61,486 nucleotides of DNA, taken from positions 1 through 61,486 of the IMG/VR virus record IMGVR_UViG_3300032215_000085; one strand, 5' to 3'. Source of the DNA: a virus. How positions within the stretch are numbered: position 1 is the first letter of the stretch; each line of letters opens with the position of its first letter. The notes under the pieces are model-generated. The model was not told the DNA's origin and did not search any database. It saw only the letters and a program-made list of their open reading frames with translations. Positions 1 to 61,486 of the stretch are shown piece by piece. Made by a program: the position numbers and the translations under genes.

Positions 1-1360
1 CTCCGTTACCAGAACCACCTAGTAATATCAACGGATCTTTTACAGCTAAATTAGTTACATTAATATATTGTGTGCTACCGCTTACAGTTAAATTACCACT
101 AATAGTTGCATCACCCTGAGCAAAGATGTTTCCGGTGCGTACTGTGTTACTAGTCATATTGCCAACAAAATTAGCATTGCCAGTAGTCAATACACCATTT
201 ACATCAGTCAATATTGTAGTACCTAAACTAATACCATTTGCTGATACGTACAACTGATTCCATTTAAAATTATCACTACCTAAATCATATGTAGAATTAG
301 TAATTGGAATTAAATTTGATTTAACGTTATTCACAACTGTTAAGTTACCTGAACTTAAATTACCTAAATATGTAGGTAAATAACTCGAAACGTTGCTATT
401 ACTATATGTTGAAAAGGGATCACCATTACTATAATAAAATTGATTGGCAGAAATAGCTCCGATTATATTAGCACCTATACTAGAAACAGTGAGTATATTA
501 GCTGTACCAGCAATGCTTACAGTAAAGTTACCGTTTAAATCAACACTTGCATTACTTGAACCATTGCTGATATTAGCCGTGTTTAGTGATATGAACCCTA
601 AATTACCAGAACCATCTGTTACAATTGCTTGTCCAGGTAATCCGTCAACTGAGGGGTATTTAATTCCACTTGCAGTTAATCTATACGTATTTGTTCTTCC
701 ACTAACATTCATTGATTGAGCATTAGCATCAGTACTAATATTCAAAGAATAAACATTTGCGGCTCCACTAACAGTTAATGAATTTAATACACCTACACTA
801 GTAATACTTGGTTGAGTTGGTGTAGTTAATTGTCCGCCAACAAATGTACTTGTAATTTGAGATGCATTTATTGTTGATACTTGAAAGGATCCGTCTAATG
901 TTAATACATTAGCCAAATAGTCAAATTTGAGTGCGTCACTTGCACCGGCGTTACCTACATTGTTGTAAAGAATTGCAGTATCAGTTCCGGGTACAACAAT
1001 ATTACCAGATATATTTCCAACAACGTTACCTAAAAAGTACGCGGCTGTGATATTACCAGAAGCGGTAATTTTACCTTGAACATCAAGTGTATTTGTTATT
1101 GGATTGAATTTAAGATTATCGCTTGCGCCAAATCTTGGGGGTACTGCACCACTATTGATTTGAATTGCGTAAGGTGAGCCTGCAGGCTCGGAGAAGTTAT
1201 AAGGTACTCCGTTAGCATAGAAAAGATAATCAGTATAAACACCGCTGGTTGCCGAGACATTAGACGTTGTAATGTCGCCATTTGGTAATACAACAACATT
1301 AGCGATTTCTCCTACAGAGAAACCGCCCATTGAGTTAAACGCGGTAATTATTGCTGACAT
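1..1360 (-). CDS. Tail-fibre-like structural protein (partial, runs off left edge)
   Basis: The minus strand is open from an ATG at 1358-1360 to the first base of the window (about 453 codons) with no stop, so the C-terminus is missing. The start reads MSAIITAFNSMGGFSVGEI. The body is rich in Asn, Gly, Ser, Thr and Val and contains repeated short beta-strand phrases such as GNITAAYFLGNVVGNISGN and YDLGSDNFKWNQLYVS. Such phrases are common in phage fibre and adhesin proteins. It lies 13 bp downstream of the 226-aa gene, which has the same composition and the same ATxFxGNxVGN phrase, so the two look paralogous and co-transcribed. The role as virion fibre or host-contact protein is inferred from composition and neighbours; no catalytic motif is visible. 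Confidence 0.75.
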   Translation of the reverse strand, partial: MSAIITAFNSMGGFSVGEIANVVVLPNGDITTSNVSATSGVYTDYLFYANGVPYNFSEPAGSPYAIQINSGAVPPRFGASDNLKFNPITNTLDVQGKITASGNITAAYFLGNVVGNISGNIVVPGTDTAILYNNVGNAGASDALKFDYLANVLTLDGSFQVSTINASQITSTFVGGQLTTPTQPSITSVGVLNSLTVSGAANVYSLNISTDANAQSMNVSGRTNTYRLTASGIKYPSVDGLPGQAIVTDGSGNLGFISLNTANISNGSSNASVDLNGNFTVSIAGTANILTVSSIGANIIGAISANQFYYSNGDPFSTYSNSNVSSYLPTYLGNLSSGNLTVVNNVKSNLIPITNSTYDLGSDNFKWNQLYVSANGISLGTTILTDVNGVLTTGNANFVGNMTSNTVRTGNIFAQGDATISGNLTVSGSTQYINVTNLAVKDPLILLGGSGNG

Positions 1361-1373
1361 TTTTTATGCCTTA

Positions 1374-2054
1374 TTATTTGTATGTAGTAACCATTATTTT
1401 GTAACTGGCTGGGTTAGATAATAATGGTGAAACTGTTAATTCTATATTTCCAGTGTTGTATTGGACTTTAAAATCTCCCACACCCCCGTTGATATCAATG
1501 GTTCCAAATTCTGAATAAGCAATTTGTGTACCTAAAATACTTGCAAGTAATTTAGTTGTTTGCCTAGAGTTAGCAGTTACATCATCTGCTATAATCATAT
1601 ATTCTACTGCTGAATGATTAGTACCATTTATTGATTGTAACACTTGGTTTGCACCTGCACTGTTAGTACTTGCAAACAACATTTTTGTTGAACTAAATTC
1701 ATAAGCTCCTGCGCCCATTGTAAGAGAGTTAGCTATTAAATTTCCGTTTATAGTTACTAGATTGCTAACTTCATTGAATGTAAAATTTGTATTACCGGCT
1801 GCTATTCCGTTTTTTACAAAAGCGATAGTTGTATCAGGGGCGTCAATTTTAACATCAGCAACAATATTTCCTACTAAATTTCCATAAAAATTAGTTGCAG
1901 TTACATTTCCAACAGCAACAATATTTCTACCAACATTAATATTGCCGCTAATGTTTGCATAAGGTGCTGTTATATTTCCACTGTCATTGATAATTGATAC
2001 AGGGGGAATACCTACTGTGTATCCGCCTGCTGAGTTGAAGGGTTCTGCTGCCAT
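1374..2054 (-). CDS. Small fibre-like structural protein, 226 aa
   Basis: Starts MAAEPFNSAGGYTVGIPP. Residues about 25-75 carry repeated Asn/Gly-rich beta-strand phrases (NISGNINVGRNIVAVGN, ATNFYGNLVGN) that closely match the protein encoded just downstream. The C-terminal part is a more ordinary mixed sequence. A late-promoter box sits 22 bp before the ATG and a short purine stretch (TAGGATAA) can serve as ribosome binding site. It is probably a virion fibre or fibre-associated protein expressed late together with the truncated downstream gene. The exact function is unknown. Confidence 0.7.
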   Translation of the reverse strand: MAAEPFNSAGGYTVGIPPVSIINDSGNITAPYANISGNINVGRNIVAVGNVTATNFYGNLVGNIVADVKIDAPDTTIAFVKNGIAAGNTNFTFNEVSNLVTINGNLIANSLTMGAGAYEFSSTKMLFASTNSAGANQVLQSINGTNHSAVEYMIIADDVTANSRQTTKLLASILGTQIAYSEFGTIDINGGVGDFKVQYNTGNIELTVSPLLSNPASYKIMVTTYK

Positions 2055-2075
2055 GTATTATCCTAGATTTATTAT

Positions 2076-2084
2076 GTATTTATC
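2076..2084 (-). promoter_or_regulatory. Late promoter box GATAAATAC
   Basis: On the minus strand GATAAATAC matches the T4 late consensus TATAAATA. It lies 22 bp upstream of the 226-aa fibre gene, a normal spacing for a short leader. Confidence 0.6.
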
Positions 2085-2104
2085 ATTATTAGCAAACAGA
2101 TGCC

Positions 2105-2132
2105 CAACAAAAAAGGCTCCTAAGAGCCTTTT
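2105..2132 (-). terminator. Rho-independent terminator after the desaturase gene
   Basis: AAAAGGCTC (2111-2119) pairs with GAGCCTTTT (2124-2132) around a 4-nt loop. On the minus strand the stem is followed by TTTTTTGTT. It lies 34 bp beyond the desaturase stop codon and separates it from the fibre genes. Confidence 0.85.
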
Positions 2133-2165
2133 AAGTAACTTCCCATCCCACCGAGATAATAATAT

Positions 2166-2867
2166 TTATCTTATTTTTGCTAATCTTATCAAAGTAAATA
2201 ATCGTAACCAAATATAACCTAAATCTACTTCAAACCACCGTCTACTAAGTTTTGCTGAAGCAGGATTAAGATGATGATTGTTATGTAATTCTTCTCCACC
2301 TATCCATATACCAAAAGGTAAGATGTTAGTACTTTTATCACGTGTCTCACCGTTACGATATCCAAACCAATGACCTAAACCATTAATGATCCCGGCAGCC
2401 CAGAATGGTATCCAAAGCATTTGTACTCCCCAGATAATAAATCCTATGCCACCGAACAATGTTAAATTAATCCATAGCATTATTAATATACCTAAAAAGT
2501 TATAACGTGAATATACATTACGTTCTAACCAATCATTGGGTGTACCCTTGCCATATGTCAATATCATTCGTGCATCTTTAGCGGCTAGGTAGTAATAATA
2601 AACTCCTCTTGACAATATGTTTTTGATTCCAAAGACATGCGGGCTATGTGGATCACCTAGATTGTCTGAGTATTGATGATGTTTACGATGTATTGCTACC
2701 CATTGTTTAGTAATCATCCCTGTTGTTAACCATAACCAAAATCTCATAAAGTGACTTAGTATGGGATGAAATTCTATTGATTTGTGTGCTTGTCCTCTGT
2801 GCAAGAACAATGTCACACACATGATTGTAATCTGCGTGACTATTAGTGTGTAAATTACTGTATTCAT
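2166..2867 (-). CDS. Membrane fatty-acid (acyl-CoA/acyl-lipid delta-9 type) desaturase
   Basis: A 233-aa membrane di-iron desaturase with the full histidine-box set: HRGQAH (H23-H28), HRKHH (H60-H64) and HNNHH (H195-H199), plus NGLGHWFGYRN (N162, H166), typical of stearoyl-CoA-type desaturases. Family members introduce a cis double bond into a saturated acyl chain using O2 and an electron donor. Hydrophobic segments at about 3-22, 40-56 and 125-165 fit membrane helices. The protein is shorter than many relatives, with a minimal N-terminus, but no known iron ligand is missing. The gene is insulated by terminators on both sides within a head/fibre region, suggesting independent acquisition and expression. 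No clear promoter is seen; TATACT lies just before the ATG. It is an apparent auxiliary metabolic gene, possibly adjusting host membrane fluidity during infection. The substrate is inferred only. Confidence 0.9.
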   Translation of the reverse strand: MNTVIYTLIVTQITIMCVTLFLHRGQAHKSIEFHPILSHFMRFWLWLTTGMITKQWVAIHRKHHQYSDNLGDPHSPHVFGIKNILSRGVYYYYLAAKDARMILTYGKGTPNDWLERNVYSRYNFLGILIMLWINLTLFGGIGFIIWGVQMLWIPFWAAGIINGLGHWFGYRNGETRDKSTNILPFGIWIGGEELHNNHHLNPASAKLSRRWFEVDLGYIWLRLFTLIRLAKIR

Positions 2868-2880
2868 ATAGTATATAGCA

Positions 2881-2906
2881 AAAAAGGGCGCCGTAGCGCC
2901 CTTTTT
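2881..2906 (-). terminator. Strong bidirectional terminator after the capsid gene
   Basis: An 11-bp perfect stem, AAAAAGGGCGC (2881-2891) with GCGCCCTTTTT (2896-2906), closes a CGTA loop, with T runs on both strands. It lies directly downstream of the gp23 stop and upstream of the desaturase start. Confidence 0.9.
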
Positions 2907-2927
2907 GTCTTAAACCTACGTTGTAGA

Positions 2928-4124
2928 TTATTGGAATGTCAAGTTACTGACAGCGATTTCACCAACATAGTCAGCCGCGTTACCGAAGCTTGATGCTGTG
3001 TTTGTCAATTCGATGTAACCATAACGTGTCATGAACGATACGACTGGTTCGAATGTTGATGGATCTAGAACAACACCACTGCTCATCAATGGAATGTATG
3101 GGCAATAGAATGCTGCCGCATCTGTCTCGCTAGAACCTTTATATCCAACTAATACTGGTGTAGTATCAGGAGCATAAGAGTCAACGAATACACGCATAGC
3201 GCCATTCAATGTACCAACAAACTTAGTGTTTGTAGGAGCTTCGAATGTACCTTCTGTTGTACGTGCAAATGCAGATGTTGTAGCAGATTGTAGAACTGTT
3301 AAACTAGCAGATGAAACAACTGCCCAGTTACCAGCACCACGACGGGTACGTTGTGCAATCAAGTTAGCAACACGGTTGATAAGAACAGCTAAAGCAGCGT
3401 GTTCGTCACCAACGTAAGTAGCTGTACCACTTACTGTAGCTTGGTTGAATGTGTACTCAGTTGTTGCTAATGTACGTAGAGATAAAAGAATCTCTTGGTC
3501 GATTTCAGCAGTGATTTCTTGTGCAAGTGCTGCCATGATTTCTGCTTCTACGTCAATACCATGTTGAGACTGTGCATCTTGTGCTGCCTCAAATGTCCAA
3601 CGTGCTTGCAATTTACGTGATTTAGCTTCAACAGCTTGACGTAGAATTTGTACGGAGATTTGTTTACCGCCGTTACCTTCTAGTGTCGCTGTGTTGTTAC
3701 CAGTATAACCTGTAGATGGGCTACCATCTTTAGTCATTGTAGAATATGCTTGAGCAATTTTGAATGGGCTCAATGCTTCTTCACCAGCTTGAATGCTTGT
3801 GTTGGCTGCACTGTTGTCTGTTAAGCTAGAAGCATAACGTACACGCAATGTATGAATTTGACCAACTGGACCTGTCATTGGCTGAACGCCTACCAACTCG
3901 TTAGCAATAACTGTTGGCATTACACGACGGATAACTGGAAGAATAACACGATTAAGTGTTGCAATATTGCCTGCTGTGGTTGTACCAGCAACAGATTCTT
4001 TCAATAGTGACTTGCGAGTGTTTTCTAAGATAACACCCATTGTTGAGCGGCGAGTACCCTTAAGACCTTCAAGTAGGGCTTCTTTGGTCTCGTCCCAACG
4101 GCTTTCTAATAGAACTTGTGACAT
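2928..4124 (-). CDS. 23: Major capsid protein gp23
   Basis: A 398-aa homologue of the T4 major head protein. The diagnostic block LPVIRRVMPTVIANELVGVQ followed by PMTGPVGQIHTLR appears at about residues 62-95. Further gp23-like stretches are EIMAALAQEITAEIDQEILL (about 190-210) and the C-terminal domain around VDSYAPDTTPVLVGYKGS. The first ~60 residues (SQVLLESRWDETKEALLEGL...) resemble the N-terminal piece that gp21 removes on maturation. It is shorter than T4 gp23 (about 520 aa), consistent with lack of the insertion domain found in T4. TAGGAGAA precedes the ATG. It is last in the 20-67-68-21-22-23 series and is followed by a strong terminator. Confidence 0.97.
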   Translation of the reverse strand: MSQVLLESRWDETKEALLEGLKGTRRSTMGVILENTRKSLLKESVAGTTTAGNIATLNRVILPVIRRVMPTVIANELVGVQPMTGPVGQIHTLRVRYASSLTDNSAANTSIQAGEEALSPFKIAQAYSTMTKDGSPSTGYTGNNTATLEGNGGKQISVQILRQAVEAKSRKLQARWTFEAAQDAQSQHGIDVEAEIMAALAQEITAEIDQEILLSLRTLATTEYTFNQATVSGTATYVGDEHAALAVLINRVANLIAQRTRRGAGNWAVVSSASLTVLQSATTSAFARTTEGTFEAPTNTKFVGTLNGAMRVFVDSYAPDTTPVLVGYKGSSETDAAAFYCPYIPLMSSGVVLDPSTFEPVVSFMTRYGYIELTNTASSFGNAADYVGEIAVSNLTFQ

Positions 4125-4153
4125 GTTAATATTCTCCTAATAATGTCTTTTGT

Positions 4154-5254
4154 TTAGAGCCCTGCCAAACGTCTAAGGTCGATTACGTTATCACGGTCTT
4201 CAACTTCAACTTGTTTTGTGGCAGATTTATCACCTGTAACTGCTCTAACTGTTTCTGAAATCATAGTCTTTTTAGACTCTCTTTTTTCAGTAATGTTATT
4301 AAGCACTGCGGGTAGATACTTATCAAAGGCGGTCTTCAGACGAGGTGTTTGAGTGCCTTCTAGTAAGTTCTTCATCAATGAAGCTTTTTCTTCGTTTAAT
4401 GTAGCTAATAACTCGCCCATTATTCTTTCACGTTGATTAGATTCTTTGATAATACGAACTTCACGTTCTTTACTTTCAACCAATGCTTTTGCTTTCTTCA
4501 TTGATTGATAGGATTCAGCTAATTTCTGATCCTTTTCTTGAATTTGCATCATTAGATTACGTGTGTCAGCTTTCTCATTTAAATGAGTAGCACTGAACTC
4601 GCTTGCATATGATTCAAATATACGGCGACCAAAATCATTCTCACGTGCGATTTTGATATCTTCTTTCAATTGGCCGATTTCACCTTTAAGATGTGTGCTT
4701 ACAACTGTATTCATTCTCTTAGCTGATTCTGATACGAATTTTGCTTTTAGAGATTCTAGTTGTTTGCGACCTTCAGCAACTAACTTAACCTTAGCTTCAA
4801 CAACTGCTTGCTTGTCTTGTGCAAATTCTTTAATTTCGCGGGCAAGAGCATGAACGATAAATTGTTCTAATTTTTGTTGACTTTCTTTTTGAATTTGACG
4901 ATCGGTACGTAGTTCTTTAATTTCTTCGGCTAATTTTTCAACCATAAAATTATTGAATTTTCCTGCGCTTTCACGTAGTTTCATTTGTGCTTTAACACGG
5001 TCTTCATTCATTGCTTGTCTTTCATATTGAAATTCTTGAATTTCTTCTGATAGACCATTGGTAACCATCTTGTCAAGGGCTTCGACCATTACATCTTTAT
5101 CGTGTTCATAACGTTGTGCGAATTCTTCACGTAATTCAGCACGTACTTGTTCCTTAGCTTCATTCAATTTAGTTTCCCAAGCTTCGTTTATGGCGATGCT
5201 TGTTTCTTCATTGATAATTCCAGATTCAAGTAATGGTTTGATAGCATCTAGCAT
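4154..5254 (-). CDS. 22: Prohead core scaffold protein gp22
   Basis: A 366-aa, highly charged, almost wholly coiled-coil protein rich in E, K, Q and R, with an N-terminal IINEETSIAINEAWETKLNE segment typical of the T4 gp22 family. It lies exactly between protease gp21 and capsid gp23, as in T4. The scaffold forms the inner prohead core and is degraded by gp21 during maturation. It is longer than T4 gp22 (269 aa); the extra length is repeated heptad-like helix at about residues 80-200. AAGGGGAAAA precedes the start. The assignment rests on position, composition and length rather than on a catalytic motif. Confidence 0.9.
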   Translation of the reverse strand: MLDAIKPLLESGIINEETSIAINEAWETKLNEAKEQVRAELREEFAQRYEHDKDVMVEALDKMVTNGLSEEIQEFQYERQAMNEDRVKAQMKLRESAGKFNNFMVEKLAEEIKELRTDRQIQKESQQKLEQFIVHALAREIKEFAQDKQAVVEAKVKLVAEGRKQLESLKAKFVSESAKRMNTVVSTHLKGEIGQLKEDIKIARENDFGRRIFESYASEFSATHLNEKADTRNLMMQIQEKDQKLAESYQSMKKAKALVESKEREVRIIKESNQRERIMGELLATLNEEKASLMKNLLEGTQTPRLKTAFDKYLPAVLNNITEKRESKKTMISETVRAVTGDKSATKQVEVEDRDNVIDLRRLAGL

Positions 5255-5266
5255 ATCTTTTTCCCC

Positions 5267-5902
5267 TTATTTAATTTTGAGGTCTCTAATGAGGCGAGTT
5301 ACTTCCTCTTTTAGATATCTCTGAACCTTACTATTACTCTGTGCGTCTTTTGCTACATCTAACATTCTATGACCATTTCTCATATTCATAAGACCTTCAT
5401 AGATTGCTTTAGGATAAGCATTAGGTGCGCTCGGTTGAGCAACAATATCCACAGTGACTATTTCAAAGTCACTAACACGGCCACTACCATCGTCCACGTT
5501 ACCGCTTCCTCTGCTAGATACGCCTAGTTTGACACCACTCTCCAACATGGTAGACACTAACTGTCCCATTGGAGTTGGTAAAATTTTTAATTTGCCGAAG
5601 CCGTTTGGACCATCCATCCACATATTAGTAATCATATGTGACACACGGTCTAAATTGATTTTCAAATCATCTGGGTGATCCACTTCACCTAGAACTGAAT
5701 GACCTTCTTTGATTTGTTCATTTAGAGTATTAACAGCAGATTCAATTTCAGAAACAGGATACACACGCTCATTAGCGTTGCGTACCCCACCCTGGATAAA
5801 GATGCCTTTCATGTAAAGGCTCTTTAAACTACCTTCACCCGTACTTTCAACCACCATACTAGCACGGTCGAAAGTGAGGTTTTCTCTAAGATACAAAGCC
5901 AT
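5267..5902 (-). CDS. 21: Prohead core protease gp21
   Basis: A 211-aa serine protease of the T4 gp21 family (peptidase S77). The likely catalytic histidine is in GEVDHPDD (H76) and the catalytic serine in GVSSRGSG (S129/S130), the order expected for herpesvirus/T4-type assemblins. The family processes scaffold and capsid proteins inside the prohead and then itself. An AAGGA-type site precedes the ATG. The gene sits 12 bp from both neighbours, so it is translated within the head operon. Confidence 0.95.
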   Translation of the reverse strand: MALYLRENLTFDRASMVVESTGEGSLKSLYMKGIFIQGGVRNANERVYPVSEIESAVNTLNEQIKEGHSVLGEVDHPDDLKINLDRVSHMITNMWMDGPNGFGKLKILPTPMGQLVSTMLESGVKLGVSSRGSGNVDDGSGRVSDFEIVTVDIVAQPSAPNAYPKAIYEGLMNMRNGHRMLDVAKDAQSNSKVQRYLKEEVTRLIRDLKIK

Positions 5903-5914
5903 TGCTCTCAGTCC

Positions 5915-6829
5915 TTATCTTCTTTTGATAACTTGTTTTGTAGACTTTTTAGATTCGCCTACAATAGATTTTGTATTTTGCCCGTCATCACCATGTTTTG
6001 GTTTAGGAGCTGCTTCACCTTTTTCACTGAAGTTCTTGCCGCCTGGAGCATTTTTATATGTACCAGGAATTGTTTTAGATGTTGGCTTTAATAGTCCACC
6101 TTGTGTACCACCCTTACCAGCTTCTTGACTTCCCAATGCGATTGGTTTAGCACCAGTTTGAATAATCTTTGGTTTTGTCAATGCAACACTTTTTGTGTTT
6201 ACACCGTTGTCACCACCGATGTTGCTGCCATATAAGCCAGGAACTTTCTTCAACTGAACTGATTCTTCTAGTTCGCTTTCAGGTACTTTTTCAGCATATA
6301 GATTTTCATCTAAATCTTCTTCGCCACCTTCTTCATCACCCATGTCGTCATCACTGCCCATGTCGTCATCACTACCCATGTCGTCATCGCCGCCTTCTTG
6401 ACCCATTAGTTCTTCGAACTCGGCCATCAACTCGTCTAGTTTATCTTCTAAATCAACAACACGGTCTTCTAAATCTTCTTCGCCGCCCATGTCCATGTCA
6501 TCATTGCCCATGTCATCATCTCCGCCCATGTCCATGTCATCATCGCCCATGTCATCGTCTGAACCGATATCAGCAAACTCATCTTCTTCTTCGGACATGC
6601 TTTGACCAGACATATCACCCTGGACTTCGTCCATCATATCATCAACTGCACCGCCTTCAGGCTGTTCTTCAACAGTAACAGTATAACCTTCTTCTAATTC
6701 TTCGTCCATCATTGATTCATAGATTTCGCGGCTTTTTTCAACTACAATATCATGAAACAATGCTTTAGCTTGTTCTTCGTTCTCATTGATAATCAAATCA
6801 ATAAGTTGTTCAAATTTTCTATTATCCAT
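5915..6829 (-). CDS. 68: Acidic prohead core protein in the gp68 position
   Basis: A 304-aa protein. The N-terminal helix (MDNRKFEQLIDLIINENEEQ) resembles T4-like gp68 proteins. Residues about 80-170 form a very acidic low-complexity region of DDDMG/DDMDMGG repeats, followed by a short coiled coil (EDRVVDLEDKLDELMAEFEE). The C-terminus turns basic and Gly/Lys-rich and ends KQVIKRR. Position between gp67 and gp21 matches T4 gene 68, a prohead core component, but it is twice the T4 length (141 aa). TAGGAGAA lies before the ATG and a CTAAATAA late box lies 33 bp upstream. The acidic repeat may mimic DNA or tune core charge; this is inference. Confidence 0.7.
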   Translation of the reverse strand: MDNRKFEQLIDLIINENEEQAKALFHDIVVEKSREIYESMMDEELEEGYTVTVEEQPEGGAVDDMMDEVQGDMSGQSMSEEEDEFADIGSDDDMGDDDMDMGGDDDMGNDDMDMGGEEDLEDRVVDLEDKLDELMAEFEELMGQEGGDDDMGSDDDMGSDDDMGDEEGGEEDLDENLYAEKVPESELEESVQLKKVPGLYGSNIGGDNGVNTKSVALTKPKIIQTGAKPIALGSQEAGKGGTQGGLLKPTSKTIPGTYKNAPGGKNFSEKGEAAPKPKHGDDGQNTKSIVGESKKSTKQVIKRR

Positions 6830-6862
6830 TGTTTGTTCTCCTATAAGAATGGCTTTGTAAGA

Positions 6863-6870
6863 TTATTTAG
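6863..6870 (-). promoter_or_regulatory. Late promoter box CTAAATAA
   Basis: The minus-strand CTAAATAA box lies 33 bp before the 304-aa core gene, with a TAGGAGAA ribosome site between. Its spacing fits an internal late promoter for 68-21-22-23. Confidence 0.55.
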
Positions 6871-6926
6871 TACGTGGGTACTAAAACAACCAATTAACTG
6901 CTGTTTTTTTACGTTTTTACTTTAGA

Positions 6927-6953
6927 TAATAGATTTTTATGACAAATCTATTA
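6927..6953 (-). other. Perfect 10-bp hairpin at the gp67 stop codon
   Basis: TAATAGATTT (6927-6936) pairs perfectly with AAATCTATTA (6944-6953) across a 7-nt loop and includes the gp67 stop. No T run follows on the minus strand, so it may be an mRNA-stabilising or processing hairpin rather than a terminator. Confidence 0.45.
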
Positions 6954-7178
6954 CATTGCTGGCGCCGCAGGCTCTGCTGCCGGCTTATATTGTTTGCGTA
7001 CTTTTTTGAGATTTTGCGTTCTTTCATAGTCACGTACTTCACGCATTTTACGTAACTTTCTTATTTGACGTAAGGTTAGTTTAGTCTTACGGCTTTCTTT
7101 CCATTTAGGTTTGCTGTTATCATCCTTTTCGTCTTGATAACCCTGTATAGCTGGATCGAACATTTCAAATAATTTCAT
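6951..7178 (-). CDS. 67: Small prohead core protein gp67
   Basis: A 75-aa protein starting MKLFEMFDPAIQGYQDEKDD, with a strongly basic middle (KLTLRQIRKLRKMREVRDYE) and an Ala/Pro-rich tail. The MKLFEMFD start and the position directly after portal gp20 match T4-like gp67 proteins, which form the prohead core. An upstream in-frame GTG at 7193 would overlap the portal stop codon; the ATG at 7178 is preferred because it gives the family-typical N-terminus. The gap to the portal stop is 11 bp. Confidence 0.75.
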   Translation of the reverse strand: MKLFEMFDPAIQGYQDEKDDNSKPKWKESRKTKLTLRQIRKLRKMREVRDYERTQNLKKVRKQYKPAAEPAAPAM

Positions 7179-7189
7179 ACAATTATTTA

Positions 7190-8968
7190 TCACATTGTTG
7201 GCATACCTGCCGGGGCGCCTGCACCACCTGGTGGCATTGATTCAGGACCACCTACTCCAGGAGCCGCAGTAGGATCCATTCCTTCAGGATTGTCTTCAGC
7301 ATCGGCAGCTTCTTCTTCGTCAGTATCCAAATCACTTGCACTGATGCCGATACTACGTAAATCACTACCCTTAACGTCAGTTTCTTCTGGCTCTTCACGC
7401 TCCTCTTCCCACATTTCTGCATTTTCTTTGAGTTCTTCTTCAGTCATACCCAAGAAACGTTTCATTGCAAAACGTTTACTAATATAAGGAAGTGCTTCAA
7501 TAGCTTGAAATGTAGCAACACGTGCAGTATCTATCTCACTTTGACGATAAGCGGCAAAGTTTTGTGGTTCATTGAAGCTAATATCAAATAAACTAGACTC
7601 AATATTGAATCCTCTCCAACGTAGGAATAACTTGAATTCTTCATCTAGCTTCTTACTAATATATTTTTGTAATCGTTTGCAATATTCATTAAATCTAAAT
7701 TCTTGAATCATTGCTGTTCCAACACGTCCATCATTTAATGGAGTTTGTCCATCATCAGGTCCAGTAGGTAAATAACTACTCGGAACACGTAATCCACGTG
7801 CTAATCTATTGTTAAAATACTTTAAATCGTCAATTTCACCAAGATTTTGCCCACCCTGTAACATAGTGACATCACTACCACGACCGTCTGCTGTGACTGG
7901 AAAGAAGTAATCTTCGTTAATACTTAATGGATTATAGCTTGCATCCATAATACTAGTGCCACCTTGTGTACTTGGTATACGTCTTTGATGAATTTCATTC
8001 TTAATACGGTCGACAAATGCCATAGCCATATGACTTGGCATGTTACCAACGTCAATTTTAAAGACTCTGCGCTCCGGAGCACGGCTTATACGATAGATTA
8101 AAATAGCATCTTCAAGCAATTCTTTTTGCTTGTAAACTTTGAAAATGTTTTCTAAAATACTTTGTCCAAACGGCCAAAAGCGGTCTAAGCCTTCTGTCAA
8201 ACTTAAATGCATAATATGTTTAGCATCAATTGCGGCTTCATTTAAGCCCAATGCAAAACGACTACCTGCTGTATTATTTGGTTGACTTGGAACTGAATAA
8301 CCACCGGAACTTCCTCCGCCACCTGTACCACCAAAACCTGTACTTGGGTTAGTTGCAAAGTCAGTAGAAACTTTCTGTGCTACTGTTAAATTTTGTAGAT
8401 TGATGTTGATATCTTTAAGAACATATTGCTCTGGAAGCTTACCTTCACTTTCGTTAACAATGACTTTTGTTACTTTAGTCATATCAACCCAATATAACTT
8501 GAAGTTTTCTGGATCACGTAAGAAAACCTGATCCCCGTACTTGATAGCGTTTCTAAAGATTTTAAATGCTCTAGTGTCAAATTCGTTTAATTTGCACCAT
8601 TGTTGTAATTGCTTTGTGATGATTTCAACTTCATGGGGAGTTGGATCTTCTTTGAATTCTATGTTAAATGGTGTGTTATTGTGTTCGTTTTTTTGAGTAC
8701 TAAACTCAGCGATGATGTCCAAACATGCATTAACTTCTGCATCAACGTCCATCATTTCATATTGATTATATCGTTCAATACGATTTGGGTGACCAGTATA
8801 AACTTCCGGTAAACGACTTTGATAGTTCTTGTACCCAAAGTCTTGATTATTGTAACCACCATCAGAGTTACCACCACCGTTCCAACTACCTTTATTACTG
8901 TTGTTTCCAGAAATAGGACTAAGAACACCGTTTGGATTAGGATCGGAAAAACGCTTTTTATATGCCAT
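7190..8968 (-). CDS. 20: Portal vertex protein gp20
   Basis: A 592-aa homologue of T4 gp20 (524 aa). The family-typical block YEMMDVDAEVNACLDIIAEF appears at about residues 70-90, and the central portal fold contains EGLDRFWPFGQSILENIFKV and ELLEDAILIYRISRAPERRV. The C-terminus is an acidic, Pro/Gly/Met-rich tail (about 520-592). The portal forms the dodecameric DNA channel and initiates prohead assembly. The N-terminal 40 residues are Gly/Asn-rich. A CTAAATAC box lies only three bases before the ATG, leaving little room for a leader. Confidence 0.97.
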   Translation of the reverse strand: MAYKKRFSDPNPNGVLSPISGNNSNKGSWNGGGNSDGGYNNQDFGYKNYQSRLPEVYTGHPNRIERYNQYEMMDVDAEVNACLDIIAEFSTQKNEHNNTPFNIEFKEDPTPHEVEIITKQLQQWCKLNEFDTRAFKIFRNAIKYGDQVFLRDPENFKLYWVDMTKVTKVIVNESEGKLPEQYVLKDININLQNLTVAQKVSTDFATNPSTGFGGTGGGGSSGGYSVPSQPNNTAGSRFALGLNEAAIDAKHIMHLSLTEGLDRFWPFGQSILENIFKVYKQKELLEDAILIYRISRAPERRVFKIDVGNMPSHMAMAFVDRIKNEIHQRRIPSTQGGTSIMDASYNPLSINEDYFFPVTADGRGSDVTMLQGGQNLGEIDDLKYFNNRLARGLRVPSSYLPTGPDDGQTPLNDGRVGTAMIQEFRFNEYCKRLQKYISKKLDEEFKLFLRWRGFNIESSLFDISFNEPQNFAAYRQSEIDTARVATFQAIEALPYISKRFAMKRFLGMTEEELKENAEMWEEEREEPEETDVKGSDLRSIGISASDLDTDEEEAADAEDNPEGMDPTAAPGVGGPESMPPGGAGAPAGMPTM

Positions 8969-8971
8969 AAA

Positions 8972-8979
8972 GTATTTAG
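8972..8979 (-). promoter_or_regulatory. CTAAATAC box abutting the portal start codon
   Basis: A minus-strand CTAAATAC is followed by TTT and then the portal ATG. It matches the late box, but initiation there would give a leaderless or near-leaderless transcript, so it may be fortuitous. Confidence 0.35.
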
Positions 8980-8983
8980 CTTT

Positions 8984-11578
8984 TTAAGCTGCCATGTATG
9001 TTTTTATACCATGTTGTAAGTCATTACTTTTATCCATGCTAGCAATAAGGTCGTCAAACTGTGCATCAATTGCATTTAATAACTCTAAATCTAACTCATC
9101 TTTTGTGTTATTATTTTGTTTTGGCATAGATGGTTGTCTAGTAATTTTAGGTTTTATTGTGCTCTTAATTTCAGAAAATGTATTTTCTTTAAAGTTCGGT
9201 GGTAAATTAATAGGAATAGTTCCATTGAACAATTCAATCAATGCTTCACGCCCGTGCATTTCAATTTCTTTACCTTGAATCATACTTTTACCAAATTTAG
9301 CCTTTTCAATGTGTACTGGGTCATTTCTGTATGGTCTTCTAAGTCCCATACGTTGCAGTAATCCCCGTCCCTCCATCCAATCTAATTGCTCTTTACTAAT
9401 GTCAATAGCAGTTGAACCCATGTGAGGAGTTTCTTTTACATCAGGATTTGCTGGAGTATTTACCATACCATGTCCAGTAACATTTACTGCAGGATTACTA
9501 GAGTTTCCACCTGCTTTAAGCCAACCTTGATACAATTCTTTTTGTTCTTCATATGAACGAAAAGATGATGTTAATGATAATTTTTTATTAGTTTGTTTAA
9601 AGTATTCTTGTGCTAACAATGTTACATTCTTAGCAAGTCCTGGATTTCGTCTTGACAAAACTGCCCAATGCTGTTCATCTCCTGAACCTGAATTAAATTG
9701 AATATACTTACCTGCATCTCCTAAATCAGTTTTTGTTATGTTTTCAAGAAGTTTTTGTTTGTCAACTTGTTCTTGTTCTTTTCTTTCTTCCCACTGTGCG
9801 GCAGTAGCTGATGTAGTAGCGGCTGTATAATGTGCACCAACATTACGTGAACGTTCTTCTAATTGATAGCGTTGACTTTCTAATTGCTCTACAGTCATTC
9901 CGCTTTGTTTTAAATTACGCTGTTCTTGTCTTTCATCTGATTCTGCCTGTTTAGCATTCTGCATTGTTCTACGTGCAGATTCTATTTGTGCAGGTGAGGA
10001 TCTAGTTTCACTAACACGATGAAATTCTGTTTCAGCCGCTTTTGATTTTTCAGCTAATTCTTTACTTCTTTTTTCTGGATTTTTAATCCTATCTATATTA
10101 GCATTAAGTTCTGCTAATTGTCCTTGAGCCTTATCTTTCATTTTACCAAGCTGACCCTGATCGCCAACAATCATCATAATTTTTTCAAGATTAGCATCAT
10201 ACTTTCCACCGTTAATACCCACAGCAAATTCAGCTAAATGAAACGTAGTGGTTTTTATAGTAGATATTAATCCGTTAAATACCATTAATGCAGCTGGTCG
10301 CATCGTAGCAGTGATTGCATCTTTAATCATGCCAACATCTCTTTCTGCATTAATCATTTCATTTACTGAATCTACTTTTTTATCACCTTTTTTTGCATTC
10401 TGTTCTATTAATGTTTTAGCATCTGCTTCAGATTTTATAGTTGATAATCTTTCAGTCTCCATCAATACTTTGCCATTGATGCCTGTTGCATTTTGTAAGT
10501 CTTTTGATACTGATAATACTTGTTTATTTTTATTAATGTATTTTTGATATTCTACTGCTACTGCTCTAGCTGCCTCAGCACCGGTCATTCGTCCTTCTTC
10601 AACATCTTTTGCAATTGTGGCTGCTTTGTCTCCCATAACAAGCATCATCTTTTTGCCTTCTACTGTAGTAGCTGAACCATTTGCAATAAAATCAGCCATA
10701 CCTTTTTTGAGTTCAGGGCTTACTCCGTCTAACAATAGCATTGTTTTTGATAATTCATCTGCACCTTTGCTATTTCCACCTTTGATTAGTTCTCGCATTT
10801 TTATTTGGTATGAGGTGTCCGTTTTTAATGCGGCAAGTTTAGATGCTACTTGGTCACGATTCTCCCCGGTTAACATACTCATAGTAGTTAAGGTATCAAC
10901 ATACGCTAGTGTGCTTTTACGTAATGCTCTATCATCTTCACCAATTTTTACTCCGTAACCGGTTAAAAATTTGACACCCTCTGCTTGGTGCCTCATTAAA
11001 TTTTCAGGAGTCAATCCTTGTTTTAGATATTTTAATTGGTCTTCTCTGTTATTGAATACTGTACTTAATCTTTCTACTGCTTTACCTGTATTAGGACCTA
11101 AAAAAGTTAATGATTCTCCTACAGCATTGAAGGACTCCATTAATTTATGAGCTTTATCTAGAGGATATCCTGCTTTTTTACCCATATCAACAAGGTCAGA
11201 TGTTGTTTTGGTTGCTGATACCCCTATTCCAGTTACACTTTCTTGTAACTTCATTGCATTATCAACAGATTTAAATACACTACCTACTAATGTATCTGCT
11301 ATTTTTAATATACCTTCAATAGCAAACATTACGTCTTTTGTATTTCCCTTGCCCCTAGTACCTATTGAATTTGTTATTGAACTAAATGAACTCAGTATTC
11401 CAAAGTTCCAATTGCTTACTGCCTCAGTAGAAGATTCTACTGCATTTAAGGTATTTCCAGTAAGTCTTGATAAATCTTTAAGAGTGGCTTTACCTAATTT
11501 TTTTGCAACTTTTACAAAGTCCTCTGTATTAGATGCTAAGTTTTGAGAACTTCCGCTAAATGAATCAAATGCTGACAT
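8984..11578 (-). CDS. Tape-measure-like tail protein with C-terminal M15 peptidase domain
   Basis: An 864-aa protein. Residues about 1-480 are long helical, Ala/Lys/Met-rich sequence with tape-measure-like features, including TLTTMSMLTGENRDQVASKL, a segment shared with the neighbouring 776-aa protein. Residues about 480-600 are a charged coiled coil. Residues about 640-765 carry an M15 (VanY/L-Ala-D-Glu peptidase-like) fold: LTSSFRSYEEQ, then PHMGSTAID (His and Asp zinc ligands, HxxxxxxD spacing) and DPVHIE (third His ligand, Asp as likely catalytic acid). The domain would cut peptidoglycan peptides during DNA entry. The gene follows its paralogue by 2 bp, with AGAGGATAA as ribosome site. It could also be a hub-associated lysin; tape-measure identity is inferred from length, composition and duplication. 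Confidence 0.75.
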   Translation of the reverse strand: MSAFDSFSGSSQNLASNTEDFVKVAKKLGKATLKDLSRLTGNTLNAVESSTEAVSNWNFGILSSFSSITNSIGTRGKGNTKDVMFAIEGILKIADTLVGSVFKSVDNAMKLQESVTGIGVSATKTTSDLVDMGKKAGYPLDKAHKLMESFNAVGESLTFLGPNTGKAVERLSTVFNNREDQLKYLKQGLTPENLMRHQAEGVKFLTGYGVKIGEDDRALRKSTLAYVDTLTTMSMLTGENRDQVASKLAALKTDTSYQIKMRELIKGGNSKGADELSKTMLLLDGVSPELKKGMADFIANGSATTVEGKKMMLVMGDKAATIAKDVEEGRMTGAEAARAVAVEYQKYINKNKQVLSVSKDLQNATGINGKVLMETERLSTIKSEADAKTLIEQNAKKGDKKVDSVNEMINAERDVGMIKDAITATMRPAALMVFNGLISTIKTTTFHLAEFAVGINGGKYDANLEKIMMIVGDQGQLGKMKDKAQGQLAELNANIDRIKNPEKRSKELAEKSKAAETEFHRVSETRSSPAQIESARRTMQNAKQAESDERQEQRNLKQSGMTVEQLESQRYQLEERSRNVGAHYTAATTSATAAQWEERKEQEQVDKQKLLENITKTDLGDAGKYIQFNSGSGDEQHWAVLSRRNPGLAKNVTLLAQEYFKQTNKKLSLTSSFRSYEEQKELYQGWLKAGGNSSNPAVNVTGHGMVNTPANPDVKETPHMGSTAIDISKEQLDWMEGRGLLQRMGLRRPYRNDPVHIEKAKFGKSMIQGKEIEMHGREALIELFNGTIPINLPPNFKENTFSEIKSTIKPKITRQPSMPKQNNNTKDELDLELLNAIDAQFDDLIASMDKSNDLQHGIKTYMAA

Positions 11579-11580
11579 AC

Positions 11581-13911
11581 TTATCCTCTAGCGTGATCCA
11601 ACAATTCAGTTTGTAGATTGTTGTTAATTCTTATACGGTCTAATAACGTATCCAATTTACTAGTAATTGATTCTAAAGCCATAGATGATTTTCTATTACT
11701 TGTAGTAGTTTCACCTGTCATCATACTATCAGTTTCTTCAGAATCTTGTTTAAAAATATTAACTATTTCGGACATCATATCAGATATCTGAGTCATATCA
11801 GTTAATGGATTGGCTTTATTACCAGTTAAATCTGCTGGCATAGAAGCCATACTCATATCATTTTTAAATGATACTGGTATAGTATCTCCGCTAGGCAACG
11901 GTACAACAGCAAAATCTTTACCTTTTGGTAATTGTTTTCTATACCCAGACATAGGACCATCAAAAATTCCACCACCTGCTAACTTACTTGAAGTGTTACT
12001 AAAACCATCACCTGTTATCCCACCAAACTTAAATTCCGGTGCAGGTGCATCTTGATTTACTGTAGACGTTGCACTTTTAGCTTGTTTAGGATTAAGCTTA
12101 CTGTTTCTTGTAGACGGTTTAGCAGGAGTTGTAGTGGCCGCATTAGTGTTTGTAGTAGCATTAGGTTTAGTTGGCATTGCTGTTACGGGTTGTACACCTC
12201 TGCTCTTTGCTTCATCTTGCCAAAATTTTAAATCTTCTCTGATTTTTTCAAGTTCTGACTTCATCCCATCTATTGCTAATTTTGTTCCGCCAGGTATATT
12301 AGCTGAAGGTAATTTACTTGCTTCATCAATTTGTTTTTGTTTTTCGTCAAGCTTATGCAAGAAGTATATTTGTTTATCTTGTAATTCATCGCTATCAGTC
12401 ATTGAAGTAAGAAGATTATCAAAGTTCATTCCTAATATTTTAGCCATTGGACTTTCCATAAACCCTACTGCTAATTGGCGTACAGTTTTCATCAACCATT
12501 TAAATGCATCCATTACTAACGGATCAATTAATTTCAAAAGTTCATCCATCATTTTAGCAAACTGATCGGTGGTGTTCTTTACTGTATTTGCAAAATTTAC
12601 ATATGGATCAATATGTTTACTTTTTTCTTCGATTGCCTTTCGTGTTGCGTCTAATGTACCTTCAGCATAACTCTTTGCAGTGTTTTCAACTGTTCTAGTT
12701 GTCATACCCGTCATATCTCTAAGTTCACCACTTGCTTTTAATGCGGCACCCATGCTTTGTAGCATAGCATCTCCGCTTTCATTTAATTTATTAATGAAAT
12801 CTTCGGGGCTTAATTTACCACTCTTAAATTCATTTGTCCAAGTAACAAATGCACCTTGTGTTCTAGTAGACAATGCAATTGCCTCACTTGTTACTGCGGC
12901 ACCATTTGCATATACACTCATAAAGGCTTTTTTAGCAGTTTCGTCAACATTAGATCCAATAAGAGTTGACATGTTTTGAACTAACTCACGTTGTTTCTTA
13001 CCAGCTGCATCATCGCCCAATTGACGCAATGATACATTGAATGCAAAATCTTCTAAATCTTTTTCTCTGGATGCTTTGATTGCGTCATTGGACTCACCAG
13101 TTAATGCACTTAACATTGACAAGTTTTTAGTATAATTTAGTGATTGGTCAACTAACGTTTTATCAACTTGTTTTCTACCAAGTCCTAATGACCCTTGTTC
13201 TTTCATAAAAGCGGCTTGTGCGCTTACTAATTTTTCTTGACTAAAACCTAAATTAGCAAATTCATTACGTATTTTTTGTTGGTCAGCTTGGATATCACTA
13301 TTAAAACTTGCTAACTGAGCAAATTTCTTTATACCATCACCCGATGTTTGTCCTAACTTTGTTAAATTACTACCAAGACCCTCAATAGTCTTGACCATGA
13401 TTTGAGATTGACCATTGAATGTATTAAATCCTGCATCATTAAACATGCCTTCAAGTTCACCTGATGTAAACTGTGCGGCGGCTCCCAACTCACCTAATTT
13501 ATTAAAGTTAGATATAATCTTATCATTTTGTTTTAAATCAGCTTGTACTAATGCAGAGAATGCTTTAACTGCCAATCCAATAACTGTTCCAAAAGGAAGA
13601 ATTGCACTAGCTAACGCGGCTAATCCATCACCGGCAGATTGGATAGCTCCATTGTATTTTGCCATGCTATCATCATTTTGAGATAGAGCTTTCCCAAAAT
13701 GTAAAGCACTTTGTCCTAGTGACCTAAATCCTGCTTCTGCTTGTGAAATAGATGAGCTTATAGCCGAATCAGCATCTTTTAAGTCGTCGGCAGCCCTACC
13801 CATACGTGAGGCTACAGCCTGAGTAGAGTCGCTGGCTGACCGTGAGCCGGCCTCAATACGCTGTTCTGCTTCCTGAATTCTGCGTTCTGATTCTTCTGGA
13901 TTTGTTGCCAT
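11581..13911 (-). CDS. Tape-measure-like tail protein, 776 aa
   Basis: Starts MATNPEESERRIQEAEQRIE at the ATG ending at 13911; a TTG five codons upstream is also open but less likely. The first 100 residues are coiled coil, followed by a hydrophobic Ala/Gly stretch (AGDGLAALASAILPFGTVIG) as in tape-measure proteins. Residues about 225-420 share a pattern with the 864-aa neighbour (TKNLSMLSALTGESNDAIKA), indicating duplication. The C-terminus is Pro/Thr/Asn-rich, then a short helix. T4 gp29 is about 590 aa; two genes here may share or split that role. It is divergent from gp26/51, which is consistent with a tape-measure/chaperone pairing. Confidence 0.65.
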   Translation of the reverse strand: MATNPEESERRIQEAEQRIEAGSRSASDSTQAVASRMGRAADDLKDADSAISSSISQAEAGFRSLGQSALHFGKALSQNDDSMAKYNGAIQSAGDGLAALASAILPFGTVIGLAVKAFSALVQADLKQNDKIISNFNKLGELGAAAQFTSGELEGMFNDAGFNTFNGQSQIMVKTIEGLGSNLTKLGQTSGDGIKKFAQLASFNSDIQADQQKIRNEFANLGFSQEKLVSAQAAFMKEQGSLGLGRKQVDKTLVDQSLNYTKNLSMLSALTGESNDAIKASREKDLEDFAFNVSLRQLGDDAAGKKQRELVQNMSTLIGSNVDETAKKAFMSVYANGAAVTSEAIALSTRTQGAFVTWTNEFKSGKLSPEDFINKLNESGDAMLQSMGAALKASGELRDMTGMTTRTVENTAKSYAEGTLDATRKAIEEKSKHIDPYVNFANTVKNTTDQFAKMMDELLKLIDPLVMDAFKWLMKTVRQLAVGFMESPMAKILGMNFDNLLTSMTDSDELQDKQIYFLHKLDEKQKQIDEASKLPSANIPGGTKLAIDGMKSELEKIREDLKFWQDEAKSRGVQPVTAMPTKPNATTNTNAATTTPAKPSTRNSKLNPKQAKSATSTVNQDAPAPEFKFGGITGDGFSNTSSKLAGGGIFDGPMSGYRKQLPKGKDFAVVPLPSGDTIPVSFKNDMSMASMPADLTGNKANPLTDMTQISDMMSEIVNIFKQDSEETDSMMTGETTTSNRKSSMALESITSKLDTLLDRIRINNNLQTELLDHARG

Positions 13912-13924
13912 GTGTTTTTTGACC

Positions 13925-13933
13925 AATAAATAT
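13925..13933 (+). promoter_or_regulatory. Late promoter box for gp26/51
   Basis: ATAAATATC lies 47 bp before the gp26 ATG; a second AT-rich element, GTATAAAAAC, is at 13951-13960. TAGGAGAAATA provides the ribosome site. Confidence 0.5.
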
Positions 13934-13941
13934 CTGTAATT

Positions 13942-13949
13942 GTATTTAG
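13942..13949 (-). promoter_or_regulatory. Divergent late promoter box for the tape-measure operon
   Basis: CTAAATAC on the minus strand, 30 bp before the 776-aa gene. With the plus-strand box at 13925 it forms an overlapping divergent late promoter pair. Confidence 0.55.
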
Positions 13950-13979
13950 TGTATAAAAACTACCATTTTAGGAGAAATA

Positions 13980-14810
13980 ATGAGTATAGCTAACAACCCT
14001 TTAAAACAGTATTTCCGTCGCCCGGGTATTTACTTAAAGTTACCCAGCGGGGGATTAGGATATGAACCCGGCGTAATAGAATTCCCGGAAACAGGTGATT
14101 TACCTGTTTATCCAATGACAGCAATTGATGAAATCACTAGCAAAACCCCAGACTCACTCTATAACGGAAGTGCAGTGGTAGAAATCATTTCTAGTTGCAT
14201 TCCTGCTATTAAACAACCATGGAAAATTACTTCAATTGATTTAGATGCTATTCTAGTTGCAATCAAAATTGCAACCAATGGCACTGAAATGGATATTGAA
14301 ACTACATGTAATCAATGTGAAGAAACTTCAAAGTTTGGTGTTAATTTGAGCATTGTACTGAATAATTTTAAACCCGGTGACTATGAAAGTGGATTGATAA
14401 TAGACCAATTAAAAATTAAATTTCGCCCACTAAATTATAAATCGTTGTCTGCTAGCAGTATAAAACAGTTTGAAATACAAAAAAGTATTATCTTACTTAA
14501 CAGTATGACTGAAGGACCCGAAAGAGATACAAAATCTACTGAAATATTAAAGACAATTACTGACTCAACTATAGAAATTCTTGTTGATACAATTGATTGT
14601 ATTATTACTCCGGAATCAATCGTAAATGATAGAGCATTTATTATAGAATTCATAATGAATACCGATAAGAAAACATTTGAAGCTATCAGAGACCATAGTG
14701 TAAAATTACGTGAGAGCACTCAAACACAACCTTTACACATAACATGCACACATTGCAATAATGAGTACGACCAGCCCTTTACATTGAATATAAGCGATTT
14801 TTTCGCTTAA
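13980..14810 (+). CDS. 26: Baseplate hub protein gp26 (frame-0 product)
   Basis: A 276-aa member of the T4 baseplate gp26 family. The N-terminus has the family block NNPLKQYFRRPGIYLKLPSG, then DLPVYPMTAIDEITSKTPDS, LYNGSAVVEIISSCIPAIKQ and DLDAILVAIKIATNGTEMDI. Two CxxC pairs (about residues 108-111 and 254-257) look like a zinc-binding site. In T4, gp26 is needed to build the baseplate hub and gene 51 lies next to it. Here a gp51-like segment continues in the -1 frame through a slippery heptamer placed two codons before the TAA, so this is probably the short product of a frameshifted pair. TAGGAGAA precedes the ATG. Confidence 0.9.
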   Translation: MSIANNPLKQYFRRPGIYLKLPSGGLGYEPGVIEFPETGDLPVYPMTAIDEITSKTPDSLYNGSAVVEIISSCIPAIKQPWKITSIDLDAILVAIKIATNGTEMDIETTCNQCEETSKFGVNLSIVLNNFKPGDYESGLIIDQLKIKFRPLNYKSLSASSIKQFEIQKSIILLNSMTEGPERDTKSTEILKTITDSTIEILVDTIDCIITPESIVNDRAFIIEFIMNTDKKTFEAIRDHSVKLRESTQTQPLHITCTHCNNEYDQPFTLNISDFFA

Positions 14811-14838
14811 GGCTTCTATACCTTGACCCCGAAGGTAT
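14798..14838 (+). promoter_or_regulatory. Candidate -1 programmed frameshift signal
   Basis: The heptamer T_TTT_TTC occupies 14798-14804 with gp26 codons TTT and TTC in frame 0, the canonical X_XXY_YYZ form. The gp26 stop follows at 14808. A perfect 7-bp hairpin, ATACCTT (14818-14824) with AAGGTAT (14832-14838) around GACCCCG, begins 13 nt after the heptamer and could stimulate slippage. The -1 frame is open upstream of the stop and runs to 15034. Confidence 0.75.
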
Positions 14839-15034
14839 CGGGAAGCTGATAGATGGTATGGATAGGGATATAAAGGCTATTAAGAAGAACTCTGCACGTA
14901 TAGCCTGGTATATGCGCGGAGCTTTAACCTATGAAGATGTCCTTAACCTTAGTCCAGACGAATTAAAATCAGTTAATGAAATCATAGAAGAAAACTTAGA
15001 GACTACTAAGAAAACACAAATGCCGTTCTTCTAA
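14804..15034 (+). CDS. 51: gp51-like C-terminal extension of gp26, read in the -1 frame
   Basis: After slippage at 14798-14804 translation would continue CGC TTA AGG ... giving RLRLLYLDPEGIGKLIDGMD, then ARIAWYMRGALTYEDVLNLS and a terminal ENLETTKKTQMPFF, ending at TAA 15032-15034. The WYMRGxxxxEDVLxLS and ENLETTKKTQ-PFF phrases are typical of gp51/gp26 C-terminal segments of T4-like phages. Predicted fusion length is about 351 aa. The only internal ATG with room for a separate protein is at 14857, with no ribosome site in front, so a frameshifted fusion explains the arrangement better than an independent gene. By analogy with lambda G/GT, the pair may be chaperones for the adjacent tape-measure proteins. 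Confidence 0.75.
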   Translation, partial: RLRLLYLDPEGIGKLIDGMDRDIKAIKKNSARIAWYMRGALTYEDVLNLSPDELKSVNEIIEENLETTKKTQMPFF

Positions 15035-15557
15035 TCCATGGTGTTTCATTTGATATACTAACGGTTATTATTGTAGTCATTCATTGGGAGATGAACGCAG
15101 TTCATCTAAGTACTCGCTATCGCTCGTCCTTAATTGTTTTACGGTCTCTTAGTTTAATTAATTGTAATTTGTTTATTTGTATTTAGGACTATATTGCCGC
15201 TTTGAAGCCATGGTAGTGCTATTCAGCACTACCAATGGTAAAGGTATGTTTGCCATGCCCGTCGTCCATAGTCATCTATTCCCCGAATAATCAACTCTTT
15301 TCTGTTATTATTCGCCACCGGTTGCTCTGTAGGGTTTTTGGGACTGTAGTTGAAGCTATTAGGTTCTGCCTAATTCTTCAGCAACGCATGTTACATATTC
15401 GCAAGATAAAGTAAAATATGTACTCATTGAAGGTTCGCTTTGACGAGAGCCTTCTCGGTGTTCCATGTTATTGCTAACATGCATACTCCAGAATCCAACG
15501 GCACAGCACAATCTGTACAGTCTCAAGGAGGACTTGCAACCAAGCCTACGAATTTTT
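15035..15557 (+). ncRNA. Candidate structured non-coding RNA, hairpin-dense intergenic region
   Basis: About 520 bp without a convincing gene between gp26/51 and a convergent nuclease gene. It contains a series of stem-loops: 15090-15106 (GATGAAC/GTTCATC), 15208-15238 (13 bp with one bulge), 15284-15314 (CGAATAAT/ATTATTCG), 15349-15382 (nested stem), 15393-15421 (ACATATT/AATATGT), 15429-15454, 15464-15481 (CATGTTA/TAACATG) and a terminator-like hairpin at 15529-15557. It is less AT-rich than its surroundings. Strand is inferred from the terminator orientation and from read-through of the gp26 unit. I do not recognise an Rfam family; group I/II intron cores were looked for and not seen. Confidence 0.45.
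15529..15557 (+). terminator. Terminator-like hairpin at the end of the structured region
   Basis: AGG(A)CTTG (15529-15536) pairs with CAAGCCT (15541-15547) with one bulged A, followed by a T5 run at 15553-15557. It overlaps the stop codon of the convergent nuclease gene. Confidence 0.5.
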
Positions 15558-16122
15558 AAATGTTAATAGTAAGTGTGGACTTTGTGTCTGTATTTTCAAT
15601 TGACTTTGTGTCTGCTGAATATGTTTGTACTAATTTGGTATTGTGTTTAAAGAATAAATCAAATTCCATGATGTACCAATCACCGTACTTTTCGCTTCCG
15701 TAAAAGAAAAAAGTATCAGTGATCCATGTTAGCTTGCATTGCACAGCAACATAACGACCCTTACGATTAAACTTCATAAACAGAATGTTTAAATCGTCTG
15801 GATCGGCTACATCAAGTAGTTGTTCTAACCAAGAATCCAATATTTTGTGTTCACCTGATAATAATAAGTGAAAGGGAAAATCAGCGTAAAACTTGCATTC
15901 TACGTTCATCTTCGGAAAGCTTTGTCCGGGCACAATATCACCCTTAAAGCTACGAATCTGACCTTCATGTAGAATCTGTGTTCTAGATTGATTCTTGCCA
16001 CCAACGTAAGCACCGGAACCAGGGGCACGAATAAAGCTTTCACTATATTTTTCGCTTAGATATTTTGCGATTTCTCGCTCAAACCCTGATCCTTTGTTCT
16101 TACTCGGTGATGGCATAGACAT
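15556..16122 (-). CDS. PD-(D/E)XK nuclease, Holliday-junction-resolvase-like
   Basis: A 188-aa protein (ATG at 16122; another ATG two codons later). The N-terminus KNKGSGFEREIAKYLSEKYS followed by FIRAPGSGAYVGG, then KGDIVPG and NVECKFYADFPF, gives the E, D and ExK residues expected of restriction/resolvase-like PD-(D/E)XK nucleases. The family cleaves DNA using Mg2+. It is the last gene of a minus-strand unit with gp46 and gp47, so a role in recombination or DNA end processing is likely. The C-terminal ~25 residues (THR/LYS/ASP-rich DTKSIENTDTKS) look like a disordered tail. An in-frame TTG at 16143 is a less likely start. Confidence 0.75.
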   Translation of the reverse strand: MSMPSPSKNKGSGFEREIAKYLSEKYSESFIRAPGSGAYVGGKNQSRTQILHEGQIRSFKGDIVPGQSFPKMNVECKFYADFPFHLLLSGEHKILDSWLEQLLDVADPDDLNILFMKFNRKGRYVAVQCKLTWITDTFFFYGSEKYGDWYIMEFDLFFKHNTKLVQTYSADTKSIENTDTKSTLTINI

Positions 16123-16152
16123 ATACTTATCTCTTGTGTGCAACTTTCAAAA

Positions 16153-18225
16153 TTATTCTACGTCTACTGCTGTACTATATGTGGTAAAGCCATTTTCTTT
16201 CACGACTTTCAATACGCTAGGAACTCGTCCGGCTAATTCTTCACGATGACTAACAAGCCAAATAGACTTATGTCGTCTACGTGACATGTCCTTAAGAATA
16301 GCAATAGCGTTTTCAACACCCATTGTGTCTAGCCCACTGTCAATCAATTCGTCAATAAACAATGTATTGATTGGTGCATATAAGTTCTCCCAAACATCAC
16401 GAAAAGCAAAACTCAAGCCTAGAATCAACCGATTACGTTCACCACGACTTAAATTGTCAAAGTCAAGTTCACGGCCCAACTCAGTAATTTCAACTGTTAA
16501 ATCATTTTGAAATACTACTTGATGTGGTAATCCAATCTTATCTAAGTAATGTGTTAATCTGCTATTCAAGTATGACAGATTTTGGTCAATGATTTTCTTA
16601 CGTACAAAACTATCTTTGCTAGTTAAAATATCTAACAAAAACTTTTGATGTTCCATAGTCTTAGTTAGTTTATTGATTGCTTCAAAATCAATTGCTTGCA
16701 ACGCATTACTTTCCATCTCTGTAACCTGTTCAGCATATGGATCAGACTCAGCAGCCTTAGTTTCAATTTGCTGTAACAACCCTGATACTTTGCTACGATG
16801 TTCAATCGCTTGTGCTTCTGTATCATAATGCGTAACTGGCATAGGACCCACTTCAACTGATGTAAGTTCTGCTAGTTGTTCACTATATGGATCAACTTCT
16901 TTTTCTTTCTCAAGTATCTTTGTGCGAATGTTTTCTGCATCACTACCATGACGAATTGCTTCTGCTTCTGTCTTGTAATGTGTCTTAGGCTTATCTCCCA
17001 ATACAATGTCTTTATCGTTTAATTCTTTTAATTGATTCAACAGTGTAGTAACATGAAATTGTGCATCTTCTAGCATCTTTTCTTTATCTGCTAGAACCTT
17101 AGCGTGTTGTTCGTCATGGAAATCTTGACCGCAAGCATAACATTGATGTGCTAACAACTTTATAATTTCAACATTTAATTTCTCAATTAACTTGTTTTCT
17201 TTATCAATGTCCTTATTGATTCGTGCAACTTCTTTGTCTCTGTCTGCAATTTCTTTTGACTTGTTATTATACTCAACCAAGGCACGATGTGCTAAGATTT
17301 CTTGTACGATATCTATTCTGGTTAGTTTTTCTGCTTGATTTAATAAGTCAGTAACATCTTTATCTTGCTTTTGCTTCCAAGCAGTTTGTCTAGCCAATAA
17401 TGCATTATATGTATCTTGTTGTTTCTTCTTTTGATTCCAGATTACTAACTCTTTATGTGCTAGTAATTCACTATCAATATCAATTTGTGACAGTTCATCA
17501 TATTGTGCAACTAAGTATGCTAAGTCATTTTCATGTTTCTTTTGCCAAAGCCCTTGTCTGCGCTTTAAACTTTCTATTTGTTCTTTGACACGCTTATTGG
17601 CTTCTTCAACTGCTTTGACTTTGAATTCTTCGCTTTGTATTCCATCTTTAGTTTCTTTCAACAATATTTTTATTGTTTCAGCTTTTTCAGATAATAATGT
17701 GATACCCAATAACTGTTCAATGATTTCACGTTGTTCGTTATTTTTTAATGCTAAGAATGGTTCTGAATATGTATTCAATGCTACGATATGACGAAACATG
17801 CTACTAGACATACACAATACTTTTTCAATTGCTACTTGTGTTTCTTTGTTCTCACCCTGTGCATCGTCCGTACCTTTTTGTAAATCATTATTTACATAAA
17901 ATCGTAATAGATTTGGCTTACGACCACGCTCAATCTTATAGTCAATACCACCCACACTAAACTCAAGTGTAACTAGCATACCCTTTCCATTTGTACGATT
18001 AACTAAATTATCTTTTCTGATTGAGTTAATGGGTACACCGAACAATGCATAGCTCAGACCTTGAATAAGACTAGTCTTACCTGTACCATTACGAGCACCG
18101 TCACCACCTAAGTCTAAGTTCTCACCTAGAATAAGTGTTAAGTCTTGTCGGTTAAAGTCAACTGCTTGTGTGACTTGACCAATTGATAGAAAGTTTCGTA
18201 ATGTAATGTTCTTTAATAATATCAT
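16153..18225 (-). CDS. 46: Recombination endonuclease subunit gp46 (SbcC/Rad50-like ATPase)
   Basis: A 690-aa SMC-like ATPase. Walker A lies in GENLDLGGDGARNGTGKTSL (residues 34-53). Two coiled-coil arms (about 170-340 and 370-560) flank a zinc hook CYACGQ near residue 361. The ABC signature LSRGERNRLILG is near 595 and the Walker B FIDELIDSGLD near 625. With gp47 it forms the nuclease-ATPase that resects DNA ends and drives T4 recombination-dependent replication. It is longer than T4 gp46 (560 aa), mainly in the coiled coils. The start overlaps the stop of the upstream 73-aa gene by 4 bp (ATGA), indicating coupled translation. Confidence 0.96.
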   Translation of the reverse strand: MILLKNITLRNFLSIGQVTQAVDFNRQDLTLILGENLDLGGDGARNGTGKTSLIQGLSYALFGVPINSIRKDNLVNRTNGKGMLVTLEFSVGGIDYKIERGRKPNLLRFYVNNDLQKGTDDAQGENKETQVAIEKVLCMSSSMFRHIVALNTYSEPFLALKNNEQREIIEQLLGITLLSEKAETIKILLKETKDGIQSEEFKVKAVEEANKRVKEQIESLKRRQGLWQKKHENDLAYLVAQYDELSQIDIDSELLAHKELVIWNQKKKQQDTYNALLARQTAWKQKQDKDVTDLLNQAEKLTRIDIVQEILAHRALVEYNNKSKEIADRDKEVARINKDIDKENKLIEKLNVEIIKLLAHQCYACGQDFHDEQHAKVLADKEKMLEDAQFHVTTLLNQLKELNDKDIVLGDKPKTHYKTEAEAIRHGSDAENIRTKILEKEKEVDPYSEQLAELTSVEVGPMPVTHYDTEAQAIEHRSKVSGLLQQIETKAAESDPYAEQVTEMESNALQAIDFEAINKLTKTMEHQKFLLDILTSKDSFVRKKIIDQNLSYLNSRLTHYLDKIGLPHQVVFQNDLTVEITELGRELDFDNLSRGERNRLILGLSFAFRDVWENLYAPINTLFIDELIDSGLDTMGVENAIAILKDMSRRRHKSIWLVSHREELAGRVPSVLKVVKENGFTTYSTAVDVE

Positions 18226-18443
18226 TTTAATTTTCTAAAAAAACTGTCTTTGGCTAATTTCTCAGCCTTCACTGTTCGTTCTATTATGCCTTCTAATTTT
18301 AGTTTAACTGAAATCAAACTTTTTTGTTCTCTTAAACTACCTATATAGGAATGAGTATGAGTTAATTCAGATAAAGCAATACCCAGATGTTTGTTTACTT
18401 TAATTAATGATTCTAATTCTCTAACTTCTCTGGGTATCTTCAT
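18222..18443 (-). CDS. Small helical protein between gp47 and gp46
   Basis: A 73-aa basic, helical protein (MKIPREVRELESLIKVNKHL) not assigned to a family. It overlaps gp47 (18440-18443) and gp46 (18222-18225) by 4 bp each, so it is translationally coupled to both nuclease subunits. T4 also has small ORFs between genes 46 and 47. A role as an accessory of the gp46/47 complex is inference from position only. Confidence 0.7.
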   Translation of the reverse strand: MKIPREVRELESLIKVNKHLGIALSELTHTHSYIGSLREQKSLISVKLKLEGIIERTVKAEKLAKDSFFRKLK

Positions 18444-19453
18444 AGGTTATTGTAAATCTCTAATAGGATTCGTTTGTCAAATGTGTTTGATTCAATGCTG
18501 TTAATCTGGTCGATGACAATCTGGTCTACACTTTCAAACTTAAGACCATCAAATCCTTGATTTTCTTTTTGTTCGACCTTCATAGGTATCAATGTCATCT
18601 CACGTAGTTTGTGTTCTGGTATCATGGTTTCACGTATAAAGTTTGCTTCTTCATAGCTAATATCAATGTCAAGATGTACTCTAACATGACTGTCAATTAA
18701 TAGCAACCCTTCAGGGTTTTCTAAGATATCACTAAGTTTATGTACTCTAAATATGGGCTGTCTTGGCCAACTATGAAAGACTGGTTCAACTCCCCATTCC
18801 AATATCATCATGCCACGTGCATCATCACCTGCATCAGCATAGTTATGTGGGAAAGCATTACCGATATACCAAATGTTTTTCTTTGCTTGTCGTTTATGAA
18901 AATGCCCACTGAATACTTTATCAAAGCCAGTAAAATGTTCACTACTAATTTCACCGTGATCGGGCATCTCTACCATAGCATTCATGTAAAAACTTGGTAA
19001 TTCAAAATGACCGAACATATATTTACCAGATAACTTTTGAACTTTCTTATAGTCATCTTGTACAAGCCAAGGTGCAATAACAACATCACCTTGACTAAAC
19101 CAATCATTAACGATTGTCACGTTAGGTAAATGTCGAGCCCATTCAACTGAATGAATGTCTCGCTTGTCTCTATAATAAAGGTCATGATTGCCGGGTATAA
19201 AGAATACTTGGTCAAATGAAGCACTTAATTTCTCAAGTGCTTGTAGACCAAAGGTCAATGTGTGAATATTAATACTAGCACGGTGATGATTGTAATCACC
19301 TAAAAAGAAACAGGTTTCACAACCCTCTTCTTTTGCTTTTTTAATAAACCAGTCTACGAAATTAGCACAGTCTTGATTGTGCTGTAAACTGTTGCTCTTA
19401 AGTCCAAAATGAATGTCAGTAAAAACTGCGGCTTTTTTAAAAAGGTTAGTCAT
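18440..19453 (-). CDS. 47: Recombination endonuclease subunit gp47 (SbcD/Mre11-like)
   Basis: A 337-aa calcineurin-like phosphoesterase. The metal-binding motifs are in the family order: FTDIHFG (residues 10-16), FLGDYNHHR (about 50), PGNHDLY (about 85) and SGHFHKRQ (about 180). It is the nuclease partner of gp46. T4 gp47 is 339 aa, the same length. The ATG at 19453 (MTNLFKKAAVFTDIHFG) is chosen over an in-frame TTG at 19489 because it gives the normal Mre11 N-terminus and the TTG lies inside the -35 element. A sigma70-like promoter ends only five bases before the ATG. Confidence 0.96.
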   Translation of the reverse strand: MTNLFKKAAVFTDIHFGLKSNSLQHNQDCANFVDWFIKKAKEEGCETCFFLGDYNHHRASINIHTLTFGLQALEKLSASFDQVFFIPGNHDLYYRDKRDIHSVEWARHLPNVTIVNDWFSQGDVVIAPWLVQDDYKKVQKLSGKYMFGHFELPSFYMNAMVEMPDHGEISSEHFTGFDKVFSGHFHKRQAKKNIWYIGNAFPHNYADAGDDARGMMILEWGVEPVFHSWPRQPIFRVHKLSDILENPEGLLLIDSHVRVHLDIDISYEEANFIRETMIPEHKLREMTLIPMKVEQKENQGFDGLKFESVDQIVIDQINSIESNTFDKRILLEIYNNL

Positions 19454-19459
19454 TCGTAT

Positions 19460-19489
19460 ATTATATAGGAAACGGAGGTGCAAAAGCAA
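19460..19489 (-). promoter_or_regulatory. Sigma70-like promoter of gp47
   Basis: On the minus strand TTGCTT (19484-19489), an 18-bp spacer and a perfect TATAAT (19460-19465). The -10 ends 6 bp before the ATG, so the transcript would be almost leaderless. Confidence 0.6.
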
Positions 19490-19496
19490 CTCCGTT
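19471..19496 (-). terminator. Hairpin after gp55, possible weak terminator
   Basis: AACGGAGGTGC (19471-19481) pairs with GCAACTCCGTT (19486-19496) with one mismatch around AAAA. It lies 7 bp past the gp55 stop and overlaps the gp47 -35 element; only a short T run follows. Confidence 0.4.
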
Positions 19497-19503
19497 GGTT
19501 AAA

Positions 19504-20409
19504 TTATTCTTCGTAGACGGTAGAACTAGTTCCAACACCCTGGCGTGACCAGCTTGGATTAAGCCCATTCATTTCCAAAATATCATCACGGATATTTTGA
19601 TTGCGCTTTTCGGTGTTTAATACACGACAGAAACTATTAGTAATAGCCGCTGTATAATATGCAAATGGATTTGCCGATTTAGCTTCATTGAAACGTAAGC
19701 CGACATATGTAAGTTGAAGAATAGCTGAATTACGCATTTCATCATTGTATGTGTACCCGCGCCAATTAAATTTCATTGCGTATTTTTCACATAACATAAT
19801 GTACATACGTGCAAGCTTGTTGGTGATATTTCCATGATCCTTACCAAACTCACCGTTTTCTAAATCACCTTTCCAATGACTTTTTCCGATAACTCTGAAA
19901 GTGTTTGTGCTATCTAAGCGGAAGTGCTGAAACGGCGGGAAGTTGACTTTAACATGTACCATATCGTCAACTTCTTTAGCAGTAGTAGGATCTTCTAAGT
20001 CAGCAAAAATCTCATCAGCATCGCCCTCGTATTCAAAGATATCTTTAGCAGTTTTCTTTTTGTCTACCTTACGTGGTTGTTTGGGTGCAACCGGAATATG
20101 ATCCCAAGTCATTACTCTAAACACTAAGTCTGTTGTAGGAATAGATATTGGATCAGTCGTACCTTTAGCAATACCCTGCTCAACATCCATTCTTTCAGCA
20201 CGATTTTCACGTGCTAATTGAATGTTCTCTGGTTTATATGCATACTCTAAACTTTGAGGGATGCTAGCTTGCGGCATATCCACAATAAAATCATATCTAT
20301 GGTCTGTGTCTACTAGAAAAGTGCAATATGAGTTTTTACTACTGTGAATCTCTTTTAAAATGTCTTTGTTATTTAAATAATTTACTGGTTTTTTAGTTAT
20401 GATAGTCAT
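19504..20409 (-). CDS. 55: Late-transcription sigma factor gp55 with long N-terminal extension
   Basis: A 301-aa protein. The C-terminal ~105 residues match gp55-family sigma factors: NKLARMYIMLCEKYAMKFNW, NDEMRNSAILQLTYVGLRFN, AKSANPFAYYTAAITNSFCR and VLNTEKRNQNIRDDIL. In T4, gp55 (185 aa) with gp33 and the sliding clamp directs host RNA polymerase to TATAAATA late promoters, which abound in this window. The extra ~190 N-terminal residues have a conserved-looking first 80 residues, a basic linker (KQPRKVDKKK) and an acidic segment, and I do not recognise a domain. A sigma70-like promoter with an overlapping 16-bp palindrome precedes it. Confidence 0.88.
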   Translation of the reverse strand: MTIITKKPVNYLNNKDILKEIHSSKNSYCTFLVDTDHRYDFIVDMPQASIPQSLEYAYKPENIQLARENRAERMDVEQGIAKGTTDPISIPTTDLVFRVMTWDHIPVAPKQPRKVDKKKTAKDIFEYEGDADEIFADLEDPTTAKEVDDMVHVKVNFPPFQHFRLDSTNTFRVIGKSHWKGDLENGEFGKDHGNITNKLARMYIMLCEKYAMKFNWRGYTYNDEMRNSAILQLTYVGLRFNEAKSANPFAYYTAAITNSFCRVLNTEKRNQNIRDDILEMNGLNPSWSRQGVGTSSTVYEE

Positions 20410-20427
20410 ACGTGGTTAATGTTTCCT

Positions 20428-20463
20428 TGTTACAATTGTAACAGAATTGTAGACAAAAAGCAA
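20428..20463 (-). promoter_or_regulatory. gp55 promoter with palindromic operator-like site
   Basis: Minus strand: -35 TTGCTT (20458-20463), 17-bp spacer, -10 TACAAT (20435-20440). The 16-bp perfect palindrome TGTTACAATTGTAACA (20428-20443) covers the -10. AAGGAA downstream serves as ribosome site. The palindrome may bind a dimeric regulator; this is inference. Confidence 0.65.
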
Positions 20464-20506
20464 CTATTTTTTTTAGGAAAAGGTAAAAATAGCACTTTTT
20501 AGTAGC

Positions 20507-20514
20507 GATAAATA
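20507..20514 (+). promoter_or_regulatory. Late promoter of the baseplate operon
   Basis: GATAAATA lies 20 bp before the 404-aa gene, with AAAGG as ribosome site. It is the first box in front of the 20535-28020 genes. Confidence 0.65.
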
Positions 20515-20534
20515 TATTTAGCAAAGGTTTAAAC

Positions 20535-21749
20535 ATGGCAACAACATTAGGTGGACAATACATTCCGGCAACAATTGATCCGGGACAAGAAGCATTAGCA
20601 CAAACACAGGCTAGTGTTCTGACTACTATACAGGCAACCCCAGTATCAGCCCCTGCTCCTATATCAGATACTGCGGCTAAGATTGGCATATTTTCTAACC
20701 CAACCTATCCTGAGCCTCCTGTGGTATCAACTCCAGCAAATCCAGAAACTCCGGCAGCCGGTATTGCATTTAATCAAGGGGGTCTAGGATCTAGGGCTAC
20801 CGATCAAGTAGCTGGATTGACAACTGAACAACTTGCACCCGGAGATACCCCTGCACCAAGTACTTGGTCTGGCATGGGAGCGGCAGTGGCAGCTGCTGGT
20901 GGCACATCAACCACTCAAAATAATACTCAACCGGAGCCGGTCACTCCCCCTAGCACTGACTGGAGAGTTAAACTAACATTAGCTGATAAAGCTTATTTTT
21001 TATATATGGCATCTGATCCAGGAATTCTTGCACCACTACAAGAAACTAAGGGTGTGATTTTCCCGTACACACCTAGTATTAACATGAGTTATGCTGCCAA
21101 TTACGACCCAGTTGATGTTGCACATAATAACTATAAAATCTTTCAATATAAAAATAGTAACGTGGGTGATATTTCAATAACCGCTGACTTTACAGCGCAG
21201 GATACTAATGAAGCAAATTATTTGTTAGCAGTAATTCATTTCTTTAGATCCGCTACAAAAATGTTTTATGGACAAGACACTAACCCGCCTAACGGAACTC
21301 CTCCTCCGTTATTATATCTTAGTGGTTACGGTCAATTTCAATTTGATAAACATCCGGTAGTGATATCTAGTTTTAGTTATCATCTACCACAAGACGTTGA
21401 TTACATTAAAGCTGGAGTTTTATCAGGTCCGGCAGCAAACAATGTACCAGGAAAAAAACAAGAAGAAAAAACAAAACCTGAAAACATATTTCAAAAAGCT
21501 AAATCATTTCTTAGCTCAATGTTACGATTAGAAGGGTCTAACTTAAATAAAGGAGCAGTTGTAAACAACCCGCAATTTAAAACAAATCAAATAGCAACAC
21601 CCACATATGTTCCTACTAAGATTAGTTTAACCATAACATTATTGCCAATAGTATCACGTGGTGATATGAGTCAACGGTTTAGTTTAAAAGACTATGCAAA
21701 TGGAAAATTATACAGTGGCACTGCATCAAAACATAAAGGAATGTGGTAA
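20535..21749 (+). CDS. Baseplate/tail-tube junction protein (gp48/gp54-like)
   Basis: A 404-aa protein. Residues 1-140 are low-complexity (Ala/Pro/Thr), probably an extended arm. Residues about 145-404 carry a folded domain with GVIFPYTPSINMSYAANYDP, then NVGDISITADFTAQDTNEAN and AVIHFFRSATKMFYG, as in T4-like baseplate cap proteins that start the tail tube. It is the first gene of a unit followed by gp53, a hub, gp5, gp25 and gp6, which supports a baseplate role. Assignment to gp48 or gp54 is by resemblance and position; a precise choice cannot be made by eye. Its stop overlaps the start of the gp53-like gene (TAATG). Confidence 0.6.
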   Translation: MATTLGGQYIPATIDPGQEALAQTQASVLTTIQATPVSAPAPISDTAAKIGIFSNPTYPEPPVVSTPANPETPAAGIAFNQGGLGSRATDQVAGLTTEQLAPGDTPAPSTWSGMGAAVAAAGGTSTTQNNTQPEPVTPPSTDWRVKLTLADKAYFLYMASDPGILAPLQETKGVIFPYTPSINMSYAANYDPVDVAHNNYKIFQYKNSNVGDISITADFTAQDTNEANYLLAVIHFFRSATKMFYGQDTNPPNGTPPPLLYLSGYGQFQFDKHPVVISSFSYHLPQDVDYIKAGVLSGPAANNVPGKKQEEKTKPENIFQKAKSFLSSMLRLEGSNLNKGAVVNNPQFKTNQIATPTYVPTKISLTITLLPIVSRGDMSQRFSLKDYANGKLYSGTASKHKGMW

Positions 21750-22051
21750 TGGCTTTATATAACGCAAACAGTCCTTATTACAACACGGATGTTGTTAACA
21801 GACAATTTTTAGATATAATGATTGATAGACCTATATCAAAAGACCCGATGGATATATATTGGCAAATCACACAAACATATTCGTTGCGTCCGGATTTACT
21901 TGCATATGACTTGTACAATGACGGCAGCTTGTGGTGGGTATTTGCACAACGTAATCCAAATCGTATTAAAGATCCGTTATTTGATTTTGTTGCTGGTACA
22001 TGGATTTTCTTACCACAACTAACAAATCTAAAAACTGCGTTAGGTATATAA
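21749..22051 (+). CDS. 53: Baseplate wedge protein gp53-like
   Basis: A 100-aa protein (ATG at 21749; an in-frame GTG two codons upstream is possible). It carries the gp53-family pattern: YWQITQTYSLRPDLLAYDLY, then SLWWVFAQRNPNRIKDPLFD and FVAGTWIFLP, resembling a LysM-like fold. T4 gp53 is 196 aa, so this is the short form common in other T4-like phages. The start codon overlaps the preceding stop (TAATG) and an AAGGA site lies inside the upstream gene. Confidence 0.85.
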   Translation: MALYNANSPYYNTDVVNRQFLDIMIDRPISKDPMDIYWQITQTYSLRPDLLAYDLYNDGSLWWVFAQRNPNRIKDPLFDFVAGTWIFLPQLTNLKTALGI

Positions 22052-22052
22052 G

Positions 22053-24389
22053 ATGGCAACAGTAAGCACTACACAGGATGATTATACTGCACCAAAATCT
22101 AATCAAAATAAAAATACAGTATCTGAAGCTGAGGTAGTACCACCAACTAACTCAAACACAAGTACAAACACACAACAAAAGAGTGCGCCAGGAGCAAGAA
22201 CCTTCAATCCATTATCAATGTTCAGTAGCTATACGTATCATATAACATTGTATATGATTACTCCTTATTCGTATAATAAATTTATTGAACAAGGTAATAA
22301 AGGTATATCTCCTAAAGATATGTTTGTTGTCGCTGAGTCAGGTGGAACAAATGTTAATGGTAAAAATCAACGACTATTTGATTTAGATTTCTACATTGAC
22401 GACTTTAGTTTTCAAACTTATTTGAGTACAAATGCAAATAAGGGAGCAAGTGTCGATTCTTTGTCATTTAGTTTTAAAATTGTTGAACCGTATGGTTTTA
22501 GCTTTATGTCTGCACTAAAAGCCGCGGCATTGAAAGTAGTAGGAAAAAGTGATTTGCCCGGACATGAGAAAGCAAAACACCACTTACAACAACTATATAT
22601 GATTGGCATCAAGTTCTATGGATATGACGCTGATGGTAATTTGGTAACAGATGATACAACTAATCAACTTATACCAAATACAGATAACGGTAGTTCAAAT
22701 GATACATTTGCAGATAATGGAGTATTTGCTAGATATTTCCCAATCAATATTACTGAAATGCAATTTAGATTAGATGGTAAAGCAACTGTTTATAACTTTA
22801 AAGCAATCAATGTATCAGTCAACACGGGTAATGGTGTTAAGCATAATCAAATTAAAACTAGCCAAGCTTTAACAGGAAAAACAGTTGAAGAATTGTTATC
22901 TACTGGAGAAAACAGTTTAGAAAAATTATTGAACAAAATTCAAGAAGACCAATTTCCTAAAGATATTTCTGTTAAAAACGTTTTTAAAATTAAGTTTAAT
23001 AAGGGTGAGAATAGTAAAATTAAAAATTCAATTATAACTAGAGGAAAAGCATCGGATAGAAATAAATCAGCAATGAGTGGTAGTGCTAACGTCACTGACT
23101 CATCTAAAGCAAATGATAAAACTGCACAATCTGCAAAACCGGACAACAATACTCGCACATTTGAAATCCCGGCAGGAACTTCTATTACTCAAGCAATAGA
23201 AAGAGTTATTGCACAAAGCGCATACATTACTGACGCATTAACAGCAAAAGGTAATGAAGATATGGAAGATTGGAGTGATGAAGCTAAGGCAGCAGAAAGA
23301 ACAAGACTTCAGTGGTTTGTAATTACCCCTGTATGTAAAATGTTAGCGTTTGATCCAAAAGTAAATGATTTTGCATATGAAATTACATACATAATCAATG
23401 AATATAAAATTCCAAGAGTTAGGTCAGCTTATGTGTCTGAACCAACTCCCTATCACGGAGCACATAAAATTTATGAATACTGGTATACTGGAAAGAATAG
23501 TGAAGTATTGAGTTACGAACAAAAATATAATGGTCTATTCTATATGGATGCATTAGATAATCCAAATCCAAATGAACCTTTTCCAAACTCAAGTGGTCTG
23601 ACAGTACCGATTAAACCTTTCTCAAAACAAAATGCAGATGATTCTGCGTTGTTTGATAAAGCTGGTCAAATGATAGCAAGTGTGCGTACAAGTTTGTATA
23701 GTCCCGGTGAACAAGCAATGGCAACAATACAAATATTAGGTGATCCTGATTTTATTTGTACTACAGTAGGAATGAATTACAATGTCTATGATGAAAATTA
23801 TGGACCTGATAAATCAGTCGATCCACACGCTGGTCAAGTTTTTGTACAAATTGTATTTAATGAGGGTGTTGATTATGACCATGATGTTGGTATAATGAAT
23901 CTTAAAACTAATATAATGTTGTATGATTATCCTAAATATCTTAAAGACACAAAAGGTATAATTTATTCTGCAACAGATGTTGTATCTACATTCTCAAAAG
24001 GTAGATTTACACAAGAACTACACCTAGTAATGTATAGTCCTCCACCAGACAAACCTGATAGTAAATCTGAAACAGCAAGAGAAGTTGATTCATTGGCAGC
24101 ACGACATCCCGCACCAACAAAAGGACTTACACCAGATGATGCGGCTAAGACTAATGAACCTACTGTTGAATCTGCATCTGCTATTGGTCCCCCTCAGTCT
24201 TATTCTGCTGATTTAAATTCTACTAATAGCAGTGTGTTAGGTGCAATAACCGGTGGTAGAGTTAAAGTAGCAAATCAAACAACTCTTTCTGCTACTAACC
24301 CCCAGAATGTAGTACAAGGACCAAATGATGATAATCCTGGGGTAACAGTATCAACTAACATTCAAAATGAAGGTAGGACATTTGCATGA
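22053..24389 (+). CDS. Baseplate hub-like structural protein, 778 aa
   Basis: A 778-aa protein between gp53 and the gp5-like spike. The first 50 residues are Ser/Thr/Asn-rich linker, followed by SMFSSYTYHITLYMITPYSY and VDSLSFSFKIVEPYGFSFMS, then a low-complexity segment (about 330-370) and a second folded part (about 375-680), with a disordered tail. Its partnership with the spike (stop/start overlap ATGA) and size suggest the gp27-like hub that holds the gp5 trimer. I do not see a specific signature, so hub identity is inferred from order. Confidence 0.5.
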   Translation: MATVSTTQDDYTAPKSNQNKNTVSEAEVVPPTNSNTSTNTQQKSAPGARTFNPLSMFSSYTYHITLYMITPYSYNKFIEQGNKGISPKDMFVVAESGGTNVNGKNQRLFDLDFYIDDFSFQTYLSTNANKGASVDSLSFSFKIVEPYGFSFMSALKAAALKVVGKSDLPGHEKAKHHLQQLYMIGIKFYGYDADGNLVTDDTTNQLIPNTDNGSSNDTFADNGVFARYFPINITEMQFRLDGKATVYNFKAINVSVNTGNGVKHNQIKTSQALTGKTVEELLSTGENSLEKLLNKIQEDQFPKDISVKNVFKIKFNKGENSKIKNSIITRGKASDRNKSAMSGSANVTDSSKANDKTAQSAKPDNNTRTFEIPAGTSITQAIERVIAQSAYITDALTAKGNEDMEDWSDEAKAAERTRLQWFVITPVCKMLAFDPKVNDFAYEITYIINEYKIPRVRSAYVSEPTPYHGAHKIYEYWYTGKNSEVLSYEQKYNGLFYMDALDNPNPNEPFPNSSGLTVPIKPFSKQNADDSALFDKAGQMIASVRTSLYSPGEQAMATIQILGDPDFICTTVGMNYNVYDENYGPDKSVDPHAGQVFVQIVFNEGVDYDHDVGIMNLKTNIMLYDYPKYLKDTKGIIYSATDVVSTFSKGRFTQELHLVMYSPPPDKPDSKSETAREVDSLAARHPAPTKGLTPDDAAKTNEPTVESASAIGPPQSYSADLNSTNSSVLGAITGGRVKVANQTTLSATNPQNVVQGPNDDNPGVTVSTNIQNEGRTFA

Positions 24390-27300
24390 GTGAAAACGTA
24401 GGAAAAATATCAGGCACAACAGCCGCTAATAAACCGGACGCCGGCGGTAAGATAAGTGTTAACTATCCAGTTAAAGGAATAGTCAAAAATACTATTGATG
24501 CTAACCGTGCCGGTAGAATTCAAGTATATGTTGCTGATTTTGGTGGTACTGAAGATGATAACAAAAGCTGGACAACAGTTCAGTATATGAGCCCTTTCTT
24601 TGGAATGACTGAGGGTGATAATGCACCCGGCAGCAACAATGACGGTACATTCAAAACTAATCATCACAGTTATGGATTATGGGCTACGCCCCCTGATATA
24701 GGTAGTGAAGTTATTTGTATTTTCTTAAATGGTAAAAAAGACTTTGGATACTATATCGGTGGAGTTCCCAAAACAGGTTCTCATCATATGGTTCCTGGTA
24801 TTGGGGCATCAAACAACATCACTGCCAAAGAAACTGAAGCCGATAGTTATGGTGGCGCACTTGTACTACCTGTAGTCGAGTGGAACGAGATTGGTAAAGA
24901 ACAAGAAAGTGCCTTTATTGATGTTCCTAGACCAGTACATAGCGCACTTGCTGGACAACTACATCAACAGGGATTATTGCGTGATCCAATTAGAGGAGCA
25001 ATATCAAGTTCTAGTATGCGTGAATCACCTTCACGTGTATTTGGTATATCAACTCCGGGAAGACCTATATACAAAGGTGGGTTAGGCTCTGGATCAAATG
25101 ATACTGCTATTGCCCAAGGTTTATCAGGTGAGTCTGATTCAAAACTAAAAATTACTGCACGTAGGGGCGGTCATAGTTTTGTAATGGATGACGGAGACAT
25201 TCAGGGTCAAAATCAATTAGTAAGATTACGTACAAGTTCCGGTCATCAAATTACAATGAGTGATGATGGACAAACATTGTTCATTGTACATGCTAATGGT
25301 CAAAGTTATGTTGAGTTGGGCAAAGAAGGTACAGTTGACATATACGCAATGAATAGTTTTAATGTTCGTTCACAGGGTGATATTAATTTTCATGCAGACA
25401 ACAACATTAACATTCATGCCGAAAAGAAATTAAACATTTACTCAGAAGAAATCAATATACAAAGCGATAAAAAAACTAATATAAGAGTTGGAGATGATTT
25501 TACTCAGTATACTGTTGGTAATAATACACTTAAAGTTGATAAGGGCATGAGTGCAAAATCAAGCGATGCCGCAAGTTTTGAATCAGGCTCAGCTACATAC
25601 ATTAATGGTAGTAGTGTTAATTTGAATTCTGGTTCATCATCATTGAGTCCAGAAAAAATAAAATCATACAACAAAACAACACATATTGATACATTGTTTG
25701 ATAGTGTAAAGGGTTGGATAGCAACTCCGGGCAAATTATCTAGTATAGTAAATCGTGCACCTGCTCACTCGCCGTGGGTAAATTCTAACATGGGCGTAGA
25801 TGTTGAAGTTAAAACATCAGCAGATGACGCATTGCCTAAACCAGCTTCTAAAGCAGTTCAAGCAGTAAACAATTCAACACCTGATGCACCAAAGAATCCT
25901 ACAACCTCTTCAGTGGCAGCAACAGTCCCGCCGGCAGCTCCTGTAGGAAATATAGATAAGAGTACAACACAGACAGTTGTTTCGCAACAAGCAGTTAGTG
26001 CGGCAACAAATCCAGCAACAACTACTGCTGTAGCAAATGGATCAGGAGTGGTAGATATTAACGGAACAAAACAAGCAGTACTTGGTAAATTAGCACAGAC
26101 ACCTGCACAACTAGAACAAGCCGGAGTACTTAAACCCGGTAGTGCCGCGTTAGCAGATTCTTTAGTGGCAAAAGGTAAATCAATAAATGAAGCATTACCT
26201 AGTAATATGTTTACTGGGCAAGGTGGTATCAACAGTGTATCTGATTTTGTAAACAATCCGCAAGCACAAGTAGGAACTGCGTCTACATTAATGCAACAGG
26301 GATATGATGGATTAAAATCTGCCGGAGTTATTACTGGCAATGAAAGTGCAGGTAGTATTAGTGGTTTGGTATCAAGTGCGGCAACAAATGGTGTGGCTGC
26401 AACTACTACATTTGTTAAAGGTATTGGGGGTAATTTACCTAGCACATCAGGCTCTGGTGTAGTAAACCCACTTAGTGGAGTGGGTTCAAAAGTTGGTACG
26501 AGTATAAGTGAAGGTAACTTTGCCGCATCAATGGGACAAAAATCAACAGGCTCATTGGGAGATTCAATTAAAGAAGGAATTACATCTGCTGTAGACAGTG
26601 TAAAATCAGCAGCCGCAAAAGGATTCGATGCTGTTAAATCGGTCTTTAAGAAACTAGAAGCAAATAAACCAGTTAATCTAACAGTAGCGGCATCAGAAAG
26701 TGATCCTAGCTATAAACCACCTGCAACATTAAAAGAAGCAGTAAATACGTTGAATGAAAAACCTAGCGGAGCTCCTGATTTAAAAACCATGGCAGCAACA
26801 GTTACTGGTTCTACTCCGACTACTAGTTCAGGTTCACCTCCTACAATAGCTGATGTTAAAACCGGTGTCCCAGCAATGACAGACGCGGCATCTAAGTTAG
26901 GGGTAACTATTCCTGGAGCATCTATTGCTACTGAATCAGCCAACAATTTAAAATCGTTACCAAGCGGAGCACCGGATCTATCATCGTTGTCCGGCATGCC
27001 TAGTGCGGCATCATTGCCTCCTGCTTTACCACCATGTGCTGTAGTAGCATTTGCAAAACCAAAACCTCCTACTGGAACAACCGCCGCTAGTGTAGTACCT
27101 CCTGGTATGGGATTAGGGGCATTTAAAGACGGAATAGCATCTCTAGGGTCGTTTGTTAACAAAGCAAATGCAGGAACTTCTAAACCTAACTTAGATGCAA
27201 TACCAAAAGGTGGAGAAGGGTCTACTATATTACCTACATTTGCAGTAGATACAGTCGATAGAACTAGTATGAATGCGTCAGCAGCCTCACTATTAGGTCC

Positions 27301-27568
27301 GGGTATAGCGTTACCAATCACATCAGGTGGCGCACTGAATGTTCAACCATTAAATCCAGACTCAATTAAACAATATGATACACTCAAAAAAGAATTAGAT
27401 GAGTTAGATAAGAATAAAAAGTGGGATTTGCAGACAGAAAAGAATAAAGCAGATAAAAAATACGGTTCTGATAGTACTGAATATAAGACTGCCCTACAGA
27501 ATTATAAAGATTGCTTAATGCGTATTGAAGAAATACGAAAAGAAATGTACGAACTAACAAAGGGATAA
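24386..27568 (+). CDS. 5: gp5-like central spike (VgrG-like) without lysozyme domain
   Basis: A 1,060-aa protein. Residues about 25-125 form an OB-fold-like region (VNYPVKGIVKNTIDANRAGR, IQVYVADFGG, YGLWATPPDIGSEVICIFLN, YYIGGV), as in gp5/VgrG spikes. Residues about 250-400 contain short repeats expected of a beta-helix needle (SQGDINFHADNNINIHAEKK, LNIYSEEINIQSDKKTNIRV). Residues about 460-1000 are Ala/Ser/Pro-rich low complexity, and the C-terminal ~55 residues are coiled coil. T4 gp5 (575 aa) has a lysozyme domain; none is visible here, and the M15 domain in the tape-measure-like protein may substitute. The long C-terminal tail is unusual. It overlaps the hub gene by 4 bp. Confidence 0.85.
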   Translation: MSENVGKISGTTAANKPDAGGKISVNYPVKGIVKNTIDANRAGRIQVYVADFGGTEDDNKSWTTVQYMSPFFGMTEGDNAPGSNNDGTFKTNHHSYGLWATPPDIGSEVICIFLNGKKDFGYYIGGVPKTGSHHMVPGIGASNNITAKETEADSYGGALVLPVVEWNEIGKEQESAFIDVPRPVHSALAGQLHQQGLLRDPIRGAISSSSMRESPSRVFGISTPGRPIYKGGLGSGSNDTAIAQGLSGESDSKLKITARRGGHSFVMDDGDIQGQNQLVRLRTSSGHQITMSDDGQTLFIVHANGQSYVELGKEGTVDIYAMNSFNVRSQGDINFHADNNINIHAEKKLNIYSEEINIQSDKKTNIRVGDDFTQYTVGNNTLKVDKGMSAKSSDAASFESGSATYINGSSVNLNSGSSSLSPEKIKSYNKTTHIDTLFDSVKGWIATPGKLSSIVNRAPAHSPWVNSNMGVDVEVKTSADDALPKPASKAVQAVNNSTPDAPKNPTTSSVAATVPPAAPVGNIDKSTTQTVVSQQAVSAATNPATTTAVANGSGVVDINGTKQAVLGKLAQTPAQLEQAGVLKPGSAALADSLVAKGKSINEALPSNMFTGQGGINSVSDFVNNPQAQVGTASTLMQQGYDGLKSAGVITGNESAGSISGLVSSAATNGVAATTTFVKGIGGNLPSTSGSGVVNPLSGVGSKVGTSISEGNFAASMGQKSTGSLGDSIKEGITSAVDSVKSAAAKGFDAVKSVFKKLEANKPVNLTVAASESDPSYKPPATLKEAVNTLNEKPSGAPDLKTMAATVTGSTPTTSSGSPPTIADVKTGVPAMTDAASKLGVTIPGASIATESANNLKSLPSGAPDLSSLSGMPSAASLPPALPPCAVVAFAKPKPPTGTTAASVVPPGMGLGAFKDGIASLGSFVNKANAGTSKPNLDAIPKGGEGSTILPTFAVDTVDRTSMNASAASLLGPGIALPITSGGALNVQPLNPDSIKQYDTLKKELDELDKNKKWDLQTEKNKADKKYGSDSTEYKTALQNYKDCLMRIEEIRKEMYELTKG

Positions 27569-27570
27569 AA

Positions 27571-28020
27571 ATGACAATATACAAAGGTTTCTCTACACAA
27601 AACGTTAATGCTACACGTTCAATTAACATTCCTACCGGACTAGTTGACTATACTACTAATACTGGTCGTTCAGCAGTATCCTCAACCAAATATGCAGTTA
27701 CAGATGATGAAGCTGTTATATTAAATTTCTTAAACGCACTCAATATCCCTCAAGGTTCTAAGCCTGGTAAACCCTCGTATGGCACAAATCTTTGGAACTT
27801 TATTTTTGAACCCAATGACCAAGAAACGGTGACACAGTTAAAAGAAGAATTGATTCGTGTTGCTAGGGCAGATCCTAGACTTATTCTTAATAGTATAGAA
27901 ATTTATGCTAAAGAAAACGGAATTGTAGCATCAATTGAGTTAGCAGTCAGCCCGGCAAATCTAGTTAGAGATATTGCTATCCTATTCAATCAAGAAACAA
28001 ATACTGCATCAATGGCTTAA
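27571..28020 (+). CDS. 25: Baseplate wedge protein gp25
   Basis: A 149-aa member of the GPW/gp25 family. Family marks are PSYGTNLWNFIFEPNDQETV, LKEELIRVARADPRLILNSI and the C-terminal strand region. T4 gp25 is 132 aa. It forms the inner core of the wedge together with gp6 and gp53. It starts 2 bp after gp5 and precedes gp6, the order seen in other T4-like phages. Confidence 0.93.
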   Translation: MTIYKGFSTQNVNATRSINIPTGLVDYTTNTGRSAVSSTKYAVTDDEAVILNFLNALNIPQGSKPGKPSYGTNLWNFIFEPNDQETVTQLKEELIRVARADPRLILNSIEIYAKENGIVASIELAVSPANLVRDIAILFNQETNTASMA

Positions 28021-28039
28021 AAACCGGTATTTTTACAAC

Positions 28040-28047
28040 GATAAATA
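28040..28047 (+). promoter_or_regulatory. Late promoter box for gp6/gp7-like genes
   Basis: GATAAATA lies 21 bp before the gp6 start, giving gp6 and the giant downstream gene their own late promoter. Confidence 0.6.
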
Positions 28048-28068
28048 TATTAAAGAGATACTAAATTT

Positions 28069-31000
28069 ATGGCCACAAGTTCAAGACAATCAACAATATT
28101 TGGTTCCAATGATTGGAAAACCATCTATAAAACCTTTAGTCAGGCTGATTTTCAAAGCTACGACTATGAAACCCTACGTAAATCATTTGTAGATTATTTA
28201 AAAACATACTATCCTGAGACATTCAACGACTATGTTGAATCTAGTGAGTATATTGCATTGTTAGATATAATTGCCTTCATGGGTCAAAGTTTAAGTTTCC
28301 GTGATGATTTGAACACCCGTGAGAATTTTATAGACACCGCAGAACGCCGTGACAGTGTTATCAAATTGGCTAACCTAGTAGGATATAGTCCAAAACGTAA
28401 TTTGTCTGCTCAGGGCTTTCTAAAAGTAGTTAGCATAGCAACAACAGAAAATATTAATGATATTAATGGTGTAAATCTTAGTGGAACAACAGTGTTGTGG
28501 AATGACCCATCAAATAGTAATTGGCAAGAACAATTCAATACAGTGCTGAATGCGGCACTAGTGACTTCACAACGTATTGGGCGCCCAGGAAATACTAAAA
28601 CTGTATTGGGCGTAAAGACAAGTGAATATAGCTTAAAGATCCCTACCAATGTATTGCCTGCAATTGGATTTACTCAAAATATTAATGGTAATGGAATGAA
28701 CTTTGAACTAGTAAGTTCAAGTAGTGCGGGTGAAGATTATGTATATGAAATGTCCCCAAAAGCAAACGGTATATTTAATGTTCTATATAGAAATGATAAC
28801 TTGGGTTATGGTAGTGCAAATACAGGATTCTTTATGTACTTTAAACAAGGTACGTTAAAAAATCAATCTTTCTCGTTGACGCAAAAGATATCTAACCAAG
28901 TAGTGGACATTAATATTGAAGGTATTAACGATACTGATACTTGGTTGTTTAAAGTTGACTCCGTTACGGGAGCATTAACTGAATGGATTAAAGTAGACAG
29001 TATCTATAATAATGCATTAACAGAAATGAATATATTCTCAGTTGATTCACGCTTCAATGACCAAGTTAGTTATGTATTTGGTGATGGTGTATTTGGTGAA
29101 ATTCCAATTGGCAACTTTAGAGCATATTATAGAACAGGCAATGCACTACAATATAATATTGATCCAAGTGACATTCAAGGAACTACTGTTTCATTTAGTT
29201 ATGTTAGTAAAACTGCTAGAGTTGAAACATTAACCATAACATTGCAATTGACACAACCCGTGACTAATGCACAATCACGTGAAAGTATTGCTGATATTAA
29301 ACTACGTGCACCAACAAGATTCTATTCTCAGAATCGTATGGTTAACGGTGAAGATTATAATGTATTCCCAAAGACATTATACAGTAGTATATTAAAAAGT
29401 AAGGCATTAAATCGTAGTAGCATTGGCACTTCACGTAATTTTGATTTGCTTGATCCAACTGCAAAGTACTCAAGCGTAAATTCATTTGCAGAAGATGGCG
29501 CATTATATTTTAAACAAGATGATGAATTTCAGCCTCTTAACCTAGATAGAGGTACAACTAGTGTTATTAGTTTCTTAACCAATAAATTACTATCTATTTT
29601 GTCTAGTCGTAGAATGCAACAATACTACGTTACTAACGCACCTAGATATACAGTGACCGATACTATTTGGAAGCAAACTTCTTTTAATTCAACTAATATC
29701 ACCGGATACTTTAAATTGTTAAGTTTGAGCACCGCTATTCCTGTAGGAATATACAGTGCAACTAATATGAAATATGCAACAACTGGAGCATTAATTAAGT
29801 TTGTCGCACCCGGTGGCTTTGTGTTTCAAAATAATAGGTTAGTACCAAAGTTACCAGGACCCGGTGACTTGACATACATCTGGACATCAGTAGTTAACGT
29901 TGTAGAAGATGGATATAACGGCGGTGTTGGTAATTTATATAACGGTTTAGGACCGGTGACCCTTAGTCATAATATTCCTACAGGAGCATTGGTATCAATT
30001 GTTATTCCGGTATTTGATAATATTGTACCTAGTGCTATCATTCAAAATGCTATTGCACGATGCACAAACAATCAAAGTTTCTCATTGAATTATGTCAATT
30101 CGTTATCATTGGCTGACACAAGACGCTGGTCAATTTCTGATTATGACGCAAATAATTTCTTAGTCAACTTCAAAAGTATGGGAGATGGAATATATTCAGT
30201 AACTAATAAAGCGTTAGCTTATTATTTTGGTAGCGCAAATGATACTAGATTCTCATTTGATAGAAGTAAAATCATTTATGACCCTTTGTCAGGAAAGTCA
30301 TTATATGATACAGTCAAAGTATTAAAAACAAATACATTACCTAGTTCAAATGCAAACTTTGGTGATGATATTATGTTAGCTGTAGTTGGTCAACCAGTAG
30401 AAGCTGACGGATATGTTGATGATTACTCAATTGAAGTAAGTGTTATTGACCCCGCTAATAATAGGATTATAAGCAATCCAGATTTCTTTAATTATGTAAC
30501 TGGGTATAGCCAAGGTCTAAAAAATTATGTGTTTGTTGAAAAGATTATAGATAGTAATTTATTAAACAAATTTAGAATTATACCTAGCACTGAAATCATA
30601 ACTACATTTAAAAATAAAGTAGAAATTCAATCAATTAAATATGAATTCCCAATTGGGCAAAAATTCTATGCAACTGATGACAAGGTATTTTATCAATCAG
30701 TTAATGATGCAACATCTGCAAATGTATTAAAATTAAATGTTCTAACAAGCATTAGTACATATTCGGGACGCCAAGGACTGTATTTTCAATACAAGCATAA
30801 CAGCAGTAATACAGGTAGAATCAATCCGGCTACTACAAATATTATTGATATGTATCTAGTCACACAATCATACTACACACAATATCGTCAATGGATCACT
30901 GACACTACAGGTAAAGTAAATGAACCAGCCATGCCTACTATTAACGAATTGTCACAATCTTATGGTAAGATTGAGGATTATAAAATGTTAAGTGATAGTG

Positions 31001-31398
31001 TTATATTAAACAGTGTTAAATTTAAACCGTTGTTTGGATCTAAAGCAGACCCTCAATTACAAGCTATTATTAAAGTTATTAAAGCAAGTAAAACCACAGC
31101 AAGTGATAGTGAGATAAGTATTGCTGTAGTAAATGCAATTAACAAATATTTTGATATAAGTAATTGGGATTTTGGAGACATATTCTATTTCAGCGAACTA
31201 AGTGCATATTTGCACAGTGAATTGGGTGATTTAATAGGATCAGCTATATTGATCCCAAAAGACCCAACGTTAAAATTTGGGGATTTATATGAAATTCGTA
31301 GCGCACCAAATGAAATCTTCGTAAGTGCGTTACAAGTATCAGATATACAGGTAATAACTTCATTGACAGCAAATGAATTTCAAACAATTAGCGGATAA
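28069..31398 (+). CDS. 6: Baseplate wedge protein gp6 (baseplate J-like)
   Basis: A 1,109-aa protein with the gp6-family N-terminus: SNDWKTIYKTFSQADFQSYD, YETLRKSFVDYLKTYYPETF and EYIALLDIIAFMGQSLSFRD, LNTRENFIDTAERRDSVIKL. Baseplate_J-like sequence continues to about residue 450 (RAPTRFYSQNRMVNGEDYNV). The C-terminus includes IDMYLVTQSYYTQYRQWITD. T4 gp6 is 660 aa, so the extra length lies mainly in the middle and C-terminus. It is the ring-forming wedge protein. Confidence 0.93.
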   Translation: MATSSRQSTIFGSNDWKTIYKTFSQADFQSYDYETLRKSFVDYLKTYYPETFNDYVESSEYIALLDIIAFMGQSLSFRDDLNTRENFIDTAERRDSVIKLANLVGYSPKRNLSAQGFLKVVSIATTENINDINGVNLSGTTVLWNDPSNSNWQEQFNTVLNAALVTSQRIGRPGNTKTVLGVKTSEYSLKIPTNVLPAIGFTQNINGNGMNFELVSSSSAGEDYVYEMSPKANGIFNVLYRNDNLGYGSANTGFFMYFKQGTLKNQSFSLTQKISNQVVDINIEGINDTDTWLFKVDSVTGALTEWIKVDSIYNNALTEMNIFSVDSRFNDQVSYVFGDGVFGEIPIGNFRAYYRTGNALQYNIDPSDIQGTTVSFSYVSKTARVETLTITLQLTQPVTNAQSRESIADIKLRAPTRFYSQNRMVNGEDYNVFPKTLYSSILKSKALNRSSIGTSRNFDLLDPTAKYSSVNSFAEDGALYFKQDDEFQPLNLDRGTTSVISFLTNKLLSILSSRRMQQYYVTNAPRYTVTDTIWKQTSFNSTNITGYFKLLSLSTAIPVGIYSATNMKYATTGALIKFVAPGGFVFQNNRLVPKLPGPGDLTYIWTSVVNVVEDGYNGGVGNLYNGLGPVTLSHNIPTGALVSIVIPVFDNIVPSAIIQNAIARCTNNQSFSLNYVNSLSLADTRRWSISDYDANNFLVNFKSMGDGIYSVTNKALAYYFGSANDTRFSFDRSKIIYDPLSGKSLYDTVKVLKTNTLPSSNANFGDDIMLAVVGQPVEADGYVDDYSIEVSVIDPANNRIISNPDFFNYVTGYSQGLKNYVFVEKIIDSNLLNKFRIIPSTEIITTFKNKVEIQSIKYEFPIGQKFYATDDKVFYQSVNDATSANVLKLNVLTSISTYSGRQGLYFQYKHNSSNTGRINPATTNIIDMYLVTQSYYTQYRQWITDTTGKVNEPAMPTINELSQSYGKIEDYKMLSDSVILNSVKFKPLFGSKADPQLQAIIKVIKASKTTASDSEISIAVVNAINKYFDISNWDFGDIFYFSELSAYLHSELGDLIGSAILIPKDPTLKFGDLYEIRSAPNEIFVSALQVSDIQVITSLTANEFQTISG

Positions 31399-31403
31399 TA
31401 ATA

Positions 31404-34400
31404 ATGGCAAATAGAGTTAGAACACTTGACTTTCTTCCTGAGATTTTTAGAACAGAGACTAATAATCAATTTTTAGGTGCTACCCTAGACCAATTAATTA
31501 CGCTTCCTAAATTAGATAAGATTGAGGGATATATTGGTCGCAAATTTGAGTATGGGTTAACCGCTAGTGACAGTTATATAGTAGAACCAAATAAAGTTAG
31601 ACAACAATACCAATTTGAACCAGGTGTAGTATTTACTAAAACTAATACTAGTACCGCGGTTGACTTTTTAACGTATCCTGGATTAGTGGATGCACTAGCC
31701 GCTGAGAACGGATCGGTAATTAATCATTCTAAATTGTTTGCAAATCAATTCTACTCATGGGATAGTTTTGTTGACTTAGATAAACTTGTTAACTTCAGTC
31801 AATACTATTGGTTGCCTGATGGTCCTGACGTAGTAGATGTAAAAACAAGTTTGTTATATAATAAACTTGATTATGTAGTAACAAATCAATCAATTGACTA
31901 TCAAATTTCCGCAAACGATATTAGCTTGGGTAAGAATCCGATCATATCGCTATTGCGTGGCGGTACGTACACGTTCAATATATCACAACCAAATAAGTTT
32001 TACATTCAAACTAGTCCTGGCACTTCAGGTAAAAACCCATCACGTACTAATTTAAGCAACAGAGAGATTTATGGAGTAGATAACAACGGGATTAATTCTG
32101 GGTTCATGACATTTACTGTTCCTTATGCAACTGACCAAGATAATATTAGATATCCTGGTAATAACCCGGTTGATATTGTAACTACTTTACCGTTTGAAAA
32201 GATACACGGCATGCCTTTAAGTAAGCTTAAAGATATTGATGGTGTTAATTCATTGCGTAATAGAACGTTAATGTTTTATGGATTTAAACCAGGCACAACT
32301 GCTAAACTTACTAACTTCTATGATAATGTAGCATTTGATGAGGTTACTTACGATGGCGGTGATTTAACTGTAATTACAAATAATTTCTACAAAATTAATT
32401 ATGTCAGTGAGGACGGCGGTGACCCGGTAATTATATTAACCGAACACAAAGTTATTCCAACCAATCAAAAAATTACTGCAATCTTTGGTGAGACATTTAT
32501 TAGCAGAGACTTTGTAAAAAATCAATTAGGTGAGATTGTTAAATTAGCTCAGATTACTGCTGACCTAGATACTTTATATTATCAAGATGCAGTTGATCCA
32601 TTAAAGACAGGTCTTATAAAGTTAGTTGAAGATAATGTATCTCATAAAATCAATGTTGAGACAGATATTTTAGGTAAAAAAACATACAAAAGCCCGTTTG
32701 GTGTAGTATTCACGAATGGAATGAAAATTAACTTTGTAGGCTCAATATTACCGGAATCGTACCGAGATAAAAAATATTATGTAGAAGGCGTTGGAACCGG
32801 CATTCAGTTAATTCCGGAGACCGATGTATTAGTTCCAGAAACATTCAGTCAAATTGTCTATAAGTCATATGACAATGAAGGGTTTGATACTTCAACATTC
32901 AGTGAACGATTGAATGTTCCTGTAGTTAAGGATTACATTACTATTAGTAGAAATGCTAGAAATAGAAACGCATGGAGTCGTAGTAATCGCTGGTTTCATA
33001 TTGATGTACTGAAAGCTACCGCTTTATATTCAAGTGGAAAGATATCTAATGCCGCATTGAATAACGCAGACAACCGTGCCAAAAGACCAATCATTGAGTT
33101 TTATCCAAATTTAAAATTGTTTAACAGTGGTACCGTACACAAGACGTTTGTTGATTTTATTGATACTACAACAACAAATGCTAATACCCAAGTATCAGGT
33201 AAAACATCATATATACCTGACGGTAGCTTACCGTTATTTGATGGTGCAACAATCGTCTTTACTGCTGATACTGATATTGAAGTGCGAAACAAGATATTCA
33301 CTGTTAAATTTCAGTCAATTACTGGATTTGGTACACCGGTAATTACATTAACCAATGCAAATAAAGATGTTATTCTTGCAAATGAACAAGTAGTTTCAAA
33401 ACGCGGAACTAACAATGTTGGTAAAACATATTACTTTAGTGGTTCAACTTGGACATATGCACAAGCAAAAACGTTGATAAATCAACCTCCTATATTTGAT
33501 GTATTTGATATTAATGGTATAAGTTTCAATAACCAATCATATTATCAAGGTAGTGACTTTAAAGGAAGCAAGTTATTTTCATATGCTACTGGTACTGGTA
33601 CTGATGATACAGTATTAGGGTTTCCAATAAAATATAGTTCAGTTGCTAATATTGGTGATATTAATTTTAATGTTGATTTTAACAGCGATACATTTAATTT
33701 TATTAAAAACTTTGTTTCTACCACGTATAAAATTACTGATGGATATGTCCATAACTATACATCACGTACAGGATACAGTAGAAAAATAGGTTGGGAAACT
33801 GCGGTTGGAGAAAGTTTTCAGTATCAGGCATTTGAATTTCAATATCAAATTGGTGTTACTACACCATCAATAAAATTCAATATTTTACCTGTTACAGGTA
33901 GTCCGTGGCCAACAGTTAGAGTATTTGCTGATAGCACAGAACTTACTACGTCACAATTTACTGTCACTACCTCTACAAAGTTAAACCAAACAGTTATTAC
34001 ATTGTTATATCCTCCTACAGTTAATACAATGATGCAGGTGTTGATATACAGCAATGATCCACTTGATTCAAAAGCATATTTTACAATACCAAGTAACTTA
34101 TCTAATAACCCATTCAACGTTGATATCCCTGAATTAAGTTTAGGTGATTTACGTGGGCATTATCAAAGCATTTATAAAAATAGCAGAAAAGTTACCGGTG
34201 ATGTATTTGGTGCAAATAACTTCAGAGATGCCGGAAACTTAATTTCATATTCTACTAAAATAATTAGAAACAGTGCCCCAATGGTTAATTTGGCAGCATT
34301 CATGCGTCATAATGAATACAATCTAATAGATTCATTGTCGTTTAACGCACAAGAGTATGTTAAATTTAAACAATTAATGTTGTCAACAGTTGACCAATCA

Positions 34401-37400
34401 GAATATATTCCAACTATGTCTGGCGCACAAATGCTAGATGATGTGTTACAACAGATTGCGTCATACAAACAAGAAAGCGATAGTTTCTTTTGGTCAGATA
34501 TGTTGCCGGCAAGAGCACCGTATATCTCTAAGACCTATACATTTAACGCATTTATTGACACCAGTTTTTTCCCGTTAAGTAAGATATACGATTTTAAAAA
34601 TGCAAACTATAATTCAATTTTAGTTTACAGTAAAAATACAATTAGTGGAATTGATAGATACACTCAACTTATTAAAGATTTAGATTATACAATAAGCAGT
34701 ACACAACCTAAATTACAAATTACTAAAGATTTGGTTGCAGGCGACACTATTATTATAAATGAATTTAATACAACTTATGGTAGTTATGTACCAAGTACTC
34801 CTAGTAAGTTGGGTTTATATCCTGCAAGTCGCCCTAGCATTGTGTTAGACAACAGTTATCTAATCCCTACATATTTTATTAAAGGTCATGACGGATCATT
34901 AACTAAGTTATATGGTGCCTATAATAATGGATACCTAGAAGATTTCAAAGATAAAGTTTTACTAGAGTTTGAAACTCGTATTTACAATAATATCAAAGTA
35001 AGTTCTCCTATACCAATTAATGAAGATGAAATTATTCCGGGATATTTCAGAAGTACTGGTAACTCACTTACAGAAGTTCAAAATATTTATTCTGCTAATT
35101 TTTTGGACTGGGCTGGTAAAAATAATATTGATTTTGCAAATAATTTCTATTCAACAAGCGAAAAATTTACTTGGAATTACAAAGATTCTACCGACAAAAA
35201 CAATAAAGTTATAACTCAGGGTTTTTGGAGAGGTATATATTTGTGGTACTATGATACTACGACCCCTCATTCAACACCATGGGAAATGTTAGGATTATCA
35301 GATAAGCCTTCTTGGTGGGATTCTCGTTATGGTGAAGCACCTTATACAAGTGACAACGCAGTATTGTGGTCAGACATTGAAGCCGGGAGAGTTAACGGTG
35401 CAGTTAATTCACGCAGAACAAGACCGGGATTATCTAAAATATTACCAGTTGATTCATACGGTAATTTAAAGAATCCATTTAACACAATGATTCGTGACTA
35501 TAGTAAGTCAGTGTTTAATACTGCATGGGATGTAGGTGATGTGGGTCCTGCGGAATATAGTTATAGAAGAAGCAGTAACTGGCCATTTGATTTAATGAAG
35601 ATAATTGCATTATTAAAGCCGGCAAAGTTCTTCTCATTGTCACAAGACATAGATTTATATACGTATAGTCCAGAATTTAATCAATTCCTGCTAGATGGAT
35701 TCCTACATGAAAACAAAATTCCATTATTATATGGTAGTGGAACAGCACAGCATAGTTATATGAATTGGATCGTTGATTATGTGCAACGTACGGGTCATGT
35801 AGGATATGATAATGTTACAACATTATTAAACAATTTAGATGTTAGATTAATTTATAGAATTGCTGGATTTACAGATAAAGAATATTTAAATTTTTACCTA
35901 GAAAAAACAAGCACTAACTCAAATAACGTGTCATTGTTGTTACCTAGCGAAAGTTACAATGTAATATTGTATCAAAATCAACCTGAATTTACTATTCGCT
36001 ATAGTAGTATAATTATACAAAGAACACTTAATGGATATTCAGTTACTGGTAATAATCAGACTCGTTCATATTTTATGACGTATACTTCTGATCCAGACGG
36101 TACGTATAAAGAAATTGAAGTTAATGGTATAAAAGTAAATATACCTAATAATTATAATACTAAAATTAAATATGTCCCCTATGGCAACGTGTTTGCTACG
36201 GCACAAGCCTTAGGTGAGTTTATCATTAATTATGGTAGATATTTAACTGACCAAGGAATTCAATTTGATAACCAAGAAAATGGATTTATATTAAATTGGG
36301 ATCAAATGGTTGCTGAGGCACTATATTGGGTAGGAGCTAATTGGGAAGTTGGAAGTTTGATTAGTATTAACCCAATTGCAAATCGTTTAGTAATTGACAA
36401 AGATAGTTTAATTGTTCAACCATTATCTGCACAAGATAAGAATTTTATTCTAAATCAAAATTTATATGCAATTCATACAAGTGATTTGGCAATATTAAGA
36501 GATGATACTAGATTTGAAGTTAGACCGTTAAACGACGGTGATACTATTTCGTATTTTACTGCAAGTTTAAATTCATTAGAACATGGTATTGTATTTGATA
36601 ACGTGTCATTGTTTAACGATACTATATTCAATAAACTTACCGGATTGCGTCAGAATAGATTATTCTTGCGTGGACAAAAAACTGCTGAATGGAATGGTAC
36701 ATTAAATGCTCAAGGATTTATATTAAATCAGGACAATATTGAAAATTGGTCAGCCAATGTAAAATATGTTAAGGGCTCTATTATAACATATCAAAACAAA
36801 TATTGGATGGCAAATAAAACAGTATTGGCATCACTTACATTCAATACAAATGATTGGATTGAAACCGATTACGAAAAAATTCAAAAAGGTCTATTACCTA
36901 ATGCAAGCACACGGGCATCAGAAAGTGCATTGTATTATGATACCAAAACTGCTAATCTAAAGAATGACGGAGACCTGTTAGGGTTCTCGCTGATTGGGTA
37001 TAGACCTAGAGAGTACTTATCTGCTAGTGACCTATCAGATATTTCACAAGTTAACTTATTCAAAAGTTTTATTGGTGAAAAGGGAACTAAGAATGCAGTT
37101 AATATTGCTCAAAACATTACATTAGATGTTGGACAAATAAAGTATGATGTATACGAAAACTGGGCTATTAAAACTGCTGAATACGGCGGAATAACTAACC
37201 ACAATTTTATTGAATTTAAACTCAGTAAAACTCAATTAACTGGTAATCCTAACATTATTGGTATAGTAAATGATACACCTGAACCAGGACTATTACAAAC
37301 TGTTCCTTTGTATGGGTTAACTAACTTTGGATCAGTAATAGCAGATATTAATATTTTACCTAGAAAACCTCTTGATTATTTTGAAAAATTACCAAGTGCA

Positions 37401-40400
37401 GGATATGTTAACTTCAATGACATTAAGATGTATAGTTTCTCATTTGATAGATTGTGTGTAGGTACACTGACTGCAAATGACATATATCAGGGTGATTATA
37501 TCTGGATTGCAGATGACTATGGTAATTGGAAAGTAATTACACCAATTCCAATGGGTACAATTGAAAAACATGTCAATGTCATCAATGTAAATAATAATTT
37601 TAATGGTACTGTTACATTTGAATTTGATTTCCCGCATGGATTGGTTAAAAATGATACATTCATGATTGTTAACTATGATTCTTCTATTGACGGATTTTAT
37701 AGAGTTAATACTGTAGGTGGACTAACAACGGTGACAGTAGATTTATCATTGCCATCGGAGATCACCGTTATTACTAGTTTGGGTATTGCGTCTAAATTTC
37801 AAACACAACGCATAACAACTACAAAAGAATTATCTAACTTATTATTAATGAATGACGGCGCCAGCCAACAGAAAATATGGATTGACACCGATCAAAATGG
37901 TAAGTGGGCAGTATACCAGAAAGATTTAAGTTACAAATATACTAATTTATTGAAGAAATCAGGTACACAGAATTTTGGTAACGCGGTAATATTTGATAAA
38001 GATTTAGGTGTATATGTAGGAGATCCGGGAGCAAAAACAATTTATAGATATGCATATGCTAAAGCAGGAACGTATGGTGTAACTTCACTTAATGCAAACA
38101 CATATGAATATAAAGAATCGGTTTATGTTAATACAACTGGATTTGGAACTGCAATGGCTAAGTCAGATGATATCATTGTAATTACTTCACCTGATGCGGC
38201 AAACAGTTATATCTATATTGGTGTATTACATCCAAGTTCTCATAAATCTTTTGTAGTTCAACAATTAATTACTATTGCTGGTAAGCGTGTTGGTGATGCA
38301 GTAGCGTTATCCGGTGACAAGAAATGGTTATATTTAAATTCATTAGCAGAAGCAAAAGTATATGTATACCGTCTTGATGATAATCCTAATCGCATATCTG
38401 CTGGATTTGTACTTTCATCTCCAATTGACCTTTATGCAACCGGTTTCATTGTTGCCGGAGATCAATCCGATGGATTAGGTCACGGAGACAAGATTTCTTT
38501 TACCAATGCAATTAAAGCAGAAACATATATCATTGAAACCGCTGAATACGATCTTGGTACAAACAAAACTACTTTTTATATTCAAGGTAATTTTAAATCA
38601 CCTGTGGTTAATGGAACTACAGTTTATAAAGTAACATATAATTATTCAAGTGTAACAACATTAGATGTATCAGATGTTATTCCTGCTTGGTCAGGCTCTA
38701 CCTCCTACAGTGTAGGTGCAGTTGTATATTATAGTGGTAACACATACATAGCAGTAGGCGGCAGCACTAACCAAAATCCAAGAACCCAGACAGTATACTG
38801 GAAAGTATCTAACACTGGCTTTGGTACTACACTCTCTACTAACTATGATGGAAGTAAAGTTTTTATCAGTGCTCCTGCATTAGATTTTACACCAACACTA
38901 TTCAATATGGGTGCAGTGTATGTGTATACTAGAATTGTTCAGAACATTACCTATGTAAGAGATTCTTTAGACTGGACAGACTTAACTACTAAGCTAGCAT
39001 GGGCTCCATTTAATGGTATTTCTGTAATCCATAATGGAAATTTACTAGTTCCTAATATAGATTATACTACAACATCTAATTTGGTTACATTCAAATACCC
39101 GTTTAGAGTTGGGGCAGGTGATCTCGTTAATATTAGTTCGGGTGATTTTATCTTTACACAAACATTGACTCCGTATGATTATAGAACAAGTATCAGATCC
39201 GGTATTGCATTTGGAACAGGATTAGACACCAATAGATTTGGTAATGATGTTCTTGTTGGTGCACCGTTTGATATATCACCTGAAAACTATGAAGGTGCAG
39301 TTTATAGATATACACATGAAGGTAAAAAATACGGAACAGTTACTGGAATTAGGCCAGTTACCCTATCGTATGGAGCTGTTATTTTTATTAATGGATTTGC
39401 TGTCCCAATACCAGGCACCGGTGTTACTGATATAGTAAAAGCAATCAATGGCTTAGGACTTTCCCCCGATCAGTCTTTAAACGTGGGTGCCACTGAAATG
39501 CCTGGTGGAATATTACGCCTTTACTTAATTGACAATACTCTTGGTAAATTGAATGACAAATTAACAATTTCCGCATTCTATAAGTCAGTACTTGATGATT
39601 TAGGAATAGCAGAATATACTCAAACACAAACTATTCGTGAAGTACACAGTACAACGCATCCAACTCAATTTGGTTATTCTATAAAGTTCAACGAATATAA
39701 TTCTGTAGCAATTAGTGCGCCCGTAGCTAATAGATTTGCCGCAACAACGTTTGATTTTATTGATGATAGTAAATCAAATAATGATACATATTTTGATAAT
39801 AACTTCACACGATTTGTTGACTCGTTTGCAAACGCCGGTGCAGTATTTGTTTATGACTATATTGCGGAATACAATGAAAGTCTAACTAACTTAGGTAGTT
39901 ACGTGTTTGCACAATCATGCAATGATTTAATTACTAACGTTGGACCTAATGCATTCTATGGAAAGAAACTAGCATTTAGCGAATATAATTTGGTAGTGGG
40001 TATACCTGACAATTTGTCAGGAGATGGATTTAATGGTAGAGTAATTGTATATAGAAATAGTACAAACAAACCAAATTGGAATATCTTTAGAAAGTCAAAC
40101 GTAATAGTTGATATTGATAAATTATCCGGAGTACAAATATACAACAACGATACTAATGAACGTATTCAATCATTGGATTATATTGATCCTTTACAAGGTA
40201 AATTGTTGGGTGTTGTATTAGAAAATTTAGATTATATTGATAGCATTGATCCTGCAGGATATAATACAGATGTTAGAAATCACAACTTAGTTTGGTCTAG
40301 TGAACATGTTGGTAAACTGTGGTTTGACACATCGTCAACACGTTTTGTAAACTATCACCAAGAAGATAATGTGTATAATAGTAAATACTGGGGTACAGTT

Positions 40401-43400
40401 TTCCCTGACAGTACTGTAAGTGTATATACTTGGGTTGAAAGCGATGTCACCCCTGTTAACTATGCAGGAACAGGAAGACCTTATGATTTAGAATCATATA
40501 CAACAACAGTTGAAGTAGACAGTGCCGGATCATTGGTATTGAAATACTATTACTGGGTCAAGAATACTAACGTTATTCAAATTGTTAAAGGTAAAACTTT
40601 ATCCGACACAATCTTGGAGTTGTATATTGCAAATCCAATAACATCAGGTGTACCGTTCTTTGCGGCATATAAACCTAATGTGTTTGGTCTATACAGTGCT
40701 AGTGAATTTATTACAGACGTAACTTCTAGTTTATATATAGGATTTAGTTCTGGTAGTAATGAAACACCTGCATACAATGAATATAAATTAATTCGTGCAG
40801 GTTATGAAGATGACTTCATCTCAGGTATCCCCTCAATGTATACCGAGCATACTGAACCGGAAGCAATGTATGAAAAATTACTAGACAGCCTAGCTGGTAT
40901 GGACAGTCAAGGTCGTGTAGTTCCCGACATTTATTTACCTAAATTGATGCAAACAGGAACAGCGTATAGACCTAGACAAAGTATGTTTAAGAATAGATTG
41001 AAAGCATTGTCTAACTATTTTGGATATGCTAATAATGTATTGAAGCAATACCCTATTGCTGAGTTTAAAACTCCTAGTTTGTTAGGTTCAAGTAATAGCG
41101 CAAGTAGCACAGTAAGAGCACCAACATTCTTTACAATCACCGGTATTGATTTTGATACAACTAAGTACTGGGAATATACGTATTGGTGGGCAGAAGGATA
41201 TAGTGTTAATACTAAGATTGATGTTGAAGTTTCTAAATATTATGGTCTTGCCACACTAATTCCAAATACAGGTACGATTGCCGGCGTCACTGCAAATAGT
41301 GAAGGTAAGCGTGAAGTATATGTTTACAACGGAAAATCTTGGGATAGAATTGGATTAGAACAAGGAACAATTCAAATTAAAGAATCACTGTGGAATTATT
41401 CTGGAAACAAAATTGGTTTTGACAGTAATTTCTTTGACTTAGATGCATATGATTCATATCCTTCAATGGAAACTCGTTATATTATTCGTGCATTAAATGA
41501 ACAGATTTACACAGAAACATTGCGTATTCACCGTAATAAAAGTTTAATATTGTTATTTGAATATATTGTAAGTGAGAATACAACCTCGCAAAATAATTTG
41601 ACTTGGTTGAATAAAACATCACTAGTAGATGTACAACATACCTTGCGTGAATTGGCTCAGGACAAAAATTATAAGCGTGATAATCAAGTGTTCTTAGAAG
41701 GCTTTATTAATGAAGTTAAACCTTATCGTGTAGTAATTAAAGAATTCTTATTGAAATATACTAAATCAGAATCTTACACAGGACAAGTCACTGACTTTGA
41801 TTTACCAGGTAGATATAACCCTACTATTGATAGATTTATAACACCTAATTTAGTTTTTGACTCAGTAAAAGCTACTGGGCAAGTACTACCTACTAACACT
41901 ATTTGGACTGATAGTTTATACTCTGATTGGTATAATAATTATGGTATATCATTAACAGGAAAAGCTAATACACCTATTACATCTTTGGCAGTATATTTAG
42001 ATACTATTAGTGCTGTCTTGTATGTTAATGATGCATTTGGACTACCAATAACAGGTAGAATTAAAATTGATGATGAGTATATTGATTATTCTCAGATTAA
42101 CAGGGAAAAAGGTAAATTATATAGTCTAACCCGCGGCGCCGGCAATAGCGATATTGCAGAGCATATTCCGGGAACAACCGTATATATTGATTTACCTGGA
42201 GTAGTGTTATTAGATTCCGGTAGAGACTATATTGACCCTCCTCAAATCAGTGCAGTAGTTGACACAACAATTTATCCAGCACCAACTAGACCTGCTACTC
42301 TTGTACCAATTATGTCAAGTGGTAAAGTAATTGATATTGTTGTAACTGATCCGGGATTAGGGTATACAACTAAACCGGATATTGTAATTCAAGCATCTGT
42401 CACTGTATTATTTGATAGTGCAGATATTAACTATGTAGATAATACTATTAACATTAACGCAGTTTCATTAATAACAGGAGACGCAATAAAATATACTAAA
42501 GGATTAACAAGTCTTGGAATCTCTGGATTACAAAACAAAAAATATTACTATGTGCGTGTGATTAGTAGCGATAACTTGTTTCATAAAAAATCAGTTATAG
42601 CATTGTACACTACCAAAAATAATGCAATGATAGATTCACATCGAGTGAATTTAGCTGAAAGTGTAAACAGTATTAATAACAGATTGGAAGTTTCTGCAAG
42701 GGCAGTACCTATAATATCTAACACACCAACCAGAGAATTAACTTCTACATTAAAATTTGATAGAACAAGTTATAGAACCAAAGTTGAAGATTGGATTTCT
42801 GGTGAATATTATGGTAGTTTAGTAACAAATAATGGTACAGAAAGTAGTTTAGACTTACCGGTAAACTACGCCATACCTTATCCAGGAGTTACTGGTGTGG
42901 CAACTCATCCAGGTAGACTAACAGACGGTGCAGGCGCAATATTTAATATATATAATATTTTATTTGGTCTAATCTATGATGCTGAAATTACTTTTGAAGG
43001 AACATCGTATGATGTTGGAGATATTGTTACTATTGCAGGTGCTAATTTAGGCGGAACAACACCCACAAATAACTGTCGGTTAACAGTTACTGCAATTAGT
43101 AACGTTGGGGGAATCACTGCTGTAACAGTAGCAGGCACTCCCTCAACAGTAACACGTGCTAGTATTCAGCAAGCAATATTACCAATAACATCAGTTGGCT
43201 CTGTAAATGCAACAATTGCGTCTACTACTGCCGGTAGTATATTTGGTAACCAGTTTGTAGCCTCTGGTACAATACAAGGGCTGTTTATTCCAGGCATGAT
43301 TTTAAGCGGCGGAACTATCCCTGCATACTCAGTGTATATTACTGAAGTTGTAACTGCTAAATTTACTGCTGAAATATTTGGAACTAGTACTGTTAAAATA

Positions 43401-46400
43401 CTTACTGGAAATACGCCAAAGTTTGGTATGTTAGTTACCGGTTACTCAATACCAGCAAATACTTTTGTTATTGGGGTGTCTGGTGAGTATGTATCATTGT
43501 CTAATATTGTTAGAAAAACTCCGCAGGTGCAATTTGTAGATTTTACTGGTGTAATTTATAATCTTAATACAAGACTAAATCAGGGTACAACTACTATTAC
43601 TGGTACTTCAGGTGATACGTCAATCGCTTTGAATTATTCAGTCACTAACTTACAGCCAGGACAAATCAAAGGACTACAATTATATTTCTACAAAATAATT
43701 AATCCATATACATATGTTGACCCAAGATCAGGTGGTGCAACTATCAAAGTATTCAAGCCAAACTTTGCAGTACAAAGCATAACAGATGAATATTTTATTC
43801 AAATTATTGATCCTGGTACTATTTACACGGGCGGAGACACTATTGTAATTAAAGGTAGTAATTTGGGAGGTGTTGACGGTGTTAATGATGCTAAGATAAC
43901 AGTAAATATGGCTGATAGTCATGGTGGAATAAACGTATATGAATTGCACGGGGTAGCAGTACATGTGTTTGCACAATATTATGTTAAACCAATAAGTCAA
44001 ACACAAGTGGCATTATTCTACGATGCCGCACTGTTGAGACCTGTACCAAATAATGCCTTTACATTCCATAGTGGTGATTACGCATATATCCCAGAACCAA
44101 TCTATATTACATCTGGGCACACTCGTAGTCCTTATAGTTTAGTAAACTATAATAACACTTTGTATCGTTGTATTACAAGTAATCACGACATTACATTTGA
44201 TTTTAACAAATGGGAAGAAGTACGCAGTGATGAATTTGATTTGAATGCATTAGATAGAATCATGGGGTTCTATAACCCAACAGATAATATGCCAGGTAAA
44301 AATTTACCAATGTTAGTTTCTGGTATTGATTATCCAAACAATACTTATTTTGGTCAATCTTTTAATGATTTAGTAAATGAACTAGACACTATATTAAAGG
44401 ATCAAATATTCTACCCTAGCAATATTAATTTATACGGTATTATAGTAACTGACCAGAATGTTTTGGTTGCAATCGGTGATACCGAATCGTATTCTATTAT
44501 AATGTTGAGTTACGACACCGGAGTTACTTGGACTATTAAACAAATCAGTAAAAACGTATTAAATGTACAAGATATTATATATGACGAAGGACATTATGTT
44601 ATCGTAACAGGCAACATACATTCACCAATACTTACTAGTAACGATTTAGAACATTGGGTATCAGTGGGTGATTTTACACCATATGATACTACTAAGTTTG
44701 ATGATACAGGATACGATAGTTCCTCAATCTCTGCACCAAAAGACAAACTGCATAGTGTAATTTATAATAACAATTTCTATATTGCTGTAGGTGATGAGTT
44801 ATTGGTTAGTACAGATAGTTATACTTGGAACGTTCAATATAGCTTTCAAAGTCAATTGCCTCAACAATTTAACCGTGTAGCATATGTATCATCTGCGTTC
44901 TTTGATGGTTATATTGCTACTGGTCTTGGTACAATTACAAATACTACTGTTAATGGTTATACATCATTAGTTTCTACTTCTAAAACCTTCAGAAGTTTGA
45001 ATGGTTTGGATTGGCAAGAAATACTACCAAGAGTAGTAACAACTGGATTGAATGTAATATTGTCATCAGGAACTATAATAATTTTAGCTGGTGATAATTA
45101 TAAGGTATTTACATCAACTAACTCACATGCATGGGATCCGGCAGCAATTAATGGAGCCGCAAAAACATCAAACTTGTTGAACGGATTATATGCTAATGGA
45201 ATGTTTATTATTGTAGGTGATGATGGTACCATTATAACTAGTTCAGATGGAATTAACTGGAGTGAGGTAGAATCTAATACTACTAAATCATTGTTTGCAG
45301 TCACATACACCAATAATCATTGGATTATTGTTGGTGCTGATGCTACTATTTTACGTAGTAATGATGCTGTTATTTGGGAAAATGTATCATTGATTAAGAC
45401 AGAAGAAAACTTCTATCAAATCAAAGGTGATCCGTTTATATCTGGTTATGGTCCAGAAGAATTAGTGCCAAGCGTATTGACAGATACATTGACTATGACA
45501 GTAACTACACGTCCAGGAAGTACGTGGGCAGTTGAAGATTACCCATTCAATGGATTTACAGTTAAAACATTTACAAATGCACTTACTAGTTTACCAATTG
45601 ATTTTTCAATGGTTACTGAAAATCCCGCACAACTTGCAGTGTACTTAATGGACTCTTCTACCAATTTAGGACTTAGAATCTATGAAGATATTACACCTAC
45701 ATCAACTAATAGCTATTCATATTCTATTGATTGGATTAAACAATCAATCACACTAAGTACATTGGATAGTATAAGTTTATACGATGATACTAAACATTTG
45801 CAAATTGAAGTCTATGAATTTGGTAATGGTAATCAAGAAACAAGAAGCAATTCACAGAATATGCCATTACGTATTGACTCGGTGACTGGTCATAGCGAAA
45901 TATGGTTAGGTTTTGCATATGCACCAACTGTGTACGCTACACCGATTGTCTACCTAAACGGTAAGCCTTTAATATACTTAGATGACTATGTAATTTCTAC
46001 TACTGCATCTAAGCAAGCTAAATTGTTGTTCAATACAACATATCATCCTGAAAATGATTATTTAAGTTTTGTAATAATGGGTACACCAGTAAACTTTAAA
46101 CAAAATAGTTTTAGTGTACCGCAAACACAAATATTTGAAGTTGCACCTTCTATAACTAGTTTGACGTTAGATAATTTTGTTGGTTTACCCTCAGGCGGAT
46201 ATACAAATGATGTGGATGCTATCGTAGAATATAACGGTTCACGTTTAATTTCTACTGTAGACTATACTATCGCAGTTGATACTGGTACAGAAATTGGTAC
46301 AGTGACATTGTTGTTCAATCCAGCATCTGATGAAGATTTAATTAGTGTCACTACATTCCATGACACACATGACCAATACTTGTTAACAGAAAATATTAAC

Positions 46401-47525
46401 ACACTACAAATAACTCCATTAGTATATGTCAATACTGATAAGGGTGATTTGACATTGATTGTTACTTCAACCCCTGAGTTTATTACCGGTGACTTGATAA
46501 CAGTTGATGGAATAGTAGGTACTACCCAGTTAAATGGCAACAAATATTATGCTAGATTATTGGATTCGGTAACAGAAGGTTCAATCACATATCAACCAAT
46601 TAAATTATTTTATGATTCTTTATTAGCAAAACCAGTAACTGGAAAAGTATTAACAAAGTATGTTTCTGGCGGATACGTTTGGAAATCTTCTAATACATAC
46701 GTAATAAATCAACCTAGTTTAACGTTAACTAATATCAATAGATTATTTGTAACGGTTAATGGATACAGAGTTGATAATAGTAGATTAAAATTAAAGAGCG
46801 GAAACAAACTTAACATATTGGAAGCAATCAATATTGGTGACAAAGTTGTAATCACTAGCATGATTTCTAACCCTACACCAAATCAAATGGTATATGTAAA
46901 TCATATTGATAAAAACGGTGAACAGTTAATATACCGTGCTAATTCGGGTGTAAGAACTTGGTTAGCAAAAGATTTAGAAGTACTAGATAGCCAAATATAT
47001 GTTGATAATGTTGCTAAGTTATTAGATTTAGTTAAGGAAAAAGTAGTTGCAGTTGTTGTAAATGATACTGTTGCATGTTTTGTTAACTATGCAGTTGAGA
47101 CTATTAAAGAAATTTCTGTATATAATATCTCTACACTAACTCAAATTAGTCCTGAAAATATTACTTTGTCTATTAGAAATTCTAGACCAGTAATCTATAT
47201 AGCTAAGGGGGCTTCTGAATCTGATAATTTAGAAGTTTCTTTGCGCTTAGGTAATACTATTAATATTGATGGGGAAATTATTACTTTTAAGAAGGTTAAT
47301 ACTAAAACTAACATCATCTCAGGAATTACCCGAGGAGTTAATGGATCTGGTGCTAGAAAAATGCACACTGAATATACTATGGTTTATGGAGTTAAGTTGA
47401 CTAACACATTGTTCAATTACTACTACAACCGTACTTGGAACAGTGAGGAATACTCAGCAGAGGGTGATCCATTACAAATTAGTGACAGCTTCCCGGCTAA
47501 CTTCTTACAGGTCGGTACAGAATAA
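31404..47525 (+). CDS. Giant baseplate protein in the gp7 position, 5,373 aa
   Basis: A single open frame of 16 kb after gp6. The N-terminus (VRTLDFLPEIFRTETNNQFL, then YIVEPNKVRQQYQFEPGVVF) is typical of large gp7-position proteins in T4-like environmental phages. Visible modules: CBM5/12-like segments near residues 1775-1810 (ENWSANVKYVKGSIITYQNK) and 2420-2460 (SYSVGAVVYYSGNTYIAVGG); FG-GAP/integrin-like propeller repeats near 2190-2890 (RFGNDVLVGAPFDISPENYE, GAVYRY); a conserved block near 3125-3215; and a BNR/YCF48-like propeller near 4335-4665 (IIVGDDGTIITSSDGINWSE). A motif IDDEYIDY...TRGAGNS recurs near 3555 and 5290. Probably a wedge arm with host-binding modules. T4 gp7 is 1,032 aa. 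Confidence 0.85.
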   Translation: MANRVRTLDFLPEIFRTETNNQFLGATLDQLITLPKLDKIEGYIGRKFEYGLTASDSYIVEPNKVRQQYQFEPGVVFTKTNTSTAVDFLTYPGLVDALAAENGSVINHSKLFANQFYSWDSFVDLDKLVNFSQYYWLPDGPDVVDVKTSLLYNKLDYVVTNQSIDYQISANDISLGKNPIISLLRGGTYTFNISQPNKFYIQTSPGTSGKNPSRTNLSNREIYGVDNNGINSGFMTFTVPYATDQDNIRYPGNNPVDIVTTLPFEKIHGMPLSKLKDIDGVNSLRNRTLMFYGFKPGTTAKLTNFYDNVAFDEVTYDGGDLTVITNNFYKINYVSEDGGDPVIILTEHKVIPTNQKITAIFGETFISRDFVKNQLGEIVKLAQITADLDTLYYQDAVDPLKTGLIKLVEDNVSHKINVETDILGKKTYKSPFGVVFTNGMKINFVGSILPESYRDKKYYVEGVGTGIQLIPETDVLVPETFSQIVYKSYDNEGFDTSTFSERLNVPVVKDYITISRNARNRNAWSRSNRWFHIDVLKATALYSSGKISNAALNNADNRAKRPIIEFYPNLKLFNSGTVHKTFVDFIDTTTTNANTQVSGKTSYIPDGSLPLFDGATIVFTADTDIEVRNKIFTVKFQSITGFGTPVITLTNANKDVILANEQVVSKRGTNNVGKTYYFSGSTWTYAQAKTLINQPPIFDVFDINGISFNNQSYYQGSDFKGSKLFSYATGTGTDDTVLGFPIKYSSVANIGDINFNVDFNSDTFNFIKNFVSTTYKITDGYVHNYTSRTGYSRKIGWETAVGESFQYQAFEFQYQIGVTTPSIKFNILPVTGSPWPTVRVFADSTELTTSQFTVTTSTKLNQTVITLLYPPTVNTMMQVLIYSNDPLDSKAYFTIPSNLSNNPFNVDIPELSLGDLRGHYQSIYKNSRKVTGDVFGANNFRDAGNLISYSTKIIRNSAPMVNLAAFMRHNEYNLIDSLSFNAQEYVKFKQLMLSTVDQSEYIPTMSGAQMLDDVLQQIASYKQESDSFFWSDMLPARAPYISKTYTFNAFIDTSFFPLSKIYDFKNANYNSILVYSKNTISGIDRYTQLIKDLDYTISSTQPKLQITKDLVAGDTIIINEFNTTYGSYVPSTPSKLGLYPASRPSIVLDNSYLIPTYFIKGHDGSLTKLYGAYNNGYLEDFKDKVLLEFETRIYNNIKVSSPIPINEDEIIPGYFRSTGNSLTEVQNIYSANFLDWAGKNNIDFANNFYSTSEKFTWNYKDSTDKNNKVITQGFWRGIYLWYYDTTTPHSTPWEMLGLSDKPSWWDSRYGEAPYTSDNAVLWSDIEAGRVNGAVNSRRTRPGLSKILPVDSYGNLKNPFNTMIRDYSKSVFNTAWDVGDVGPAEYSYRRSSNWPFDLMKIIALLKPAKFFSLSQDIDLYTYSPEFNQFLLDGFLHENKIPLLYGSGTAQHSYMNWIVDYVQRTGHVGYDNVTTLLNNLDVRLIYRIAGFTDKEYLNFYLEKTSTNSNNVSLLLPSESYNVILYQNQPEFTIRYSSIIIQRTLNGYSVTGNNQTRSYFMTYTSDPDGTYKEIEVNGIKVNIPNNYNTKIKYVPYGNVFATAQALGEFIINYGRYLTDQGIQFDNQENGFILNWDQMVAEALYWVGANWEVGSLISINPIANRLVIDKDSLIVQPLSAQDKNFILNQNLYAIHTSDLAILRDDTRFEVRPLNDGDTISYFTASLNSLEHGIVFDNVSLFNDTIFNKLTGLRQNRLFLRGQKTAEWNGTLNAQGFILNQDNIENWSANVKYVKGSIITYQNKYWMANKTVLASLTFNTNDWIETDYEKIQKGLLPNASTRASESALYYDTKTANLKNDGDLLGFSLIGYRPREYLSASDLSDISQVNLFKSFIGEKGTKNAVNIAQNITLDVGQIKYDVYENWAIKTAEYGGITNHNFIEFKLSKTQLTGNPNIIGIVNDTPEPGLLQTVPLYGLTNFGSVIADINILPRKPLDYFEKLPSAGYVNFNDIKMYSFSFDRLCVGTLTANDIYQGDYIWIADDYGNWKVITPIPMGTIEKHVNVINVNNNFNGTVTFEFDFPHGLVKNDTFMIVNYDSSIDGFYRVNTVGGLTTVTVDLSLPSEITVITSLGIASKFQTQRITTTKELSNLLLMNDGASQQKIWIDTDQNGKWAVYQKDLSYKYTNLLKKSGTQNFGNAVIFDKDLGVYVGDPGAKTIYRYAYAKAGTYGVTSLNANTYEYKESVYVNTTGFGTAMAKSDDIIVITSPDAANSYIYIGVLHPSSHKSFVVQQLITIAGKRVGDAVALSGDKKWLYLNSLAEAKVYVYRLDDNPNRISAGFVLSSPIDLYATGFIVAGDQSDGLGHGDKISFTNAIKAETYIIETAEYDLGTNKTTFYIQGNFKSPVVNGTTVYKVTYNYSSVTTLDVSDVIPAWSGSTSYSVGAVVYYSGNTYIAVGGSTNQNPRTQTVYWKVSNTGFGTTLSTNYDGSKVFISAPALDFTPTLFNMGAVYVYTRIVQNITYVRDSLDWTDLTTKLAWAPFNGISVIHNGNLLVPNIDYTTTSNLVTFKYPFRVGAGDLVNISSGDFIFTQTLTPYDYRTSIRSGIAFGTGLDTNRFGNDVLVGAPFDISPENYEGAVYRYTHEGKKYGTVTGIRPVTLSYGAVIFINGFAVPIPGTGVTDIVKAINGLGLSPDQSLNVGATEMPGGILRLYLIDNTLGKLNDKLTISAFYKSVLDDLGIAEYTQTQTIREVHSTTHPTQFGYSIKFNEYNSVAISAPVANRFAATTFDFIDDSKSNNDTYFDNNFTRFVDSFANAGAVFVYDYIAEYNESLTNLGSYVFAQSCNDLITNVGPNAFYGKKLAFSEYNLVVGIPDNLSGDGFNGRVIVYRNSTNKPNWNIFRKSNVIVDIDKLSGVQIYNNDTNERIQSLDYIDPLQGKLLGVVLENLDYIDSIDPAGYNTDVRNHNLVWSSEHVGKLWFDTSSTRFVNYHQEDNVYNSKYWGTVFPDSTVSVYTWVESDVTPVNYAGTGRPYDLESYTTTVEVDSAGSLVLKYYYWVKNTNVIQIVKGKTLSDTILELYIANPITSGVPFFAAYKPNVFGLYSASEFITDVTSSLYIGFSSGSNETPAYNEYKLIRAGYEDDFISGIPSMYTEHTEPEAMYEKLLDSLAGMDSQGRVVPDIYLPKLMQTGTAYRPRQSMFKNRLKALSNYFGYANNVLKQYPIAEFKTPSLLGSSNSASSTVRAPTFFTITGIDFDTTKYWEYTYWWAEGYSVNTKIDVEVSKYYGLATLIPNTGTIAGVTANSEGKREVYVYNGKSWDRIGLEQGTIQIKESLWNYSGNKIGFDSNFFDLDAYDSYPSMETRYIIRALNEQIYTETLRIHRNKSLILLFEYIVSENTTSQNNLTWLNKTSLVDVQHTLRELAQDKNYKRDNQVFLEGFINEVKPYRVVIKEFLLKYTKSESYTGQVTDFDLPGRYNPTIDRFITPNLVFDSVKATGQVLPTNTIWTDSLYSDWYNNYGISLTGKANTPITSLAVYLDTISAVLYVNDAFGLPITGRIKIDDEYIDYSQINREKGKLYSLTRGAGNSDIAEHIPGTTVYIDLPGVVLLDSGRDYIDPPQISAVVDTTIYPAPTRPATLVPIMSSGKVIDIVVTDPGLGYTTKPDIVIQASVTVLFDSADINYVDNTININAVSLITGDAIKYTKGLTSLGISGLQNKKYYYVRVISSDNLFHKKSVIALYTTKNNAMIDSHRVNLAESVNSINNRLEVSARAVPIISNTPTRELTSTLKFDRTSYRTKVEDWISGEYYGSLVTNNGTESSLDLPVNYAIPYPGVTGVATHPGRLTDGAGAIFNIYNILFGLIYDAEITFEGTSYDVGDIVTIAGANLGGTTPTNNCRLTVTAISNVGGITAVTVAGTPSTVTRASIQQAILPITSVGSVNATIASTTAGSIFGNQFVASGTIQGLFIPGMILSGGTIPAYSVYITEVVTAKFTAEIFGTSTVKILTGNTPKFGMLVTGYSIPANTFVIGVSGEYVSLSNIVRKTPQVQFVDFTGVIYNLNTRLNQGTTTITGTSGDTSIALNYSVTNLQPGQIKGLQLYFYKIINPYTYVDPRSGGATIKVFKPNFAVQSITDEYFIQIIDPGTIYTGGDTIVIKGSNLGGVDGVNDAKITVNMADSHGGINVYELHGVAVHVFAQYYVKPISQTQVALFYDAALLRPVPNNAFTFHSGDYAYIPEPIYITSGHTRSPYSLVNYNNTLYRCITSNHDITFDFNKWEEVRSDEFDLNALDRIMGFYNPTDNMPGKNLPMLVSGIDYPNNTYFGQSFNDLVNELDTILKDQIFYPSNINLYGIIVTDQNVLVAIGDTESYSIIMLSYDTGVTWTIKQISKNVLNVQDIIYDEGHYVIVTGNIHSPILTSNDLEHWVSVGDFTPYDTTKFDDTGYDSSSISAPKDKLHSVIYNNNFYIAVGDELLVSTDSYTWNVQYSFQSQLPQQFNRVAYVSSAFFDGYIATGLGTITNTTVNGYTSLVSTSKTFRSLNGLDWQEILPRVVTTGLNVILSSGTIIILAGDNYKVFTSTNSHAWDPAAINGAAKTSNLLNGLYANGMFIIVGDDGTIITSSDGINWSEVESNTTKSLFAVTYTNNHWIIVGADATILRSNDAVIWENVSLIKTEENFYQIKGDPFISGYGPEELVPSVLTDTLTMTVTTRPGSTWAVEDYPFNGFTVKTFTNALTSLPIDFSMVTENPAQLAVYLMDSSTNLGLRIYEDITPTSTNSYSYSIDWIKQSITLSTLDSISLYDDTKHLQIEVYEFGNGNQETRSNSQNMPLRIDSVTGHSEIWLGFAYAPTVYATPIVYLNGKPLIYLDDYVISTTASKQAKLLFNTTYHPENDYLSFVIMGTPVNFKQNSFSVPQTQIFEVAPSITSLTLDNFVGLPSGGYTNDVDAIVEYNGSRLISTVDYTIAVDTGTEIGTVTLLFNPASDEDLISVTTFHDTHDQYLLTENINTLQITPLVYVNTDKGDLTLIVTSTPEFITGDLITVDGIVGTTQLNGNKYYARLLDSVTEGSITYQPIKLFYDSLLAKPVTGKVLTKYVSGGYVWKSSNTYVINQPSLTLTNINRLFVTVNGYRVDNSRLKLKSGNKLNILEAINIGDKVVITSMISNPTPNQMVYVNHIDKNGEQLIYRANSGVRTWLAKDLEVLDSQIYVDNVAKLLDLVKEKVVAVVVNDTVACFVNYAVETIKEISVYNISTLTQISPENITLSIRNSRPVIYIAKGASESDNLEVSLRLGNTINIDGEIITFKKVNTKTNIISGITRGVNGSGARKMHTEYTMVYGVKLTNTLFNYYYNRTWNSEEYSAEGDPLQISDSFPANFLQVGTE

Positions 47526-47527
47526 AT

Positions 47528-47535
47528 GATAAATA
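47528..47535 (+). promoter_or_regulatory. Late promoter box after the giant gene
   Basis: GATAAATA lies 7 bp before the ATG of a 45-codon ORF and 144 bp before the 205-aa gene. The nearness to the first ATG leaves almost no leader. Confidence 0.5.
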
Positions 47536-47542
47536 AACTATT

Positions 47543-47680
47543 ATGAACGAAAAACCAGAAAAAACGGAAGAAAAAGAAGTAAAACCTAATGAACAAAGCG
47601 GGTTTTTATTCAGTTCCTTTCTTAAAATAACTGATCCCAATACTAAGGAAATACTAGTGCAAGTCAGGGGTGATAACTAA
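47543..47680 (+). CDS. 45-aa protein resembling the N-terminus of the next gene
   Basis: Starts MNEKPEKTEEKEVKPNEQSG, a charged helix, and continues FLKITDPNTKEILVQVRGDN. The second half matches FVKLTDPNTGEVLLDKKN at residues 12-29 of the 205-aa protein encoded immediately downstream. The stop overlaps the next ATG (TAATG), so the two are translationally coupled. It is either a truncated paralogue or a small structural adaptor sharing a docking motif. Confidence 0.7.
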   Translation: MNEKPEKTEEKEVKPNEQSGFLFSSFLKITDPNTKEILVQVRGDN

Positions 47681-48297
47681 TGTCAATTCAAAACGTGTTA
47701 AAAATTGAAGGATTTGTCAAACTGACAGACCCTAATACGGGTGAAGTCTTACTAGATAAGAAGAATGCTATCCATTATGAGAACATTTCGCAAGCTATTG
47801 CAGATGCACTTAGCAATCGTGGCTATGGTGGAATCTATAAAATGGCGTTTGGTAATGGTGGAACCAGTGTTGATGACACCGGTATTATTACATATTTGCC
47901 ACCAAATACAGTGGGTATTAATGCTAGTTTGTACAATCAGACTTACGCTAAGATTGTAGATGATACTAGTATTTTAAATACTGACCCTTCAAGAAATAAA
48001 ATGATTATCAGTCACGTTACTGGTAAAGTTTATACCGACATTATCGTGCAGTGTTTACTAGACTTTGGTGAACCCAACGGACAAACAGCGTTTGATAATG
48101 GTACTCAGACAGAATCATTGTACACCTTTGACGAAATGGGTATTTTAGCTGGATATGGAATGGATTCGTCTGGTAATGAGCAGACAAGATTATTAACTCA
48201 TGTGATTTTTCACCCCGTTCAAAAAAGTTTGAACAGACAAATTCAATTGGACTACACAATCAGGATTCAAAGCTTGACAAACGTAGTGACAATTTAA
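47680..48297 (+). CDS. Structural protein, 205 aa, gp8-region
   Basis: Begins MSIQNVLKIEGFVKLTDPNT; internal marks are KMAFGNGGTSVDDTGIITYL and TQTESLYTFDEMGILAGYGM, ending in a beta-rich RQIQLDYTIRIQSL segment. Found after the gp7-position gene and before fibre genes, so probably a baseplate or fibre-attachment virion protein. No enzyme motif is seen. The protein is smaller than T4 gp8 (334 aa) and I cannot equate them. Confidence 0.65.
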   Translation: MSIQNVLKIEGFVKLTDPNTGEVLLDKKNAIHYENISQAIADALSNRGYGGIYKMAFGNGGTSVDDTGIITYLPPNTVGINASLYNQTYAKIVDDTSILNTDPSRNKMIISHVTGKVYTDIIVQCLLDFGEPNGQTAFDNGTQTESLYTFDEMGILAGYGMDSSGNEQTRLLTHVIFHPVQKSLNRQIQLDYTIRIQSLTNVVTI

Positions 48298-48305
48298 GAT
48301 AAATA
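48298..48305 (+). promoter_or_regulatory. Late promoter box
   Basis: GATAAATA starts inside or right after the previous stop codon (TAAGATAAATA) and lies 26 bp before the 403-aa fibre gene. Confidence 0.6.
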
Positions 48306-48331
48306 TTTAAAGACTCTGGAGCAACAAGCAA

Positions 48332-49543
48332 ATGGCATATACAATTATTAGAAGTAACGGTAGTACGTTAACTACTATTCAAGATGGTACAATCAATACT
48401 ACTAGTACCTCATTATCACTACCCGGTCGTAGCTGGTCAGGATATGGACAAGCGTTTGATACAAACTTTGTTCGTATTACTGAAAACTTTGCTGCTGGTA
48501 GCCCTCCTGCTAACCCAATGAAGGGTCAGTTATGGTTTAATACATCAACAAATACATTGAATGTATGCCCAGCAGATGGTACACTCACTGCAAGTTCTTG
48601 GTTGACATTGACTTCAACTAGTACTTCAGGAACTGCCACACTTGCTAACGTTACAGTTACTGGTAACTTATCTGCTAATAATATTAGCGTGGGTAATGTA
48701 ATCAGCGGCGATATTCTTAATGTTCGTTTAGCTAACGTATCTGGTACAATGACTGCTACTACAGGTACTATCACTACAGGTACGATTAGTACACTAACAA
48801 CTCGTACAATTACAACAGGTGGTGCAACAACTACTGGAACATTGACCGGTTCATGGTCAGTATATGGTAATACTTCAGGCAACGCTCTTGCCATTGTTAA
48901 CGGTAATCTTTCTTTTGCGTCTAGTAGTGTTAATGGTATTCGTTGCGACAACTATATGTATGCTAACGGTGTGCAATTTAATCCATCGGGTACATACACA
49001 AATGCAAACGTTGCTGACTATCTGACAGGTGCAAACAGTATTGCACAATTTACAGGTAACATTGCCCCAAGACAAATTACTACAACTCGTTTAGCAGGTG
49101 GCGGAACAGTTGCAGGTATATGGACATTAGAAACTGGTGCAAGATTCCAAGCAACATTCGCTGACTTGGCAGAACGTTATGCGGCTGATTCATATTATGA
49201 TGTTGGAACTGTAGTTCAATTAGGCGGAGACAAAGAAGTTACTGCTGTCCAAGAAGATTTAAGTTCAGACGTGTTTGGTGTTGTATCTAATAGCTATGCT
49301 TATTTGTTGAATCAGGCTGCAGGCGGTGACGATACTCATCCTCCAATCGCATTAGTCGGTCGTGTTCCAGTTAAAGTTCAAGGTCAAGTTAGAAAAGGTG
49401 ACCGCTTAGTAAGTGCAGGAAACGGACACGCACGTGCAGCCAAACTTGAAGAAGTTACTGCATATAATACTATTGGTAGAAGTTTAGCTAATAAAGAAAC
49501 CGATGGTTCTGGTACGGTAGAAGCAGTTGTAAGCATAAGATAA
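48332..49543 (+). CDS. Tail fibre/short-fibre protein with conserved C-terminal domain
   Basis: A 403-aa protein. The N-terminal attachment region reads SWSGYGQAFDTNFVRITENF followed by NPMKGQLWFNTSTNTLNV, a common virion-anchoring pattern in environmental T4-like fibres. Residues about 85-180 are a Thr/Gly/Ile repeat (ITTGTISTLTTRTITTGG) expected to form a beta-structured shaft. The C-terminal ~130 residues (FADLAERYAADSYYDVGTVV ... VFGVVSN ... VGRVPVKVQGQVRKGDRLVS) form a compact domain found at the ends of many phage fibres, possibly a trimerisation or auto-cleaving chaperone domain. Confidence 0.75.
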   Translation: MAYTIIRSNGSTLTTIQDGTINTTSTSLSLPGRSWSGYGQAFDTNFVRITENFAAGSPPANPMKGQLWFNTSTNTLNVCPADGTLTASSWLTLTSTSTSGTATLANVTVTGNLSANNISVGNVISGDILNVRLANVSGTMTATTGTITTGTISTLTTRTITTGGATTTGTLTGSWSVYGNTSGNALAIVNGNLSFASSSVNGIRCDNYMYANGVQFNPSGTYTNANVADYLTGANSIAQFTGNIAPRQITTTRLAGGGTVAGIWTLETGARFQATFADLAERYAADSYYDVGTVVQLGGDKEVTAVQEDLSSDVFGVVSNSYAYLLNQAAGGDDTHPPIALVGRVPVKVQGQVRKGDRLVSAGNGHARAAKLEEVTAYNTIGRSLANKETDGSGTVEAVVSIR

Positions 49544-49555
49544 GGGATACAGGAA

Positions 49556-50551
49556 ATGTCATATCAATCAACTGGATTAATCCAATCTTCAGATTACAAT
49601 AAATATTTAGGTAGTGTAACTGGAGTAGATCCGAACACAATTAACGGGTTCTTCGGAACGGGCACCAGTAGATACGGATATGGTCAAGCTGCATTGTCGC
49701 AAGTAGGTCCTACAAATAAGATTACTTCTGCACTTTGGTTAAGTTTAATTAATAATATAGTTGCCGCATCCAATCACCAGGGTACAAGTGTAACAACAAT
49801 TCCAGCAACTGATTATGAAGTGGGTGACACCATTATAACTAGTTTGCAAGGTGGAACATCAAACAGTATTTTTGCAGTTGATATTGCAACATTATTTAAT
49901 AATATGAATAATGCGGCTACTCAAGGAAGTACAACTACATACAGTTCGACAAGTCCTTCAAGTTGGAGTACTCAAATGACTGCATTATTTACAGTTACCT
50001 TTGCATCGGCTGATGCTACACGCTATTTCTTTAATGCGGGTGGACAAATTGCAATTAACTTAGCACATCCTGCAGGCGCAGGCATTAATTCACTATGGAA
50101 TAATTTATGTTTACAAGTAGGTACGTTAGTTTTAAGCGCACCTGATTCAGGTACTGTACGTATTGCTGGTACAAACTACAATGGATTTCAAAAAGTAGGA
50201 GGATCCGGTTCTCCGGTAATTACTGCATCTAATACTGGTTACTATGGATTAAGCAGTACATGGGCAACAATGTATAAACAAACTGCAAGTTCTGGTATTT
50301 CAAATTATCTACAAAGCTATTTAAGTATCAGTATGAAAACAAACGGAACTCGTGGCTCATATGGTGATAAGGGAAATATCATCTATATTGCTGTAAAATT
50401 TGACCAAGTTCCCGATGGTGGTTCGACACTATTGAGTGCAGTAGGAACTACTGCTAGCCTTACAGTTAGATCACCGTCTAGCACATATATTACTAATACA
50501 TGGGGAACGCCTTCAGTTACTTATGTAATGGGTAGTAATATTGGTTATTAA
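49556..50551 (+). CDS. Virion structural protein, 331 aa
   Basis: Begins MSYQSTGLIQSSDYNKYLGS. The signature WSTQMTALFTVTFASADATR followed by YFFNAGGQIAINLAHPAG is typical of a structural protein widespread in T4-like and other environmental myoviruses. Remaining sequence is Ser/Thr/Gly-rich beta structure. It follows the fibre gene by 12 bp with an ACAGGAAATG start region. Role in tail or fibre assembly is inferred from context. Confidence 0.7.
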   Translation: MSYQSTGLIQSSDYNKYLGSVTGVDPNTINGFFGTGTSRYGYGQAALSQVGPTNKITSALWLSLINNIVAASNHQGTSVTTIPATDYEVGDTIITSLQGGTSNSIFAVDIATLFNNMNNAATQGSTTTYSSTSPSSWSTQMTALFTVTFASADATRYFFNAGGQIAINLAHPAGAGINSLWNNLCLQVGTLVLSAPDSGTVRIAGTNYNGFQKVGGSGSPVITASNTGYYGLSSTWATMYKQTASSGISNYLQSYLSISMKTNGTRGSYGDKGNIIYIAVKFDQVPDGGSTLLSAVGTTASLTVRSPSSTYITNTWGTPSVTYVMGSNIGY

Positions 50552-50575
50552 AATAAAACAATAAATTTTTATCCC

Positions 50576-50583
50576 TATAAATA
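50576..50583 (+). promoter_or_regulatory. Perfect late promoter TATAAATA for the accessory operon
   Basis: An exact match to the T4 late consensus, 18 bp before the 101-aa gene, with a strong ribosome site GGAGGAGT between. It heads the operon 50602-57949. Confidence 0.75.
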
Positions 50584-50601
50584 CTTGGAGGAGTATTTAC
50601 T

Positions 50602-50907
50602 ATGGATATCGGAAATTTAATCATATCGGCTAGAACTAGATTCAATCATAACTCAGCCAAAAAATATCTAAAACAAAAATACGACAATAAGTTAATTATT
50701 GCCGAGCAAGGTGGACTTTGGAAAATAACGCCTGAATTGATTGCAGTATTAGCAATATATCCATCTAAAACATTGATACTCAATGATATCTACGATAACC
50801 CCATAACAGTTAACAAAAATGCTTTTTTAAGCAAGGCTAGCTCAGTATATGATTCTGTAATGACTGAGTACCAAAAAGAATGGGAAGAATTAAAGAATAA
50901 CAGATGA
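50602..50907 (+). CDS. Hypothetical protein, 101 aa, first gene of the accessory operon
   Basis: Begins MDIGNLIISARTRFNHNSAK and includes AEQGGLWKITPELIAVLAIY. Mixed alpha/beta, no signal peptide, no known motif. Strong ribosome site and perfect late box suggest high late expression, consistent with a virion-associated or assembly factor. The stop overlaps the next start by 4 bp (ATGA). Confidence 0.65.
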   Translation: MDIGNLIISARTRFNHNSAKKYLKQKYDNKLIIAEQGGLWKITPELIAVLAIYPSKTLILNDIYDNPITVNKNAFLSKASSVYDSVMTEYQKEWEELKNNR

Positions 50908-51710
50908 GTAAGGGTGCATTACTATTTGCCTTTAATACTGACTCAGTAGATTATTTCAGTATGGCTGCTTACACGGCAAAACGAATTAATCATTTTTTGG
51001 ATTTGCCTGTAACAGTAGTAACTGATAATATTGAAAACAGCCTCAATACCAATTATCAATTTGATAATATCATATACACCTCTAGCGACCATACAAATTT
51101 TAAAGATAATAAAGTTTGGTTGAACAAAGGTAGATATCAAGCGTTTGATGATAGTCCATATGATGAAACATTGTTATTAGATACAGACTATGTGGTAAAT
51201 TCAAATAGATTGTTATCTTTGTTTTCTTACTATGATGATTTTTGTTGTCATAACTCAACTAGCTATATTTTAAATTCAAATGAACCACAAGAGACTATTG
51301 GTAAATATGGTTTCAATTCGTTATGGGCAACAGTCATGTTATTTAAAAAGACTGAAAGGGTAAAGCAGATATTTGGATGTATGAAAATGGTTCAAGAAAA
51401 TTATGACCATTACATAAAACTATATGGTATGTATAAACCTATATATCGTAATGATTATTCATTAGGGATAGCACAACATATAGTTAATGGGCATCTTGAT
51501 GTTGTATCTGATTATATACCATGGGACCTGCAACATGTGGGCAAGAATGTAACGGTTAAGAAAAATACTGATGATTTGTTTAACACTGCATACACAATGT
51601 CATATAAATTAGATGAACCTGATAATCAAAAGAATGAATATATAATTGTAAAAGACTTTGATTTTCATATGCTTGACAAAGACAATTTCAGTGAGGTAAT
51701 CAATGAATAA
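50904..51710 (+). CDS. Glycosyltransferase-like protein (GT-A fold), 268 aa
   Basis: The N-terminus (KGALLFAFNTDSVDYFSMAA, LPVTVVTDN) and the DxD-type motif ETLLLDTDYVV (about residue 90-100) fit a GT-A nucleotide-sugar transferase of the GT8-like kind; WATVMLFKKTE follows as in acceptor-side strands. The next gene is a paralogue with the same layout, and starts overlap. The sugar donor and acceptor are unknown. Expressed late from the TATAAATA promoter, so it may modify virion proteins or host surface glycans. Confidence 0.65.
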   Translation: MSKGALLFAFNTDSVDYFSMAAYTAKRINHFLDLPVTVVTDNIENSLNTNYQFDNIIYTSSDHTNFKDNKVWLNKGRYQAFDDSPYDETLLLDTDYVVNSNRLLSLFSYYDDFCCHNSTSYILNSNEPQETIGKYGFNSLWATVMLFKKTERVKQIFGCMKMVQENYDHYIKLYGMYKPIYRNDYSLGIAQHIVNGHLDVVSDYIPWDLQHVGKNVTVKKNTDDLFNTAYTMSYKLDEPDNQKNEYIIVKDFDFHMLDKDNFSEVINE

Positions 51711-52467
51711 AGGCTTTGTGATAATGGCACAAAATACAAAGTCAGTGAATTATGTAAAATGTGCAAACGTATTATCTGATAGCATATTAAGAGTTATGCC
51801 AGACGCCAATGTAACAATTATAACTGCTAAGATGTTACCCTACGGAGACTTAGCACCCAAAAGTACTTGGAAGTTAATCAATGATTGGCAAGTTTATGAA
51901 GCTAGCCCATATGAACACACTATTAAATTAGAAGCAGATATGATTATACCGACAAATATTGATTATTGGTGGGATATACTATCACTGAAAGATGTTGTAG
52001 TATGTAATACTATTCGCAATTTTAAAGGGAACATATCAGATACTAAGTTCTATCGTAAATTTATATATGACAATGAACTACCTGATGTTTATAATGCTAT
52101 TACTTATTTCAAAAAATCTGAGTTTGCAGAGACTTTTTACAAAACTGTAAGAACAATATTTGAAAACTGGGAAGAAGTTAAGCAAACACTTAAATGTAAC
52201 ATAAACGAACCTGCCACAACAGATTGGGTATATGCATTAGCTTGTCATATACACGGAGTAGAGAATACAACTATCCCTGTATTTACTGACATGAGTATGG
52301 TACATATGAAACAACATATCAATGGCTTGTCAACTGAAGATTGGACAAACGAATTAGTATATGAGATACTACCTGATTGTGTACGTATCAACACATTTGT
52401 TCAAAGTTATCCATTTCACTATCACGTCAAGAAATTTTCAAGTATAATAGAGAAGTCTTATGGTTGA
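51703..52467 (+). CDS. Glycosyltransferase-like protein, paralogue, 254 aa
   Basis: Begins MNKGFVIMAQNTKSVNYVKC; the same layout as the preceding gene: a Rossmann-like start, then YEHTIKLEADMIIPTNIDYW where ExD replaces DxD, and a later strand VYNAITYFKKSEF. The pair looks like a tandem duplication. It overlaps both neighbours by 8 bp. Function beyond probable sugar transfer cannot be read from the sequence. Confidence 0.6.
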   Translation: MNKGFVIMAQNTKSVNYVKCANVLSDSILRVMPDANVTIITAKMLPYGDLAPKSTWKLINDWQVYEASPYEHTIKLEADMIIPTNIDYWWDILSLKDVVVCNTIRNFKGNISDTKFYRKFIYDNELPDVYNAITYFKKSEFAETFYKTVRTIFENWEEVKQTLKCNINEPATTDWVYALACHIHGVENTTIPVFTDMSMVHMKQHINGLSTEDWTNELVYEILPDCVRINTFVQSYPFHYHVKKFSSIIEKSYG

Positions 52468-52747
52468 GTTTAGATTATACCACAACAATGGAAAGTTTCT
52501 ACGCTATTCTTGTGAAGAATTAGAAGGTGAGTATATTGTCATAGATGCAGAAACGTATGCATTGGGTGATCCGCATGTTGAAGTAATAAATGGTAAGATT
52601 GAACCGTTATCTTTTGGTATAGAGTTGTATAAATTATCTAAAAGCAAAAAAGGTACTATTTGCCCAATAGAAGATATAGCAATTGTAGTAGATAAATCCT
52701 ACAAAGGCAAGACAAACAAGTATTCATATGAGCAAATTAAAAATTGA
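52460..52747 (+). CDS. Hypothetical protein, 95 aa
   Basis: Begins MVEFRLYHNNGKFLRYSCEE and contains YIVIDAETYALGDPHVEVIN. Beta-rich N-terminal half, basic C-terminus (KSYKGKTNKYSYEQIKN). Not recognised. It overlaps the upstream glycosyltransferase by 8 bp and the downstream gene by 20 bp, so it belongs to the accessory operon. Confidence 0.65.
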   Translation: MVEFRLYHNNGKFLRYSCEELEGEYIVIDAETYALGDPHVEVINGKIEPLSFGIELYKLSKSKKGTICPIEDIAIVVDKSYKGKTNKYSYEQIKN

Positions 52748-53675
52748 TATAGCAGATTTAGATTGTATCTATCTAAGTTATGATGAACCACAGAAAGAAG
52801 AATTCTGGGTCAAGATTAAAAACATGGTACCCTGGGCACGTAGAGTAGATGGAGTCAAGGGTAGTGATGCCGCACATAAAGCTGCCGCACAAGCAAGTGA
52901 TACAGAACGTTTCATATTAATTGATGGTGACAATATGCCTAATATGGAGTTCTTTAATCTTACATTAGACTTTACTGATAAAGAAGAAGATTTCCAACAT
53001 GCACAGTATCGTTGGAGAGCAGTCAATGCTATCAATGGGTTGCGTTATGGCAATGGCGGCATGAGTAGTTGGACTAAGGAGTATGTAATGAACATGCGTA
53101 CACATGAAGCCAGTGACGGCAATGATACACATACGATTGACTTTTGTTTAGACTACAGTAACAGTTTGTACTGGAGTATGTATGACTGCTATTCAACTAC
53201 ATATCCTAACTATACTCCCTTTCAAGCATGGCGTGCTGGATTCCGTGAAGGTGTGAAAATGTGTCTAATCAATGGTAAGAAACCAGACATAGAAGATTTC
53301 AAACAAAGTGTACCAGGACGTAACTTCAACAATTTAACTATATGGCACAACGTTGGTCTAGATGTAGACAACGGTGATTGGGCAATATATGGGGCAAGAT
53401 ATGGTACTTATATGACAATGCTAGAACATTGGAATGCAAAAGATGTTCAATGGTTCGATAATCTTACTAAACTATGGGAAAATATAAAAGATGTAAACCC
53501 TAGACAAAATGCAGAAAGCATTGGTGGACAATTAAGAGATAAATTAGGACTACCAATTTGTACAATGAGTGCTGAACAAAGTAAGTTCTTTAAGCGTCAT
53601 TATAACAGTGACAAACACAATCTAGGTCCTCTAGTACGTGAGATAGATGTAATACGAAAAATAGAAGGCTGGTAA
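52728..53675 (+). CDS. Glycosyltransferase-like protein with DGD motif, 315 aa
   Basis: The N-terminal part reads CIYLSYDEPQKEEFWVKIKN, then RRVDGVKGSDAAHKAAAQAS and RFILIDGDNMPN, where the DGD fits a GT-A metal-binding motif. The phrase RVDGVKG..A..AA..AS.T recurs near residue 585 of the 779-aa repeat protein, so the two share a domain. The C-terminal half has FQAWRAGFREGVKMCLINGK, also echoed in the 779-aa protein (WDTWRTAFREVIKL). Probably transfers a sugar; substrate unknown. It lies directly upstream of the radical SAM gene. Confidence 0.65.
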   Translation: MSKLKIDIADLDCIYLSYDEPQKEEFWVKIKNMVPWARRVDGVKGSDAAHKAAAQASDTERFILIDGDNMPNMEFFNLTLDFTDKEEDFQHAQYRWRAVNAINGLRYGNGGMSSWTKEYVMNMRTHEASDGNDTHTIDFCLDYSNSLYWSMYDCYSTTYPNYTPFQAWRAGFREGVKMCLINGKKPDIEDFKQSVPGRNFNNLTIWHNVGLDVDNGDWAIYGARYGTYMTMLEHWNAKDVQWFDNLTKLWENIKDVNPRQNAESIGGQLRDKLGLPICTMSAEQSKFFKRHYNSDKHNLGPLVREIDVIRKIEGW

Positions 53676-53676
53676 T

Positions 53677-55092
53677 ATGACAGAAGAAGAAAAATATGCA
53701 CAGCATATTAAAAATACACGTGATGAATTAAATGAAGTTAGTCCTAGTTACTGTGTAGCTAAATGGAAACAAGTAACCATGCACTTACAAAATGGACATA
53801 CACATAGTTGTCACCACCCACGCACACATTTAGTTCCTATTGAAGAATTAAAGAGTAATTACAAAGCACTTCACAATACTTCATATAAGAAACAACAACG
53901 TAAGTTGATGTTAGAAGGTGTCCGTCCGAGTGAATGTGACTATTGCTGGCGTGCAGAAGACGCCGGTAACATAAGTGACAGAACATACAAAAGTGCTGAC
54001 CATTCATGGGCATATGGTCACTTAAAAGAATTACCTAAACAAGAATGGGATGTTGATATTGATCCTAGTTATGTTGAGATTAGTTTTAGTAGCGTGTGTA
54101 ACTTTAAATGTAGTTATTGCAGTCCAAACATTAGTAGTCAATGGATGGAAGAAATTGAACGATATGGCGCTTATCCAACAAGTAACAAATTCAATAATCT
54201 ACAGTGGTTTCAACAGAATGACCAAATACCTATACCTAATAATCAAGACAATCCATATGTAGATGCGTTCTGGAAATGGTGGCCTACTATGTATACAGAA
54301 CTAAAGCAGTTTAGAATTACCGGTGGCGAACCTTTGTTGAGCAAAAATACATTCAAAGTACTTGACTATATTATTGATAATCCTGCAAACATACATTTGA
54401 CATTCAGCGTAAACACAAACATGAATGTACCTGATGAATTATATAGCAAATTCATTGAAAAGCTAAAGATTATTCAAGACCAAGGTAAGATTGGTCATTT
54501 GCAAATTTTTACAAGTGCAGAAGCACATGGAACACAAGCAGAATATATACGTAACGGTATGAATTATGAACAGTGGCTAAAGAATCTGCATCGCATGATT
54601 AATGAAGTACCTAGAGTAGCAATTACTATTATGAGTACTTATAATATCTTAAGTATCCCAAGTTATCAACAATTCTTGCAGGACATGCTTGACATTAGAT
54701 TACAGTATAGAGACATTGCATACAAAAACAACAGAAATCCCGTGACAATAGATATGCCATATTTGCGACATCCACCGCATCAAGCAAGTTTTATTATACC
54801 TGAATACTTGTTGCATTTTGTAGAAGAACAAATTAAATTTATGGAGGCAAATACTGAGCCAAGTACACCTGGGCAAGAATATACAGGCTTCTATGAAAAT
54901 GAAATATACAAGCTACGTAGAATTTATAATATCATTAAAGCAGAAATTGATTCCGGTAATGATAACACAACTAATCGTAAAGATTTTGTATTGTTTGTAG
55001 ATGAACATGACCGTAGACGCGGTACTAATTTTTTAGAAACATATCCTCAACTAACACAGATGTATAACGAATGGAAAAATTTATTGACATAA
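53677..55092 (+). CDS. Radical SAM enzyme (twitch/SPASM-like)
   Basis: A 471-aa protein. The [4Fe-4S] cluster motif CNFKCSYC (CxxxCxxC) lies at about residues 142-149 and the SAM-contact motif RITGGEPLL near 210. An N-terminal cysteine/histidine set (NGHTHSCHH near 42 and PSECDYCWRAEDAGN near 85) may bind an auxiliary cluster. Such enzymes generate a deoxyadenosyl radical to modify peptides, sugars or nucleic acids. It starts 1 bp after a glycosyltransferase-like gene and overlaps the repeat-protein gene by 22 bp. The substrate is unknown; the neighbouring repeat protein or its glycan are candidates by context only. Confidence 0.9.
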   Translation: MTEEEKYAQHIKNTRDELNEVSPSYCVAKWKQVTMHLQNGHTHSCHHPRTHLVPIEELKSNYKALHNTSYKKQQRKLMLEGVRPSECDYCWRAEDAGNISDRTYKSADHSWAYGHLKELPKQEWDVDIDPSYVEISFSSVCNFKCSYCSPNISSQWMEEIERYGAYPTSNKFNNLQWFQQNDQIPIPNNQDNPYVDAFWKWWPTMYTELKQFRITGGEPLLSKNTFKVLDYIIDNPANIHLTFSVNTNMNVPDELYSKFIEKLKIIQDQGKIGHLQIFTSAEAHGTQAEYIRNGMNYEQWLKNLHRMINEVPRVAITIMSTYNILSIPSYQQFLQDMLDIRLQYRDIAYKNNRNPVTIDMPYLRHPPHQASFIIPEYLLHFVEEQIKFMEANTEPSTPGQEYTGFYENEIYKLRRIYNIIKAEIDSGNDNTTNRKDFVLFVDEHDRRRGTNFLETYPQLTQMYNEWKNLLT

Positions 55093-57410
55093 AACGCCGT
55101 AAAGAATTGTTTGACCAAGGGTACTGGGAAGTACCTGATGGATTGAACACTGTTAACTTTGATTTTAGTTGGCGTCCCGACCCTATGGATAGACCTTATA
55201 TCCATCAGTTTGGCACACAATGGCAAAAGACCGGAGGTCCGCGATTTGTTATACCGGAGAATGAAGGTGTAAAATATCAAGACCATCAGATAGCAATACA
55301 TCTTTCTAATCATAACAATCGTTGCTGGAGACAAATCTTAGCAAACTGTACGATTGATTTTAGCTGGCACCCAGATGACACAGAGCCACCATTCATATAT
55401 GTGTTCTATAATCAATGGCATGACTCTCCTACATATCAATATCGTGTGCCCGGTGCCACTGATAAAAAATATATTACTAATCTTAAAGCATATCTACTAC
55501 CAGAGAAAGAATATTGGGGAATACCTGACGATATTGATGAAAGTAAGTTTGACTTTAGCTGGAGACCAAACCCTGATGAACCACCTTTTATACATCAATT
55601 TGGTACGCAATGGCAAAAGACAGGCGGACCTAGATATATTGTTGAAGGTGCAACAGAAGTAAAATATGTTGACACATTGAAAGCAATCAAATTACCTGAT
55701 ATGCGTAAGTGGCGCATACTAGAAGAAATTGATACAGATAAGTTTGACTTTAGTTGGCATCCAGACGATACTGAACCACCCATGATGTATGAGTTTGGAA
55801 CACAATGGCAACCAGCAGGTGGTCCGATATACGTTACAAACGGCAGCACACAGAAGAAATACTGTAGTGACCAAGTTGCTATACGAATAGCAAAAGAAGA
55901 TAGATGCTATAGACCATTAGTATCAAATCTACAGTTTGATTATAGCTGGCATCCCGATCCTAATGAACCACCATACATATATGTGTTTGGTAATCAATGG
56001 TATGATGCAGAAGTAATGCCCACACTATTATATCGGGTGAAAGATGCAACTGAAAAGAAATACGTAACAGATGTAAAAGCCAGACTAACTGAAAAGATGG
56101 ATAACTGGGTTACTCCCGACGATGTAGATTATACTGTATTTGATTATAGCTGGTGCCCTCATCCCGGCGAGCCTCCATTAATACATCAGTTTGGCACTCA
56201 GTGGCAACGCAGTGGAGGACCTTCATATGTTGCAAAAGACGCAACTGCTATAAAATACGAAGATGTTATTAAATCAGTTAAGAAACCTAATATACGCAAC
56301 TGGCGCATTATAGAACCTATTGACAAAAATACATTTGACCTTAGCTGGCATCCTGATATTACTGAAGAAAATTATAATCATGTGTTTGGTACTAAGTTTC
56401 ATAAGCCTGAAGTATTACCTGCGTTGATGTATCGAGGGCATGATGATGCTAGAAACAACAAATACTGTAATGATTTGCAAGCAGATTTGCAGATTGAAAA
56501 GGTTATCTATGAGGACAGTATCTTTGACGCATGTAAAAATCATAAGTTCTCTACTGCATATGTACATTTTATTAAGAATACAAATAGTAACTACTTACAT
56601 GAATTGATTAAGGCTGATAATGTAAGTGTGCATTTGTTCCCTAGTGAAGCCATTGTTCCAAGAGATGCAGTTCAATATATGTATGACAAACTATTGGATT
56701 ATGATTATGTGGTCAATCATAAATTTGATGAGACAGTTGAACCATTAGATGTTATATTTGTTAGTAACGGTGAAGTATGCGCCGAAGAAAACTATGAACA
56801 TCTATTATCGCTTGGTATTTTAAATAGAATCATACGTATTGATGGCGTAAAGGGTCGTGTGGCAAGTCAACATGCGGCTGCTAATGCTAGTAACACACCG
56901 TGGTATTTCTTAGTCAATGCTAAACTAAAAGTCAGAGAAAATTTCAATTTTAATTGGCAACCCAACATACATAAGTCACGCAGACATTATATTTTTACTG
57001 CCACCAATCCTGTAAATAAATTAGAATATGGACATCAAGCAATAGTAGCAAACAATAAAAAGTTAACATTGAATACCGTTGTTCGTGGATTAGACTACAC
57101 AATGGATAGTAAGACAGAAGTGTTGTCAGTTAATTCTGGCATCAGCACATTTAACACAAGCCCCTGGGATACATGGCGCACTGCATTCAGAGAAGTTATT
57201 AAATTGAAACACTATACTGATGTTGATTCTAAGCGTAGATTAGATGTTTGGTTAACTATTAGAAATGAGTTGTTTGGTGATTATAGTATCAAAGGTGCAA
57301 ATGATGCTGTTAAATACTATGATGAAGTTGATGGTGATATGGATAAACTTATGTTATCCTATGATTGGGAATGGTTGGAGCAAAGATATTACAAATGTTT
57401 AAAAAATTAG
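55071..57410 (+). CDS. Seven-repeat FSW/FGTQW protein fused to a glycosyltransferase-like domain
   Basis: A 779-aa protein. Residues about 25-470 consist of seven imperfect repeats of roughly 60-70 aa with the core FDFSWxPDPxEPPxIxxFGTQWQ, then GGPxYV and ATxxKY. Odd and even repeats alternate between FGTQWQ..GGP and F.NQW types. Residues about 480-779 form a globular domain sharing RIDGVKGRVASQHAAANASN and WDTWRTAFREVIKL with the upstream 315-aa GT-like protein, but its DGD motif is replaced by VNAKLKV, so it may be catalytically inactive. No signal peptide. The start lies inside the radical SAM gene. Function is unknown; a scaffold, modified substrate or virion protein are possible. Confidence 0.85.
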   Translation: MEKFIDIKRRKELFDQGYWEVPDGLNTVNFDFSWRPDPMDRPYIHQFGTQWQKTGGPRFVIPENEGVKYQDHQIAIHLSNHNNRCWRQILANCTIDFSWHPDDTEPPFIYVFYNQWHDSPTYQYRVPGATDKKYITNLKAYLLPEKEYWGIPDDIDESKFDFSWRPNPDEPPFIHQFGTQWQKTGGPRYIVEGATEVKYVDTLKAIKLPDMRKWRILEEIDTDKFDFSWHPDDTEPPMMYEFGTQWQPAGGPIYVTNGSTQKKYCSDQVAIRIAKEDRCYRPLVSNLQFDYSWHPDPNEPPYIYVFGNQWYDAEVMPTLLYRVKDATEKKYVTDVKARLTEKMDNWVTPDDVDYTVFDYSWCPHPGEPPLIHQFGTQWQRSGGPSYVAKDATAIKYEDVIKSVKKPNIRNWRIIEPIDKNTFDLSWHPDITEENYNHVFGTKFHKPEVLPALMYRGHDDARNNKYCNDLQADLQIEKVIYEDSIFDACKNHKFSTAYVHFIKNTNSNYLHELIKADNVSVHLFPSEAIVPRDAVQYMYDKLLDYDYVVNHKFDETVEPLDVIFVSNGEVCAEENYEHLLSLGILNRIIRIDGVKGRVASQHAAANASNTPWYFLVNAKLKVRENFNFNWQPNIHKSRRHYIFTATNPVNKLEYGHQAIVANNKKLTLNTVVRGLDYTMDSKTEVLSVNSGISTFNTSPWDTWRTAFREVIKLKHYTDVDSKRRLDVWLTIRNELFGDYSIKGANDAVKYYDEVDGDMDKLMLSYDWEWLEQRYYKCLKN
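55146..56475 (+). repeat. Seven tandem coding repeats (FSW-P / FGTQW)
   Basis: Divergent in-frame repeats of about 180-200 bp. Each encodes FSW, a Pro/Asp/Glu turn, an aromatic F.xQW motif and a KY near its end. Two repeat sub-types alternate, suggesting duplication of a two-repeat unit. Confidence 0.8.
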
Positions 57411-57949
57411 ACTTCACATTAGATATAGATTTTGAAAAAATAAAAAATGACCAAATGATGGAATCATATGGTGGGACTTTCTTTAGCTATGCAATAAAAG
57501 ACATGGAATATTTTAATAGTATTTTAAAAAAGAATGTTAAATTTAATATCACTCCTTTCTCAATAAACTATACTGAAATTTCAAAAGAGGGAGCACAGCC
57601 TCATACTGATGGACCTTTAGTTGCATTAAACTACTATTTGCAAACCAACGGTGATGCCACGTTATTTTGGGAATCAACTACCCCTGATATAAAAATCTTA
57701 CCACCTAATCAAGGATTTGACGGTGGACCTGTTAATGAAAATTCAACAGTATTAGGTTATGATGCAACTAAATTAAAATTAGTTAATTATTTTATAGCTA
57801 AAGACAATGATGCCTATTTGTTTGATGTGTCAAAAATACACTCAATTTCTGGCAAGGATTATAATTTTGTGAGAAGATTTATTAGAATCTTTTGGGAAAA
57901 TGTAACATTTGACGAAGTATTAAACAGCATTGAAATACTCCCAAAATAG
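57395..57949 (+). CDS. 2OG-Fe(II) oxygenase-like protein, 184 aa
   Basis: Start taken at ATG 57395 (MFKKLDFTLDIDFEKIKN); in-frame upstream TTG/ATG codons lie inside the previous gene. The sequence has QPHTDGPLVALNYYL (HxD iron ligands), then DAYLFDVSKIHSISG (distal His) and RRFIRIFW (Arg for 2-oxoglutarate), in the order and spacing of the double-stranded beta-helix dioxygenase family. Such enzymes hydroxylate proteins, nucleic acids or small molecules. It is the last gene of the late accessory operon; its substrate may belong to the same modification pathway. Confidence 0.65.
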   Translation: MFKKLDFTLDIDFEKIKNDQMMESYGGTFFSYAIKDMEYFNSILKKNVKFNITPFSINYTEISKEGAQPHTDGPLVALNYYLQTNGDATLFWESTTPDIKILPPNQGFDGGPVNENSTVLGYDATKLKLVNYFIAKDNDAYLFDVSKIHSISGKDYNFVRRFIRIFWENVTFDEVLNSIEILPK

Positions 57950-57978
57950 TTGACCATAACTAAATACTATGATACAAT
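57950..57978 (+). promoter_or_regulatory. Sigma70-like promoter of the tmRNA operon
   Basis: TTGACC (57950-57955), a 17-bp spacer and TACAAT (57973-57978), starting right after the previous stop codon. A CTAAATAC late-like box lies inside the spacer. It is the only promoter visible between here and the tmRNA. Confidence 0.6.
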
Positions 57979-57988
57979 AGGAACTGTT

Positions 57989-58144
57989 ATGGAACTAGTA
58001 CGATACAGAGATGCGGGTATGAATACATATACTTGGTTTTATGTAAATGACAAAAAACATTGTATTAGCCCATTTTTTGACACAGAGGAAGAAGCCAAAG
58101 ATTGGTTTCAAAAAGTGTTTGACGGTGATAAGGAATTAAAATGA
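57989..58144 (+). CDS. Small protein, 51 aa
   Basis: Start at ATG 57989 (MELVRYRDAGMNTYTWFYVN) because the -10 element lies inside the longer reading from a TTG at 57950 and AGGAAC precedes this ATG. Ends DTEEEAKDWFQKVFDGDKEL K. A compact alpha/beta protein of unknown function. The stop overlaps the next start (ATGA). Confidence 0.6.
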   Translation: MELVRYRDAGMNTYTWFYVNDKKHCISPFFDTEEEAKDWFQKVFDGDKELK

Positions 58145-58443
58145 AAAAAGTATTATTCGCATTGTTGTTAGTATCTGGTTCGGCATTTGCCCAACATAAT
58201 GATTACTATAGACATGAACATCATGGTTATTGGCAACGTGACGTTGATCTCGGATGGATGTGGGTAGCACCCACAATCATCGGCGGTGTTATTGGATATG
58301 AGATTGCAAGAAATCAACCACCGGTTATAGTTCAACAACCACCAGTGATAGTTCAAAATCCTCCACCTAAAGTATGCAGTCCTTGGACTGAGGTACAAAA
58401 TTCGGATGGAACGATTACACGTACACGTACTTGTAATCAGTAA
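58141..58443 (+). CDS. Secreted/periplasmic small protein, 100 aa
   Basis: The N-terminus MKKVLFALLLVSGSAFAQ is a textbook signal peptide with a likely cleavage after AFA. Mature part: His/Tyr-rich (HNDYYRHEHHGYW), a hydrophobic glycine-containing helix (WMWVAPTIIGGVIGYEIA), a Pro/Val/Gln repeat (PPVIVQQPPVIVQNPPP) and a CSPWTEVQNSDGTITRTRTC end with two cysteines. It resembles host-type envelope proteins, suggesting transfer from a Gram-negative host. Role at the cell envelope is inferred. Ribosome site AAGGA. Confidence 0.8.
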   Translation: MKKVLFALLLVSGSAFAQHNDYYRHEHHGYWQRDVDLGWMWVAPTIIGGVIGYEIARNQPPVIVQQPPVIVQNPPPKVCSPWTEVQNSDGTITRTRTCNQ

Positions 58444-58449
58444 GTTTTT

Positions 58450-58551
58450 ATGTTTGAAAATTGGCATTGGGTTTATATGTGGGGCATATTAGTTGTAGTT
58501 AACTATATGTTCTGGATAGTAAAAAGTCTTTTTGACAACGTGAAAGAGTAA
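58450..58551 (+). CDS. 33-aa single-pass membrane protein
   Basis: MFENWHWVYMWGILVVVNYM followed by FWIVKSLFDNVKE: an aromatic N-terminus, one hydrophobic segment and a charged tail. It starts 6 bp after the secreted-protein stop and ends just before the tmRNA acceptor piece. Too short for family assignment; no clear ribosome site, so moderate confidence only. Confidence 0.5.
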   Translation: MFENWHWVYMWGILVVVNYMFWIVKSLFDNVKE

Positions 58552-58554
58552 GTT

Positions 58555-58618
58555 ATTGCTGTATGAAGCAAAGAGAAATGTGTTCTGGACGGGGGTGCGA
58601 ATCCCCCCAGGTCCACCA
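58555..58618 (+). ncRNA. ssrA: tmRNA acceptor piece (3' half of a permuted ssrA)
   Basis: The piece ends in an encoded CCA at 58616-58618. T-arm: GGGGG (58591-58595), loop TGCGAAT, CCCCC (58603-58607), preceded by TTCTGGAC as in other tmRNAs. CAGGTCC (58608-58614) pairs over all 7 positions with GGGCCTG at 58995-59001, giving an alanine-type G3-U70 wobble. GCTGT (58558-58562) can pair with ACAGC (59036-59040) as part of helix P2. There is no 5' tRNA half upstream, so this is not an ordinary tRNA. The 5' boundary is approximate. Confidence 0.9.
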
Positions 58619-58629
58619 TAAGGAAGTTT

Positions 58630-58818
58630 GTGAAAAGTAAAAGTAAGTTCAGTCGTTATAATCTTAAAGGCAACATTATGTGGTGCCTAAATTTGCGTAA
58701 CGGATGGATAAGAATATACAATCATCATATTCGTTGGAATACAGATTGGACGCCAAATTATACATACTTTTTAGTAGAACAGATAAAAGTTTCTTTAATA
58801 AGGAAGTTTTATGAGTAA
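58630..58818 (+). CDS. Small ORF inside the tmRNA intervening segment (62 aa)
   Basis: GTG start at 58630 preceded by AAGGAAG. Encodes a basic, aromatic-rich protein with LRNGWIRIYNHHIRWNTDW. It lies wholly between the tmRNA acceptor and coding pieces. The same leader (TAAGGAAGTTT) precedes the next ORF, which supports translation. No family recognised. Confidence 0.5.
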   Translation: MKSKSKFSRYNLKGNIMWCLNLRNGWIRIYNHHIRWNTDWTPNYTYFLVEQIKVSLIRKFYE

Positions 58819-58993
58819 AGTTTTAAAAGATATTGACCAGCTAATCCTAGATTATGCAGGTCTTCCCGAATATGTATATTCCACTCGTATTTTGGAGGCT
58901 GCTAAATCGGAAATAATTCGGTTGAAAAATTCTGAATCCGAAGCTGAATATTTTAGAACTTTATGCGAAGGGTACGAAAAAACTTCTTTATGA
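58811..58993 (+). CDS. Small ORF inside the tmRNA intervening segment (60 aa)
   Basis: ATG at 58811 with AAGGAAG in front. Encodes a helical, charged protein, MSKVLKDIDQLILDYAGLPE ... RLKNSESEAEYFRTLCEGYE. It overlaps the previous ORF by 8 bp and its stop codon (58991-58993) ends 1 bp before the mature 5' end of the tmRNA coding piece. Unknown function. Confidence 0.6.
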   Translation: MSKVLKDIDQLILDYAGLPEYVYSTRILEAAKSEIIRLKNSESEAEYFRTLCEGYEKTSL

Positions 58994-58994
58994 T

Positions 58995-59138
58995 GGGCCT
59001 GCATAGTTTCGACAGGGCAACTAGTAACAGAGTGGACAGCACGGTAGGCGATGACCGTTAATCAAGCAAAAAAAGTAACCGCAAACGACTCACAGTTCGC
59101 ATTAGCAGCCTAAACACTGCTTAGGGTAAGACATACCT
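58995..59138 (+). ncRNA. ssrA: tmRNA coding piece (5' half with tag reading frame)
   Basis: Begins GGGCCTG (acceptor stem), then the conserved TTTCGACAGGG region and a pseudoknot-like stem ACGGT/ACCGT (59041-59058). After AAAAAAAGTAACC the tag frame reads GCA AAC GAC TCA CAG TTC GCA TTA GCA GCC TAA (59081-59113), encoding ANDSQFALAA, compared with ANDENYALAA in E. coli. CCTAA...TTAGG forms the P5 hairpin around the stop. tmRNA with SmpB rescues stalled ribosomes and tags nascent chains for proteolysis. The piece order identifies a circularly permuted two-piece gene. The 3' boundary is approximate. Confidence 0.93.
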
Positions 59139-59154
59139 CGTAACAGAAAATCAG

Positions 59155-59177
59155 AAAAGGCTCTTTGGAGCCTTTTT
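59155..59177 (+). terminator. Terminator of the tmRNA transcript
   Basis: AAAAGGCTC (59155-59163), loop TTTG, GAGCCTTTT (59168-59176), then T. The same stem sequence as the terminator at 2111-2132. Confidence 0.9.
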
Positions 59178-59195
59178 CTTTGGCATAATTTTTCT

Positions 59196-59203
59196 AATAA
59201 ATA
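59196..59203 (+). promoter_or_regulatory. Late promoter box of the adhesin-like gene
   Basis: AATAAATA followed by CTATATTAAATAGGATAAATT and the ATG at 59225; AGGATAA is the ribosome site. Confidence 0.55.
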
Positions 59204-59224
59204 CTATATTAAATAGGATAAATT

Positions 59225-61408
59225 ATGTCAGATAGATATTGGGTCGGGGGTACAGGCACCTGGGATGCCTCAACCACAACAAATTGGAGTACTGCTTCAG
59301 GTGGTGCATCGGGAGCAAGTGTGCCCACATCAGTTGACAGCGTGTTCTTTAATGTAAACTCCAATGTGGGAACAGGTACATTTACAGTTACAATAGCAAC
59401 AGGTACTCGATCTTGCTTGGACTTCACAGCATCGGGTCTTGATGGGGCCATGACTTTGGCCGTAACAGGCGGTGTGTCTGTTTATGGTAATTGGTCAACC
59501 CCGGCCGCAAACTTTTCTACAAGCGGTGTTGGTACTGTCGATTTTCTTACACCCACTGGTGCCAGCAATACTATAAACACATCTGATATATCTCTTGGTT
59601 CGATTGGTATTCTGTTTGGGTTTAGTGTAACAAGCACAGGGACTATCACACTAGCAAGTTCATTGACAACAACTGGTACATTAACTTTGACTTCTGGAAC
59701 ATTGGCCACCGCAGGATTTGCGGTATCTGCGGTCGGCATGCAGCACACCAGCGGAACTTTTGTACTAAATCTTGGAGCATCAACAGTCACATTAACTGGA
59801 ACTACTCCAGTTAATGTGACTGGCGCTGGGTTAACCATAAACGCAGGTACTTCTACTATTACTTGTAATAACACTGCTAGTACTACTTTTCTCCTGTATG
59901 CGGCCACAACATTTTATAATGTTGCATTTACAGGTGCAAACCAAGGTGTAACATTTAACGGTGCAACAACGCTGGTCAATACCCTGGTATTTAATAATTT
60001 ATCATTCTCTACTGGACCCACAACCGCAGGTCGAAAATCATTGAGTTTCTATGCTGGTTGTTCTTGCACCATCAATGGCACGTTGACAATAGCAGGTGGT
60101 GTGGATGCAAGATTTCGAAATAGTTTTGGTGCAGTAAATATTACGTATCTACAAATGTCTCTAACCTGCAATACATACGCCATTTCAAATGTTGATTTTA
60201 TAAATTGCGCTGTGTCTGGTACCACAGCAACTGGTACCAGCATTGGTGATGCAGGGGGCAATTCTAATATCACATTTACAACACCCAAAACTGTGTATTG
60301 GAGTCTGCTAACGGGCGGTGTAATTACTGGAACAGCGTATGCCACATCATCGGGTGGTACTCCAGCAAATGCAAATTTTCCACTGCCGCAAGACACACTG
60401 ATTTTTGATAACACCGGGTTGAATACCAGTGCCACAGTCACTTGGTCAACATCATATTATCTACCAGCAATAGATGCAAGTACAAGAACAAATGCAATGA
60501 CCATATCTTTTGGTACAACCACAAGTTATATCTGCGGTAATGTCAGTCTACCATCGAATGTAATAATAACCGCCTCAACTGGTTCTTTGGCCTTGCAAAC
60601 AATTGGATCAAATACAACAAACACCATTAGTATGGCCAGCTTCTCTGGGTTACAACTTGTTATCAATGGTTTCAATAATGGAACCATAAAACTTTTAAGA
60701 AATCTAACTCATAGTACCGTTGCCAACTCCCCTACTTCTCAGTACAGAGGAACATTTGATTTAAATGGATTTACTTTCATTTGTCCTTATTATACAGTGG
60801 TATCGGGAGTAGGATTCACTATGACATGTGTAATGGCGTTTGGCTCAGGAGGATCAATTGCAGTCAAGGCAACCCAATCAAATGCTTTTATAATTAACAA
60901 CGCAAACACTAGCTGGAGTTATACTGGTACTGGAACCATTAAAGGTAGTCTTTCGACTACCCCTGTGTTTACTATAAACAATCCAGCAGGACAGTCTTTG
61001 CCAACCATAGGACTCAATGGTACCGCTACAGTAACTATTTTAAATAGTTGTACTATTGCTGACGTAGCTGTTGTCACCGCAGGTGTAGCATGTGCATTGA
61101 AACTGACCAGCGGAATTACAGTAACAGCCACCAGCTTTACTCTAACTGGTTCTGCTGGGTTTTTAGCAAGTATCAGTGCTGTAACAGCAGGATCACGGGC
61201 CACACTGACCAAAGCAGACGGCAGAGTCAGCAGTGATTATTTGAGCATACAAGATATCGCAGCCACTGGTGGCGTCACATGGTATGCAGGTGCAAACAGT
61301 ACCAGCGTATCAAACAACACAGGATGGACATTCACAGCACCACCGCCACTAGTAGTTGGTAGTGGTATTATTGTTGGTGAAGGTATTAACTTCGTTACAA
61401 TCCCGTAA
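59225..61408 (+). CDS. Large beta-structured adhesin/fibre-like protein, 727 aa
   Basis: Begins SDRYWVGGTGTWDASTTTNW followed by SVPTSVDSVFFNVNS, an N-terminal module common in environmental phage and bacterial surface proteins. The rest is Thr/Ser/Gly/Asn/Val-rich with short strands (GTITLASSLTTTGTLTLTSG), suggesting a beta-helix. No catalytic motif. GC and codon use look slightly higher than the neighbouring genes. It lies alone between two identical 83-bp terminator/promoter cassettes, consistent with a modular, exchangeable receptor-binding gene. The C-terminal VVGSGIIVGEGINFVTIP may be a conserved end. Confidence 0.75.
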   Translation: MSDRYWVGGTGTWDASTTTNWSTASGGASGASVPTSVDSVFFNVNSNVGTGTFTVTIATGTRSCLDFTASGLDGAMTLAVTGGVSVYGNWSTPAANFSTSGVGTVDFLTPTGASNTINTSDISLGSIGILFGFSVTSTGTITLASSLTTTGTLTLTSGTLATAGFAVSAVGMQHTSGTFVLNLGASTVTLTGTTPVNVTGAGLTINAGTSTITCNNTASTTFLLYAATTFYNVAFTGANQGVTFNGATTLVNTLVFNNLSFSTGPTTAGRKSLSFYAGCSCTINGTLTIAGGVDARFRNSFGAVNITYLQMSLTCNTYAISNVDFINCAVSGTTATGTSIGDAGGNSNITFTTPKTVYWSLLTGGVITGTAYATSSGGTPANANFPLPQDTLIFDNTGLNTSATVTWSTSYYLPAIDASTRTNAMTISFGTTTSYICGNVSLPSNVIITASTGSLALQTIGSNTTNTISMASFSGLQLVINGFNNGTIKLLRNLTHSTVANSPTSQYRGTFDLNGFTFICPYYTVVSGVGFTMTCVMAFGSGGSIAVKATQSNAFIINNANTSWSYTGTGTIKGSLSTTPVFTINNPAGQSLPTIGLNGTATVTILNSCTIADVAVVTAGVACALKLTSGITVTATSFTLTGSAGFLASISAVTAGSRATLTKADGRVSSDYLSIQDIAATGGVTWYAGANSTSVSNNTGWTFTAPPPLVVGSGIIVGEGINFVTIP

Positions 61409-61486
61409 CAGAAAATCAGAAAAGGCTCTTTGGAGCCTTTTTCTTTGGCATAATTTTTCTAATAAATACTATATTAAATAGGATAA
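61404..61486 (+). repeat. 83-bp direct repeat, right copy (window end)
   Basis: Exact copy of 59139-59221, overlapping the stop of the adhesin-like gene and running to the last base of the window. The true repeat may be longer. Confidence 0.95.
61420..61442 (+). terminator. Terminator after the adhesin-like gene
   Basis: Same AAAAGGCTC/GAGCCTTTT hairpin as in the left repeat, 11 bp after the stop codon. A second late box (AATAAATA, 61461-61468) follows, implying another late gene beyond the window. Confidence 0.85.

Follow-up and report, generated by a model that had tools for sequence, protein, structure and literature searches.

The window, a stretch of 61,486 nt of viral DNA, carries the gene for a permuted, phage-encoded tmRNA, and the spacer (IVS) that would be excised from between the two tmRNA pieces probably also serves as a slot for the expression of small, interchangeable genes, referred to here as cargo. 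RNA processing, translation of the cargo and tagging are what we infer from the sequence. The contig is a fragment of a T4-like myophage, which has a contractile tail; genes found in the window record include those for the major head protein, the portal, SbcC and SbcD homologues, a late sigma factor and the baseplate wedge and hub, with T4-type matches to phrog_138, 213, 10646, 12791, 77 and 100. The same stretch contains one ORF of 5373 aa (31404-47525), which is unusually long for a phage gene.

The original prediction of a permuted two-piece tmRNA was borne out, as all of the elements named in it are present. In the covariance search that had been proposed as a check, positions 58557-59113 scored 109.7 bits (E 1.6e-20) with the Rfam model RF04321 (tmRNA_permuted), for which the cut-off is 47, and a chance match is thereby excluded; the score with RF01850 (beta_tmRNA), a separate model, was 74.4 and thus below the gathering score of 84, which was reached in L283 and L264 (loci of the comparison are cited by L number). 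ARAGORN called no tmRNA in the window, probably because of the long IVS. The T-arm/acceptor half (58591-58618), with the 3' end CAGGTCC-A-CCA, sits upstream of the coding half and pairs with it in a perfect 7-bp acceptor stem (GGGCCTG/CAGGTCC) that includes G3-U70. Paired changes keep this stem in related viruses, where GGGGGTG/CACCTCC, GGGGATG/CATCTCC and GGGGCTG/CAGCTCC were found. The stem with its G3-U70 pair, the tag ANDSQFALAA followed by TAA and the 376-nt spacer were all located where they had been predicted, and the spacer does hold two small ORFs, the second of which has a stop that ends 1 nt before G58995 (Table 1). The suggestion that the phage might alter degradation tags or reprogramme ribosome rescue found no support, as ANDSQFALAA is an ordinary tag of the ...ALAA type and the commonest one of the set (39 loci). 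Release of an mRNA by processing of the window precursor is plausible. Since no smpB gene was found in 16 viral records, the SmpB of the host would have to serve as partner of the tmRNA. The hairpin at the 3' end of the coding piece is a probable terminator on the + strand. When the tmRNA of the window and the cargo proteins were compared by BLAST to a set of 50,697 phage records, no significant match was obtained.

Table 1. Features of the tmRNA locus in the window.
Feature	Position	Strand	Description
Small gene MFENWHWVYMWGILVVVNYMFWIVKSLFDNVKE	58450..58551	+	Immediately 5' of the tmRNA
tmRNA acceptor piece	58557..58618	+	T-arm 58591-58607, CAGGTCC 58608-58614, A, CCA 58616-58618; RF04321 match starts at 58557
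IVS, cargo slot	58619..58994	+	376 nt, from CCA to the mature 5' end
Closing stem, 5' strand TAAGGAAGTTT	58619..58629	+	Holds the ORF1 Shine-Dalgarno AAGGA; paired with a probability of 0.8-1.0 when the precursor is folded
ORF1	58630..58818	+	Cargo gene in the IVS; GTG start, 62 aa
ORF2	58811..58993	+	Cargo gene in the IVS; ATG start, 60 aa; overlaps the ORF1 stop
Closing stem, 3' strand AAACTTCTTTA	58980..58990	+	Encodes the last ORF2 residues (TSL)
TGAT junction motif	58991..58994	+	Before the mature 5' end; TGA is the ORF2 stop
tmRNA coding piece	58995..59179	+	GGGCCTG 58995-59001, GTTTCGAC region, tag region, 3' hairpin; RF04321 and beta_tmRNA matches; 3' end approximate
Tag frame ANDSQFALAA and stop	59081..59113	+	GCA AAC GAC TCA CAG TTC GCA TTA GCA GCC TAA
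Terminal hairpin AAAAGGCTC-TTTG-GAGCCTTTT, then TCTTT	59155..59176	+	Last hairpin of the beta_tmRNA model; the scan reported a hairpin on the opposite strand

A degenerate pattern of the 5' half was found in 120 viral records. Inclusion of the window and of its copy brought this set to 122, and a complementary T-arm/acceptor half was identified upstream in 106 of these. The identical scan of bacterial genomes found a complementary half in 8 of 117 matches, of which one was a real tmRNA and the only real permuted case among the 117; 57 of the bacterial matches were standard genes. Six apparent second 5' halves upstream of viral tmRNAs were rejected as slicing artefacts on short contigs. Two viral scans were added, one requiring AAGG after CCA and the other requiring TTATGAT before the 5' half, and the three scans together yielded 184 distinct IVSs; nearly all loci are on metagenome contigs. 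A cargo ORF was found in 95 of these 184 loci under a looser rule that allowed two ORFs per IVS, a proportion that does not represent a natural frequency as the AAGG and TTATGAT samples are biased toward cargo; the frequency in the unselected sample was about 14-18 of 79.

Under a fixed rule, which called for ATG or GTG 8-26 nt after CCA, a Shine-Dalgarno, a frame open to at most 15 nt from the IVS end and at least 18 codons, cargo ORFs were identified in 12/40, 62/69 and 12/18 of the IVSs of at least 80 nt in the pattern, AAGG and TTATGAT samples, respectively, as compared to dinucleotide shuffle means of 1.0, 2.9 and 0.2 such ORFs. The cargo of the 95 loci falls into at least 49 families without detectable similarity to each other. 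Judged by their substitution patterns, cargo genes are under purifying selection, with dN/dS between 0.07 and 0.55 in those families that allowed its calculation, and a pooled pN/pS of 0.32 over 18 families. Selection, starts and stops tied to the IVS ends, and presence in unrelated tmRNAs all characterize these genes as protein-coding cassettes. Known domains among the 49 families, which include zinc-ribbon-like proteins, are thioredoxin (L312), CxxCxxCC (L012, L041) and PGDYG (L282). Cargo beyond these families comprises a relative of HNH homing endonucleases (L278), an Oxidored-like fragment (the L016 group) and, in L343, a GNAT enzyme. A strongly hydrophobic segment is present in 14 families, most of which encode single-TM peptides. 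The Oxidored-like frame is located in a 115-nt IVS (L016, L022, L085 and L300) with no obvious ATG or GTG after CCA, and is perhaps a captured fragment or a gene with a non-standard start. Among other features, the 104-nt IVS of L018 has a tRNA-like 3' part (GGTTCGAATCCTGG...GGCCACCA), for which ARAGORN made no tRNA call, and the L012 contig carries more than 20 tRNA genes beside its cargo-bearing tmRNA.

Both window ORFs belong to families that also occur outside this locus. ORF1 is found singly in the IVS of L049, L057, L241, L242 and L243, whereas L244-L246 have it as a free-standing gene; dN/dS inside this family is 0.23, and the structure of the protein was predicted with low confidence (pLDDT 68). 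ORF2 is found singly in the IVS of L248/L249, and part of the free-standing genes of L250-L258 is ~50% identical to it. The cargo forms of ORF1 and ORF2 differ from the free-standing forms in their C-termini, at the stem. L049 is from a closely related phage and represents the same region, with 85% identity over 2.8 kb and 98% over the 5' half, and it carries ORF1 alone; with ORF2 alone in L248, the window thus represents a tandem fusion of two cassettes. Furthermore, the family of the small gene immediately upstream of the window tmRNA was found inside the tmRNA IVS in L264, L268, L331, L346, L031 and L356. Defence-system models did not match ORF1, ORF2 or two others.

The two ends of the IVS pair as an 11-bp stem, which covaries in 48 cargo families as well as in 74 non-cargo IVSs. 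With one sequence per family and 12 positions counted, 525 of 576 cells were paired in the cargo families (shuffle maximum 456), and 790 cells were paired in the 74 non-cargo IVSs (shuffle maximum 594); it is from this pairing in IVSs without cargo that the closing stem is seen to belong to the tmRNA. Where cargo is present, this stem has a 5' strand that is almost invariably AAGGA, which is the Shine-Dalgarno, with its first G mostly in a G-U pair, and this Shine-Dalgarno is located no more than about 7 nt from CCA. At the other end, TGAT precedes the mature 5' end in 163 of the 184 IVSs. In folded precursors, the acceptor and closing stems formed with a probability near 1 and the Shine-Dalgarno was almost wholly paired in most of those tested; exceptions were L271 and L283, which are short and have a partly open Shine-Dalgarno, and L012, which has weaker stems. 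Cargo with its Shine-Dalgarno buried in this way could also be translated poorly, which would speak against the slot as a site of expression.

We propose a model in which one transcript would carry both tmRNA halves and the cargo. The acceptor stem and the 11-bp stem of the IVS ends, as seen from the sequence, close this precursor. They would bring the halves together whatever the cargo may be, and RNase P and 3'-end processing would then release a two-piece tmRNA that has the host SmpB as its partner. Cargo could be translated from the precursor or from the freed IVS, and folding of the stem would hide the Shine-Dalgarno and compete with translation. A further and tentative proposal, which we consider possible and rather less than probable, is that the slot is gated by processing, such that the stem that assembles the tmRNA also switches cargo translation. 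The amount of cargo made during infection would then reflect how far the tmRNA has matured or how much capacity for ribosome rescue there is, and the two halves would be the route of cassette exchange.

The IVS could also be a neutral place of insertion, where genes arrive by recombination and are expressed from the tmRNA transcript with no functional tie to its processing. This explanation has close to an even chance of being correct; the functions of the cargo are mutually unrelated, and most cargo genes are uncharacterized small phage genes, some of which also occur outside tmRNAs. It is challenged by the very constant positions of starts and stops relative to the processing sites and by a Shine-Dalgarno that is built into a covarying stem, although both of these may simply be the cheapest way to keep the fold and the gene together. 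A neutral slot would still be a form of the basic finding made here, and its probability is similar to that of any explanation by regulation.

The positions of the stops bear on a more specific possibility. The cargo stop is usually found at the RNase P site or 12-13 nt before it. In 27 of the 49 families the stop is supplied by TGAT, just before the cleavage site, and, since translation runs through the 3' strand of the stem, 14 of these 27 families have the C-terminal residues SL (VSL in 11 of the 14). Another 11 families stop upstream of the stem's end and 10 stop only within the mature tmRNA, so that the processed mRNA of the latter would be without a stop codon. Such read-through, together with the precedent of bacterial arfA, a stop-less mRNA that is repressed by trans-translation (as described in the available portion of PMC10107115), could suggest a coupling by design, in which cargo from an mRNA left stop-less by the RNase P cut is itself tagged, so that its production would be confined to times of low rescue capacity or low tmRNA maturation. 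Considering that stops lie before the cleavage site in the 27 families and upstream of the stem in the 11, this coupling cannot be general, and as an account of the slot it is unlikely.

The slot reading also accounts for cargo as something exchanged between tmRNAs. Cargo with 97-100% nucleotide identity was found in tmRNAs with halves that are 60-85% identical and upstream flanks at chance level, as in L049/L241, L041/L393, L105/L374 and many similar pairs; in L049/L241, identities are 0.99 for the cargo, 0.72 for the T-half, 0.61 for the 5' half and 0.53 upstream. Here the identical stretch begins at the T-stem/acceptor and ends where the 5' half starts, both close to the IVS edges, and in other exchanged pairs it reaches further into the conserved tmRNA. 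The GNAT-like cargo is represented by 13 intact, near-identical copies, all 13 of which follow a tmRNA-like T-arm and CCA with at least two types of T-loop; 10 of the 13 were confirmed by script in whole permuted tmRNAs and three were assigned by the T-arm alone. These comparisons indicate that cargo moves among tmRNAs in unrelated genome contexts, and swaps would probably proceed by homologous recombination via the conserved tmRNA ends.

A homing-type mobile element that maintains the slot and spreads cargo among tmRNAs would be a different cause of this movement. In L278, a 531-nt IVS encodes the relative of HNH homing endonucleases (phrog_655, E 2.6e-15), a possible driver of movement, and a GIY-YIG-like gene, which scored below the Pfam cut-off, adjoins the tmRNA of L403. 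These nucleases were nevertheless found in single loci while the other cargo has no recognisable nuclease, and the identity of exchanged copies extends into the conserved tmRNA ends, a pattern that ordinary homologous recombination would be expected to leave, which makes homing an improbable explanation. The L403 locus itself (1215-1777 of a GTDB genome contig; also L231) consists of a standard one-piece tmRNA gene and, directly downstream, an IVS of the phage type (88 nt) and a permuted 5' half that is phage-like and has a tag of its own; its IVS is identical to that of the viral contig L005, with the same T-arm/CCA, and the locus resembles either a chimeric intermediate or a phage that has been joined, at the T-arm, to host ssrA. 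Finally, it is very improbable that the permuted tmRNA of the window is an ordinary one for a phage, in which the spacer is long but non-coding and the two ORFs are due to chance, for although phage two-piece tmRNAs are known (PMC9004378, available portion) and many viral IVSs of the set are non-coding hairpins of 50-120 nt, this explanation is refuted by the shuffles, purifying selection and dozens of independent cargo families, as well as by free-standing ORF1 homologues and genes related to ORF2.

The same layout occurs in a phage that is available in culture. This myophage of the OM43 clade, Melnitz, has a permuted tmRNA of the alpha type (113.4 bits) with a 142-nt IVS that has a closing stem and an ORF, MFKWLSKTRLVVITRDYFRERNRKADAKIPKYLSGTRSVYD, that reads into the mature tmRNA and is absent from the GenBank annotation. 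Among Melnitz relatives, this ORF shows a pN/pS of 0.26-0.38 and an in-frame length difference of 24 nt. In a rough test of a marine alpha-type sample, the association of Shine-Dalgarno and ORF was not significant, so that the evidence in this sample is by family and not global. Melnitz thus offers a testable tie between tmRNA processing and protein synthesis. More broadly, a structured RNA with protein genes in a spacer that is otherwise discarded points to a hidden reservoir of small phage proteins, as annotation misses genes inside tmRNAs, and it would explain in simple terms why permuted tmRNAs may have been retained by phages.

The permuted tmRNAs of Alphaproteobacteria and some Betaproteobacteria (RF04321, RF01849, RF01850) share with the phage genes described here the gene order, acceptor stem, tag frame and TGAT, and beta-proteobacterial tmRNAs also have the same closing stem, around an IVS of about 30 nt. 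Among 190 alphaproteobacterial genomes, 174 were above the RF04321 cut-off, and the spans listed were nearly all about 185-265 nt, so these IVSs are short; the four longest cases, when aligned to Rfam, contained repeats, hairpins or an expanded tag region. Of 200 genomes from the order around Accumulibacter, nine were above the cut-off, with spans of 185-246. No cargo was seen in the permuted tmRNAs of these 190 and 200 genomes; the bacterial IVSs examined are short and non-coding, whereas those described here are protein-coding. T4-like phages also have mobile regulatory cassettes, in which small genes are shuffled via short conserved flanks; here, by comparison, the tmRNA halves are on either side of the gene as its flanks. 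The gene cassettes of integrons likewise provide one slot for many unrelated promoterless genes, which is a resemblance only. The available portion of a 2025 tmRNA database paper (PMC11915505) describes IVSs, one with a tRNA-Ala inside, and tmRNAs with a group I intron, where the extra sequence sometimes includes homing-endonuclease genes or a tRNA; it makes no mention of protein genes in an IVS. Unlike the intron-bearing tmRNAs, the genes described here have no intron, their cargo is located in the processed spacer, and it consists of diverse small genes. No report of a coding IVS was found in the literature covered, which did not include subscription papers. The Melnitz paper (PMC9004378) suggested a two-piece form for 53 of 133 unique phage tmRNA structures and, in its available portion, treats the tmRNA and a glutamine riboswitch with no mention of an IVS ORF; as in the window, the two-piece tmRNA of Melnitz is from a T4-like myophage, and Melnitz has an IVS ORF itself. 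While the phage two-piece tmRNA has therefore been published already, the interchangeable gene slot in its spacer seems to be the new part.
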